Under the pieces are notes generated by a model, which searched no databases, was not told the origin of the DNA, and saw only the letters and a program-made list of their open reading frames with translations. This document shows positions 1 to 64,000 of a DNA stretch of 64,000 bases, piece by piece. Each line of letters begins with the position of its first letter. Within the stretch, counting starts at the first letter, position 1. The stretch is from Haematococcus lacustris (lineage: Eukaryota > Chlorophyta > Chlorophyceae > Chlamydomonadales > Haematococcaceae): positions 4,409,509 to 4,473,508 of the forward strand of contig JASKMD010000021.1 in the NCBI GenBank assembly GCA_030144725.1. Reading direction: 5' to 3'. A program made the translations under genes and the position numbers.

Positions 1-850
1 CATCGGGCGCTTGGCTTGGAGTGTCAGGGGCTAGGGCAGGGGTGGGTGACCCCGGCTGTGTTGTGGAAGCTGGACTGACCGCGTGCTCAGGCTCTGAGAC
101 AAGCTCAGCCTGCTCCCCACATTTTGCACCAGCCTCATGGTCACTCCCTGGGTCACACCCTCCCTTGGCTGGGGGTGCGGCTGGGAGCATGTCATGCACG
201 CTGTTGCCATTGGTATAGGCACAGGTAGGGGTGAGCACACAGGGCGTGGGAGGGAGTGGCATGGGCTGGGAGATGCCATTGGGGTGCGTGTTCACCTGCA
301 TGCCACATGCATCAAACAGGGGCAGCCCTAGCAGCAAGGCCTCAGGCAGGCAGCTTTGGGACGAGGGAAATGACGATCACTATCTACAGTAGTCAGCGAG
401 CACGCCGTGAATCTGGCTGCGTGGCGAGCTCAATGACTTTGCATCAGGCTGCAGACGATCCCTGACACTTTGCTTGTGTCGCTTGCCTGCGCTCCCTGGG
501 CTGCCAGCGCTGCTCCACGAGAGGAGTCATCGCATGCCATCATGCCGTCATCGCGGGCACCTGCGGGAGGGACGGGACAACACAACACAACGTACCCACT
601 GGTATGCTGAGGCCACTGTGGCGATCCTCTGTGTGACCATTGTTGTCCAGCATTGCACTTGCCACAGGCGACTGGGTCACAGGTAGTCGCGCCGTGAATC
701 TAGGATCCAAATAGATAGGACGCGGAAGCAGTACAGCTGCTGCAGTTCATGATGCGATATTGTTCATCGCGCAAACGACGAGCTGCACATGCAGGGTGAG
801 AATGCATTCCGTTTTTCCGGTTGAAAATTGATCCGTTTCGCAACATGTGA
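1..850. other. No gene recognised
   Basis: Only short open frames on both strands, none with a motif or convincing splice-site pattern. The segment ends where the sequence shared by the two Fanzor copies begins (about 854). Confidence 0.5.
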
Positions 851-853
851 CAG

Positions 854-1050
854 GCACATTATTCCCCTACTATTACTACAGGGCAGGAGCTGTGTTATCT
901 GTAATCCGAACTGTTTGCATGCAGCAAGCATCCGGCACCAATACCTGATTCACTACCCCAACCCGCTTGCGAAGGCCAGGAAACCTATGTTGGCATGAAA
1001 CACATGCTCTAGTGTAAGCAACAGCTTTAGCATTGCGTGGTGCACACATG
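854..1050 (-). other. Conserved 3' noncoding segment of the Fanzor element; candidate guide RNA region
   Basis: The sequence from the Fanzor stop codon down to about 854 is nearly identical to 13748-13944 behind the second copy. Homology stops abruptly on the outer side of both, at the shared start GCACATTATTCCCC, so this is probably the right end of the mobile element. In known TnpB/Fanzor systems the guide (omega) RNA scaffold is transcribed from the 3' end of the gene into the element end. Assigning that role here is inference from position and conservation; no fold was computed. Confidence 0.4.
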
Positions 1051-3277
1051 CTACTGTGCTACAGGCTGCTGGGCTTGGTCCTTGGGGGCTCGGTCTCGCA
1101 GCTTCTTGAAGCCCAGTGCTGGGCACTCCTTGCCCTGGGCAGGAAGTCTTCCTCGGTGTGGCCACCTGCACAGCTCTAGTGGGCGCCACTTGCTCTCCCC
1201 TCCCCACTGGAGGTTGAGGGCTGCGTTGCAGTCCCTGTCCACCCATTTGCCAAGGTTCCCAGGGGTGGCCTGGGCCAGCCAAGGGCACCACATGAGTCCC
1301 CGCACTGGCGCCTCAAACCGCTTGCTCCAGGCTGACCGCAACAAGCGGTCCTGCACCTGACCTGGCTTGGGCTTCCAGTCCTTAGGCCTGGTGGGCTTGC
1401 TGCTGTCCAGCTCCTCCTCACAGGGCTGGGGGCTGTTCAAGATTGAGCTGACCCTGCTGGTGCAGAACTCATCCACTGTCACCACCCTGCCTGGCACCCT
1501 GTCGGTTGGCTTGCCGCTGTTGGGCCTCTCCACCACATTGCGGCAGGCCTGCAGCACGGCCTTGGCCCCCCACCCACCCCGGGTGCCAATGCCTGCGTTG
1601 CCAAAGAACACCACCAGCTGCTTGCGGGTCCCCCACTCCTGCTGGGACACGCTGGCTGCCTCCTCCTCCAACTGCATGGCACATAAGCACACAATGCACA
1701 CAATGCACACAATGCACACCATGCAGATGACATCCTTGGCAGAACTGGGGGCATGGGCACCTAGCAGGTCGCATGTGGGGCAGTCATCAGCCTCTGGTCC
1801 TGCCCCTCCCCACCCCCACCCTTGGCACTCCCACCTTCAAGTAGCGCTTAAGGACCTTCTCCTGCGCACCATGCAGCCTCATCCTTTGCTCAGCCCACTT
1901 GGGATGCAGGTACTCCCCCCACACTGCATCCCAAGTGGCCAGGGTGACGGCCACATGCCGCTGGATGGCCACCTGGGAGGTGCCTGCTGGGGTGGCTGCT
2001 GCCAGGTGCTGCAGCTCGAGCTTGACGTTCTCATTCCACCGCTGAGTGTTGTGGCGAGCCTGGATCAGGCCGCTGTCATGCTGCAACTGGCTCCTGATCA
2101 GCTTGCTCCTGTAGAAGCCTTGCAAGCGGCCATCTGCACGCCACACCCCTGAAGCTGCGCTGACTGCCTGGATGGCACCAGGGTCCAGCCCCATGCCCAT
2201 CTGAGTGGCTGGGTCAAACAGGAACGCCCGCTCATCAGCCAGGCCGCTTCCTATGTCAGCTGGAGGGCGTTTGCAGCTGCTGCTGCTGTCAGAGGGGTCT
2301 GCAGCTGCTGGGCTGCTGCCAGAGGGGTCTTCAGCTGGGCTGCTGCCAGAGGGACCTGCTGCTGGGCTGCTGCCAGATGGGCCAGGGGGGGTGTAGTCCA
2401 GTGGGCGTGTGTATTGCACACACACACCGACCCCATCAGTCATCAGGATTCGCCTATTGTACACAAAACCCCGGTTGGCGAGCTTGCATACCTTGAACAC
2501 ACTGTCCCAGTGACTGTAGGCAGCATGCTCGGCCTGAAAGGCGTTAGCTGTGGCTGTGGTCAGGCCAAGCTGACTGCACACCCCATGCAAAACCCTGGTA
2601 TCTATCGTGATGAAGTGGGTACCTGACCCTGCCATGGGGGTGAGGATGAAGGGTGGGGGGCAATATGGCACCCGAGGACCCTTGCCCTTGCCCTTGCCCT
2701 TGCCCTTGCCCTTGCCCTTGCCCTTGCCCTTGCCCTTGCCCTTGCCCTTGCCCTTGCCCTTGCCCTTGCCCTTGCCCTTGCCCTTGCCCTTGCCCTTGCC
2801 CTTGCCCTTGCCCTTGCCCTTGCCCTTGCCCTTGCCCTTGCCCTTGCCCTTGCCCTTGCCCTTGCCCTTGCCCTTGCCCTTGCCCTTGCCCTTGCCCTTG
2901 CCCTTGCCCTTGCCCTTGCCCTTGCCCTTGCCCTTGCCCTTGCCCTTGCCCTTGCCCTTGCCCTTGCCCTTGCCCTTGCCCTTGCCCTTGCCCTTGCCCT
3001 TGCCCTTGCCCTTGCCCTTGCCCTTGCCCTTGCCCTTGCCCTTGCCCTTGCCCTTGCCCTTGCCCTTGCCCTTGCCCTTGCCCTTGCCCTTGCCCTTGCC
3101 CTTGCCCTTGCCCTTGCCCTTGCCCTTGCCCTTGCCCTTGCCCTTGCCCTTGCCCTTGCCCTTGCCCTTGCCCTTGCCCTTGCCTTTGCCCTTGCCCTTG
3201 CCCTTGCCCTTGCCCTTGCCCTTGCCCTTGCCCCTGCCCTTGCCTTTGCCGAACAGAACTAGCAAAACAGATAGCAT
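1051..3277 (-). CDS. Fanzor, eukaryotic TnpB-like RNA-guided endonuclease, two exons
   Basis: Predicted RNA-guided DNA nuclease of the Fanzor/TnpB family. Exon 1 ends at 1835 (donor AAG|GTGGGA); exon 2 runs 1671-1051 (acceptor ATGCAG|TTGG). Both junctions are phase 0. Motifs in order: a TDGVGV block typical of Fanzor N-terminal regions; RuvC-I as GLDPGAIQAV (Asp codon 2183-2185); the RuvC-II strand as VVFFGNAGIG, without the usual Glu; a downstream VDEFCTSRVSS (Glu codon 1468-1470), which fits the relocated catalytic Glu described for Fanzors; and RuvC-III as WVDRDCNAALNLQ. The zinc ribbon is degenerate: CEEEL and MWCPW each supply one Cys where CxxC pairs are expected. Start is uncertain. 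The ATG at 2635 gives about 473 aa; the ATG at 3277 adds a (Gly-Lys)n tract from the hexamer satellite and gives about 687 aa. The single intron contains a four-copy 9-bp CACAATGCA repeat (about 1690-1722). No stop or frameshift interrupts the model. Confidence 0.8.
2679..3250. repeat. (CCCTTG)n hexamer satellite, about 95 copies
   Basis: Almost perfect 6-bp array with a few C-to-T changes near its right end. On the minus strand it reads CAAGGG, in frame with the Fanzor exon and encoding alternating Gly-Lys. All other frames are open too (for example Cys-Pro, Leu-Pro) and are artefacts. Confidence 0.95.
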
Positions 3278-3416
3278 AGACCTCGAACTCGGACAGGGCC
3301 TGCAGTGGACACCAGCAGAGAGCTAGACAAATCCTGGCAGCTGGGTTGGGCGGTCTGGGAGAAAGCTGGGGGGTAGCCCAGCACCAGGCCTCACACCTCC
3401 CCTCCCCCCTTTGCAG

Positions 3417-3589
3417 TCACACCCGGCTACAGCTGCAAGGCGCACTACATCAGCTTGGACACCTGGGCCATCCTTGCCATGATGCCTACCGCTGGCATGC
3501 TGCCAGCGGACACCAATTCCTCGGTCGAGTTCAGGGATAATGTTGTGATGAGGGGTGGCAGACTCGTCCCCGGGCCCAGGGACAGTGAG
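3417..3589 (+). CDS. Orphan internal exon of an unrecognised gene
   Basis: A strong pyrimidine tract and acceptor (CCCTTTGCAG|TC) and a strong donor (GAG|GTGAGT) bound 173 nt. They are open in the frame that completes a codon with two bases and ends at phase 0. The peptide includes YSCKAHYISLDTW and VEFRDNVVMRGGRLVPGP, which look like folded protein, but I do not recognise the family. The following intron was invaded by the foldback element 18 bp downstream of the donor. Neither the upstream exons (Fanzor lies there on the other strand) nor downstream exons could be placed, so this may be a gene fragment. Confidence 0.45.
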
Positions 3590-3770
3590 GTGAGTGATCC
3601 TATACTCCAATTAATTCTCCCGGTAAGTGGCTACCCCATGGGGGTAGCCACCGTCACCCCCCACAGGGTAGGTTGCGCCAACCGACCAACCGCTGCCCGC
3701 CCAGCTGCTCCTGCGAACGCGGTCTGCGCTGCAACCCACGTATCAAATCTAATCTCCGTGCTCCGCAGCC

Positions 3771-4052
3771 ATGCTTTTCACGGGCATATTTTGCCTGCTC
3801 GCTGGCCTGGCATCAGCATCGACAGTCGCAGTGACTACCATCGTTGCAGCACCAACGGAAGCAGAGCAAGCGGATGCAGCACCAGCCTCAGGAGCTAGGT
3901 CAGCGCACGATGCAGCTGTAACCCACAGCGAGCTCGTCCCCCTAACAGCAATGGCATATACAAGAAGCGGCGCCATATTCACAGCTACGCTGACAAAATG
4001 CAGTTTGCACACCGCTCCGTCAAAATCCTTGTGTTTAGCAGCACTGGAGTGA
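3771..4052 (+). CDS. Small ORF in the left TIR, possible signal peptide
   Basis: A 93-codon frame starts MLFTGIFCLLAGLASAS, which has the shape of a secretory signal peptide (hydrophobic core, small residues before a possible cleavage at ASA). The remainder is Ala/Thr-rich and unrecognised. The right TIR encodes the same start on the minus strand but diverges soon afterwards and stops early. The position inside an inverted repeat makes a real gene doubtful; it could be a captured first exon. Confidence 0.25.
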   Translation: MLFTGIFCLLAGLASASTVAVTTIVAAPTEAEQADAAPASGARSAHDAAVTHSELVPLTAMAYTRSGAIFTATLTKCSLHTAPSKSLCLAALE

Positions 4053-4409
4053 AGAAAGGCTGCAACGATATGACAGCGTCTGGGTTAAACCTCAGCCAGA
4101 TCCTAACAGATGTGGAGTTGCTGTATCCTTCCCTGTATCAGCATGCTGGCAGACACAGATGCAGCCATGCGTGTTGCTGCAGCCCAAGCAATCATTGATG
4201 CGTACAGGCAGCACGTGCAGTGGTGATTTGTCTGCCATGGGAGCTAGGTGCATACAGAAGGGTAACAAGGTAGCCAGCAAGTCAGCAAGGCAGGCGCCCA
4301 GTGCTGTAGTCACCATCAGTTCATTGCCACGACGCAATGATGGCAGCGAGGTGACAATCAGCAGACCTGCATTCCCAGTAGCAGCAGGCAGCAAGCGTCG
4401 CAGCTGCCT

Positions 4410-4690
4410 GGCTTCACTGCCACCTCACAGCTGTTTGGCAGCCCCCAAGAGCCAGCACAACATCTGACAGGCGTCGCTGCCACCTTACAGCTGTTTGGCA
4501 GCCCCCCCCTGCTCCCACAGCGGCAGTTAGGCACCACTGCCACGTCACAACTGTTTGGCAGCCCACATGCGCCAGCACCGCAACTTCTGGCACCACTGCC
4601 ACCTCACTGCTGTTTGGCAGCACCCCCCTGCTCCCACAGCGGCAGCCAGGCACCACTGCCGCGTCACAACTGTTTGGCAGCCCACATGCG
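4410..4690. repeat. Minisatellite of about 60-bp units within the foldback element
   Basis: Imperfect tandem units, each containing a CACTGCC...ACAACTGTTTGGCAGCCC core. Two alternating spacer types (CCCCTGCTCCCACAGCGGCAG and CACATGCGCCAGCACC-like) give a higher-order period of about 120 bp. No counterpart is seen in the right half of the element. Confidence 0.8.
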
Positions 4691-4699
4691 CAACGTGTC

Positions 4700-5011
4700 T
4701 TGATGGCTTGGATGACATGCACGTCAGCAACAGCATTGAGAGTGCAGGGCTGTAGTGGACAAACATGCAGCTAGGAGCAGCAGCTAGGAGGCGCTTGGAG
4801 CGACAGCCAGGACTTCAGGTGAGTGCACGTGCTGTTAGGGTGTCAGCCCAGCCTGCCAAACTCTGGTCATGCATGTCCTGCCATGGCTTGGTGGTTGCTA
4901 ACATGTCATGCATGTCCTTATTCATCTGCTTGCTGGCTGATGTTTGCTTGCAGTTATCGATAGCTGGGGCATGACAAGAGTAGCATGGCTTGGTGATTGC
5001 AAGCAAGGCGG
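4700..5011. repeat. Inner inverted repeat, left arm (partner about 7284-7600)
   Basis: About 300 bp nearly identical to the reverse complement of about 7284-7600, including CATGCAGCTAGGAGC and CATGTCCTTATTCATC blocks. The arms lie at different distances from the element ends because the intervening satellites differ. Confidence 0.85.
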
Positions 5012-7284
5012 TAGCGGCGTAGAGCAGCAATCAACAAGGAGCGAGCAAGGACCGTACCCTCCCCGTACCCCGTACCCTCCCCCATCCCACCACCACCACT
5101 TCCAAGTCTGCCACCCACCTACCCTCCTCCCCTCTCCTCTCCCCCACCCCACAGCACCTAGCAGCCTATGGAGTAGCAGCCTGGAGCTGGTAGCATAGAG
5201 CAGACAGCATGGAGCGGGCAGCATGGAGCAGGTGGTAGTAGCAACCAACCCAGTTCGGGGACATGGGGCAGGGGCAGCAAGTCACCTACTTCCCCCCCTT
5301 CCCTCACCCTCACCCCACGGCTCACGCTGCAGCCCCTTCCCTACCTCACCCAGCAGCCCTTGGCGTACTACCTTGTAGCCCTGGGGCAACAGGGATAGGT
5401 GCACCTAGCAGTAAGCTCTGCTGCTTATGGAGCATGGCCGGCTGCTTGTCTGGCTGCGGTACATGATTGTGCAAGGAGGCATGCGGTGAGCCTAAGCCGC
5501 ATGGTGAGGCTGAGTCAGGGCAGCTGCAGCAGTCATTGCAATCAGGGCGGTTGTTCAATATCAAACAACACATGCAAAGGCTACACATACAAGGCTGAGG
5601 GCATGCACATGAGCTAGGAGGGCAGGGGCGCAACTTACCACTTGTAACACCCTTGTAATCCCTTGTAACATGGTGATCATGTAATGCTATCCAACCAACC
5701 GCATATGTAATTCCTAACCGTTGAGAGCTGACCTAACTATACTTCGAGAGTCACCTGGTCCCAACCTATGCATACCATGCATGTTGAAGCCCAGGCCAAA
5801 TAGCCAAGCCTAAACACTGCTAGCACCACCCTGCCTCATAGCCAACACAACAGATGTGATGTCAGCCAACACAACTACCGTAGTGACTATGGCACACTGT
5901 GACACCACCCCGCCATACCACTAGCTCATTGCGCACCTACATACCTCGGCTATCATGTTTGCAGCATTAGCGCATCACCGCGTGGTGGTGTTGTCCATAC
6001 AAGGGGCATGTGGCGCACCACACCCTAGCATGTGGCTGGATCTGGTGAGCCTCCACTGTAGGTACCATCCGTAGTCCAGCTGGCTGTGACACATTGGGTG
6101 TGGATCACTGCCAGGCCTGCACTTGCTAAGCATGGCCGTGATGCATACATGCAAAGGGGGTATGTAGCAGGTGGCTACCACGTTTGCAACATTTGCGTAT
6201 CACCGCGTGGTGGTGTTGTCCATACAAGGGGCATGTGGCGCACCACACCCCTAGCATGTGGCTGGATCTGGTGAGCCTCCACTGTAGGTACCATCCGTAG
6301 TCCAGCTGGCTGTGACACATTGGGTGTGGATCACTGCCAAGCCTGCACTTGCTAAGCATGACCGTGATGCATACATGCAAAGGGGGTATGTAGCAGGTGG
6401 CTACCACGTTTGCGGCCTTAGCGCATCACCGCGTGGTGGTGTTGTCCATACAAGGGGCGTAGGTATCATTTGAGAAGAGGATACACGGCTAATGACCATC
6501 ACCGTTTTCTTCATTACATCTTGACCATTCACTGCTTACAAATCACAATGTGTGGCATGGAACTGAATTGAAGCTTAGGACAACCATGCTGCTGATTGCT
6601 AATACAAGGCTGCATTGCCACACACATAGAACCTGTTGTCCATGCACTACAGCCTGCTGCTGCTGCTTATCCACTGCAACACATGCATTGCAGCTTGGGC
6701 GGTGGCTGTGTTGTGGCGGGTAAGGGTTAATTGGCACAACCACCACCAATTGGCACAACCACCACCATCACCACCACCATGGTTAAACTTTTTACACCAA
6801 GAACAACGAGACCACCCCACCCCACCCCACCCCCACCACCAAGCCATGTCGCACATCAAGTACGGACCGGACCCCCCATGTGCTTGGCTTGGCTTGGCTC
6901 TCCTACTGCTGTCCCCTTTGGGGAGGGATGGGCTGGTCAGTGTGGTGTGTGGGCATGGCATGGCTAGAGTGGGCTGGCTGGCCGCTACTACTAGCGCCCG
7001 CTCCATGCCGCCTAATGGCTGGCCTTCAAGGGAGGGAGGCTCTGCCACTCTTGGGTGTCTCTCCTGGCTGCCGCTCCTGGCTGCCCGCTCTAGGCTGCCC
7101 GCTCCAGGCTGCCCACTCTAGGCTGTTATGCCAAAGGCTGTTGGGTAGGGTAGGGAGAGGGCTATGGCGTGTGTCGAAGTGGCGGTGGTGGAAAGGGGCA
7201 GGGAAGGGGGGAGGGGGCAAGGGGCCCATAAGACCTGCAGCCAACAAGGGGCATCCTTGCATTGGGGGAAGGAACAGGCTGCTC
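5011..7284. other. Centre of the foldback element, no gene recognised
   Basis: Apart from the 225-bp repeat, this stretch holds short Ala/Pro-type frames on both strands with no motif, plus GTAACACCCTTGTAATCCC-type repeats near 5640. Confidence 0.5.
5955..6460. repeat. 225-bp tandem repeat, two copies plus a partial third
   Basis: ATCACCGCGTGGTGGTG recurs at 5974, 6199 and 6425, and the sequence between is nearly identical (CATGTGGCTGGATCTGG, TGACACATTGGGTGTGG). This forms the centre of the foldback element. Confidence 0.9.
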
Positions 7285-7800
7285 CAAGCTGCCGCCTTGC
7301 TTGCAACCACCAAGCCATGCTACTCTTGTCATGCCCCAGCTATGGACAACTGCAAGCAAACATCAGCCAGCAAGCAGATGAATAAGGACATGCATGACAT
7401 GTTAGCTACCACCAAGCCATGGCAGAACATGCATGACCAGAGTTTGGCAGGCTGGGCTGACACCCTAACAGCACGTGCACTCACCTGAAGTCCTGGCTGT
7501 CGCTCCAAGCGCCTCCTAGCTGCAGCTCCTAGCTGCATGTTTGTCCACTACAGCCCTGCACTCTCAATGCTGTTGCTGACGTGCATGTCATCAAGACACG
7601 TGCAAACCTGCCATGTCATGTCCCACTGGCAGCACCACCACTGGCAGAAGCAGTGGCAGCAGCAACAGCAGCACTGGCAATCGCAAAGGCACCAGCAGCA
7701 ACAGTAGCACTGGCAGTAGCATTGACATAATGGTGTGTGGGCATGGCATAGCTGGAGTGAGCTGGGTTGGCTGTAACTATGAGCGCTCAATCCAGGCCAG

Positions 7801-8155
7801 CCAGGGGAGGGGAGGGGAGGGGAGGGGAGGGGAGGGGAGGGGAGGGGAGGGGAGGGGAGGGGAGGGGAGGGGAGGGGAGGGGAGGGGAGGGGAGGGGAGG
7901 GGAGGGGGAGGGGAGGGGAGGGGAGGGGAGGGGAGGGGAGGGGAGGGGAGGGGAGGGGAGGGGAGGGGAGGGGAGGGGAGGGGAGGGGAGGGGAGGGGAG
8001 GGGGAGGGGAGGGGAGGGGAGGGGAGGGGAGGGGAGGGGAGGGGAGGGGAGGGGAGGGGAGGGGAGGGGAGGGGAGGGGAGGGGAGGGGAGGGGAGGGGG
8101 AGGGGAGGGGAGGGGGAGGGGAGGGGAGGGTCTGGGGAGGGGAGGGGAGGGGCTT
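7801..8155. repeat. (GGGGA)n pentamer satellite
   Basis: About 70 copies of GGGGA with a few inserted G residues. The strand asymmetry is strong (all purine on plus), so it could form triplex or G-quadruplex structures. Open frames through it are artefacts. Confidence 0.95.
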
Positions 8156-8986
8156 GGGAGGTGGTGGTGGTGGTGGTGCTTGGGGGAAGGGTGGGAGGGC
8201 TTGCTCCAGCCTGCAAAAGAGGTAGAGGGTGTTGAATTGCAGCGGAAGAGGGCGAGAGTGAAGGTGAGTGTGGTGTGGGCAAAGAAGTTCATGCATGTGG
8301 TAAGGGCTAGGCATATTTAACCACACAACTGCAAAAGCAAAGCACTCACTATCTGCAGGGTGGGGTGTGTGCGGGGGAAACTGGGGTGGATGTGGGGCGA
8401 GGGGGGTGGTGGAGGGGTTGAGAAGGGTGGCGGCTCAATGTTGCCGCTCAATGATGCTGCTTCCGATGCTCCTTGCTGCTCCTTGCTGCTCCTTGTTGCG
8501 CTGCCTAGCTGCTTCCCTTGGCTGCACCTCCTGGCTCTTGCGCTACTGTCCTGCAGAGCACCAGCCGAGTAGTGGGCATGTTAGACATGGGCCGAAATGC
8601 AAGGTGCGGGGTGCGAGGCTTGATGTGCGAGGTGCTATGGTTGCAGGATCAGGTTCTGCGCCTATTACGCTCTACTATTACGCCCTACGCTCTTACAGGC
8701 TGCTCGCCAGCTGCAGTTCCTGCTGTTCCTGTTGGTGCTGCAACGATGGTAGTCACTGCGGCTGTCGATGCTGATGCCAGGCCAGCGAGCAGGCAAAATA
8801 TGCCCGTGAAAAGCATGGCTGCGGAGCACGGAGATTAGATTTGATACGTGGGTTGCAGCGCAGAACGCGTTCACAGGAGCAGCTGGGCGGGCAGCGGTTG
8901 GTCGGTTGGCGCAACCTACCCTGTGGGGGGTGACGGTGGCTACCCCCATGGGGTAGCCACTTACCGGGAGAATTAATTGTATACTC

Positions 8987-9711
8987 AGGTCAGCGACGGA
9001 GTCGCCTGGCCAGCTGCCATGTATGGGCTAAGAACTGGGCGCTAGCAACCCCGGTGGACCACCTGGACGCCAAATGACCGGGCTTTGACCCGGGCAAGAC
9101 CAACATGGCGACAGTGGCCCACGGACTCGAGGCAGAGCTCAAGGCAGTCACGGCACCCTGGAGAGGAAGTGAACAAGCCGGCAGCAGTAGGCCACCAAGT
9201 TTCCTTCTTCCTTCTCCCTCAACCCTTGAGGGGACTGCCACCCCGACAGCAAACCGGCAGGACACCGACAGGGAGGCCCTCCCGGAGGGCCAGGGACAAG
9301 GACAAGGCCTGGGCCAGGGCCAGGTCAGACCCAGTGAACCCCTGCAGAGAGGGCAGCATATGTCTGCATATGTTTACGCGGTGTGGGGTTGGTAGTCATC
9401 AAGGGTGCGACCAAGGATGCTACAACATGTTTGTAGTAGCTGAGTGAGATTACCCACAGGCTGACATGTTGTTCCTATGAGTTTTGTTGGTCTGCATATG
9501 TTTACACCGCGTATGTTTACATGGCGAGCACCGCCCGCTTGCTGCTCATTTCATCACATGCACCACCGGCAAATAGTTGGTTCGGGTTGTTCGCTCTTTT
9601 TTGTGTTTCCCATTTTACTTGTGTTTTGTCCCACTGCCTTGGCTGACCCGAACCCAACACGGAGTGTGCTGTGTACAGCCTGAAACAGCAGTCAAACTTG
9701 CGAATTGCTTG
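8987..9711. other. Spacer between foldback element and coiled-coil gene
   Basis: Contains one interspersed-repeat copy (9380-9490) and an unrecognised plus-strand frame beginning MATVAHGLEAELKAV at 9105. I see no supporting splice or family evidence for that frame. Confidence 0.4.
9380..9490 (+). repeat. Interspersed repeat of about 115 bp, copy 1
   Basis: Shares GGTGTGGGGTTGGTAGTCAT, GAGTGAGATTACCCACAGG and ATGAGTTTTGTTGG blocks with 38423-38541 (+) and, more distantly, 28017-28105 (-). It has no coding capacity and is probably the end of an unidentified transposon. Confidence 0.75.
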
Positions 9712-12547
9712 ATGGACTCGTCGCGCAGCGGGAGCGAGACGGACAGTGGGTCAGCCTCCGATGACTTGGATGATGTGCCCCTATCGCAACCAGCGCCCCC
9801 AGCTCGACCCACTGGAGTTGGGTTGCCTGCTGGCTTGGGCCTGACGTTGGGTTCGCTCAGTATTGGGTCCAGACCCCCAGCTCCCGTTCTCCAACTCCCC
9901 AGCTTTGCAGCAGAGCGCAGCACGGACCAGTCCCCGCCCACCGCCCGGGCGCAATCAATGCCAGCGCACAGCAGCTCAGTGTTGACCAACATGGGCAAGC
10001 CGCAGGTCAACCGTGCTATGGCTAACCAGGGCTCGTCAGGTGGCCAGCAGCTTCCACAGCAACCAGGTGCTCATCAGCCTAGCCAGCCCAGAAAGCCTCC
10101 CAGGCTGTTGCTGGCTGACCCAGCCACGTCCTCCCCAGCACACAGCCCCCTGAAGCAGCGGCACACAAACAGCATACAGCCCAGTGCCTCAGGCCATGTC
10201 ACAGTCAGCCTTCTCTCTCCAGCCTTTGTCCTGCCAGGCAGCTCGCTACCTTCACAGCCTGAGCCATCAAGCAGCAATGCAGCAGCCCAGTCCTTGCACT
10301 GGAGCACCAGCGCACGCCAGGCTGCCGTGCAGCAGTTCAGCGCCCGCCTGGGTGTGGCAGCTGATGCCTTGCAAGTTTGGGAGCTGCATGAGCACCCTCC
10401 TGGCCAGGGCTCGGCCACAGGGATGGTGCACCACATCGCAGTCAGCGTCAACGACTCCAGTGAGTGCAGCTGGCTGCAGCAACACCGCCTGGGCATGCAG
10501 GTGCCTGCTCAGCTGCACTGCATGGCTGCCTGCTCTGCTCCCTGGGCCCTAGTGTGTGTTGCACACCCCTAGGGAGCAGAGCCAGGACCCTTAGACAGCA
10601 GAGCCAGGACCGCTAGGAAGCTGCCCTCCACTGCATAGTTGCTTGCAGCCCCGCCAGTGCAGTCATGCACCACAGCACCTACAGCCCCATGCCCCATGTT
10701 TTCATTTCCACAGGAAGCATACCCAAGCTGTTTTCTGATGTGTGTGTGTGTGTGTGAGAGTGTGTGCTTGCGTCGTTGTGCTCTGGCTGTACCCTCCATA
10801 TCTTCCCTGCTGCCCTGCAGGCTTCAGCCTTGCTGCTGTGGAAGACATGTTGCAGCAGAACAAGCAGCTACAAACCACCCAGCAATGCAGTGAGTGGCAG
10901 TAGCACTCCTGCAACCCCACGCATGCATGCACCATGCATGCAAGCATGTACATGGAGTGCTGTCAAGTGCAAGTATGTCTTGTGGCTACAGCACGGCTAG
11001 GCTGCCTGCTGAGCAGCCGTCATGACTGATGCACATCAACTCTACCTGTGCCCTGGCGTGTGGGCTGTCTGTCACAGATGCCGACACTCTGGGAGCCCTC
11101 TACTCAGACAGCAAGGCGCTCAGCAGCAGCAACGCAGAGCTGCAGGTCAAGACAGCAGTGCAGGTGTGACGGGGTAGCCTGGCCGTCACACTTGGGTGCT
11201 CTATGCCATGAGGAGCATCACCATCACTACATGGCATGTGCTGGTGTTCAGTTTGGTTTGGAGGTTGCTGGCTTTTGCTGCAGCACATGCAGCACTGACC
11301 ATGAGCGGTGCATGCTTAACGCTGAGGTGGTGCTGCTGCCTGCGGACACTGGTGGTCAAAACGAGATATCAGTGCATTCAGTGAGGCTGATGCGGTGCCG
11401 CTGCTGGTTGGCACTGGTGTGCAGGCCAAGGAGATTGAGCTGCTGCAGCTAAAGCTAGAGCATGCAGAGTAAGTGGGGGTGGCTGGGTAGGGGTTAGGTG
11501 CACGTGATGCTAAGCACATGAGGCAGCGCACCTCAGCCAGGTCCTGCAATATGAGTCCCCGTGCCCAACCTCAGCAGTGGCTACACTTGTGTGGCCTGGT
11601 TGACTCAGCGTGCTTAATATCTCATGCTGATCAAGCCATCAACCAGAATTGACGAACCGACACAACCGCCTCAACCACCTTACAGACACACACGTACAGC
11701 AAGCTCATGGCAGGGCACTGTCACGTGTGACTGCTTTGGCTGCTGCTGGGTATGCCGGCTGCAGCATACGGCATGAGACCATGGCGGCCATGTCATGATG
11801 TCGAACCCCTGTCATGGACTCTGTGAACCGAAATGTCTAGAGCCTGTCACCCATCTCAGGTGCCCTCAGCAAGCTGTGCACCCTTACGCCCTGCCCTCAC
11901 CTCTGCCTTGACCTCACCTCGCCCTCCTCCCCAACCCTCACTTGTCTGTGCTCCTGCCTTGCAGCCAGCGGGCAAGGGCTGCTGAGGCTCGCAACGCACA
12001 GCTCAGCGAAACGCAGGAGAAGCTGAAGAGTACCATCATGCAGCTGAGGGATGAGGTGGGTGTGAGGTCACACCTGACCAAAGCTCACCCATTGCCAGAC
12101 AGGGTTGAGCTGGGTTGTGGAAGCCAGACAGTGTTGAGTTTGGATGGTGAGTAACAGTGTCAGGACAAGAAACAGGTGTTGCCAGGCAGCTCCATGGTTT
12201 GTGGCCTGTGCGTGGCAGCAATGCTGTGCGCCTGATGATGTTCTGGACAAGGATGGTGGTGATAATGAGAGTGTGGAGTGTGTTCTGCCAGCTGTTAGAG
12301 TCAAGCTGCATCATCATCATCATCATCATCTTCGTCATAGTCATCATCACTACATGGCAGCTGGTAGAGCTTGCGTCCGCATGTGCTGTGCTGCTGCTGT
12401 GCCGACAGTGCTGCTTGCACGGTATAATGCCGTGATGGCATTGCTGTGCCTTGGCGACAGTGCCTTGGTGACAGTGCCTTGCTGATGCTGTGGTGTTTTG
12501 TTACGTGGCCGCAGTTCATGAGGCTGCAGCCGCCTCGGAGGGCGTGA
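9712..12547 (+). CDS. Coiled-coil protein, six exons, function unknown
   Basis: Exons 9712-10459, 10821-10889, 11078-11163, 11425-11468, 11965-12055 and 12515-12547 join with agreeing phases at every junction (donors GTGAGT, GTGAGT, GTGTGA, GTAAGT and GTGGGT; all acceptors CAG). The product is about 356 aa. Residues 1-220 are Ser/Pro/Gln-rich and probably disordered, opening MDSSRSGSETDSGS. A more ordered patch (QQFSARLGVAADALQVWEL) follows. Residues about 250-345 are a heptad-like coiled coil, with AVEDMLQQNKQLQ, AKEIELLQLKLEHAE and AQLSETQEKLKSTIMQLRDE. The last exon (10 codons) is the least certain, and the gene could continue beyond it. The start was chosen at the first ATG after an in-frame region that looks like 5' UTR. 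No family is recognised; a structural or tethering role is only a guess from the architecture. Confidence 0.6.
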
Positions 12548-13444
12548 CCTGCATGGCCTGCTGCACACCACACGGCCTGGCAAGGACCACACAGGGACAG
12601 CACCCGGTGCGACAGAGGCCGACGTTAGCCCTCCGCCGCAGTCTATACGAGCTCTCACACCACTCCTCACACGTCAACGGTCACGTTGACGGCCAGATCA
12701 CACACCCCTTACTGCTACCTAGCTTCCCATCTAGACCATCTCACAGGGACAGGAACCGGTGTGACAGAGGCCAAAATCATAACAGTGCCGCATGCACTCA
12801 AGGCTGTTGCATTTGAAGGGTCTCGATGCTCAACTAGTCAATAGCACAGTTACAAATGTGTGGCAGCACTGTGACATGGGTGTGACTGGGCGGAGGAGTG
12901 GCCAATGCAGGCTTGCATGCTTTGCATGGGTTGTCCATGCATGGGTCAGCATGCAATCGCAACATGACATGGCAGTGACATCACTCTGAGGGAATACTTC
13001 CAGCTAGCGCCTTGTTGTGCAGTATACCACTGCCATGCACGAAGCCAATGCCATGCCATGCAAGCAGCATTGCTGCGGATCACATGGGCGTGTTGGTTGC
13101 CAGTTGCTAGTTGAGACAACAGACACGTGATGCTGGTGGCTTACACTGCTGATGCCGCTGGCCTTGAGGCTGCTGGTTGGTTGTCCTCTCCCCTGATGTC
13201 CTTTCCCTTAGGGGTCCTGGAACAGACACGTGATAATTGAGTGAGAATTGAGAGGACAACAGCAAGCTCAAGCTTGGAATGAGTGGCTTTGGGCGGAGGA
13301 ATGCTTGTAGTTGTTCAAGCCTGGTTAGCTTGAAACATTGGCAATCTATGCTGGTCAAGACCCTCCCTTACAGCTTGTGGTTGTGGCAACACCCTCTTCC
13401 CCAGGACATTCATACACAAACACCAGCTGCCTGAATACTGTATG

Positions 13445-13535
13445 GTGGCTTACACCGCTTAAGCCGTCAGCCGTTCAGCTGCTTGGCCGCCCTCCCCCTC
13501 TTGGGGTTCGGGACTTTCTGTAACGCACTTCAAAG
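13445..13535 (-). mobile_element. Non-LTR retrotransposon 3'-UTR fragment
   Basis: Matches the reverse complement of the LINE 3' end at about 32007-32095, from GTGGCTTACACCGCTTAAG through TTCGGGACTTTCTGTAACGC to CACTTCAAAG. It is heavily 5'-truncated with no coding sequence. A shorter copy is at 13615-13660, and a more diverged one begins at 13136. Confidence 0.75.
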
Positions 13536-13614
13536 CAAAGATACAATGCCATCTAGGCTGCACGTTGGCAGCATAACTCTACCCCCTTGCCTTCCCTCCA
13601 CTATAGAGAAATAG

Positions 13615-13660
13615 GTGGCTTACACTGCTTAAGCCGTCAACCATTAGGCTGCTTGCCTTC
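13615..13660 (-). mobile_element. Short LINE 3'-end fragment
   Basis: GTGGCTTACACTGCTTAAGC followed by GCTGCTTGCC; same 3' terminus as the fragment at 13445, truncated after about 45 bp. Confidence 0.6.
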
Positions 13661-13747
13661 CCTTCACTATGGTCAGCAAGCATGGAGCCTCACTGTCACA
13701 TGCTGGAGTCAGACAATCGTCTGCGGCCTCGGATGGCAACCTGTACA

Positions 13748-14466
13748 GCACATTATTCCCCTACTATTACTACAGGGCAGGGGCTGTGTTATCTGTAATC
13801 CGAACTGTTTGCATGCAACAAGCATCTGGCGCCAGTATGTGATTCACTACCCCAACCCGCTTGCGAAGGCCAGGAAACCTATGTTGGCATGAAACACATG
13901 CTCTGATGTAAGCAACAGCTTCAGCATTGCGTGGTGCACACATGCTACTGTGCTACAGGCTGCTGGGCTAGGGCCTTGGGGGCTCGGTCTTGCAGCTTCT
14001 TGAAGCCCAGTACTGGGTACTCCTTGCCCTGGGCAGGAAGTCTTCCTCGGTGTGGCCACCTGCACAGCTCCAGTGGGCGCCACTCGCTCTCCCCTGCCCG
14101 CTGGAGGTTGAGGGCTGCGTTGCAGTCCCTGTCCACCCATTTGTCAAGGTCCCCAGGGGTGGCCTGGGCCAGCCAAGGGCACCATATGAGTCCCCGCACT
14201 GGCGCCTCAAACCGCTTGCTCCAGGCTGACCGCAACAAGCGGTCCTGCACCTGACCTGGCTTGGGCTTCCAGTCCTTAGGCCTGGTGGGCTTGCTGCTGT
14301 CCAGCTCCTCCTCACAGGGCTGGGGGCTGTTCAAGATTGAGCTGACCCTGCTGGTGCAGAACTCATCCACTGTCACCACCCTGCCTGGCACCCTGTCGGT
14401 TGGCTTGCCGCTGTTGCTGGGCCTCTCCACTACCTTGCGGCAGGCCTGCAGCACGGCCCTGGCCTC
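13748..14466 (-). pseudogene. 5'-truncated second Fanzor copy (C-terminal exon only)
   Basis: 13945-14466 is nearly identical to the C-terminal exon of the gene at 1051-3277, and 13748-13944 to its 3' noncoding segment. It keeps VVTVDEFCTSRVSS, the single-Cys zinc-ribbon remnants and WVDRDCNAALNLQ, then the stop. Homology ends at about 14466 inside AVLQACR, so RuvC-I and the GNAGIG strand are absent. The open frame continues upstream by chance into unrelated sequence. One codon is inserted relative to the full copy (PSNSG against PNSG). The two copies are very similar, implying recent duplication. Confidence 0.8.
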
Positions 14467-14915
14467 GCACCACAGCAGGTGGCAGCACGCCGTGCCAGCC
14501 TCGTGCAAATGGATGGCATGACCTGGCCGGTGCGCACCACTGCTCGGGCTGTAAACAAGCATGGGAGGCGCAGGTGGTGAAGGGTACGAGGCGGGGTGTG
14601 GTTGTGAAGCCTAGCTGGCCGCTGGGGGCTGCCAGTCCTGGGCCGGGGGCTGGGTAGTGGAGGCTGGAAGAGCTGCAAGGTGGGTGGCCAGAAGCTGGGT
14701 GGAAGCTGCATGGTGGGGCACTCCCCCGGGTGGCTTGGAGGGAGGGGAATGGATCGCCACTGGGTGGACATGGTGAGGGTGGGTGAGGTGGGGCTGGGGG
14801 GCTGCACTGGGGTTAAACTGTAGCTGGGGGGCTGATGCAGGGCCAGAAGGGGAGGTGGGCCTCAGGGGCAGGCTCACATGGCAAATGGTGAAGTGCTGAG
14901 AGGGGGGGGCGTCAC

Positions 14916-15362
14916 GCCAAGCATCCTCCCTGGCTTGTAATGCCTGCGCTGGAGGTGTAAGGGCGAGCCATCCGAAAGGGCCATCACATAACCCAGGCCT
15001 GGTGCTGTGTAATTGGGCATGGGGCAATCCAGCATGCGGCTGCCAACAATGTGCAAAACCCTCCAAAATCCTATGCGCTGTGAACCAACAAGTCATGTTG
15101 AAGCGGGAGCAATCTGAGCAATAGCAGCAGCAACATCCGACACGCAACATCTGACACACACGTTGCTTACCACGTCAAGCTCGTCCCACGTAGCCATGCA
15201 CACCAGTGCTTCGCGCAGCAGGGGTTTGGATTGCGAGGTGGACGGTGACACGTGCAGTGTGTTCGAGCCACTCGCGCTGACCGCGCTTTCACGCAATGGC
15301 AGCGAGGAAGGTGGGCGCGGGTCGCTTCGCAGTTCGCCACAAACAACCCTGAGAGCCGACAT
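14916..15362 (-). CDS. 5' exons of an unrecognised gene
   Basis: Exon 1 runs 15362-15171 (64 codons from ATG, donor GTG|GTAAGC) and exon 2 15077-14916 (acceptor TTCACAG|CGC, tentative donor GGC|GTGACG), both phase 0. Exon 1 ends with LLREALVCMATWDELDV. Exon 2 reads RIGFWRVLHIVGSRMLDCPM and then GLGYVMALSDGSPLHLQRRH, clearly protein-like, but I cannot name the family. The gene is divergent from FURRY (start codons 405 bp apart), so the two may share a bidirectional promoter. Downstream exons would have to lie beyond the truncated Fanzor copy, which may therefore have interrupted this gene. Confidence 0.5.
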
Positions 15363-15766
15363 TTGACCATGCTGGTGGGCAAAAGCGGCGGCACTACATC
15401 ACCCTGGCTAGACTTGTGTAGTGGTGAGGGGATGCTACACACATGATCATTGATAACTATTGTTCTTTGTTGGGATATCCTGCTGGTCACCACCGCCAAT
15501 GGCCCCGCAAACTACTAGTCGCAGTCTAGTTGCCACTATTAATGCCGCAGCAGCACCTCTTAAATAAGAGCACCGGAGTCCTAGACCATCTCGTGCAGGT
15601 CCTCGGACTCGAGCTGCAAATGTGTCAGTCCCTTTCTGCATGGAGGAGTCAAAAGTTCCCGCACCGAATGCACCGCGAGCGCGGCGATGCTCGCTCCACG
15701 AGCTACTGCTATGCAAGTCCGACACCTATGCTATCCTCGCGGGACGTTTGAGCTGCGCTGATCGCC

Positions 15767-18700
15767 ATGGCTTCCTTCGCCGTGTGCCAAGAGTTGCTGC
15801 AGCGATACTTGAAACTGGCGGATGAGCTGGTGTACAGCAAATCACCGCAGGTATCATTATCAGCAGCAGCAGCAACAGCGCATGGCAGCCTGCCCATGTG
15901 TGCTCCTGTGTATGCTGTGTGTGCAGGACGTTGCATTGAAGCTGCAGTCAGAGCCACAGGTGCAGGCAGCCCTTCATGGCTTGCACCTCGTGGCCCGCCA
16001 CAGCCTGGGACACCTCATGGCGGTGAGCAGCAGGCAGTGGCAGGGGAACCAGCCCCAGCCCCAGCCCCAGCCCCAGCCCCAGCCCCAGCCCCAGCCCCAG
16101 CCCCAGCCCCAGCCCCAGCCCCAGCCCCAACCTCCGCCCCAACTCCTGCCCCTGCCCCTGCCCCCCGGCCCCTGCAGCCTGAACCAGGTCCAGAGGGCAG
16201 CTGCTGCAACACAGTGACCTTGACACCCTGCCCCGCACTGGGTTTGCCTGCCCTGTGCTGATGGTGGCGAGCACAGCCTGGCACTCAGGTCTGGCCTCAC
16301 CAGCACACCCCCCAGGCAGCCACAGGGTACCCCACATGGCCACAAGTAGGGCTCTGCTCCTCCATGTCCATGCGCATGTCCATGTCCAAGTCCATGTGTG
16401 ATGGCGTGTGGCAGTAAGGGGTTCGTGGGCAAGGGGTCACGTTGCTGCTCCTGGTGGCGCCCCTGGTTCAGCAAGAGCCGCTGGTAGGGCTGCTGCTGCT
16501 GCTGCTGCTGCGCTGACGCGGACACCTGCAGAGTCTTCAGGCGTGGCGCATCAGCAGCGCAGAGGCTGCCCAGGGGCGGTTTGGTGTGAAAGCAGTGGCC
16601 CACCGGGTGAGAGGGGGGGGAGGGGGAGGGGGAGGGGGAGGGGGAGAAAGGAAGGGGGAAGAGGGGCGAGGGGGGAAGTGGGAAGAGGGGTTGGAGAGGT
16701 GAGAGAGGAGGGTTGCTGCCGCATGCTGAGTCCTGCCAAAAGAGCTCCTGCTGACTCCCTTGTGCCAGTCTGCCAGTGCTGCCATGTGCTGCCATGTGCT
16801 CCAGGCCCTGGTCGACCTTCTGTTCCTCCTCCCATCGCGGCAGCTGCTAGAGGAGGTGGGCTCCAGCGTTGGCGATGCACACGATGACTTCTGTATGCGT
16901 GTGCAAGAGTGAGTGGTGTGATTAGGAGTGGGCAGCAGGGGTGAGGAAATGTGAGCAAGAGTAGCTGAACCTAGCAAACGGAAGCAGGAATGAAGGAGGC
17001 TGGCAGGTGGGGAGGGGAGGGGGGAGGAGGGAGGGGGCTGGGGAGGAGGCTGTCTCGTGCCCCTGAGCCCTTCACTGGGACTCCACAGAATGCCATCAGC
17101 CCCTTCAACTAAGGTCGGAGGGGGAGGAGCCCCAGGCCACGCCCCCTCTGTTGAAGCTCCTCCTCTCATGCATGCCTGCTCAACCCGGAGTAGTCTTCTT
17201 CTTCATCTTCTTCTTCTTTCTTTTGCCACCAGCCCCCCTCCCCCTCTACCTCCCCCTGCTGCTGTGTCGCTGCAGGCTGTGCTTCAAGTGGCTGCTAGAG
17301 GAGGGGTTGCCCCCTGAGCTGTCTCATCTGAATACCTGGATGGTTCAAGAGGGTCACGGCCACACTAGGGGTAAGTGTGGGGGAGGAGGTGCCAGGAGCC
17401 ACTCATAGGCCTGGAAGGGTGGGGGGCCAGGTGGCTGGAAAATGATCGAAACAAAAAGTACCAAGTTAATTTGGTAGTCTTGACGTATGACATTTGCTGA
17501 TATCTTTTCAACCGGTCTATCTTGTTCTCCTGGCATTTGACTAATTGAGGGGGTTCAGGACGTGTGTTAGGAAGGGGGCAGGAATATGCCAAAAGATAGT
17601 ATGACAAAGCAATGGTAAATGAAGTATGATGAATATATAAATGTGAAATGGACTAGGGACAACAGGACAGGGCAGCACGCATCGTGAGGGTAGATGTGGC
17701 GCGGGCGGGTCTGACCCCTGCTGCTCCATCTCCGCTGCTGCCCGTGCAGGCTGTGTCTCAAGTCTCCCTGCGCCTAGTGGCCGACCCCTTCCACCGCCTG
17801 CTGCTGGCGGCAGTCAACCCCGGGAAAGCCAGCAAGTCAAACTTTGAGAGCGTGAGAGCACAGGTCAGCCCCCCTCCCCCCTCCCCCCTCCCCTCCCCCT
17901 CCCCCTCCCCCTCCCCCTCCCCCTCCCCCTCCCCCTCCCCCTCCCCCTCCCCCTCCCCCCCTCCCCCCTCCCCCTCCCCCTCCCCCTCCCCCTCCCCCTC
18001 CCCCTCCCCCTCCCCCTCCCCCTCCCCCTCCCCCTCCCCCTCCCCCTCCCCTCCCCCTCCCCCTCCCCCTCCCCCTCCCCCTCCCCCTCCCCCTCCCCCT
18101 CCCCCTCCCCCTCCGCAGCTCCTTTTCACGCTCGACCAGCACTTGCTTCCAGCCCCCCCTTCGACCTGCCCCATCCTGACTGGACTGCAGGTCCTGCGGC
18201 TGTGTGTCGGCCTCAAAAGCGTCACCCTGGCCTTCCACAACGAGGACGCCGTGCAGCAGTCCATCCAGCTGCTGCGCCGCATCCACCCACTGACCCACAA
18301 CGCCACCATCAAGAAGTCGCAGCTGCACCACGCCCTGGCTGAGCTGATGACACGGGTACATGGCAGGGAGGGCAGCGGGCAAGGGGCAGTTGGGGCAGCG
18401 GGCAGGAGGATAGGCAGGCAGAGGTGTGGTCTCCCTTGCCCTGCCTGCCCTTGTCTGCTTGACTGCCGGGGCGAGAGGGATGGCTGAGTACACATGGTCG
18501 GCCTGCATTGTAACGAGCACTGCTGGTGGCAGCCCCTGGCAGCCTGTGGGAGCAGGCCGCGCCCCCTCTAGGCGGGAGCTCCTCCCTCAATGCACACCAG
18601 TGAACACCGGCTTACTCTTCTTATTTGTCTTGATTGTTGGCTATCTTATTGGCCCATGGAGGGCTGGTGTTACATGCTTGGGTAGAAGGGCAGTCCCCTT

Positions 18701-19016
18701 ATTCTGCTTCTCATTATCATGGTTGAATTCATTATCGTTGTTTCTGTTATCAGTGTTTATAATTGTAGTAGTTATTACTATTGCTATTATTATCATTATT
18801 ATTACGTATTCTTTTTTATATTTTTTCTTCTTCATATTCACAGCCTGCCTGCCTGCCCTGCAGCTGTTGTGGCCACTGGTGCGTGAGGACCGGCCGGGAG
18901 GCAGGGGCCAAACAGTGGCGCTGAGGCCTCAGGTGATGGCGTCCTGGAACGCCCTCATCCTGCAGCTCAAGGATGACGTATGGGCCTGGATGCAGAAGCA
19001 TGACAAGCACACGCGA
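15767..19016 (+). CDS. FRY: FURRY (FRY/Tao3/Mor2) cell morphogenesis protein, N-terminal part
   Basis: Furry proteins are very large HEAT/ARM-like scaffolds that act with NDR/LATS kinases and Mob in polarised growth and division. Exons: 15767-15850, 15927-16022, 16532-16606, 16805-16908, 17276-17370, 17750-17863, 18119-18355 and 18864-19016. Phases agree except at the 17370/17750 junction, where either the donor or the acceptor must shift. The assignment rests on an ordered match to what I remember of plant Furry N-termini: HLVARHSLGHLMASLQAW (plant: MVARHTPVPLLEALLRW), LCFKWLLEEG, VLRLCVGLKSVTL, KKSQLHHALAELMTRLLWPL and WAWMQKHDKH. Only about 320 residues of an expected 2,000 or more are present, and the gene then reaches the N gap. 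Introns 2 and 6 contain hexamer satellites. The start ATG at 15767 is the first in a clean 28-codon exon. Confidence 0.72.
16054..16130. repeat. (CCCCAG)n satellite in FURRY intron 2
   Basis: About 13 copies of the hexamer just after the donor of exon 2. Frames through it (Gln-Pro, Ala-Pro) are not coding. Confidence 0.9.
17871..18115. repeat. (CCCCCT)n satellite in FURRY intron 6
   Basis: About 40 copies of a pyrimidine hexamer filling almost the whole intron between exons 7 and 8. It ends at the acceptor CTCCGCAG and so supplies the polypyrimidine tract. Confidence 0.95.
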
Positions 19017-19357
19017 GTGAGGCCCAGGGGAGAGGGGGGAGGGGCGGATGGGGGGGGCAAGGGCAGGGCGAGGGTGGGGGCGGAGGCAGGGTGAGGCCAG
19101 GGCATGCAGGGGAGGGTTAGGGGTAGGGCAGGGCACATAGCAGCTGCAATGGGGCACACGCCACAATGGGAACCCATGCCAGGCTGTGAGCAGTAGGCAG
19201 GTGGCTATCAAGAGCACTTGAGACCCTAACCCTATAACAATGCAACCCTGCCCCTGAGGCCCCTGCCCCTGAGGCCCCTGACCCTGCCCTCTGCCCTGCT
19301 CCTGGCCCCGCCCTGGCACCAGTTTCCCTTTGCCAAACTGGCAGCGTCTGCTATCCC

Positions 19358-19857
19358 NNNNNNNNNNNNNNNNNNNNNNNNNNNNNNNNNNNNNNNNNNN
19401 NNNNNNNNNNNNNNNNNNNNNNNNNNNNNNNNNNNNNNNNNNNNNNNNNNNNNNNNNNNNNNNNNNNNNNNNNNNNNNNNNNNNNNNNNNNNNNNNNNNN
19501 NNNNNNNNNNNNNNNNNNNNNNNNNNNNNNNNNNNNNNNNNNNNNNNNNNNNNNNNNNNNNNNNNNNNNNNNNNNNNNNNNNNNNNNNNNNNNNNNNNNN
19601 NNNNNNNNNNNNNNNNNNNNNNNNNNNNNNNNNNNNNNNNNNNNNNNNNNNNNNNNNNNNNNNNNNNNNNNNNNNNNNNNNNNNNNNNNNNNNNNNNNNN
19701 NNNNNNNNNNNNNNNNNNNNNNNNNNNNNNNNNNNNNNNNNNNNNNNNNNNNNNNNNNNNNNNNNNNNNNNNNNNNNNNNNNNNNNNNNNNNNNNNNNNN
19801 NNNNNNNNNNNNNNNNNNNNNNNNNNNNNNNNNNNNNNNNNNNNNNNNNNNNNNNNN
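19358..19857. other. Assembly gap, exactly 500 N
   Basis: 500 consecutive N, a round number that suggests a placeholder of unknown true length. FURRY approaches from the left on plus and the ammonium transporter from the right on minus; neither is complete. Confidence 0.99.
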
Positions 19858-19965
19858 TGCTCCCCACTGGGCTGAGCAGTGGTGCGGGACAAGGCAAAGT
19901 CGTCATCACCAATGAAGCCTGGAGGGGGGGCAGGGCGGGGCAGGGTTAAATGGGGTTGCTGAGGG

Positions 19966-20014
<49 letters not shown>

Positions 20015-20032
20015 GGAGGGTGAGGGTGAGGG

Positions 20033-20065
<33 letters not shown>

Positions 20066-23000
20066 AGGAGTGAGGGTGAGGGTGAGGGTGGAGGGGGAGG
20101 GGGAGGGAGGGGAGGGGAGGGAGGGGAGGGGGAGGGGGAGGGGGGAGGGGGAGGGGGAGGGGGAGGGGGAGGGGGAGGGGGAGGGGGAGGGGGAGGGGGA
20201 GGGGGAGGGGGAGGGGGAGGGGGAGGGGGAGGGGGAGGGGGAGGGGGAGGGGGAGGGGGAGGGGGAGGGGGAGGGGGAGGGGGAGGGGGAGGGGGAGGGG
20301 GAGGGGGAGGGGGAGGGGGAGGGGGAGGGGGAGGGGGAGGGAGGGGAGGGGGAGGGGGAGGGGGAGGGGGGAGGGGGAGGGGAGGAGGGGGAGGGGGAGG
20401 GGGAGGGGGAGGGGGAGGGGGAGGGGGAGGGGGAGGGGGAGGGGGAGGGGGAGGGGGAGGGGGAGGGGGAGGGGGAGGGGGAGGGGGGAGGGGGAGGGGG
20501 AGGGGGAGGGGGAGGGGGGAGGGGGAGGGGGAGGGGGAGGGGGAGGGGGAGGGGGAGGGGGAGGGGGAGGGGGAGGGGGAGGGGGAGGGGGAGGGGGAGG
20601 GGGAGGGGGAGGGGGAGGGGGGAGGGGGAGGGGGAGGGGGAGGGGGAGGGGGAGGGGGGAGGGGGGAGGGGGAGGGGGAGGGGAGAGGGGGAGGGGGAGG
20701 GGGAGGGGGAGGGGGAGGGGGAGGGGGGAGGGGGAGGGGGAGGGGGAGGGGGAGGGGGGAGGGGGAGGGGGAGTGCCAGAGTGAGCAAAGGCGCACAGCA
20801 GCCAGGCGCACAGCAGGCGGAAAGGCGCAAAGGCGCACAGCAGCCAGAGTGAGCAAAGGCGCAGGTAGGCCAGGGTGACGTTGTGGTCAGGTCAGTGCAG
20901 GGGCAGTCGGCAGCTGAGGTGCCGCACCGTGCCTCACCATTGGACGGCCCTTCATGGCCTCGGGCAAAGCCGTAGCCCACCGTGTAGAAGCCAACAGCTG
21001 TGGGCAGGGGGAGAGGCAACGAGGCAGGAGGGGGGGCAGGTGGGCGGGTAGGCAGGGCAGGCAGGAGAGGGGCGGCAGGAGAGGGGCGGCAGGAGCCGGG
21101 GGGGGCCGGAGCCGGGGGGGGCCGGAGGGGGGGTCAGTAGGGGGCAGCAGTGAGGGGCACAGTGTGAGCGGCGGCTGAGCAGCAGGGTCACCCCAAACCT
21201 CCCTAGCCTACCCCTGCCCAGCTGCAGTCACACCCCAGGCTACTGTCCAGTTGAGGCAGACTCAACGAACACACAGCCATGACATCAACACGACCACTTG
21301 GCCCCCCCTCTCTAGCCCCCCCGCTCCGCCCCCTACCCCACGGTACGTGTGGCTATGCGACAGCTCACCCGTGATGCAAGTGTCAATGAAGGACTTCATG
21401 AGGATGGAGCTGATGTTCTTGCTGCGCACGGTGCCGGCCACAAACATGGCGAACCCCAGCTGCACGCCAGGCCAGCAGCAGCGAGGTGAGGCACAGGGCA
21501 GGGCAGGGCCTCCATTACACCTAGGGCAGGTGGGGGGAGATGGCCATGCCCAGGCGCACGCTCCTCCTGAGTGCTACTTCGTCCCCATGCCAGAGGAGTC
21601 TCACTCTTCTTCCTCTATGTCTTCTTTCTTTTCATCTTCTTTTCCATCCTCCTCTTTTCCTTTTTCTTTTTCTTGGCTTACAGAGGCAGCCAGCATGACA
21701 CATACACATCCCACGCGCCCCCCCACCACACACCCCATGCGACCTCCTCCCTAACCCTCCCCTGACCTGTGATGCTGTCCTTGACCTGGAGAGGGGTGCC
21801 TCTAACCCTGGCCTTGACTGCTGAAGGGGGGTAGGAATGGGGTGAGGGAGGGAGGGAGGGGTGGAATAGGGGCAAGGACTAGGGGGTTAGGAGTAGGGGA
21901 AGGAGGTAGGGCAGGGTCAGGTGTAGAGGCAAGGGAAGGGAGGGACGGGAGGTCGGGCACTCAGGCAGGCCTGCTGGGTCATGTGGCACTGGGTGATGGT
22001 ATAACATGCATGACCACAGCATATGAGAGTGTTGCACAGGCTGACCCGCCCCCCTGCCCCTGCCCCTGCCCCTGCCCCTGCCCCTGCCCCTGCCCCTGCC
22101 CCTGCCCCTGCCCCTGCCCCTGCCCCTGCCCCTGCCCCTGCCCCTGCCCCTGCCCCTGCCCCTGCCCCTGCCCCTGCCCCTGCCCCTGCCCCTGCCCCTG
22201 CCCCTGCCCCTGCCCCTGCCCCTGCCCCTGCCCCTGCCCCTGCCCCTGCCCCTGCCCCTGCCCCTGCCCCTGCCCCTGCCCCTGCCCCTGCCCCTGCCCC
22301 TGCCCCTGCCCCTGCCCCTGCCCCTGCCCCTGCCCCTGCCCCTGCCCCTGCCCCTGCCCCTGCCCCTGCCCCTGCCCCTGCCCCTGCCCCTGCCCCTGCC
22401 CCTGCCCCTGCCCCTGCCCCTGCCCCTGCCCCTGCCCCTGCCCCTGCCCCTGCCCCTGCCCCTGCCCCTGCCCCTGCCCCTGCCCCTGCCCCTGCCCCTG
22501 CCCCTGCCCCTGCCCCTGCCCCTGCCCTCAACCTGCATCATGAACACCAGCGCAGCGCTGATGAGCACAAACAGGGTGTTCAGCCCATAGCTGCTCTCCT
22601 CAAGCGCTTGTGTCGTGTCAGCCAGCTGCTCCCTCACGCCTTGCAACTGTAGGCAGGGGGCGGCCAGAAGCATCACCTGCTTAGAGGGTCTGCTGCCAGG
22701 TGAGGTGCGGGGATCATGGCCCGGAGGGTGGCAGGGTCGGAGGGAATGGGGAGGCCAGGGGCAGCAGCAACAGGAGGGGGCAGGGCAGGGCAGGGCAGGG
22801 AGGAGAAGAGCAGGACTGGAATGTGAGGTAGAGGTAGAGGTAGGCCACATGGTTTGTGCACAGCGTCAGGCTTGGCAGTGTCGTGCAGGAGAGTGGCTGT
22901 CAGTAGGCGTCTAATGAAAGCATCAGGCACATCATGAGCACATGGGTGAGCAGTGGCATTGACATCTCAACCGCAATCTTTAGGGTTAAAATGAGGCAGA

Positions 23001-23272
23001 CAAAAAGGCCCAGTTTGACGGTCAGTTGCGCATGTTCCCGCATGGGTCACATGATGGCAGCACGGGGATCGCAACACGCGCTATCGCGCGCGTCTGCCAC
23101 CTAAACCTGCAGCTGGCCCTCTGCCGCTGACCTGTGATACAGTCCACGCAAGGACCGCGGATGTGCTGCCGCCCATGTCGGTGACCGCGTAGCTGCCGCA
23201 GATGGTGGTTGCTGTCGCATTGCTGCCGACCAGCTGCGACACGGCCAAGAACTCGGCAGCGGAGCACGGCAT
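19858..23272 (-). CDS. Ammonium transporter (AMT family), N-terminal part
   Basis: Predicted polytopic membrane channel for ammonium uptake. Exons: 23272-23132, 22646-22533, 21459-21369, 20997-20938 and 19918-19858 (cut by the gap); all phases agree. Exon 1 opens [16 protein letters not shown]. Exon 2 ends in a transmembrane segment, [18 protein letters not shown]. Exon 3 continues [20 protein letters not shown], the AMT signature (FMMQ-GFAM-AGSVR-KN). Exon 4 has [14 protein letters not shown], corresponding to the AMT W/Y-FGYAFAFG helix, and exon 5 has [11 protein letters not shown]. Roughly 155 residues are present of about 450-500 expected. The remaining exons should lie to the left of the gap, where FURRY is found instead. 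Introns 2 and 4 carry long hexamer arrays. A Fanzor-derived element lies about 290 bp upstream of the start codon. Confidence 0.78.
19966..20774. repeat. (GAGGGT)n then (GGGGGA)n satellite in the transporter's fourth intron
   Basis: About 20 GTGAGG-type units followed by more than 100 copies of the purine hexamer GGGGGA with occasional length slips. It ends at GAGTGCCAGAGTGAGC, itself part of a short 30-bp direct repeat (20775-20865). The exon-side strand is pyrimidine. Confidence 0.95.
22052..22528. repeat. (CCCCTG)n satellite in the transporter's second intron
   Basis: About 80 near-perfect copies, starting only a few bases from the donor of the exon ending FMMQ. Open in all frames, hence several spurious long frames. 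Confidence 0.95.
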
Positions 23273-23587
23273 TTGTTCCCCGTGCTGGAGTGCCTTAGGC
23301 GATGCTTGGCCAATGCTCAGTGCCGCAGCCTATGCAGGGTTAGGAGAATGGTTTTGTGCACGTGGGGGGGTTTGGCCAAAGTGCCAATGGACGGCTTGCA
23401 GACCCCGTGCCAGGTATTGTGTCGTGCCGTCTCTGTATCAGTTGCGGATGGAGAAACGTTGACGTGACCTGGGTCCGCGCATAGCTACCATGGCAGCTTT
23501 GGGGTATCTGTTGGTGAAAATCATCATGGCAACCGAGTCACGCACCCTTGACTGCTAATCAGCCCTCTTGTCCCTCACTAGGGCCTC

Positions 23588-23668
23588 CATTTGAGCCGGA
23601 TCAGTAGTACCCACTAGCAGCCACAAGCGGGAATGTACTAGTGGGCAACAGTGACCCGACTCAAATGG
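23588..23668. other. Hairpin in the right end of Fanzor-derived copy C
   Basis: CATTTGAGCCGGATCA pairs with TGACCCGACTCAAATG with two mismatches, enclosing a second stem (CCCACTAG/CTAGTGGG). Copy D has the equivalent arms with a perfect 13-bp stem, TTTGAGCCGGATC/GATCCGGCTCAAA (28153-28230). Confidence 0.7.
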
Positions 23669-23824
23669 TGTTATTGGGCTGTGTGGAGTAAACCCAGTGC
23701 ACATGGGCACATGAGCGCCTACCACCTACATTATAGCCTGACCCGTTAGGGCTATTGTGTAGAGTTGGCATGACAAAACATGCGCTAATGTAAGCTGATA
23801 ACAGCTCAACAAAGGGGGCACACA

Positions 23825-24730
23825 CTACTGTGCCACAACAGGCTGCTGCTGCTCCTGGGCCTTGGGTGGCTTGTCTCGCAGCCGCTTGTAGCCCAGGCCA
23901 GGGTACTCCTTGCCCTTGGCTGGCAGAGCTCCCTGGTCTGGCCAGTAGCACAGCTCCAGTGGGCGCCACCTGCTCTCCCCAATGCGCTGCATGTTCAGCG
24001 CTGCATTGCAGTCCCTGTCCAGCCACCTGCCTGGCTGTGGTGCTGGCTAGGCTTTGGCAGCCTTGCCCTTGGCGTTGCCCTTGGTGGGCTGGGTGGCCTC
24101 AGCTGGCTGCTCAGCCTTGGTGCACTTGCTGCGCTTGGCTGGAGGGGGAGTGCTGGGTCCAGGCTCTGAGGCTGCTGGCTGTGTGGCTGCCTGGCTGCTG
24201 CATGGGGCCTGTGGGGGCTTGCGGGGGGCCACTACCGGGCACCACATCAGGCCCGGCACTGGCTGGTCACGCCGCTGGCTCCAGGCTGGGCGCACCAGGC
24301 GGGCTTCCACCTGCCCTGCTGGTGGCTTCCATCCTGCAGGCCTTGTGGCACTGAGTGTGTTCAGCTCCTCCTCACAGGGCTGCTTGGCCAGCAGCGCCTG
24401 GTTGCTGGGGTCCTCAGAGACTGGCATGAGCATGGGGTGGCGGCGCTGCCCTTTGCGCAAAAGGCGCCGCTGCAGCTGGTTGTAGACTGTCTTGAAGCTG
24501 GGTTTGGCGAAGTACTTGCAGAAGTCTTTCAGCTGCCTTAGCATCACGCAGTCAAGGGGCAAGGGAGGGCCAGTGGGTGCTGCGGGTGCAAGGGCTGCCA
24601 GGCGGGCGCTGCAGCGCCTTTGGGGGGGTTGCGTGACTGGCTCAGGTTCTGACTCTGACTCCGAGTCAGACTGTGGCTCTGGCTCAGAGTCACAGTCTGA
24701 CTCGGAATCAGAGTCGATGTCACGCTCCAT
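23825..24730 (-). pseudogene. Fanzor-like gene C lacking the RuvC core, with a nonsense codon
   Basis: From the ATG at 24730 it encodes an acidic Ser/Glu/Asp-rich segment (MERDIDSDSESDCDSEPEPQ). A short segment with FCKYFAKPSFKTVYNQLQRR and HPMLMPVSEDPSNQALLAK follows. It then rejoins Fanzor sequence at QPCEEEL, with GLMWCPVVAP, a Lys/Pro-rich linker and WLDRDCNAALNMQ. The GLDPG, GNAGIG and VDEFCTS motifs are missing, so the nuclease core is gone. A TAG at 24047-24049 replaces the Lys codon present in copy D; the frame is intact on both sides of it. Non-functional as a nuclease. Confidence 0.75.
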
Positions 24731-25734
24731 GCTGGCAGGCTGGGCAGGGGCAGGCTGGGCAGGGTCGCGTGGGGGTAGTGGGGGGTGGGGGGTGGGGGGG
24801 AGCATCAGGGGGTTGGGGGGGGCTGCACGGCTGGAGGCTGAGGGGCGCTGGGGAAGCCCGGGGTGGGGTAGCCCACCAGGCAGGTCAGAAAAATGCGCAG
24901 AGACAAACAATGAAGCGATGACGCGGAACTGGGAATGCACCTCAGCCCGCAACTGGAGATGCTCCCGCAGCTTACGCCTCGTCTACTTGCACCCGCGCAG
25001 CACAGCGCCCTCCGGGACCTTGATGACCTGCGGCCAAGCACAACCAACATTTTGACAGGCCACTTTGACAGGCCAAGACAAAAGGGGGGGACACAAACAG
25101 TGCGGGGACACACAAGGCGGGCGCGGCCTGTCACCTGACGTAAATGGTGTTATTGTCAGGCGTTCCCAACATGGGGTTGGTAATCTTCATGCAACTGCAG
25201 CCCATCTACTCCATCATTTGATGTAACGTTTGCTGCGTCTGCTGCAATGCGAAATTGCGCGTTTAATGTTCGACTGGAATTGCCATCGGAGTCTTTCGAT
25301 GCGGGCAGCCACATGTGACCCCGGATGTGTCTTAATCGCAGACCGTGGTTAGCTACACTGGTAAGCTACGTCCTTGGCTATCCGTTAGCGATGCACGACA
25401 TGTTGGTGGCGCACACCACCGAAGTCCGGCAAACATGGCTGCGCGAGCTTCTTGATGGTGCAGGCCGCTTGGCGAGGATGTGAAGGAACCCGGGTTTGTG
25501 TGTGGCAGCGCTGTATCGCTGTAATGGTGGGCGGCACAGTAGGGACTAGACACCCCCTCCAGCTATGACCCGCTATATGTTTTCAACCATTGAACAACAG
25601 CCTGGCCTTACACGAATCTTTTGTAGCATACTCATCAACGCGTCCATGGCACCATGCAACTCAATCATTGGGTTTGTATGTGACAAGATGGACCGCTTAC
25701 AAGGTACACATGCTGATGGCTACAGGTGCATGAG

Positions 25735-26990
25735 GTCACCCCGGCCATTGGCCATGCCAATCCGTGACAGGCCTGCCGCTCACACCACGCGCTAGTGAAG
25801 GGTAGCTGAGGCTATCGCGGTAAGTCACGCGCGCTGAAACTCGCGTTTTAGACTGAAGCCTTGTCCCAGATCACCGCCCGCCACCAGGTCGAAAATTGAG
25901 ATAGCGCAAACAAGTTGCGACCCACTCACAAGAGCAGGGTGGCGAGGCGCTCCGTGGCGTCCGTAGCAACTAATGAGGCAGGCTCGTAGTGAGTTCGCAC
26001 TAATGAGGCAGGCTCGTAGTGCGCCGCAGGCTATCGCAGTGAGCAGTGCTACCACGCCATGTCACTACACCCCGAGACTGAGTCACGCCACGCTTCGCTC
26101 GGTGCAAGCTGGGTCGGTGCAAGTTGGGTGCATGGCACTGTCATTTTTTCCGTGGCGTCCGCGGCGCCCGCCACAATGGAGGTTTCCGGCACTGCCACTG
26201 CCACTACTTACAAGCTTGGCACGTATCGCTTTATGGCCTTCCAGGAGGGCGCGGCGTCGGGGTCCAGGATGGCCCATCGCAATTTTCGGCTTGAATTTCG
26301 CGCACAGTGCGAAAAACGAAGCGATGCGGGCGCCCAACGGTAGCACAGGGTCCACCCCGTCGGGGATGAACCCAGAACGCTGCCAATCGGTCCCTGTGAT
26401 GAGATTGCCCCATGCCACATTCACCCTCGGCCACATTTTGTCATTGTATGTACCACACAAGGTGATAGAGCTTGCCTGGGCTACATCCCGGAATATAGAC
26501 TCGCTTAGCTATCCGACAAAGGTGTAAGCACGCGGAAAGGACCACTGGCCGAAAGGTTTAAGGTCTTGACAAAAGCCCCGGAATGATGGGGTCAAGGCTT
26601 CAACAGACTGCACGGTAGCGAAACAAAGTCCACGCACGGTGCTGCTGACACCTCATTGAGATGCTCTGCTTGCTTGGAGGCAGGGTTAGCCAGGTCTTGG
26701 GCTAGGTGTCAGGAAGGGCCCGGGCCATGAGGGGTCCCGACCCAACCCAGGGAATCTTGCGCTTCGACCTGCGACCCACGTACGGTCGCACCCCGTTGAG
26801 CCCCAGGTTGCAGCGAGCGACCATGTTCACAGTCCGCGGGAATGGCGGGCGGAGTGATCTGGGAGGCTTCAGTCTGAAACGTGAGTTTTAGCGCTCGTGA
26901 CTTACCGCGATAGCCTTCGCTACCCTCCACTAGGGCGTGGTGTGAGCGTCAGGCCTGGCACGGATTGGCATGGCCAATGGCCGGGGTGAC
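25735..26990. mobile_element. Nested 1.26 kb element with about 150-bp TIRs
   Basis: Left arm about 25735-25885 matches the reverse complement of about 26840-26990, beginning GTCACCCCGGCCATTGGCC and including GGCTATCGCGGTAAGTCACG. CATGAG flanks both ends (25729-25734, 26991-26996). An internal direct repeat (TAATGAGGCAGGCTCGTAGTG, twice near 25970-26025) is present. No coding capacity recognised. Confidence 0.8.
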
Positions 26991-27277
26991 CATGAGGAGC
27001 CGACTGAGCTTGGCTGACCACTCCGCCACATGGCCACCACCAACACACCTTAACCCACCATCTCCCAACCTCGTCTACCCCGCCCAGCTCCCAGTAGCCC
27101 CTCATCCCAGCCTGCCATCAGCCTCCTCCCCCCTAACCCTCCTTCTACTCGCCTCCTACCTCTCCCCAACCTCTCCTTCACCCATCTCCGTATATATCAC
27201 CCCCCATCACCCTGACCACCGAGCCAAGCCCGTAGCCCCGCTCAGCATCACACCCACCCACCTCTCAATCCCTAACC

Positions 27278-27803
27278 ATGAAGAGAACCAAGAAGAGATT
27301 AAGCAAGGCCAAGAGTGCTCAGCTCTATGCACTCAACAAGTCGCCAAGGGCTGGCCAGTTACCCAAGCTACAGAGCCACGTGTGCACCCACATCCGTGGG
27401 AAGCTCGCCGCAGCTGCGCCCCCTCAGCAGCAGCAGACACCTGCAGGCACCATCCCTGAGCTGGCTGTGCCTGCTGGTGCACCCCCTCAGCAGCAGCAAC
27501 AGCTGGCAGCGGCAAGCACGTCACGTAAGCGTGAGGCACCTGCAGCTAACAAGTCGAGGGCAGCAAAGCAAGGTGAGACAACACCACGTACTGCACCTAG
27601 CACCTTGTTAAGCGTAGTAGAGCAGCCGGTAATGCACTTGCGCCAGCAGCAGCTCCAAATGCTAGTAGTGGTATCCAGTCGTCACGACTGCCGTCGTCGC
27701 GTCCACATGCCAAAAGCAAATCATGTTCCGACTGCTGCTGCGCGTTGCAGGTGCCAGCAACAACGGTGTGGCGAAGCGTGCTAGTGTGGCGCGCCTCGCA
27801 TGA
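27278..27803 (+). CDS. Small basic protein inside the 2.86 kb transposon
   Basis: Exons 27278-27572 and 27751-27803 (donor CAAG|GTGAGA, acceptor GTTGCAG|GTG) agree in phase and give 115 aa. It opens with a strongly basic stretch, MKRTKKRLSKAKSAQLYALN, then Ala/Pro/Gln-rich low complexity (APPQQQQ twice) and a second basic patch (SRKREAPAANKSRAAK). It resembles a nuclear or DNA-binding accessory protein. No domain is recognised, and its place within the transposon suggests it belongs to that element, though a captured host gene is possible. Confidence 0.4.
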
Positions 27804-28016
27804 GGCAAAATCGCATGAATTCAAATGTCGATCTTTGGGCAGGCACTGAGCACCGCTGAGAGCGAGATAGTTTTTGCTGCGTCGGCCATCTCGTAGCTTT
27901 GAGTCTCCTCTGTTTAAAGCACTGTTTACATGTATTTTTGACTGGTTGGCTGCGGAGATACGGGCTTCCTATCACAGGGGGGTGGTTTTCAGGTAGTTGG
28001 GAACGCCTGAGTTATT

Positions 28017-28105
28017 GGACTCATTCAACAAGGAATAACATGTTGGCCTGTGGGTAATCTCGCTCCGCTACAATCATATTGAAGCATCCTCGGTCGCACC
28101 CGGTC
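28017..28105 (-). repeat. Interspersed repeat of about 115 bp, partial copy
   Basis: The reverse complement shares GAGATTACCCACAGGCC, CATGTTATTCCTTGTTGAAT and GGGTGCGACCGAGGATGC with the copies at 9380 and 38423. It abuts the target duplication of the 2.86 kb transposon, which inserted at its edge. Confidence 0.65.
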
Positions 28106-28388
28106 GGTCAGTGGTCTGGGCTTCCAGCCCCCTTGTCCCTTACTAGGGCCTCCATTTGAGCCGGATCAGAAGTACCTACTAGCGGCCACTATCAGCCACT
28201 AGCAGCCACTAACTAGATCCGGCTCAAACAGTGTTATTGGGCTGTGTGGAGTAAACCCAGTGCACATGGCACATGAGCCCGCCTACCACCTACATTATTG
28301 CCTGACCCGTTAGGGCTACTGTGTAGAGTTGGCATGACAAAACATGCGCTAATGTAAGCTGATAACAGCTCAACAAAGGGGGCACACA

Positions 28389-29280
28389 CTACTGTGCCAC
28401 AACAGGCTGCTGCTGCTCCTGGGCCTTGGGTGGCTTGTCTCGCAGCCACTTGTAGCCCAGGCCAGGGTACTCCTTGCCCTTGGCTGGCAGAGCTCCCTGG
28501 TCTGGCCAGTAGCACAGCTCCAGCGGGCGCCACCTGCTCTCCCCAATGCACTGCATGTTCAGCGCTGTATTGCAGTCCCTGTCCAGCCACCTGCCTGGCT
28601 GTGGTGCTGGCTTGGCTTTGGCAGCCTTGCCCTTGGCCTTGCCTTCGCCCTTGGTGGGCTGGGTGGGCTCAGCTGCCTGCTCAACCTTGGTGCACTTGCT
28701 GCGCTTGGCTGGCGGGGGAGTGCTGGGTCCAGGCTCTGAGGCTGCTGGCTGTGTGGCTGCCTGGCTGCTGCATGGGGCCTGTGGGGGCTTGCGGGGGGCC
28801 ACTACCGGGCACCACATCAGGCCCGGCACTGGCTGGTCACGCCGCTGGCTCCATGCTGGGCGCACCAGGCGGGCTTCCACCTGCCCTGCTGGTGGCTTCC
28901 ATCCTGCAGGCCTTGTGGCACTGAGTGTGTTCAGCTCCTCCTCACAGGGCTGCTTGGCCAGCAGCGCCTGGTTGCTGGGGTCCTCAAAGACTGGCATGAG
29001 CATGGGGTGGCGGCGCTGCCCTTTGCGCACAAGGCGCCGTTGCAGCTGGTTGTAGACTGTCTTGAAGTTGGCGAAGTACTTGCAGAAGTCTTTCAGCTGC
29101 CTTAACAGTCAAGGGGCAAGGGAGGGCCAGTGGGTGCTGCGGGTGCAAGGGCTGCCAGGCAGGCGCTGCAGCGCCTTTGGGGGGGTTGCGTGACTGGCTC
29201 AGGTTCTGCCTCTGACTCCGAGTCAGCCTGTGGCTTTGGCTTAGAGTCACAGTCTGACTTGGAATCACACTCCATGCTGG
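28389..29280 (-). pseudogene. Fanzor-like gene D lacking the RuvC core, frameshifted
   Basis: Collinear with gene C. The C-terminal 213 codons are open to the stop at 28389-28391 and keep QPCEEEL, GLMWCPVVAP, the Lys-rich linker and WLDRDCNTALNMQ (Asn-Thr where the others have Asn-Ala). Upstream, deletions relative to C (about 7 bp near 29105 and 6 bp near 29070) break the frame of the acidic N-terminal part. The same nuclease-core segment is missing as in C, so the deletion predates their duplication. The Lys codon that is a stop in C is intact here. Confidence 0.75.
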
Positions 29281-29566
29281 CAGGCTGGGCAGGGGCAGGG
29301 GCAGGTCGCGTGGGGGTAGTGGGGGTTGGGGGGAAGCATCAGGGGGTTTGGGGGGGCTGCACGGCTGGAGGCTGAGGGGCGCTGGGGAAGCCCGGGGTAG
29401 GGTAGCCCACCAGGCAGGTCAAAAAGATGCGCAAGACAAACGATGAAGCGATGACGCGGGACTGGGAATGCACCTCAGCCCGCAACTGGAGATGCTCCTG
29501 CAGCTTACGCCTCGTCTTCTTGCACCCGCGCAGCACAGCGCCCTCCGGGACCTTGATGACCTGCGG

Positions 29567-30838
29567 TCAGGTCCCACAAGGTCTGTTTGGCGAAATGTAC
29601 CGTGAGCCATTTGATGCCGCGCTTACACAGCCGTGATCAGCGAGCCTTCCCGATATGCCTACTGCATCAAAGGGCCTGCACGGCCTGGGCGCCCACCAAC
29701 CCTCGACAAGTGTCCAGGTGGCAAGGTTACTGTAGATGGATGCGGCGTTCCTTCTAAAGCGGGGGCTAGTAGGTACGGTCTACAACAACGCTAGCGCGAG
29801 GGCCGGCGGTTATGTTCGGTAACGGGGTGGCTCGCATCTCGCATCGGGCTGTCGCAGCTTGCTCGCAACATGACTAAGCCCTCCTCCTCCACCACATCAA
29901 AGCATATACTACGAGCTGCAGGCAGCATGTCCGAAGGAATTGTTTTTTTCTGGTCTCTCCTTCGACGACATTATTGAGAGGGCTGATGAACGACGACAGC
30001 TTCCTATGCTTTCTTATGCTTCCCTATGCTTCCCTTTGCTGTCCTATGCTTTCCGATCCTTCCTATTCTTACTACGCTTAGTGCGGGGTGCCATCGCTAT
30101 CAATGGCCGCCAGTCTGCATCATTTGCGCCGCTGATGGACGCTGGTGGTAGCTTGGAGGAACCAGAACGACCTCTAGTACTTTCGCAGCCTGGTGAGCGC
30201 GAGATGATGGGGTAATTTAGACATGAGCATGGTAGGTATGTCTAAGTGTATCTATGGGTGCTAACCTAAAGGATACGCTACCAAAAGTTGCAGAAGTTCT
30301 CGGGGCACACCGCTTGCATCTCAACATGAGGTCAGCACGGCGTTTGATGCACTTCCCGCCTAGAAATGAGGTTTCAACTAAATGTAATTGCATGAGCCTC
30401 CCAACCTGCGCAGGGCAGATGTAACACACTGCAGATCCTTCCCGTAGGAGCTATGAGCATACCCCAAAGCTAGGGCGCAGAAACCAGACGGATGCGTAGC
30501 AGCAACAAGCAGCAAATCGACCTCAAAAACAGCACTGCAGATTTGCATGCCGGCACCCCATCGCGGCACGCCGACCGACCGACTAGTGACCGCTCTACCA
30601 CGTTCGTCGTTGCGGCGTTGTTGATTCATGTGCACTACCGTCAGGGTGCAAGGAGTCACTGGTGCCAGGATACCGCGGAGGGGGGCAATGTTGACTTTAG
30701 CCCGTCCCTCGCAGGCCAAGCTGCGGAGCACCACGCCGCAGCGGGGCGTCGCGGTTTGACCTCTTGGAGTTCAGTATACGCGACAAAAAGTGACGGTACA
30801 TTTTATCGAGCCATTTTACCTGACCTTGTGGGACCTGA
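29567..30838. mobile_element. 1.27 kb DNA transposon with TCAGG termini and 7-bp duplication
   Basis: Starts TCAGGTCCCACAAGGTC and ends GACCTTGTGGGACCTGA, a perfect 17-bp inverted repeat; a further subterminal match is AAATGTACCG. CCTGCGG flanks both sides (29560-29566, 30839-30845). It sits inside Fanzor-derived copy D. It contains a 91-codon plus-strand frame (29940-30215) with no recognised domain and appears non-autonomous. Confidence 0.88.
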
Positions 30839-31080
30839 CCTGCGGCCAAGCACAATCAACATTTTGACAGGCCACTTTGACAGGCCAAGACAAAAGGCGG
30901 GGACACAAACAGTGCGGGGACACACAAGGCGGGCGCGGCCTGTCACCTGACGTCTGCGCGTGTTCCAGCCATCCCGACGCTCCTGTCGTTGCTTGCCTTG
31001 AGGGGAACGAGACGCTGCAATAGAACTAACAGGAGCGACGGGTTCTCACACAGCGCGTAAGTCACGTAGCCCACAGTCGG

Positions 31081-31158
31081 CTAGGGACACGAACCATTCC
31101 GCTTCTTTCCTGGGTCCTTCTTGTGCTTGTCGCTGCCCTTACGTTTCTTCTTAGCCAT
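31081..31158 (-). CDS. Very short basic ORF, doubtful
   Basis: 25 codons, MAKKKRKGSDKHKKDPGKK..., with an SV40-like KKKRK nuclear signal. It may be a first exon (possible donor AATG|GTTCGT) or chance. No continuation was found. Confidence 0.2.
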   Translation of the reverse strand: MAKKKRKGSDKHKKDPGKKRNGSCP

Positions 31159-31789
31159 CACGCGATGCGCAGTGAGCCGGGGGGCAAGCAACTTGTGTTT
31201 CCCAACATATCCATGGAGTAATCATCATCCCATCATGGTCCAAGGGGCTAATACACCGTTTACCAGTGCTGCCAGCTAGCGTAGACTTCGTACAACACGC
31301 ACAGCGGGCAGCATGGCCCCCCTTCCGTCTGTAGGGGTGGGATTTGGAGTACAAGCCCATACCTGCAGGCATGTGCACACGCCAGCTTCTAAAACCCCTC
31401 TTGATAAATCTTGATAAGAGTTGAGAACTTGGCAGGTGGTCCACAGTTGAGTTCCCTAGCTAGTGACGCAGGGCTGGAGACTTCGATTCTACCGTGTTCA
31501 CGAATTCATCAACCCCTAAGGACCAGCCTGCAGCTTTTCTCCTACCAAGGTCCCTCGCCACCCGACAGGCGCAGCGCAGTGCACCGGCAGCAGCTACCCG
31601 CCAGCCAGCCCCTGACTCGCCATCATTGGCCTGCCCTACATGCGCCCTCGCACTCCAAAACCCTCACAGACGTAGGCATGTAGGCATGCAGGGAGAAGGG
31701 GACCTACTCGTCCCACCCCTCACCTTTGCCGGCAGCAGCACAGGGGCAACAACCAGCTGACAACAACCAGCAGAACCAGCAGAAGCGAG
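31159..31789. other. Intergenic, nothing recognised
   Basis: Short open frames on both strands without motif or splice support. Confidence 0.4.
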
Positions 31790-32101
31790 ACACAGCACAT
31801 CACAGCAACTGCCAGCTACTTCAACTTCAACGCACCAGATGCACAGAGGGGGTAGTGGATGACGCCATGCATTTCATCTTTGAGTGCACTGCCACGAGTT
31901 CTATCAGGGAGCAGCCGGAGTTTGCCATGACTTTACAGAACAATAATGAGAATTTGCATGACTTCATGTTGAGCCCATGTGCACCTTTGTTTGTTCACCT
32001 TACTTTGAAGTGCGTTACAGAAAGTCCCGAACCCCTAGAGGGGGAGGGCGGCCTAGCAGCCTAACGGCTGACGGCTTAAGCGGTGTAAGCCACATCATCA
32101 T
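31790..32101 (+). mobile_element. 5'-truncated non-LTR retrotransposon (LINE) 3' end
   Basis: The frame ending at 32064 contains RCTEGVVDDAMHFIFECTA followed by REQPEF, the Cys/His motif (C...VDDxxHFxFEC...R) found after the reverse transcriptase domain of many LINEs. A short 3' UTR (CCCGAACCCCTAGAGGGGGA, then GGCTTAAGCGGTGTAAGCC) and a (CAT)n-type tail follow. The tail abuts the FHIT stop codon on the opposite strand. The 5' breakpoint is approximate; the reverse transcriptase itself is absent. Confidence 0.65.
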
Positions 32102-32894
32102 CTATGTGAAGTAAGCCCTCAGCTCTTTGGCCTCCGCGGTCATCTCTTCAACGGTCCTGTTCACCCGGGGCTTGTCCAGGTCCAGGTTGCTGTCCTTCCC
32201 CGCCTCCTTGTCTTGCAGCCTGCAGCGCCAGCAAGCAGCCTGCTGCTGCTGTTGCGGCATGGGGATTTGGTTCCATGGCGTCGGCACTGGCCAGTGCCAC
32301 AAAGAGGTGCAGCAGCGCTCGTGCCACCGTCCATGTTTGCAACACCACTACCTACTCCATATTTACATACTTCAGGCAGCTGGGTTGCAGGCTGACTGCC
32401 CCTCCCGCAGCCCTGTTAGCCACATAGCGCAGAAACACATGGCAGGTGTCATGTGCTGAGCGCCCCTCCCCCTCCCCCTCCCCCTCCCCCTCCCCCTCCC
32501 CCTCCCCCTCCCCCTCCCCCTCCCCCTCCCCCTCCCCCTCCCCCTCCCCCTCCCCTCGTATCCACCAGACTGTGCACTGCAAGCTGTGCAGCATGTGTGT
32601 GTAGTGGCAGTGCTGCAGGCAGGGGCTCCATACCCCACCATGGCTTGCACCAGCCTGATGTGGGTGCATGCTGCGCCTCCACCTGCATGCCTGCTGGGTG
32701 GAAAACACACAGCGGTGCATGCAGCAGCAGCAGCATGCAGCTCCTCACAGTGGCACTGCTTGCTTGGCGCTGGCGTCAATGGCGTCGTACACCTGGTCAT
32801 TCTTTTCAAAGTCCCCGGCACGCCGTGGCAGCACATGGATGTGCACATGGGGTACTGTCTGGCCGGCCAGGGGCCCGTCCTGCATGCAGCACCT

Positions 32895-32925
<31 letters not shown>

Positions 32926-33884
32926 CTCAACATCATCACCATTCTCATTCTCAACATCATCATCATCACCATCACCATTCTCATCCTCAACATCACCATC
33001 ACCATCATCCCCATCAGCAGCCACCGCCACTAGATTGGGTCCTGTGTGTCTGAGCAGGGTGTGGCTCAGCTCCGCTCCAGCGCTGCTGCCATGACTGTCC
33101 AGCTGCGTTACTAGAGCCTAGCCGGTCGCAGTCACAGTCAGGTGGGCCAGCGACAGCCAGGAGTGAGGCTGGAGCAGACTGGCGAGGCAGTCAGGGGAGC
33201 CAGGGTCCAAGAGCCAGGCCTGATCAGGAGAAGGGCTTGATGAGGCGGCAGGCTGGGGAAGAGAAGCCAGCCTCAGCCTCAAGCCCACACTGCCTATAAA
33301 TACTGGTATGTATCCACTTGCCTGCTCCTGCTGGGCTCCGAATACTACAGCCTATGAGTACTTGCCTGCTCCTGCTGGGTCCCTAAACTAGTACCACAGC
33401 CTATAAGTACTTGCCTGCTCCTGCTGGGTCTCTATGCTGGGTAGCTCTGCACCCCGGCCATTGCATTCCAGCTGCGCGCCTGAACCCCCCTGGCCCTATC
33501 CACCTGGCCCTGCCCAACAGGTGCCTCCTGTCCTTTGCCCCTCCCTTCTGCTCCCTTGGCAATGCTCCCTCACAGGCGTCGCAGCCTCCTCCTCCCTACC
33601 TCGCCTTCTGCCCTCCCCTCCGCCCTATCCTGCCCAGTCTCTACAGATCAGGGCCCCAACCCCACCTGGATGGCCAGCGTCAGGGAGCTGGCCTTGAAGT
33701 GGCGCTCCACAGCAGCCCCCACCCTCTGTGCCAGGAGCCTGAGGCAGGCAGGCAGGCAGGCAGGGGGGCAGGCGGGCAGGCAGGGGGGCAGGCGGGCAGG
33801 CAGGGGGGCAGGCGGGCAGGCAGGCAGGCAGGCAGGCAGGGGGGCAGGCGGGCAGGCAGGGGGGCAGGCGGGCAGGCAGGGGGG

Positions 33885-33921
<37 letters not shown>

Positions 33922-35110
33922 GGGCAGGCGGGCAGGCAGGGGGGCAGGCGGGCAGGCAGGGGGGCAGGCAGGCAGGGGGGCAGGGGGCAAGTCAGTCCAT
34001 CCGCCTGTCCGTCCGTCCGTCAGTCAGGGCAGCAATGAGCAGCAGCAGCAGCAGCAGCAGCACTGGAGGCAGTGGCGGCAACAAGGGGTATGGCAGGGGC
34101 CTGGCAGGCAAACACCCCACAGTATCCTCCAACCCACCAGCAAATCCTGTGTTTGGTTTACACCGCGAAGCTGCCTGCCTCGTACATGCAGCGAGGTGGC
34201 ACTGATGGGAGCTGACCTATGACCTTGAAATGTTTGCATGAAAGAAGGGTCATGGGGCGAAGGTGCTCTGCTGCAATGCTGGCTTGGCATTGTCATTGGC
34301 AGAGCTCTGGTGAAGAGGTAGGTGCCACCTCATATCTGCTGATAGCACACTAGCGTGAACAGGAGGCTGCAGCTGCGCTCATATGAGCGTCCAGGCTGAA
34401 TCTATCCCTTGCCCAGGGCAGCCCGAGACCTAAACTAAAAGGCTCCTGGAGTGAGGCATTGCATAGTACCTTGCGAGCTGTGAGTTCTGATCTATAGAGT
34501 GAGTGCTGCTGTAGATAGCTGTATGGATCTGGGCGTCAAACTCTGGATATACCTTGTTCATATCCAGGTGGAACTCACCACATGTCTGTGACCTCAGCGG
34601 CGGTGAGGTCGTTGAAGCGTGGCACCACACGCGCAGGACTGACCAGCACATGGCCTGCATGCAGTAGGTAGCCTTTGGTGCAGGTAGCAGCATAAACTGT
34701 GTAGGTGGCATGGAGCGTGGTGGACATGGGTGCTATGGCATTGCAAGCACCAGCATGTGTGCACCAGCCTACCCAAACTCAGCACACCACTCAGCAATGT
34801 GTTATGTGTGGTGAGGCCACTGTTTGCAGGCGTGAAGCATTTCAGCACCTGGCACCACCGGCTTCAGGTTGACAAAGGCATAGGACAGCTCGGTGGCCGC
34901 AAACACCTCGTAGGCATGGACGGTCCAGGGCCCAAACTTGTAGTCCTAGGGTTCCCCATCGCAGTGGGCAGCAAAGATGCATGTGAGTTCTAGACGATGG
35001 CTTTCAGGCCTTGTTGAGCGCATCTTGCCTCACCCCTACTCCATCTATCACCTCGGCCGCCGTACCCCCAACCACGCATACCTTACCTTCTCGCCTGCTT
35101 GAGTCGCCAT
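32102..35110 (-). CDS. FHIT: Bis(5'-adenosyl)-triphosphatase, FHIT-type HIT protein
   Basis: Hydrolyses diadenosine triphosphate to AMP and ADP through a histidine triad. Exons 35110-35087, 34945-34849, 34654-34579, 33738-33666, 32879-32749 and 32219-32102 agree in phase throughout and give 172 aa, the usual Fhit length. Landmarks in order: [88 protein letters not shown] (catalytic HxHxH), [14 protein letters not shown], and a C-terminal helix [14 protein letters not shown]. The donor of exon 5 (ACT|GTGAGG) is the least certain boundary. The gene is divergent from MTR3 (starts 292 bp apart). Introns contain a (CCCCCT) array and a GGCA-rich satellite. A LINE end lies directly against the stop codon. 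Confidence 0.9.
32463..32555. repeat. (CCCCCT)n satellite in FHIT intron 5
   Basis: About 15 copies, pyrimidine on plus and purine on the gene's sense strand. A CACCCT and CATCAT microsatellite cluster (32895-33025) lies in the preceding intron. Confidence 0.9.
33744..33990. repeat. GGCA/GGGGGGCAGGCG compound satellite in FHIT intron 3
   Basis: Alternating (GGCA)n runs and GGGGGGCAGGCGGGCAGGCA blocks in a period near 20 bp, starting six bases upstream of the exon 4 acceptor (sense strand reads CCTGCC). Confidence 0.9.
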
Positions 35111-35401
35111 TGTAACGCACGGGCGCTGGTACTGGAGACGCGCGTCCAAGTACCGAGGCAGATGCCGCACAGCTCGCAGCATGCACAATGCAAGTTATGC
35201 TTGACGCTGCTGTGCGTACTCAGATGTGTACAGCAGTGATGAGCGTGGGTGATACGCTGAGCGTAGCAGCAGGCAGCAGGAGAAACCGACAGACTTATCA
35301 TGTGTAGAGAATGGCTTTATCATAAACAGATATGAATCGCCGACGTCAGTCCACCAATGGTTTTGGACTGTGTGTCATCGGCCACGCGATAGAGCCAGGC
35401 A

Positions 35402-38134
35402 ATGGCCGAGACGGGCCGGCGAGACGGCCGGGGATGCGAGGAGTTCAGAAGCATCTGTACGCGCCCAGCTAGCTGTTACGCGTATATACATCGGCGTTAC
35501 TGACTTGACCTCCGCTGTGCCAACGCAGTCATGCAAACTGGGCTGCTCAAGCATGCCAAGGGGTCGAGCTACCTGGAGCTCGGGGCGACCAAGGTGATGG
35601 TGGGCGTGTGAGTATCCTATTGTTTCTTACCTTCAAGTCCCCCCACCTCATGACTGCCCTCCTTCCTTCACAGACCTCTGCCATCAGGAGCGCCGTCTCC
35701 CCTGCCCTCAGCTAGTCACATAATCCCACAGCATAGCATACTAACACATAGCAGGCGCGTATAGGAATTGCATTCTCCTTCTCAGACTAGTTCCCACAAC
35801 ACACGCAAGGATGCCAGCATCAGGAGAGCACCTGTACTACATCACAGCCCACGTGTGAGCCCCTCCACGCACCTCCATGCAGCTCTATGCCAGCTCCACC
35901 ACTCAGGGCGTCAAGTTCACCGGCTGTGCCCCGTACCCACCACACAAGACAATGCTGCATCGTTACACACAGAAACTTATCCCCACAGGTTCTTTATCGA
36001 TTGTTAGCTAACACAGCACGGCACAGCACGGCATGGCACTGTCAGGAGTCGGAGTCAGAGATCGCCATGTGCTGCTGATGACAATGATGATGATAGCGAG
36101 CGGGTTTTCTGTGGCTGTGCTGCAGTTTTGGTCCTCGGCAAAGCGACCGCAAGCTTGGCTTCTCAGACTCCGGCCGCCTGCAGTGTGAAGTGCGCTTCGC
36201 CAGCTTTGCAGGCGGCAGTGCCACGCAGACCCACCAGGTGGGTCCAGGCGCCTCCAGAGGGGGGCTTCGTGTGGGCAGGGGGGCAGCAGGGCAGGGAGGA
36301 GGGAGGGTGCAGGTCATGGCAGGCACGAGGGTGCGATCAGACGAGCAGGCCCAAGTGGCCGCGACCTGGGGCAAGGTGGAGGGTGGCTGCCCAGCACGTT
36401 GTGACACATGCTGGCATGCATTAGCCTGGCATGGCATGGCAGCACTGCTCCCTGGTGCTCAAACCTGCCCCAGGAGCCACACGGCAAACAGCCCTGCCAC
36501 CCCGCCCACACAGACTCTACACCCCCATAATCTCACACACAACAGACCCTCATAACCCCATAACACCCCCATAATAACCCCACAACAATCCCATGACAAT
36601 CCCATGACAATCCCATGACAACCGCATAACAACCGCATAGCAACTGCATGACAACCCCATAACACCACATACAAGGCGACAGCAGCTGCAGGCCCAGGGG
36701 TAGCGTCCCCCTCGGTACAGGGCACTTGCACGGCTGTATGTGGGTTCAGGTGCTGCATGCTGGCAGCCACTCAGGAGTGGCATGTGAGCACTGCTGCACC
36801 CTCTGCCAAGCTGGGGCTGGCCGCCGGGTGTGCTGGGGCAGGGTGATGTGCCCGCCTTGTGTGCTGTGTGCCGTGTGGCGCCCCAGTCAGCTGCAGAGCG
36901 CAACATGTCTGCTGCGCTGACACAAGCCCTGGCACCCTCGGTGCTGCTGGACCGACTGCCAAAGGTGGGCGCCTGAGGTTTGTCGCAGGGGTTCAGGGTG
37001 TAGCTGGTTGGGAGTGGCCCCGTGCTGCCGGCAGGGTGCGGGTGCAGGTCGCAGGGGCTGGCTGGAAGAGCGGAGCCTGTCATGTTGGGAACAGGCTGAC
37101 TGGGAGGTAACAAGCAGTTATGTTTTTGTGATGGAAAGGGATAGGAGCTTGACCCTGGCTCAGACCAGACTTACCTCCTGGCGCCTCTTGAAAGCTACTG
37201 CCAATACTTCGTAGCACTATCTAGCACTCAGTAGCATTCAGGCTGAGGAGCAGCAGATTATGTGTAACCATGCAACTGGTGGCCTGTGTTGTGTTGGTGG
37301 TAGTGGTTATGTCAGCAACGGTGGTGGTTGTGTTGTTGTTGACGTTATTGGTGTTGTTGCTGTTGACGTTGTTGTTGTTGGTGGTGGTGGTGGTGGTGGT
37401 GATGGTGTAGACCGCCAAGCCGTCAGCCTGGTATGACTGCCATGTGTAGCTATGCGACTGGTGGCTTGTATTTGGCATGTGACAAGATGTGTCATGGTGT
37501 GCCGTGTGGTGCATTTTGTGTGACATGGTGTGGCAACATGCAGACAGTGGTGGATGTGTACGCCATGGTGTTGGAATCTGGAGGCGGGGAGCTGGCGGCT
37601 TGCATCACTGCAGCCTCTGCAGCCCTTGCATCAGCTGGCCTGGAGCTACTGGACCTGGCCCCAGCATGCCAAGTGGTATGTAGCATGCGCCACTCTGTTT
37701 GAATCGGCGGCAGGCGTGCCGACCTGTTCATTAGGCACGCAGCCAGAGGCCGCTCGGCTGACAGCCCGCCCTCGCGCCTTCCCGTTTGGGCGGCGCAACT
37801 GGTGAGCTGCGAACATTTCGTGCATTCGCGCTAATCCCCAAGTGTGATGCCCACTGTGGTGTAGGTGCGCGTCGACGGGCAGCTGCTGCTGGATCCGACG
37901 TTGGCTGAGGCAGATCAAGCCAACGGCTCGGTAGTGCTGGCCGCGTTGCCGGCTACCAATGAGGTGACGCTGATGTCCGTGACTGGGACTTGGAGCGCTG
38001 TAGGTAGCAGGCAGGCGGTCGAACTGGCGATGGGCGGCTGTGCGCAGCTGAGAGAGAGTATGCGGGGGACGCTGTTGGATGCCTGTGCGACGGCCTTCGC
38101 GGCTGCTGCCGATAGCAGCGATGCGGTGGCATGA
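35402..38134 (+). CDS. MTR3: Exosome complex subunit MTR3 (RNase PH-like)
   Basis: Structural RNase PH-fold subunit of the RNA exosome ring, for RNA 3' processing and decay in nucleus and cytoplasm. Exons 35402-35456, 35529-35607, 36126-36237, 36887-36964, 37544-37675 and 37865-38134 join in phase to 241 aa. Landmarks: RRDGRGCEEFRSIFMQTGLL, KGSSYLELGATKVMVGVFGP, DSGRLQCEVRFASFAGG, VDVYAMVLESGGGELAACIT, ASAALASAGLELLDL, LLLDPTLAEAD and MGGCAQLRESMRGTLLDAC. The order and the VLESGG motif fit plant-type MTR3 better than RRP41 or RRP46, which are the alternatives. Start is the first ATG, completing the typical N-terminal R-DGR. Introns include a 12-bp repeat (about 36530-36670) and a GTT/GGT tract (about 37300-37410). 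Confidence 0.88.
36530..36670. repeat. 12-bp tandem repeat in MTR3 intron 3
   Basis: Degenerate units around ATCCCATGACA / ACCCCATAACA, about eleven copies. Confidence 0.8.
37295..37412. repeat. GTT/GGT triplet tract in MTR3 intron 4
   Basis: Irregular (GTTGTTGTTG)n and (GGT)n runs. An approximate direct repeat of the flanking sequence (CATGCAACTGGTGGC / TATGCGACTGGTGGC) occurs at 37268 and 37449. Confidence 0.8.
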
Positions 38135-39033
38135 CGAAGGGTGCAACTCTCGCTGCGTCAGTCGGGCATTAAGGCTGAACTGTGTCGCAACACGTCCAGA
38201 GCGGGGGAGAATGACAGGAGCTCACTGTAAGCTGTCTCCGCTGAGGTGTCCGCTGCTGGTCTCACTAGGTCCGCTGCAGGTCTGGAGCTAACCAGCAGCT
38301 AAGGACGCGTCACCTAATGCAACTGCTGTCAAAGGACAGCGCACAGTGTGACAGCGGACAGTATAAACAGGCTCCTTTGGTGCCCAGTGGTCAAGGGGGT
38401 CTGCCCCAGGAACGAGTGCCACCGGTGTGGGGTTGGTAGTCATCAAGGGTGCGACCGAGGATGCTATAACATGTTTGAAGTAGCTGAGTGAGATTACCCA
38501 CAGGCCGACATGTTGTTCCTTGTTGAATGAGTTTTGTTGGGCTGAATGACAGGAGCGGGCAAGCACCCATGTGTGCGGGCAAGCTAACCAACTCCACCAG
38601 CTGCACAGCGTGGTGCACCCTAAGATGAGAGAGACGGTGGTTGAAACCCTAACCCCATTCGGGGGTGCAGGACACGCAGAGATGAGAGCCTTGGTGTGGG
38701 GTGGGCGGGGTGTCTCAACAAGGACGCGCTGCCCCATCTACGTGGATCCACGTATGTCTAACTGCTGGATCTAGCATCTGCCAGATCAAGCATCAACAAT
38801 AGATGGATCGGGACGATCCCTACACATACACAATGCCCCTAGTTCAATAGAGACGGACTGGCCCACTGCCAGGCGCGCTGGTCGGCAGGGATGTGGCATC
38901 GCACATGCAATGACGTGCATCCGCAACCACTTCAGCTCCTGTCACCGCTGCCGCGCCATCTGACTCCGCCATGCATTTGACACTGCCATGCATGATCATG
39001 GCAAACTTGCCCCTCGGCCGCCGAGTCGCAGCG
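38135..39033. other. MTR3-KTI12 intergenic region
   Basis: Holds the 115-bp interspersed repeat (38423-38541) and a perfect 14-bp palindrome ACGTGGATCCACGT near 38740. No gene recognised. Confidence 0.5.
38423..38541 (+). repeat. Interspersed repeat of about 115 bp, fullest copy
   Basis: Shares blocks with 9380-9490 and 28017-28105. Includes CCTTGTTGAATGAGTTTTG, which copy 1 has partly lost. Confidence 0.75.
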
Positions 39034-42000
39034 ATGGTACTCGTGGTCCTCTGCGGTCAACCCTGCAGCGGGAAATCATGGGTTGCCGACCAGCTCGCCA
39101 GCCGGTTCGCTGCCGATGGCCAGGATGTGGTCAAAGTGGACGAGCCGTCGCTGCACCTGCAGCGTAACGCGGCGTATGCAGGTCTGTTGATGCACGCTGC
39201 GCATTCTGCCCCAGCTGCTCTCCCGCATGACGTCGATGAAGCCAGACACGGCAGACAGTACAAAGCAGGTAGTAAACCAAACAGGCAGGGAGCGAGCAGC
39301 CAGCCACATGACCAGATGGGCAGGTAGGCACCAGGGCTAGAGGCTTGCCTACAACAACTTTGGCAAAGCACTGATCCTGCAGTTTGTCATGATGACCATG
39401 CAGCACCACTTGCACTGGCCCACATTCCTGTACTACATCTGACATGCTGTAGCTGCTGAGCCCTTCACAACTGGCTTGCACGCTTGCCGCCTGACCACCC
39501 TGCTAGTGATGACCATCACCACTCCACCCCCCATCACTATCACGGTCACCAGCAGCACCTCTTGCACCAGCACCACCACTACCAGCTTCATCAGCCTCAC
39601 TGCAATGCATTGGTAGGCCCGCGTGGCAAAAAAATAAGAAAGACTGCGCCCTTGCTGGGGGCTAGGCTCATTATTAGGGGGGGTTAACCCCAGGCGTGCA
39701 ATCAGGGAGGAGAGTAGCCTCAGGACTTGCCCTTGCTACCCTCCCACCAGGGCCTGCGTGGCTATGGTGTAGACAGTGCTGGCTACAGACCCTATCAAAG
39801 CCCTCGCCCTACCACAGCCTTTGTGACTTGCTGCAAACATGGACCTGCTATCACTGGTGCTGCAGATGCCAGCAGTGAGAAGAGCACGCGTGGCGCCCTT
39901 AGGGCGGCTGTGGACCGGGCCATCACACGCAAGAGTGTGACCCTGATGGACAGCCTGAACAACATCAAGGTGGACACCTGAGCCAGATGCAGCATCCATC
40001 CCCAACCCAACCCAACCCAACCCAACCCACGCCACCCCTGACCACCCCTGACCATCCTGCACCCTGCACCAGCCCCTCAGCCCCCAGTTTAAGTGACCCA
40101 CTCACCCTAGTCTCTTGTCCTTGTCTCTTTCCCAGCCCCTCCTGCACCCCCCCTTGCCCCTATGGTGCACTGAGCCGCCCCATGTTTGCCTGCCACACTG
40201 CCCTGCTGTGCTGCGCAGGGCTACCGCTACGAGCTGTGGTGCCTGGCCAGGGCAGCCAGCACCAAGTACTGCATGGTGGGACACCTTGATGCACATTGGG
40301 GGGCGCAGCACAAGGCCTGGCAGTGCCACTGCTGTGATAGAGGGTGGAGGAAGGGGTGACTGAGCTGGGTGAAGGAAGGTGAAGACAGCTGATGGTATGG
40401 AGGAGTGGCTATGCCAGGCTGAGGGAAAATCCATGTAAGCCGGGCGGAGGGTGGTTGAAGACAGCTGAGGGTATGGAGGGGTGGGAGGTGCCAGCCAGTT
40501 CAGGTCTTTCAATACTTCTGCAATTGAAGAGAGGAGCTGCAGTGGTTGTGTTGGTAGGTTGGGCTGGCTGCCCACTGGCTGCCCACTGGCTGCCCACTGG
40601 CTGCTGCCGGCTTCATGACTTGGCGTCCGGTGTGGAGCTAAGGAGGGGAGGGAGTCGGGGCCATGTGTGCTGTAGTGCGGGCCATGCATGCAGGCGTTGC
40701 ATGGAGCCAGGCGTTGCTGTGCTGAGTGCACCCCCTCCTCTGGCCTGCCTCACCCAGGACCTCAGCCAGGCCCAACCCAGGTGCCTCAACCCTGGCCTGA
40801 TCTGCCTAACCCTGGCCTGCCTTCCCCAGGTGCATGTGGACACCATCACAGAGCAGTGCCGGGCGTGGAACGCTGGCCGGGGGGGCGAAGGATACGCAGA
40901 CAGCATGTGCGTGTGCAGGGCTGCTGTGAGTAAGCTGGGGCAGGGGCAGGGGCAGGGGCAGGGGATACCTCCACAGTCACCAAGGCAGGCAACCACTGGC
41001 CCTAGGTCGATGCTGCCATGCAGCAGGTCTGCAGTTTCTATGCCAAAGGTGCCAGTGGGCAGGCAGCTGTACCCAGCTAGCGATTGCTAAGGTGTGAATA
41101 AATTGAAAAAGGGTTGTTTTTGTTGCTCCGCAGATTTGAGGACTTGGCTTCACGGTTTGAGAGGCCGGACGCGCGCAACCGCTGGGATGCCCCCCTGTTC
41201 ACTGTGCGCCCGGCAGGTGCCTGATGGGGCGGGGGGAGCAGGGCAGCTAGGGGGTAGCGGGAGGGGGGGGAGGGGAGCATGCCAGGGGAACCAGGGGGGA
41301 GCTAGGGGCAGGGGTGGTGGGTGGGAGGGAGGGAGGGAGGGAGTGGTGGGTGAGGGAAGGCATGGGGTGGGCGGAGTGTCATCATACCTGGTGTTAGTGA
41401 ACTGAAGAATCTGAACTGCACTTGAACTCTTGGCGCTGCATTCAGATGGGTCAGCTGCCACTGCCTTAACCTTGGACGAGGTTGTGAGGGCCATGGGGAC
41501 AGGCCAAGGCAAGGCCCGCCCCAGCCCCGCCCCCCTCCCCCCCTCCCCCCCTAGCATCCAGCACCCAGAGGGCCAGGCAGCCTGGGTGACTGGCCCTAGC
41601 GCCACCACCTCCTGGTCAGGGCTGGGCCACAGCACTGCCTTGGGTCCAGGAGCTGAGGCGGCCACCGATCTCAGATCAGACTCCGTCACACCGTGTCCAG
41701 CGTCACACTCTCCCAACCCTCCCCCGGCAGCAGGGGATGTGCCAGACCATGGAAAGGGGGCTGGCACAGGCACAGCAGCAGCAGCAGCAGCAGGAGGAGG
41801 AGGAGGAGGAGGAGGAGGTGGCAGCAGCGCAGAACACAGTCTTGCAGCAGCCAGGGAGGTAGTGGGTCAGTCGCTGGCACTTGGACCGGGGTTGGGACCT
41901 GGAGGCGAGGGGACGGGGCACGAGGGGCTAGGGGTTGAGGGCCTGGGCCCCCGGACTGCCCCTCCCCACAAGGCCCTGCAGCCCACCCTGGCCACCACCA

Positions 42001-43043
42001 ACCCAGCGCTGCTAGGGACCAATGTGCTGCAAGCCATCGACCATGCGCTCCAGGTGGGGTGCGCGTGCGGAAAGGCAGACTCGCTGCGCCCTACCCAGCC
42101 GTACACCCCCCGTAAACCCCCACACACCAGCAGCGGTCGAGGGCATGCATTTAGGGGGGAGGGTTGCATTGGATGGTGGGCATGCATCAGGGGGTGGGGG
42201 GCATGCATTGGGTGTGGCCCCTGGATTTTTTTGTGTTGCCGTCACACCAGGCGGGGGACAGGGGGCAGGGAGGGGGTAGGCCTGGGGGCTGGGCACAAGG
42301 GGGGCAGGGGAGGTGTGTGTGCCAAATGCCTGGGTAGACCGGGTAGGCAGATGGCAGGCAGATGGCGTGGGCAGGCAGATGGCAGGGGCAATGTGGGAGG
42401 AAGTCGCACACTTGCACAGGTTGGCGTGGGGGCTCTGGGTGGTCCGTGTGCCAGCTTGACTCAGCAACAGCCCCTTTAGGAGTACAGCAAGGCAGCAGGG
42501 GCGGTTGCAGCAGGGAGGAAGGTCACAGGCATCTTGCACATATAGGCTCGGCTTCCCTTGCATGATGTTGCCTAGCATTACCAACGGAGCGTGGCTGTCA
42601 CATGCCTTCCCTGGGTGTGCAGGAGGTGGTGGAGGCCATCATGCATGCCCAAGAGGCTGCAGCAGGAGGGGCAGCCGGGATCGTCAGGCTGGCGAGCGGC
42701 GGCAGAGCGGTCCTGCAACTGGACCAGCCGGTGTCCATCGCAGGTGAGCGGCCACAATATTTGCGCGCAGCCGTGATAGCGCCGGCGGCATGCGCCACCG
42801 CGCGGGGGCCGCGGATCAGATGCGCGCAACGCTTGAAAGCAAGGAGGCACATATGGTGGCTGCCGCTGTGCCGGCGGATGCATGCGATGTGCAGAGCTTC
42901 GGCGGCACAAGCGCGCTATGATCAAGTTGGCTACTAAAGTGACGTTCACTCGCATCTCGGACGCCGCCACCGTGCAACGCATGTTCGTGGACTACTTGAT
43001 AAGCAACGTGGCAAATGCATCAAGACCGCCCTCTTATCTGTGA
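39034..43043 (+). CDS. KTI12: KTI12, Elongator-associated P-loop protein
   Basis: KTI12 is an ATPase partner of Elongator, needed for tRNA wobble-uridine modification. Exons 39034-39181, 39866-39969, 40219-40275, 40830-40906, 41134-41216, 41446-42053, 42623-42743 and 42895-43043 are in phase throughout, giving 448 aa. Landmarks: MVLVVLCGQPCSGKSW (P-loop), VVKVDEPSLHLQRNAAYA, EKSTRGALRAAVDRAI, LMDSLNNIKGYRYELWCLAR, CRAWNAGRGGEGYADSI, FERPDARNRWDAPLFTVRP, LGTNVLQAIDHAL, EVVEAIMHAQEAA, and the C-terminal ELRRHKRAMIKLA with RMFVDYLISNVA. Exon 6 carries about 150 extra low-complexity residues (Ala, Gly and Pro runs) between the FTVRP motif and LGTNVLQAID, unusual for the family. An upstream in-frame ATG exists at 38971; 39034 was chosen because the family begins right at the P-loop strand. 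Confidence 0.9.
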
Positions 43044-43379
43044 TGTGCGCCATTGCACCAGCGCGGTGCACGCTATGTGCTCGATGCCTGGCTGCACGGC
43101 AACGAGGGGAGCAGTTTAACGCTGGCGTGGAACTAGTTACTCGCGAAATTCTGTATGGCGCAGATAGCCACACCAGAGAGTGGCGGACCCCCTCAGGGTT
43201 TTGACCTAACGCCGAAGGTTTGGGCAAGGTTTCATGCTAGGTTTAATGCCTACGTTTTGGGTTCAAATCGGCATGCTGACCTTCAGCAAACCTTTATCAA
43301 CGCTCTACAAACCTAAGCCGTGAGACCGCAGACCTGAGCTGCTGTAGGTCTCGACCCAACTGTTCAGCTTCACTTTGGT

Positions 43380-43640
43380 GCCAACCTTGCCAACCCAGCA
43401 AACGCAGCCAACCTAGCCAACCCATTGAACGTAGCCAAGCTAGCCAACCTCGCCAACTTGGCCAACCTAGCCGACCTAGCCTACCCCAGCTGCTGTAGGG
43501 CTCTACCCAACTGCTCAGCTTCAGTTTGGTGCCAACCTAGCCAACCTAGCCGACCTAGCCGACTTAGCCAACCTAGCCAACCTAGCCAACCCAGCCAACC
43601 TAGCCAACCTAGCCAACCCGGCCAACCCGGCCAACCCAAC
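43380..43640. repeat. Minisatellite based on GCCAACCTA
   Basis: Degenerate 9-bp units (GCCAACCTA, GCCGACCTA, GCCAACCCG) in two blocks, separated by a duplicated segment containing CTACCCAACTGYTCAGCTTC and TTTGGTGCCAACC. Confidence 0.85.
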
Positions 43641-43644
43641 CCGG

Positions 43645-43735
43645 CAGCCCCCTTGTCCCTCACTAGGGCCTCCATTTGAGCCGGATCAGTAGTACCCACT
43701 AGCAGCCACTAGCGGGAATATACTAGGGCAGGGCT
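43645..43735 (-). mobile_element. Solo right end of the Fanzor-derived element
   Basis: About 70 bp nearly identical to the right ends of copies C and D (CAGCCCCCTTGTCCCTCACT, then CATTTGAGCCGGATCAGTAG), after which similarity decays. No coding sequence follows. Confidence 0.75.
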
Positions 43736-45082
43736 CAAGCCATCGGCCAGCTTCCGGACCAGTCGGTCGCATGTGACGGTGTTACATGCAAGAACATCAG
43801 AATTGGGAGGCCCTGACCCTCAGCTACTACTGGTGCACTGCAGACACAAATCTATGCGTCGCAGCCATGATATCATATATTGAGACGGGCTATTAGAAGT
43901 CTCGCTTAGACCCCAGGAGACCAGGGCATGCCTGTGCGACCCCGAGCCTAATTATGCCAGCCCCGCTTATTGGACCCATTACTACCTCTTGCCTCACTTG
44001 CCCCTAACCCTCAGCTCCTATGGTGCACTGCAGACACCAATCTATGCGTCGCACCCGCTAGCCACGGCACACATAGCCCAACGATAATAGGAAAACAACT
44101 CGTGAGATAATATGAGTGAGCAAAAAGCCATGCCAACAATAGATTCTATGTGCTTCAACCTGCTCATACCCCTTACCTCGCTGCAGGTGCTACTTGATCG
44201 GAGGTGCCATGTTGCAGTCATCGTCGGGAGTTTCTGCCGAGGCATTGACGTCTTTAGAGCCACAGGTGCATCGCTGGCAGCTGCCTGGCCATTCTCGCCC
44301 CCACTCCCTTCCTCGTCATTCGCACCAAACCCAGTGGCCAAGTGGCATGAAGGTTTGCTGTGCAGCTGGCTGGATGCTGGCTGCTGGCTGTTGGGGTGTG
44401 TGCAGCAGGGGGCGTGCTGCCTACAGGTCGCTGCCAGCCTCATACACTCCTGAGTCAGCCGGCAGTGACTGATGCAAAGCCTGGCACAGCTGACACTGAC
44501 CTAGCACACTGGCATGAACCACTTGCATGCACCCACGGCAGCAGTGTGACCAGCATCTCTCCATGAGGGAGATCGCTGCTCAACCTGACCCTAAGGGCTG
44601 ATTCATCACGAATGGATCAACACATAAAACACAGCGCTTGGCCCCTGTGGTACAGGCCGCACCATGCTGCTCGCGTGTCTTGTCTACACATCACATGTCC
44701 CAGGGCATCTTGTCTTCTTGTCACCATGCTGACAGCTGGTCTTGTCTAGTCTCAACCCCGGCGCTACCCCGCTGGCTCTACCATACTGGCCCCTGCGACT
44801 AGTCCCACGCTACCCCCCCACACTTGGTGCTAGGCGCTGGGCGCCTTGCTGGCTAGCTGGCTCAGCGAGCCGGGCGCTGGCTAGCTGGCCACGCTGGCTA
44901 GCTCGCAGCTAGGGCTGCGCAGTCCGCCTGCTCACATGTGTCAGCGGCAGGTCAACAGGCGGCTGGTCAACAGGCTGCACCCACAGTCGGCTAGGCTAGC
45001 ATCCAGCACGGCTGCCCGGGCCACCAAACCCTCCATCAAGGACGACACCCTCCATCAAGGTGGGAACAGCAGCGCTACTCAC

Positions 45083-45988
45083 CGTGGCGAGGAGTAAGGC
45101 TGTGGTGGGGATGCTAAGCTGCGAAGGCGGGCCAGGCAGGCCGCCAGCATCTGGTTGGCCACGGGGCCACTGTGGCGCAGGTGGGAGGTGAGGTAGGCCA
45201 TGGGAGCATGGCTCAGGCGATGCAAGGCGGGGACATGCAGCGCATGAGGGGAGGGTGGCCACTGCGGGGCCTGCTGACGGGATGTCTCTGCAAGGGTGAA
45301 GCGTGGCAGGCGGCATGCAGAGCAGGGATTGGGGACAGGGGCTAGGGCAGGGTTGGTGCCAGGGTCAGAGGCAGAGCAGAGCAGAGGTCAGATGCCAAGG
45401 TGTCTGGTGCGGGAGCACGAGGTGCGCAAGCAGGAGGTGCGCGAGGACGAGGTGCGGGAGCAGGAGGGGTTTGTGATTACACTGGGTTCATGAGCTGATG
45501 TGCTGCTCTGGAGCATGTTGGACCTGAGACATCCCTTTACCTACCGAGCCTTCCCCCCCTTCCCCTCTCTCCTCCTCTTCCCCTCCCTTCCCCTCTCCCT
45601 TCCCTTAGGCCCCACCTGGCAACGCCCCATCCGCAGCAGCCACCACCAGGGCGGCCAGCTGCTGCACTCTCAGGACCACAACATAATGGTCGTTTGCATC
45701 CCGCCCTCCTACCGAGCTGTGCAGCCTCTCTGAAGGCGTGGTTTGACTCGACCCAATAGCTACCTCCCCCTCACCACCGCTACTCTCCTCACCCCCAGGC
45801 CCCAGCCCATCAACAGGGGGGCTGGGGTGGCTGCCATGGTCAACGACTGGGTGGGCAAGGGGGCCGGGGCCAGCTGAATCTGGGTCGGGCTTGAGCTCAG
45901 AGCAGGGTGTGGCTGAGCCCGCGGTGGCCAGGACCTCTAGCAACGGCTCACAGGCCAGGGTAACGTAGGGCTGCAGCAGCTGTGCACC
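45083..45988 (-). CDS. Two exons of an unrecognised gene
   Basis: Exon 45988-45616 (acceptor GTGCACAG|CTG, donor CCAG|GTGGGG) and exon 45287-45083 (acceptor TTGCAG|AG, donor CACG|GTGAGT) agree in phase. The first contains LLQPYVTLACEPLLEVLATA, a Pro/Ser/Glu-rich insert, and VVVLRVQQLAALVVAAADGA. The second contains HALHVPALHRLSHAPMAYLT and GPVANQMLAACLARLRSLA. This looks like a helical-repeat protein with low-complexity inserts. The upstream part may be the Pro/Gln-rich gene at 48696-53867, but the connection was not shown. Confidence 0.4.
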
Positions 45989-46969
45989 TGCAGCAACATA
46001 AGGTGTGCACAGCAGTAGTTTTTTTTATCGTTTCGCCCTGATGCATGATCTGTAGCTCAAGTGACATGGCATAGGTTCATACCCTTGAATTTATAGCTCG
46101 ACCTTACTTTGGAACATCGTAATAAAATAAGCAAGGCGTATGATGAAACACGCGGGATCGCAGGTTACCATTCATTCTTAACAGCGCGATGCGCGGTAGT
46201 GCAGCTCATAAAGCGACCATTTCATAGCGCAAAATGACCTGTAAAACATAGCATTTCATAGCGAACATTATATATAGCGCGAGAAAAACCACTGATGCAC
46301 AGGCTCAGGGGAAGCCAGTGGGTGGCAAGGGTGGGGCAGGGGGGAAGGGGCTGCTGGAGGTAAGCCTGGGGACAGAGCGAAAGGGCAGGGAGCCCACCCA
46401 AGGCACAGCAGCAGCTGCCGCCTGGGCCCAATACTGGAGGCCGCTTATAGAGCCGTGATGAGCTTGTGTCAGTACATTTCAGTCACATCAGTCAGCTAAA
46501 CTATGGCCCTGTCACAGGGGTCAGGCACTAGTGTAGGTGGAGGGCGCCCATGCCATGTGCATGGGCGGATCACTTCATTCAGACATTCCTTCACCCTTTG
46601 TGCAGGTTATGTCACCCGCTGGGCAGCTGAGGGGGGGGCCTGGGAGGTTGCCTGATAGTTTCAGCAGCGTGGGGCAAAAGCTGGTGCGGTAAGCACACTC
46701 AGCCAGTGGCTCTGATAGCTGCACTGGCCAGAGGCCAGTTTATGAGTGAGTGTGGTAAGCACACTTATGAGTGAGTTCATTTGACACCAAGAGACTTCGC
46801 CCCTGGTAAGGGTTAGTAGGGAGCCCATGATGAGGGGCTGATAGCGGCTCTAACCAGTAGGGGTGCGGCTGGGATTGGGACTGCAGGACTACGTGATCGT
46901 TCAAAGACAAACTTCCGATTTTCTGGCCACGTCCACCACGATTCATTGATAAGGTTAGGCTCCCATCCG
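45989..46969. other. AT-rich island and spacer, nothing recognised
   Basis: 46000-46300 is notably AT-richer than its surroundings, with two copies of CATTTCATAGCG. No gene, RNA gene or element end was identified. Confidence 0.4.
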
Positions 46970-47100
46970 GCCAGGGCCAGGGCCAGGGCCAGGGCCAGGG
47001 CCAGGGCCAGGGCCAGGGCCAGGGCCAGGGCCAGGGCCAGGGCCAGGGCCAGGGCCAGGGCCAGGGCCAGGGCCAGGGCCAGGGCAAGGGCAAGGGCAAG
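46970..47100. repeat. (GGCCAG)n satellite
   Basis: About 20 copies ending in three GGCAAG units. Confidence 0.95.
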
Positions 47101-47455
47101 CCATAGCGCCTCTGGCGATTGCCTGGCATGCATTCAACACTCCAGGCCCCGCCACCCACCAGCACTAGGAAGCGGAGCGCCAGAGCGTTTGTGGCAGACA
47201 GCCATCTCTCGCGTCACGAACCCCAGCAGCGCCCTGTACAGCAGGCATGGAGGGCAGGCATGTTGCGCTTGCGATAGAAATGGGAACTTCATCCCTGGCC
47301 CCTGCTCCCTGCCCCCAAGGCCCCTGCCCTTTGCTCCCCTACTCCACTGCCCCCTGTGTCGGCCCCTGCCCCTAATCCTAACGCCCTGTGCTCCCCTGCC
47401 TTTGCCCCGGAGGCTCCCTCCCCCAATGCCCCTGCACCCGCAGCCCTTGCCCTGC

Positions 47456-48688
47456 CCCCGCAGCCCTTGCCCCCGCAGCCCTTGCCCCCGCAGCCCTTGC
47501 CCCCGCAGCCCTTGCCCCCGCAGCCCTTGCCCCCGCAGCCCTTGCCCCCGCAGCCCTTGCCCCCGCAGCCCTTGCCCCCGCAGCCCTTGCCCCCGCAGCC
47601 CTTGCCCCCGCAGCCCTTGCCCCCGCAGCCCTTGCCCCCGCAGCCCTTGCCCCCGCAGCCCTTGCCCCCGCAGCCCTTGCCCCCGCAGCCCTTGCCCCCG
47701 CAGCCCTTGCCCCCGCAGCCCTTGCCCCCGCAGCCCTTGCCCCCGCAGCCCTTGCCCCCGCAGCCCTTGCCCCCGCAGCCCTTGCCCCCGCAGCCCTTGC
47801 CCCCGCAGCCCTTGCCCCCGCAGCCCTTGCCCCCGCAGCCCTTGCCCCCGCAGCCCTTGCCCCCGCAGCCCTTGCCCCCGCAGCCCTTGCCCCCGCAGCC
47901 CTTGCCCCCGCAGCCCTTGCCCCCGCAGCCCTTGCCCCCGCAGCCCTTGCCCCCGCAGCCCTTGCCCCCGCAGCCCTTGCCCCCGCAGCCCTTGCCCCCG
48001 CAGCCCTTGCCCCCGCAGCCCTTGCCCCCGCAGCCCTTGCCCCCGCAGCCCTTGCCCCCGCAGCCCTTGCCCCCGCAGCCCTTGCCCCCGCAGCCCTTGC
48101 CCCCGCAGCCCTTGCCCCCGCAGCCCTTGCCCCCGCAGCCCTTGCCCCCGCAGCCCTTGCCCCCGCAGCCCTTGCCCCCGCAGCCCTTGCCCCCGCAGCC
48201 CTTGCCCCCGCAGCCCTTGCCCCCGCAGCCCTTGCCCCCGCAGCCCTTGCCCCCGCAGCCCTTGCCCCCGCAGCCCTTGCCCCCGCAGCCCTTGCCCCCG
48301 CAGCCCTTGCCCCCGCAGCCCTTGCCCCCGCAGCCCTTGCCCCCGCAGCCCTTGCCCCCGCAGCCCTTGCCCCCGCAGCCCTTGCCCCCGCAGCCCTTGC
48401 CCCCGCAGCCCTTGCCCCCGCAGCCCTTGCCCCCGCAGCCCTTGCCCCCGCAGCCCTTGCCCCCGCAGCCCTTGCCCCCGCAGCCCTTGCCCCCGCAGCC
48501 CTTGCCCCCGCAGCCCTTGCCCCCGCAGCCCTTGCCCCCGCAGCCCTTGCCCCCGCAGCCCTTGCCCCCGCAGCCCTTGCCCCCGCAGCCCTTGCCCCCG
48601 CAGCCCTTGCCCCCGCAGCCCTTGCCCCCGCAGCCCTTGCCCCCGCAGCCCTTGCCCCCGCAGCCCTTGCCCCCGCAGCCCTTGCCCC
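47456..48688. repeat. 15-bp minisatellite, about 82 near-identical copies
   Basis: Unit CAGCCCTTGCCCCCG, essentially invariant over 1.23 kb. The unit length is a multiple of three and lacks stops in every frame, which generates spurious frames up to 1,300 codons (for example repeated Gly-Ala-Arg-Ala-Ala on minus). It probably lies in an intron of the minus-strand gene, since a donor (CAG|GTGGTC) immediately precedes it in the sense direction. Confidence 0.95.
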
Positions 48689-48695
48689 TGACCAC

Positions 48696-50972
48696 CTGTA
48701 TGGTCCGCCATTGATCAGGGCGCTCCAGGCAGGTTGGCAGACCAACGCCAGGGCGGCAGACAGCAGCTGCCAATCCTGCCCAGGCCACCAAACCGCCAGG
48801 CAGGCTGCACACAGGGCCAGGGTGTCCAGCTCGACTGCCACCACCGATGAGGTGCCTCGGGGAGAGGCCGACACCCGAGGGGACCTCACCAAGCCACCCT
48901 CCTGCTGCTGCTCCTGCTGCTCCTGCTGCTGCTGCTGCGTCATAAGGGATCCCTGCTGTGGTGGTGGTGGTGGTGGTGGTGGCGGCGGAAGAAGGGGTGG
49001 TGACTGTAACTGAAGTGTCACACACATTGCGGATGCTGGCTGGCTGCCATGGTTGCTAAAGCGCAGCGGGAACCCTGCCAATGCTGCCCTAATTGTCTCT
49101 CCTGAGGGTGCTGGCCTGGCCGCAGGTTTGAAGGCAGCAGGTGCGGAGTGGTACAAATGCAAGGCGACATGCGCATGGCTATCATGCACCTCCATGGAAG
49201 CGGCCTGGTCTTGTGCGAGAGAGCTGCTGCTGCGAAGGGCAGGGGGTGGGCTAGTGCCGGCACGGGGCCAGGGAAACGTGCTGGGCCAGGTGCTTTGACA
49301 GTGGCTGGGGGAGGGGGGAGGGGGGGCCATGTGCACGAGGACTGGATCCGGGAGCACCGGGGAAGTCATGGAGGCACACATGGGCAATGTCACGAATGGC
49401 GCCCCTGGCTGCTGCTGTGCAGGCTGTCCCCTTGAGGCTTGTACATGAACCTGCTGCTGCTGCTGCAGCTGCAACTGCTGCATGTAGGCTGCCTGGGTTG
49501 CCGCATGGGGGGAGGTTGGCATGCAGCTTGACAGGTCGGGCCTGGGTATGATCATGTGGCACTCTACGCCTTGACCGAAGCAATTGTTGCCAGGCGGGGG
49601 GAGCGGGGGGTGGGTAGATGGGTAGGGTTGCATGGGACTCAGCATGGGCTGCATGGGCTGCATGGGGGACGTGCAGGGAGTGGGGACGGGTCCAGGTAGG
49701 ACGTAAAGGCCGTAGCCCCGTGGCAGGTGTCTAGGGCCTGCTGCTGGGGGCACAGGCCCAGCGTCAGCAAGCGGTGCGGCCGGCACCCAGTACTGCATCC
49801 AAGGCTGGGCCCCAGGCTGTCCTCCTGGCGGCAGCTGCACGACGTGTGCTGCTGGCCATTGCTGGGGCAGGGCTGGGGTGAAGTGGTGGTAGGGGTGAAG
49901 GATGTGAGGGGAGGGGGCAGGGTGGGGGTGGAGGGGTGGGGGTGGGGGTGGAGGGGGTGGAGGGGGTGGAGGCAGACCCAGGCCACCCCAAGACTGTGGA
50001 GAAGTAAGAGGCCGGGGGCTGGAGCTGCAGCTTAGTGAGCTGAACCGGTGATGTACTACAGAACCCATACCAGCCTGTTCATGTCCCCGGGCTGCTTGCT
50101 CCAGCCACTGCCTCTGATGCTGCTGCTGCTGCTCCCACTGTCTCTGCTGCCGCTGCTGCTGTTGTGAGAACAGCTGCTGCTGCAGGTGCTGCTGCTGCAG
50201 GCGAGCAGCTGCCGGGCCCGAGGCTGCGCGGGTGTGGGTGATGGTGTGAGACAAGGGGGCAGGCCATGCAGCGGGAAGAGAGCAAGCCTGTGGCTCCAAA
50301 CCACCGCTCAGCACCATGGGGTTGGTGCTTAGTCCCAGGGGGGAGGGGCTGCTGCTGCTGCTGCTGCTGGGGTAGGAGCTGCGCAGTGATCGAGGTGGGC
50401 CGGGGCGTGAGCTGGCGCTGGCGCTGGGCTGGGAGCGGGGTGGGGGAGGGGGAGGGGGAGGGGGAGGAGGAGGGGGGATGGCAGGCTGCACCTGCAGCAC
50501 CCAGTGGGGGGTGGTGGGGGCGAGCAGGGGTGGAGGGCGGGTCCGCACAGGACGGGCCAGGCTGACTATGGCCTTGTCCGAAGCAGAGCTCCGTAACACA
50601 GGGGCGGAAGGCCCTGCTGGCTCTGCTGGCCCTACAGGCCCTACAGGCACTACAGGCAGTACAGGCACTACAGACACTACAGGCACTACAGCTTCCCCTA
50701 CAACTGTCGATTGTGAAGGTGAGAGCGGGGTGAGAGCCGGTGTGAGCGTGCTGGCAGCCGGCTGCGAGTCAGTGGTGACGGCTGCTGATGATGTTGATGC
50801 ACTGGCTGGGTTGGCGTTGTAGGGGCCCGAGGTTGCAGGCGCGTCAGGGAGTGGGAGTGGGAGCTGGGCCAATGCTGGTGTAGGGCACAGTGCAGCACCT
50901 GCTGTTGTCGCAGACCAGGTCTGAGTCGCTGGTGGGACCCAGGGCGGTGGGAGAGGTACGTCAGTAGGGGGA

Positions 50973-51016
<44 letters not shown>

Positions 51017-51091
51017 TGCTACCGTTTCTGCCGCTCCGGCCGTTGCTGCCGCTCCTGCTGCCGCTCCGGCCGCTCCTGCTGCTGCTGTGGC

Positions 51092-51144
<53 letters not shown>

Positions 51145-51306
51145 ATGTGTTCAGGATTGGTGGGTTGGGTGGCAGGGCAGCAGGAGGCACGGCAGGGTCC
51201 AGCGGTGCCTGGTGTACGGGGTGTAGGGCGGGGTGGTCAGGGTGGTACCAAAGAGGTGCTGGCTGCATGCCCTGTGTGTGTAAGAGCACACAGCCAGCTT
51301 TCCTAA

Positions 51307-51352
<46 letters not shown>

Positions 51353-53867
51353 GGAGGCATTGGTAGTCGCCCCGTCGTGTGGTCGGTAGCTCAGTTGGTA
51401 ATGGGTAATACCGCAACGAGTGGAAGGTCACGGCTTAACCCCAACTCACGGGTGTGGTGCATGTACACACACACACACACACACACTGAAGGTGCTTGTT
51501 TATCACACTTCGAGCAGGCTCCTTGGCTCAAGCCCTGCCCGGTGTGTTCGGGGTCACACTGGGTGAGGTCACTCTTTATGAGTGAGCATTGGTGGTTACA
51601 CCATGGCATTGCGAGCCAGGCGCGCTAGACATCCCCCACCATTGTCAACACGCAGTGGCCGCCACCCAGCATTGCTGAGGCATGGGGTGTGCGTGGTTGT
51701 GCCACACTTGCCAGAAGTGTTGTGCAGCACAGCGGACGTTGGATTGATAGGCTAGCGTTCATTGCAGCAGGGCTGTGGTTCAGCTTTGTTGTGCGGCTTT
51801 GTTGTGCAGCGGAGCTCATGGCTCCCTGGTGGCATACTGTTCATGACATGGCAGCAAGGGCTGCGATGCAGCTTTGCACTGCCTGCTGGCCTGGCCCCTG
51901 CTGACATACGTGTGGTGTCAATGAGGTGCACGGGAAGTGAAGGGGAGAGGATGGGCTTGGAGGGCGGTGGATGTCATAGTCAAAGACACAAGAGCCATCA
52001 CCCAGCGACCCGGTCCAGGCAATGACCCAAGCTGAAGTGGCCAGGCTCTTTTTCCTTTCTTAGAAGATTACCTCCCAACAGCAAATGCTCCACCGGCCTT
52101 ACGCATGGAGATGCCCTTTGCTGCTACTGCTGCTCAGTGCTGCTGCTGAGTGCTGCTAGGCTACGCAGTGCTGATGAGGGGCCGCCTAAAGAGTGGGGTC
52201 ACGAGACTATGCAATACGCTAGTGTGACCATGAGTGTACTGACATGCAACCTTAAGTGTGACCAAGCATGCGTGCAGGCTTCTCACCACCACTGTGGCGG
52301 CCATGCGCAGCAGCTGGTGGATGTCCAGGCTGATGACAGGAGGTCCCCCATCATCACACTCCGTCACCTGGACAGGCAACAGCAGGCAGCAGCACCAGCA
52401 TCAATGGCTATCACACCAGGGGTGCAGCAGCAGCAGCGGCGGGGGTGGCGGGCGCAGTGGCGGCAGCAATTGAAAGGCAGCAACAGTGGCGGTGGCAGCA
52501 GAAGCAGCGTAAGTGGCAGCAACTATCAAGGCAGCGGCAGCAGGGGTGATGCCCGAAGCGGTCGCCCACTGAGCAGGAGCAGCAGGGAGGTCAGCAGTGG
52601 CTATGACAGCAGCTGCTATGACACAATGAGCGCAGCTAATGGAAATGTAGCAGCCTAGCCCTCCCACTAGCAACCGCTGCCCCAGCCAACTCACTTGAAG
52701 GCAGGAGTCTTCCAGCAGCAGCCAAGGAGGGCTGAGGCCCCTTCCCTCCTCTACCTGCCCGCAGCTGTCCAGCCCTGGTATGCTGGCCCCTGCGCCTGCT
52801 GCCCTGCTAAGGCCACCAGGGTGTGACGTAACACTTGCACTCGCATCTGCTTCTTTGGGTGGCGCAGGATTTGAACCCGTGTCTGCCTCCAAGGGGCTCA
52901 TTGGGTCGAGCGACTGTTGAGGTGGCTGAGGTCCATTGGAGCGGATGCTGTCAGGGACTGCAGTCGCGGTGGCAGTCTCTGGGTTCAGGGGGGCCTGGCT
53001 CATGATGGTGAAGGCGGCCCATGCATCAGGAGAGGCTTCGGCCAGCATGGGCGCCAGCCTGCTGCTCGCCATGCTGTGAGTTCCTCGGGGACCGTGCTGG
53101 CAGCCGACCAGACAGCAGGCTGCCAGGCAGCGCAGGTGGCGTAGCAGCAGCTGCTGCTGGCTGGGGGGCAGGGTGGGTCCCAATGGGTCATGGAGACCGG
53201 GGCCGGCGTGGTGGGGTGCGCCTGCTGTGTGGGAGGAGTACGCGGCATGAGCAAGCAAGCGCAAGCCCATCGCCTCAGGCGTGGAAGGATCTGGAGGGGT
53301 GGGCCTTGCCGGGGTCCATGTACCACATGCAGCAGGAGTGGGGTCTGGGGGCTGAGGGAGGCCTGGGGGTACTGTCAGGCCTGGGGGCAGTGTTGGAGTT
53401 GCGGTGCAGCCGGGGGGTGCTACCCATGCCACGCTGGCATGCCCCTCCATGCCCATCACACCCGTTCTGGGGCCAAGGGTGAGCTGCTCCAGGCCTGAAC
53501 TCAGTGCCTGCTCCTGGTCGAGGCTTGCTTCACCTGCTGCCTCCCCACCAGACTGAGTAGAGTCTGAGCATTTGACCTGGTGGTGCAGGGCCGACACTGA
53601 TCTTGAGCTGTCGGTGCATGTTCCTGAAAGGCTGCCATCGTGTGTCATGCTGATGGGGTGACTCCACTGACACAGCTGTGGTGCAGACCTTGCTGAAATA
53701 AGCAACTTATCCCGGAAATCATGCTGCCGTTGAATGCTTGGATATGACAAGAGGTGGGCAGGGGCTGCATGCCAATGCGGTTGTGGGCAGTTGCGGCCGA
53801 CCCCTTGCTCTGCCATCAACGACGCCTGTAGGTGCGCTTTCATATCCTGAGCCGCCTCCGCGTCCAT
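48696..53867 (-). CDS. Pro/Gln/Ala-rich large protein, partial exon model
   Basis: Supported exons are 53867-52695 (ATG start, donor CAA|GTGAGT), 52367-52287 (acceptor CCAG|GTG, donor GTG|GTGAGA) and 51302-48696 (acceptor GTTAG|GAAAGC, donor CAG|GTGGTC). The first two agree in phase; at least one exon is missing before the third. Exon 1 has ordered patches (QQQLLLRHLRCLAACCLVG, DAWAAFTIMSQAPLN). Exon 2 reads TECDDGGPPVISLDIHQLLR. The third is dominated by poly-Ala, poly-Pro and poly-Gln, but ends in a helix-like stretch, VELDTLALCAACLAVWWPGQ. An upstream first exon is possible (acceptor TTCGCAG|GATG). The composition resembles algal regulatory or RNA-associated proteins, but I do not recognise the family. 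CTG/CAG triplet runs lie at 50980-51140 and 51308-51352. Confidence 0.45.
51377..51610 (+). mobile_element. tRNA-derived SINE-like sequence
   Basis: GGTCGGTAGCTCAGTTGGTA is a good tRNA D-arm/A-box. GGAAGGTCACGGCTTAACCCC follows at the right distance as a degenerate T-arm/B-box. There is no proper acceptor stem, so it is not a working tRNA gene. A (CA)n run and a unique body with CCTTGGCTCAAGCCCTGCCC follow. The 3' limit is approximate. Confidence 0.4.
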
Positions 53868-54778
53868 GCTCACATCCTGCGAACAGCCACGTATTGCTCA
53901 TCACTTCGCGAAGTCACCAAGAGCATTAAATGAAACCAGATGCACTGCCAGTGATGTGAAATCGGCGCGCAAAACGCGAAGCCGGGTGAGGGAAAACCGA
54001 TGGCCGCGATATCAACCCGCTCATATCTAGGGTGTAGCTACTGCCTGATGTTTGCTGCCCCGCTGCTGTGTAGGTCCACCCATCGCATGATTAAGCGCGA
54101 GCCCGATGCACCGAATAAAGTGAGTACTATGAGGAAGCAGTGGAACCTGCGAAGCGAGGGCGCCAAGCTCGACCTCTACACACCTTGCTCATCAGTAGCC
54201 TCTCTCTCGACAATGCGTGGTGGTCGGCGCCCTGGGTAGGGTGCGACAGGACTGTGCGCACTCGACAGGAGCAGGGTAAAGCCGCGCTGGTTGCACTTAA
54301 TACTATGAGCAGCTACTCCGTGGCAGACTGGTTAATTTGAATTCCAATGCTCACAGTAAGTACACGCCTCATCTGGAGTTCGCGTACTTTTGGCAACCGG
54401 GCCGCGGGATACCAGACGCAGTGACAAGTTTTGTGACTCCTCCTCAGGCCTCTAGGAGGCTTCATCGCATCGGATGCCGCCTAAGACTGACGCTGCGCGG
54501 CTATCACGTGTCTATCACGTGTACGGAGCTTGTTTCCTTATAGGCATAGGTCGGGCTGGCACAGCTGCCAGCGCTGTCCCAACCTACCAAGAATGTCACT
54601 CAGCGGCATCTGGCTGAGGTCACGGGCTGTTACGCGCTCGGACCTCGGCCTCGCGTCTATAGGCGGGCTTAACACTTCATGTTAGCCAGTTATCTACTAC
54701 GTGATAGCCTTCAACACCACAACCAGCCTAGACTATACCCTGCACCTTCCAGTCAAGCATGACTAGGGAGCGTCCGGA
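53868..54778. other. Spacer, nothing recognised
   Basis: Short frames only. Confidence 0.4.
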
Positions 54779-55258
54779 CCAGTGTTGTGAAGATTTCAGA
54801 TTTTCATTCAGATTTTCAATGAAAATTTTCATCTGAAAATCTGAACGTCTTCACTGAAAATCTGAAAGTGCCGGGTGCTGCCGCCGGTCAGATCGCAGAT
54901 CGGGTGTTGCAGAGCGATTGGCTGTGCTGTGATTAACTTGGTTGGCGCCAGCGCGCTACAGCCACAGCGGAAGAAGCGCAAGCCAGAAAACGCCACAGAT
55001 GGCGGATCCACGGACAGCATGGACGGCTTGCATCTTTTAAAATGGCTTGCATGTCTGACCTTTGGCAACCTAAGTATTTCTGCATTTCAAACAGTGCAGG
55101 CCTACAAACAAGTCGCGTTTGAAAGGATAGGCTGAGAACCAGCGGCATCCGCTCAGTTTCACTGACGATGAAACTCTTTCAGTTTTTCAATGAAACACTT
55201 TCATTTTCATTGAAAATCCGAAAATTGAAAATCTGAAAATCTGAAGATTCACAACACT
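54779..55258. mobile_element. hAT-like MITE of about 480 bp
   Basis: Ends AGTGTTGTGAA / TTCACAACACT are inverted, followed by long AT-rich subterminal inverted repeats made of TCAGATTTTCA/TGAAAATCTGA units. GTCCGGAC occurs immediately outside both ends, but offset by several bases on the right, so the duplication is imperfect. The core carries an 86-codon plus-strand frame with a basic patch (QPQRKKRKPEN). Terminus style suggests hAT; this is tentative. Confidence 0.65.
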
Positions 55259-55431
55259 GCCGGAGTCCGGACCCGTGTAACGTTACATGTTACTGTTACG
55301 TGACCATGTAAGGCTAAGCTAATGCCGGTTGAGAGATCTGGATCTCCCCTGTGAGAAGTGTGATGTGGTGAGGTGATCTGAGGCCGGGTTCAATTCCCGG
55401 GCAGACTTCCTGACAACGCCCAGTCTGTCAC

Positions 55432-56656
55432 TCAGGCGCCCCCAACATGGGGTTGGTAATATGCATGCGATTACTCCCTCTATACTGCACCGTTTCTGAT
55501 AGCGATAGTAACATTGGCATCGGCGGTTTAGTCCGCGTTATCTGACCATCAGCGCTAGCCATTGGAGTCTTTGCTCGCGTACTGCCACATGTGCCCGCGA
55601 ACAAACCACATCGGCGAGACGGGTCTCCTTGGCACCGTGAGCCATATCGCTGTGGACCCATCTACCTAGCGTAGTGAGCTGGTTGTGCACAAATGGAATG
55701 TCCGGCTGACACCCAACGCGATGCCTGCCGGGCGTGCAGGGCACCTAGACGGGGCGATTGAAACATATATTCGTGTTCGCTTCTCGCCGAAGACATCACT
55801 TGGGTCGGCGCATGCTAAGGTATCACTGGGTTACACCCCCCCTCCTCCACTGTGTCCTCCACTGTGTTGCACCGGCTGCACCTAGAGAAAAAGCGACACG
55901 AAATGTTTGTTCATGACCCATTGACGCAGCTCTTGAACCAACCCGCACGTGAAACAGCCCAGGCCTCTATCAGTTTGACATCTTCAAAGTGGCATCATGT
56001 TCTCCAAGCAGAATCAGGGCTACGGGGCTGTGGAGTGGCAGTTGAGCTATGAAACTTTGCACGCAGGTGGATGGCATGTAGGGGAGTGTAACTCTCAGAG
56101 GAGCCGAGTCCTGATTCGGTTATGGTGTGGAGTTGTGTGTCTGACTGCATGGCCCAGGTCCTGAGATCGGCTAAGGGAGTTGGGGGTCACCGACCAAAGT
56201 GAGCTCTTGGCTTAGCTGAGTATGAGCGTTTGTAACACTGTCTTACAGGAGCTTAACCTAGTAAGTAGCATGTTGTAAGTCCGAATGGTCGAGCTGTGGC
56301 ATTGCCCTCTAGGTATGGGGGGGAGGTGGGCTCAGTGCCACATTGCCGCAACCGCTTTCCGATCCGACTGCTGCTGCTGATGCGCGTGCTCGTGTAGAGC
56401 AGCCTAAGCGACGCGGGCGGTCGCAGCGATGACTGCATGCTCCGCAACGGCTCAAATTTGAATCACTAACTTTGATGCTTTGCTGTGCACGGCCTACTGA
56501 CTCAAGAACTATTCTGGATGGGAGAAAGGTAGCTGGCTGGGTTGGCTACATACTGAGCTAGCTAGCATAAAATTTGGCGCAGCGAGTGCAGAGTTACAGC
56601 CGTCCTACTACCAGGGGTCGGTTTACTGCCATTTTTTGAATGTTGGGGGCGCCTGA
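55432..56656. mobile_element. 1.2 kb DNA transposon with TCAGG termini and 7-bp duplication
   Basis: Starts TCAGGCGCCCCCAACAT and ends ATGTTGGGGGCGCCTGA, a perfect 17-bp inverted repeat; CTGTCAC flanks both sides (55425-55431, 56657-56663). The first 200 bp resemble those of the element at 25156. No transposase found. A T-arm-like CCGGGTTCAATTCCCGG sits just outside at about 55385. Confidence 0.87.
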
Positions 56657-57479
56657 CTGTCACGGAGAACTCAATCACCGCCACTCATCACGCAACAGTT
56701 ACATTGTTATGTTATGTTACATGTTACATCCCGTATGGCCGTGTGTGACACCGTGCCTAGCAGCCGCCCAGGACTCTTAGCGTGCCATGTGTGGGTGTGA
56801 GCCGCAGGCTGGCCGTGTGTGGCACCGTGCACACAACCCACCACCATAGAATTGTGCATGCTTTTGTGCGGATGGCCGACCCAATGGGGGCCGTGGTTAA
56901 GCTCGATATTAGATTGTTGAAATGACTTGAGCGCTGCAAGCTAGCCCTAGAAAAGTCGACCTAATTTTTGTCACCTATAGGAGTCGAACCGGGGTCGCCA
57001 GGGTTGACGCTAGCATGTAACATCCCGTGTAACACCCCGTGTAACACCCGTATAACCCGGAAATGTAACAGTTACATGTACGTACATGTACGTACATGGG
57101 ACGCTCCCTAGCCATGAACCAAACAAACAAACAACCTGCCCCGGAACGCACCTCCCACACAACCCTGCGCGTTTGATGCAATGAAGAGTCATTTCTAGCC
57201 CAATGATGGTCCTCCGACACCGCCTGCACCAATGTAAGGCTCGCGGAGCGAGCCTGGCGGGCTGTAGTGTGATTGTACTTCCGGCTCGATGCCAAGCGCA
57301 GTTCGCTCATTGGTGCCGCTACTCTCCACTAGTACAATCGATAGTGAGCAGCTAAGGTGTGTCGCTTGCGCCGGCATGGCCTCACTCGCAAGAGTAAACG
57401 CGCTGCTTGCCAGTAGATGCGCACTAATTCGCAGCGGCCACTTTGACAATCGTTATCAAAAACGCAGTGAATAGAAATA

Positions 57480-57517
57480 TGCATGAAGATTACCAACCCC
57501 ATGTTGGGCACGGCTGA
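57480..57517 (-). mobile_element. Solo terminus of the TCAGG transposon family
   Basis: The reverse complement reads TCAGCCGTGCCCAACATGGG followed by GTTGGTAATCTTCATGC, matching the left ends at 25156 and 55432. The matching opposite end was not found. Confidence 0.6.
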
Positions 57518-57958
57518 CCCTTACAAAGGGGATGTTTGTGATCGAGGGCATGCATAGGGTAGGGCTCGAGCTCTCTTGAAGTCACACCTAGGTTTGGGAC
57601 ACAGTATGGTGGTCTTTCCAATGCGGGGTAACGGGGTAGAGGGGAACGGGGGAATGCACTTTTTACCCCCCGTTTCCAATGCGGGGGAATGGGGGAAAAT
57701 GGAGGTTGGGTTCGTTATGTTGCGAGTTTTGGCCAGAGGCCGCGAGCCTATCAAGAGCTGGCACCTTTGCTTTCGCCTTTGCTTCCATCTTTGCCCAGCC
57801 AAATGTTCGCTGTTGGTGATCGTCGTCGGCGCGAGCTTGAGGCTGAGCTTATGATTATGGTAGCTATTGCGCAAGTGGAGGAGGAGGAGCAGGATGAGGC
57901 TAGGTAAGTATAACACAACCAGCATCTACGATTGCGGCGACCCTTGAGCGACCACCAC

Positions 57959-58185
57959 TGCAACGGTTTGCATGCATGCTCGTCCATGCAGCCCGGCAGC
58001 GGTGGTATTTCTACATGTCATGCACGGTTTAGATATCATCTGTTTTCTGCATGGAACCTTCTAGATATGTGAGACGGTGTGAGCTACCCTGTTTTAAGCA
58101 CAGAACAGTTGTTTATGGACATTCCGTGTAAGACGCAAGTGCGTGTCACCGCTCTCCCGGATTCCTGTGGCTTCTCCCCGTTACA
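57959..58185 (+). repeat. 5' LTR
   Basis: TG...CA termini; same length and, by eye, the same sequence as the 3' LTR. Confidence 0.95.
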
Positions 58186-58188
58186 TTT

Positions 58189-58206
58189 TGGTGCCCTCAA
58201 TCGGGA
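58189..58206 (+). promoter_or_regulatory. Putative primer-binding site
   Basis: TGGTGCCCTCAATCGGGA begins three bases after the 5' LTR. It starts with TGG, complementary to a tRNA CCA end; the tRNA was not identified. Confidence 0.6.
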
Positions 58207-58240
58207 ACAAACCGCCTTTACTACGGAGACTAGAGACTTG

Positions 58241-59161
58241 ATGGAGGAACTATCGCCCATTGCGTATCAAGTCTCCGAGCTCATGCGCCAAGTCAGCGAG
58301 CTCACTCTTCTGACCGGCAGCCTGCGGCAGCAATTCGAGCACTTCGTCACAACGCAGCCCGTTGCTACCCCCGCTTCTACACCTCTAGAACCTTTTGGAC
58401 AATCCGCCCCTCCCGCCCCTCCCGCAGCCACCTCCGTTCCGCTGCCTTTTCGGCCCCCTCCACCACCGTCCTTCTGTGGGACCCCCAACGCGGATGCGGG
58501 TCAATGGCTGTGGCGCATCGACAACCATTTCGACCTTTTCGCCATGCCTGCCCAACAACGGCTGTTGGCTGTCACTTCCTACCTCGACGGCGCTGCCCTC
58601 ACCTGGTACCGCAGCTTGCTGTCCAGCCAGGCCCTCAGCTCTTGGGACAGTTTCAAAGCCAGTTTCACGCGCCAGTTTACTCCTGTGAACCAGCAGCGGC
58701 ATGCAAGGGATCAGCTGGCAGCCTGCCATCAGATCACATCAGCCCGGCAATACATCATGGAGTTCAGCAATCTTTGCCTCCTCATCTCTGACTTGTCTCC
58801 TGCTGAGAAACTGGATCGTTTCCTTAGGGGTCTCAAGCCGGCTGTGAGGCGGGAGCTGGAGCTGAGGGAGCCTACCTCCTTTGAGGAGGCTGCCGCCATG
58901 GCTGACCGCGTTGATGCTATCACCTTTGGCAGCCGCCCACGCCAACTCAAGCTCCCCGAACCTGAACCAGTGGCTGCCATGGAGCTTGATGCCCTGCAGG
59001 TCAGCAAGGGCCCCCGTTTATCAGCGGCTGAGCGACAACAACTGCGTGACTTGGGAGCTTGCTTCTATTGCCGCAAGCCTGGCCACCTAATGAAGGACTG
59101 TCCCAACAAGCCACCACGCCCAAAAGACGCTGGGGGCGTGCGGGAGGCAGCCCGCCGCTGA
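58241..59161 (+). CDS. Gag of the Gypsy element
   Basis: 306 codons from ATG 58241 ([20 protein letters not shown]). A coiled N-terminal helix and a Pro-rich linker are followed by the retrotransposon Gag core ([44 protein letters not shown]) and one CCHC knuckle, [14 protein letters not shown]. The frame is open upstream into the LTR but has no earlier ATG. Pol is in the -1 frame and overlaps the 3' end by about 100 nt, so expression by -1 frameshifting is possible. Confidence 0.85.
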
Positions 59162-61692
59162 GCCCACCATCCCTTCTGCCACCCTCTTCCTTAATTCCTC
59201 GCTTTGAGCTGGCTCCTCGTGTTCCCTACCACCTACCTCAACTCCCCGCTCCTCTTCCTCGGGCTCCTCCTCCTCGGCCTCTTCCCCCTCCTCCTCGGCC
59301 TCTTCTCCGTGCCCCCTACTGGCTACCCACACTCCCTCTTCCTCCTACACCACAACCCTCTCTTCCCTCTCCACGTTTCCGTGCCCCGCTCTTCTGCCTT
59401 ACTGCGCCCTGCCAGGCCCGCGGTGCTAACTGCCCTCCATGCAGCCCCCTTCCTACGCAGTCAGCTCAGCCCCTGGGCAGCTCCAAGTCTCCGGGACAGC
59501 CTACTCTGGATGTAGAGTCCTCCCCATGCCCATCCGCACCTGTGTGCAGTGGTACTCCGCGTCACTCCTCGTCGCCTAGCCTGCCAGAGCCCCTAGTCAT
59601 GTCGTCGCTCTCCGTGGACTCCAAGCCTTTCATCCTCCATGGAACCTTCTCTGGACACCGTGCTCGTTTCCTGCTGGACAGTGGTGCCACGGGCAACATT
59701 GTCAGCAGCCGCTTCTTCCAGCAAGCCGGCCTGCGCATGGCGGGCAAGGCTGCTCCTGGCCGTCTGCTCCTTCCTGGGCCCTCCCCTTCCTACCTTCCCA
59801 CCTACGAGCTTTCCCACTGCACTGTACGCCTTTCTACCTACCATGATCGGGTGCCCTTCGTTATGGCTGATATCAGCAACGCCGACTACGATGTGGTGTT
59901 GGGCAAGCCATGGCTCACAGCGAAGAACCCTGATATTAACTGGCCTCTCGAGCGCATCACTCTCCGCCACGCCGGGGCCGTACACACCCTAGCTGCTCCA
60001 CCTTCTCCTGCCCCCAACCCCTCAGCCTCCCAGCTATTGTCACCTGCGCGCTTCCGCAAAGCCGCCCGCAAGGACGCCGTATTCGTGGCAGTTCTCACGG
60101 ACTCAAGTCCTCCCCTTTCACCCTCTCCAGCTATGCCCTCCTCCCACACTTCAACCTCAACCTCCCCGCCGCCTGATCAACCACAGTGGCCCCCTTCTCT
60201 TCCCCCAAGCGCTACCGCCCTACTATCTGAGCACATCGAGGTCTTTCCCAAGGAGCTTCCATCCGTGCATAATCTACCACACCGCTCTGTTGATCATGTG
60301 ATCCAGCTGGAGTCCGGCACCCCTCCCAACCGCCCTGTCTATCGCATGTCTCAAGAGGAGCTAGACGAGCTCAAGCGGCAGCTGGACGAACTCCTAGCCA
60401 AGGGCTACATCAGGCCATCCACGTCACCTTTTGGCTCTGCAGTCCTCTTTGTGCGCAAGAAAGACGGGAGCCTGCGCTTGTGCGTGGACTACCGGGCCCT
60501 AAACCAGCTGACCATCAAGAACCGCTATCCCCTTCCCCGCATTGACGACCTCCTGGACCAGCTGGCTGGTGCTAGAGTCTTTTCCAAGATTGACCTCAAG
60601 TCTGGGTACCATCAGATCCGAGTGGCCGAGGCTGACATCCACAAGACAGCATTCCGTACCCGCTACGGCCACTATGAATACACCGTCATGCCATTTGGCC
60701 TGTGCAACGCTCCCGCCACCTTTCAACGCCTCATGAATGACATCTTCCGCCCACACTTGGATCAGTTTGTACTAGTCTACCTGGACGACATTCTCATTTA
60801 CTCCCGGTCTGAGGCTGAGCACCTGGAGCACCTCCGCACCGTTCTAGGCCTCCTTCGCCAACACCAGCTATATGCCAACCTCTCCAAGTGCGCCTTCTTC
60901 CTTCCCTCTATGGACTTCCTGGGTCACATCATCTCGGCTGCGGGCATTCACCCTGACCCAGCTAAGATTCGTGCCATGGTTGAATGGCCGGTACCCCGCA
61001 ATCTCAACGACCTCCGCTCCTTCCTCGGCAGTGCCAATTACTATCGTCGCCTCATCCACCACCATGCCCACCTCATCCTTCCCCTCACCAACCTCCTCAA
61101 GGCCGAGACACCATGGTCATGGGGCCCAGAACAACAAGAGGCTTTTGAGCGTGTCAAAGCTGCTCTAGCCAGCAACCCCGTGGTTCGCCCCCCAGACTTC
61201 TCCCGGCCTTTTACCGTGAAGACGGATGCGTCGTTGTATGCCATTGGAGCAGTGCTATCACAACGGGACGACAATGGCGCCGAGTACGTTGTGGCATATG
61301 AGTCACGCAAGCTTCAGCCCGCGGAGATCAACTACCCTACCCACGATCGCGAGCTACTCGCTGTGGTGCATGCCCTTACTCTTTGGCGTCACTACCTTCT
61401 GGGTCGGCCTTTCACCATTGAGACGGACAACTGCCCGATCACTCACATCATGACCCAACCGCATCTTAGCGCTCGACAACTTCGATGGACCCAACTGCTG
61501 GCCCCTTACTCCTTTACCCTGGTGCACAAGGCTGGCAAGACACACATTGTGCCAGATGCGCTCTCCCGACGGCCTGACTACCAGTTATCAACCCTCTCCG
61601 TTGCCACCCCGGACTCTGCCTTCTTCGCTACCTATGACCACCATGCGCTCCAACATCGACATAGCCAAGGCAGCCCTGCAGCGTGCGGTTGA
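59059..61692 (+). CDS. Pol: protease, reverse transcriptase, RNase H
   Basis: Open frame without an early ATG, overlapping gag in the -1 frame. The Pro/Leu-rich linker is followed by an aspartic protease ([19 protein letters not shown]). Reverse transcriptase has [50 protein letters not shown] and the catalytic [14 protein letters not shown]. RNase H has [18 protein letters not shown] and [10 protein letters not shown], ending at the usual [11 protein letters not shown] boundary. After about 61640 the frame leaves pol homology and stops at 61692, because the integrase core has been deleted and the reading frame shifted. It looks intact up to RNase H. Confidence 0.9.
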
Positions 61693-62422
61693 CAAGCAAA
61701 AGCAACAGGCAGATAAGCACCGCCGTCATCTTGAGTTCAATGTGGGTGATAAGGTGCTCCTCTCTACTGCCACCCTTAACCTCAAGACGCCCAGCAACAG
61801 CGCCAAGCTACAACCCCGCTATGTTGGCCCCTTCAAGGTTCTGACCAAGATATCACCTGTGGCTTACAAGCTGGACCTACCCACCACGATGAGGATCACA
61901 CCCACCTTCCACATCTCCAAGCTGCGGCCGTACCTTACCACCAGCTCCTTCCCCGACCGCCATGTTGACCTGCAACCACTACCCCAATTGGAGGACGGTG
62001 AGGAGTATTTCACCATTGAAGCCATCTTGGGCCGACGCTGGAACGACTCCCAGCATGCGTTTCAATACCTTGTGAAGTGGAAGGGCTACGACGACTCCTT
62101 CAACTCGTGGGAATGGGGCCCAGCATTGGCCGAACAAGAGGACGTGGCTGACATGATCAGAGACTACACGGCTCGCTACCACGTACCTCCAGACAAGCCG
62201 GTAGACGACGATCCTGCATGCCAGATTTGCGCGAGTCGCGCTAGCCACCCTCCCATGTTACTTTGCGACAAGTGTGACCAAGGTTATCACATCACCTGCC
62301 TCACTCCACCTCTACGTAGTGTTCCCAAAGGAGCATGGCTATGTCATGAGTGCAGGCGGAACAGCGTGCGGAGGTCACGACGATTAAATGTTTCGGGGCG
62401 CAACATTTCAGGGAGGGGGTGA
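61645..62422 (+). pseudogene. Integrase C-terminus, chromodomain and PHD finger remnant
   Basis: Out of frame with upstream pol. It begins near [20 protein letters not shown], with FNVGDKVLLST (the integrase C-terminal GPY/F region, LQPRYVGPFKVL) and PTFHISKLRPYL. A chromodomain follows (EEYFTIEAILGRRW, YLVKWKGYDDSFNSWEW), then a C4HC3 PHD finger (CQICASRASHPPMLLCDKCD, GYHITCL, WLCHEC). The H2C2 zinc finger and DDE core are absent. No start codon is positioned to make this on its own, except by reinitiation at ATG 61645-type codons. Confidence 0.85.
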
Positions 62423-62423
62423 A
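62410..62423 (+). promoter_or_regulatory. Polypurine tract
   Basis: AGGGAGGGGGTGAA immediately before the 3' LTR. Confidence 0.75.
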
Positions 62424-62650
62424 TGCAACGGTTTGCATGCATGCTCGTCCATGCAGCCCGGCAGCGGTGGTATTTCTACATGTCATGCACGGTTTAGATA
62501 TCATCTGTTTTCTGCATGGAACCTTCTAGATATGTGAGACGGTGTGAGCTACCCTGTTTTAAGCACAGAACAGTTGTTTATGGACATTCCGTGTAAGACG
62601 CAAGTGCGTGTCACCGCTCTCCCGGATTCCTGTGGCTTCTCCCCGTTACA
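62424..62650 (+). repeat. 3' LTR
   Basis: Same length and, by eye, the same sequence as the 5' LTR. It is followed by ACCACCACTG, restoring the Harbinger intron. Confidence 0.95.
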
Positions 62651-63617
62651 ACCACCACTGCGGGCCGCAGGCCTTACAACCGCGTATGCCCTTATTGGAA
62701 GCGACCTCGCTCGTACAAGGCACTGTATCCCAATTGCTTGGCCTCACTTGATCCACAAGCTTACAACATCGAATTCCACGTGCCCAGGTATCATCTCTGC
62801 TTGTGCACCTATTCTGACCACCACCTCCCAGAACCTCTCCAACTGCAATGACCAGCCTGCATTGGCCAGCCCTCAGCCTAGCTATCTTGATCAGCTCGAC
62901 AATGTAGGCCATGTAGACCATGTAGGCCATGTAGGCCATCAGCCCGGCAATGTGGCCTGAGCCTAGCTATCATGACTCAGTTCTTTGTAGTTTGTTGCAC
63001 ATTACAGGGCAGTGTACGACTACGTATTGGAAAGGATTGTGGACCACCCCTTGCTTGCACGGAGGTGCAAGCGCACCGACTATCTTACTCAAGAAGAACA
63101 ACTGGCGGTGGCACTTAGCTACCTAGCAAAAGGTAGCAACTTCTCACATGTGGGCAGCATTTGGGGCTGCAGCGTAACAACGGTGAGCCGGTGCGTTGCC
63201 AATGTCACCCGTGCAGTATGGGATCGTTTGTCACATCACATTAGCTTACCCCAAACAGAAGAGGAGTGGCAGGCTAGCGTCCTCGAGTTTGAGCACATTA
63301 GTGGTTTGCCACAGATTGTGGGTGCCCTAGATGGCTCTCACATTCGTATTGATCAGCCCATTAATGTAGGGCATGCGTACTACAATCATAAAGTTTGCTG
63401 ATACAGCCAAGGCAAGGCGGGAAGAGCCTGCACCAGGTGTACCACGAGCCTTGGAGCCCGTCCTGCACTTCAACAGTTGGAAGGGAGCGACAGGACGATG
63501 GTGGCCAGTCGCTTGTTGTGCCGACTCTTTGTACTCCTACATGCAGTTTGTAGCATGTTAGTAGAGTGCCCATGGGTAGTGAGCGTAGTAAGCTTAGCAT
63601 AGTGTTCCGGCACTCAC

Positions 63618-63913
63618 AAGGAACGTCACGCCCATCTCTCGCGCTTGCCTTGCTTGCATGGCCTCCTCTTCGGTTTCCTTGTCTACAGACAGGTCCACCC
63701 TCTCCACCTCCTCCTCATGCAGCCGCATCTCCTGCATGCATCAGCACAACATTTAAAGGATGACTAGGAGAACAAGATCAACCTCCTTCACCATGCCAAG
63801 GAACAAGACCACAAGATGAAGAAGCAATGTGCCTCTACCTTGGCTACCCCCAGAGCAAGGGTGGCATCCGGGTTGATGGTCTTGTCCGTAGACTGCTTTA
63901 CCGCATTGTACAG
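63618..63913 (-). CDS. Two internal exons of an unrecognised gene
   Basis: Exon 63913-63839 (acceptor TTGTGCAG|CTG, donor AAG|GTAGAG) encodes LYNAVKQSTDKTINPDATLA plus LGVAK. Exon 63731-63618 (acceptor CATGCAG|GAG, donor CTT|GTGAGT) encodes an acidic, probably helical stretch, EMRLHEEEVERVDLSVDKET. Both are phase 0. The gene enters from beyond the window. A possible further exon lies at about 63355-63540 (frame with EVQDGLQGSWYTW), where the Harbinger copy has broken off, so the transposon may have inserted into this gene. Family unknown. Confidence 0.45.
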
Positions 63914-64000
63914 CTGCACAACACACATGGGCCGGACATGGGCTGGACACAAAGGCTGGACATGGGCTGGGCTAGGGATGTGGTTACCTCTTGTGACGGG

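Follow-up and report, generated by a model that had tools for sequence, protein, structure and literature searches.

Fanzor1 genes are already known from a green alga. In Chlamydomonas reinhardtii, a multi-exon gene of this type is carried by the Helitron2-type elements CRe-1, CRe-2 and CRe-3 (Bao and Jurka 2013, PMC3627910). In the available portions of that paper, these elements are described with constant 3′ ends, with copies that are 5′-truncated or internally deleted, and with target-site duplications at ~70% of CRe-1 and 57% of CRe-2 loci. According to the accessible text on SpuFz1 of Spizellomyces punctatus (Saito et al. 2023, PMC10432273), this Fanzor has a D383-E541-D606 triad, with the glutamate before the zinc-finger place, as well as WED and REC domains and a CCCC zinc finger; REC lies in the front part of the protein, reads the TAM and lines the channel that holds the guide-target duplex. 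The TnpB and pro-Fanzor proteins of IS607 bear a fingerprint made of DPG and an alternative glutamate, as given in the accessible part of Yoon et al. 2023 (PMC10711439). Neither a zinc-less Fanzor nor a Fanzor from Haematococcus is described in the available portions of the openly licensed PMC literature (PMC10432273, PMC11423790, PMC12633428, PMC10711439 and PMC3627910).

We analyzed a 64-kb stretch of DNA from Haematococcus lacustris, taken from contig positions 4409509-4473508 and referred to below as the window. A gene at positions 1051..3277 of the (-) strand, designated A1, is a copy of what we call subfamily A. Its features and those of its relatives in the window are collected in Table 1. 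A sequence-only reading had reported a two-exon frame with phase-0 splice sites and family motifs, and these are real. When the sequence was read again, the donor (AAG/GTGGGA) and the acceptor (ATGCAG/TTGG) were found in place, the exons joined in phase 0 to give 687 codons with TAG as the last one, and the product contained GLDPG, GNAGIG, VDEFCTS and DRDCNAALN. Database proteins matching the spliced product number 511 at E <= 1e-3, which excludes a chance origin of the frame. At the protein level, K-LEE runs uninterrupted across the intron site in most of 25 proteins (alignment A4). With a probability of about 70%, we consider that A1 belongs, as a 5′-truncated subfamily-A copy, to a family of Fanzor1-like mobile genes that has expanded in H. 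lacustris.

Table 1. Features of A1 and of related sequences in the window.
Feature	Positions	Strand	Remarks
A1 3′ tail, stop codon to element 3′ end	851..1050	(-)	ends ..TGTGCCTG; ..GCTG in most copies
A1 exon 2	1051..1671	(-)	RuvC-II (E_alt), degenerate zinc-finger region, RuvC-III, stop TAG
Catalytic Asp, RuvC-III (DRDCNAALN), residue 628	1231..1233	(-)	D in 269/278 readable domain rows
Second CxxC place in A1	1276..1287	(-)	C-P-W-L, one Cys remaining
First CxxC place in A1 (E+7 to E+10)	1438..1449	(-)	S-S-I-L, no Cys
Catalytic Glu, RuvC-II, Fanzor-type alternative position (VDEF), residue 549	1468..1470	(-)	E in 259/266 readable domain rows
A1 intron	1672..1834	(-)	163 nt, GT..AG, phase 0
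A1 exon 1	1835..3277	(-)	read from ATG at 3277; family sequence only 1835..2677
Catalytic Asp, RuvC-I (GLDPG), residue 365	2183..2185	(-)	D in 229/238 readable domain rows
Hexanucleotide array	2679..3250	(-)	95 copies, 99% matches, read as (Gly-Lys)n
Broken subfamily-C fragment with in-frame stop	~3296..3598	(+)	head to head with the array
A2, second subfamily-A copy, 5′-truncated	13736..14471	(-)	95.5% identity to A1 on that stretch
B1, subfamily-B copy, 3′ end intact	23560..25036	(-)	lacks ~residues 257-723 of full-length P0163; two in-frame stops
B1 3′ tail	23560..23825	(-)	
B2, subfamily-B copy	28125..29569	(-)	internal deletion of B1, frame-shifted, 92.7% identity to B1
B2 3′ tail	28125..28389	(-)	
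5′ fragment of subfamily-B gene	30836..31158	(-)	MAKKKRK-type first exon and following repeat
Solo 3′ end of subfamily-B element, 82 bp	43645..43726	(-)	

The RuvC triad, D365-E549-D628, is retained in A1. The distance from the first Asp to the Glu is 184 residues, to be compared with 185 in 77 of 132 relatives. At positions where the subfamily is 90% conserved, A1 departs from it 6 times over 346 aligned residues and never at a catalytic site; A-like rows scored in the same way show 2-14 departures in the lowest 25 of 30.

The beginning of the A1 frame is of another nature. Its first 200 codons lie outside the family sequence and consist of a short unmatched start followed by the Gly-Lys hexanucleotide array, and homology to the family begins only with PRVPYC at position 2677. 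A Gly-Lys tract of 14-28 residues is found at the equivalent place in the subfamily-A relatives P0002, P0018 and P0087. Ahead of the PRV/PRT block there are 166 residues in P0002 and 177 in P0087 (Gly-Lys tract counted), and 383 in P0163 and 399 in P0121, both long subfamily-B relatives; the annotated model P0018 has 77 ahead of its PRVP block, and this model, like other annotated ones, is possibly mis-predicted. In the 64-kb window, tblastn found no match to the front part of P0002 or of P0087, and the family front block, where a WED/REC region upstream of RuvC would lie, is present in relatives and was not found for A1 in the window. A1 had been described as apparently intact; lacking a front block that spans 166-399 residues in four relatives, it is a truncated copy. 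Judging from position, the missing block would include the counterpart of REC, the part that reads the TAM in SpuFz1 in the accessible text of PMC10432273, and the suggestion that A1 may encode an active programmable nuclease is not supported. A1 would be incapable of RNA-guided cutting because the part equivalent to SpuFz1 REC, which serves TAM recognition and the guide-target duplex, is missing; on these sequence grounds it most likely has no RNA-guided nuclease activity.

The 3′ side of A1 is shared with many other loci. A search of the assembly with the A1 3′ tail returned 43 matches from 40 scored of 2034 candidates, so that the copy number is a lower bound. Thirty copies were stored: 24 of them end in GCTG, five (A1 included) in a one-base variant and one differently, the A1 terminus being the common family 3′ end with one base extra. 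Beyond this end the flanks are distinct in 25 of 29 cases; several stored copies have flanks in common and are thus duplicates of one insertion, so that the 30 represent fewer independent insertions. In 24 of the 30, homology to A1 sets in within the stored locus, at a variety of positions (for 23 of the 24, more than 70 bases from its edge), and in the other six, A1 itself among them, it extends to the 5′ edge of the locus; these loci were picked by their 3′ ends, and an internal start possibly reflects divergence instead of truncation. Subfamily B has 3′ ends of its own, GGGGGCTG or GAGGGCTG. Target-site duplications of >= 8 nt were seen in none of 22 copies, and matched controls behaved alike. 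Apart from these duplications, the 3′-intact and 5′-truncated pattern resembles that of the Helitron-borne Chlamydomonas Fanzor1, as far as it is described in the available portions of PMC3627910. Copies may therefore have spread in H. lacustris by a 3′-anchored process, as proposed for the Chlamydomonas elements, which would leave truncated 5′ ends behind. As a separate observation, three copies on C32 (near 2284615, 2347384 and 1770733) have a common flank, and ~41 bp downstream the terminal 34 bp of the A 3′ end recur. In the protein database, the clusters of the long subfamily-B and subfamily-C relatives contain 33 (P0163), 8 (P0219) and 10 (P0220) members, sizes that suggest recent amplification.

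The late start of homology in A1 could also be produced by the assembly itself, if two places had been mis-joined at the array and the real locus had a short Gly-Lys tract behind a full N-terminus. The junction does fall inside a 572-bp, 99%-pure simple repeat, and 500 N are present in the window. Against this, sister copies elsewhere often start their homology inside the gene (24/30); as internal starts are common at other loci, no assembly error is needed, and we consider an artefact unlikely.

The three relatives that had been noticed elsewhere in the window were confirmed and correspond to A2, B1 and B2, and further fragments were found beside them. B1 and B2 carry one and the same internal deletion, which indicates that the deleted form was copied, either by transposition or by duplication. 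Other repeats occupy the same DNA. Just beyond A1 lie two inverted repeat pairs, 4711-5015/7288-7592 (305 bp, 97.7%) and 3608-3860/8726-8979 (254 bp, 98.4%). The segment 46800-48715 consists of long tandem arrays with several open frames on both strands (ORFs of 478-1349 residues). An LTR retrotransposon is located at 57959-62650; its 227-bp end repeats (57959-58185 and 62424-62650) are 100% identical, its RT-type ORFs have ~54% identity to H. lacustris proteins annotated as RT and chromodomain, and near its 3′ end an apparent chromodomain followed by a PHD finger was recognized by eye.

Comparison of the copies within the window gave 13 nonsynonymous and 2 synonymous differences between A1 and A2 over 172 codons (ratio 2.0, approximately neutral on few events), and 7 and 3, respectively, between B1 and B2 (0.74). 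Between A1 and both B1 and B2, dN/dS is 0.49. In our reading the copies drift and their ancestors were constrained. The same near-neutral divergence from A2 bears on two accounts in which A1 still has a use. One is that a truncated RuvC protein has been kept for some other role, for instance as a dominant-negative or as an end-binding helper of transposition; the preserved frame and triad would agree with this, the approximately neutral A1-A2 differences would not, and we find it very unlikely. The other is that A1 encodes, in its 687 residues, a complete and active Fanzor in which the Gly-Lys tract replaces the front part. Here the absence of the family front block, the near-neutral divergence and the location of ATG 3277, with the array on one side and a broken subfamily-C relative in opposite orientation on the other, outweigh the uninterrupted frame, the clean splice sites, the kept triad and the few departures from the subfamily, and such an outcome appears very unlikely. 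A1 is an ordinary decaying copy. What stands of the earlier Fanzor reading is the Fanzor/TnpB kinship, an unbroken RuvC with its three catalytic acids and the mobile-element setting; intactness and activity find no support.

We also looked at the folding of the 3′ tails. Single A tails fold no better than expected (z +1.0 and +0.8). Folding is strong in the B1 and B2 tails (z -5.9 and -6.0), each of which has a long terminal hairpin in which the lower stem is kept and the upper part differs. When 26 different A tails were aligned, z reached -3.7 relative to column shuffles (0/100), and 97.6% of cells were in pairs; a change on both sides was seen in only 1 of 49 pairs, in tails that are 92% alike and hence too similar for covariation. 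The folding of the aligned A tails is weakly suggestive of a guide (omega) RNA. Full-length relatives would be RNA-guided DNA nucleases that take their guide RNA from the 3′ end of the element.

The relation to Fanzor and TnpB was evaluated with published motif definitions and with profiles. With respect to the Fanzor fingerprint (Yoon et al. 2023), A1 has DPG at RuvC-I (GLDPG, D365) and a Glu placed six residues ahead of the zinc-finger site (E549, with the lost first ligand at 556); this position was placed by register, the cysteines being gone. The pattern D-x(125,275)-[TS]-[TS] ... RD (Bao and Jurka 2013) is present as D365, TS after E549 and RD ending at 628. The C4 zinc finger that the same definition places between [TS][TS]xx and RD is absent, three of its four ligand places never being Cys. 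A profile match, proposed earlier as a check on A1, did not materialize: with PF07282 (Cas12f1-like_TNB) A1 scores 12 bits, below the curated cutoff of 26.3, and three family profiles found no match at E <= 10 to solved Fanzor structures in the PDB. The PF07282 cutoff is passed by two of eight relatives (27.6 and 26.5 bits), which also match a PHROG named transposase (1.8e-4 and 3.2e-6). Searched exon by exon with PF07282, the whole H. lacustris assembly (307.9 Mb, 6 candidates scored) gave no match at E <= 1e-3; 6 of 14 control genomes were positive. An AF2 model of the relative P0121 (alignment A5, 34 sequences) had a pLDDT of 33.7 and a pTM of 0.23 and is unusable for fold comparison. The protein searches scored the 8000 and 7999 candidates that had the most words in common with the query, and the matches listed (120 of 511, and 120 of 256 in the second search) are all from H. 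lacustris; in viral and prokaryote contigs, 98 and 73 pattern matches yielded no confirmed relative.

That the family is some other RNase H-like one, without Fanzor/TnpB kinship and with a chance likeness of motifs, might be read from the lack of a PDB Fanzor match by sequence and from the three missing zinc ligands out of four, and is very unlikely in view of the two relatives above the Cas12f1-like_TNB cutoff, the PHROG transposase matches and the D-P-G, the E that precedes the lost knuckle by six residues and the RD, all in register. Weighing motif register and Pfam passes against the missing C4, PDB match and usable model, we do not file the family as a strict Fanzor member under the C4 definition. 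It is better described as zinc-less and Fanzor1-like, and to judge from its motifs it looks like Fanzor1 and probably works like it.

The loss of the zinc finger extends across the family. A domain profile built from 128 motif-bearing domains, A1 included, was run on 291 related proteins; 284 of these yielded 573 domain rows, many of which are incomplete, and the counts are those of rows with a residue at the site in question. Of the readable triad sites, 96-97% have the expected D, E or D, and the P of DPG is kept in 234 of 239 rows. At the four zinc-ligand places, Cys occurs in 0/265, 0/265, 229/235 and 0/196 rows, respectively. By regular expression, DPG and E are found in 132 of 208 proteins, the third motif in 107 and CxxC in none, counts that are partly circular. 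Subfamily C presents the same pattern: among 83 newly found proteins, 38 have DPG and E by pattern and none has CxxC. Subfamily D, a divergent fourth one (L001:8482-9997 and L002:1-705) ~90 kb from the window, is likewise without CxxC (VDEFRTSRVSSSV .. WLDRDTNPCLN). Profile comparisons tie the subfamilies together (A-C, E 9e-23; B-C, E 8e-19), and under midpoint rooting subfamily A was not recovered as a clade, its common ancestor spanning all 128 tips. As the absence of zinc ligands is common to several subfamilies, the target-strand-loading domain probably lost its zinc knuckle before the subfamilies split.

The part worth following is the zinc-less state of the family. It is possible, although we hold it as tentative and rather doubtful, that H. 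lacustris harbors a greatly expanded Fanzor1-like branch that dropped the zinc knuckle before its subfamilies split and kept the triad, whose full-length members would be zinc-less, working RNA-guided nucleases spread by a 3′-anchored process. If so, this branch would offer a test of the need for a zinc finger, which SpuFz1 and ISDra2 TnpB both have, in target-strand loading into RuvC, and more kinds of eukaryotic nuclease would become available for assays. The many copies with a fixed 3′ end and varied 5′ ends are useful for asking how Fanzor-bearing elements move.

Set beside the described systems, within the accessible parts of the three papers, the H. lacustris family is in several respects like and unlike each of them. 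With IS607 TnpB and pro-Fanzor (PMC10711439), A1 has the DPG and alternative-glutamate fingerprint in common; unlike them it is eukaryotic, intron-bearing and devoid of a zinc finger, and its D-to-E distance exceeds the apparent 120-160 residues of the search pattern in that paper. In SpuFz1 (PMC10432273) the triad is arranged as in A1, with E before the zinc-finger place; SpuFz1 has REC, WED and a CCCC zinc finger, whereas A1 is without the family front block and has lost three of the four Cys. CRe-1/2/3 (PMC3627910) likewise come from a green alga with a multi-exon Fanzor1-type gene, and likewise combine constant 3′ ends with 5′-truncated copies and internal deletions; unlike them, the H. 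lacustris family has neither a C4 zinc finger nor detected target-site duplications. This likeness is one of the described gene type and end pattern.
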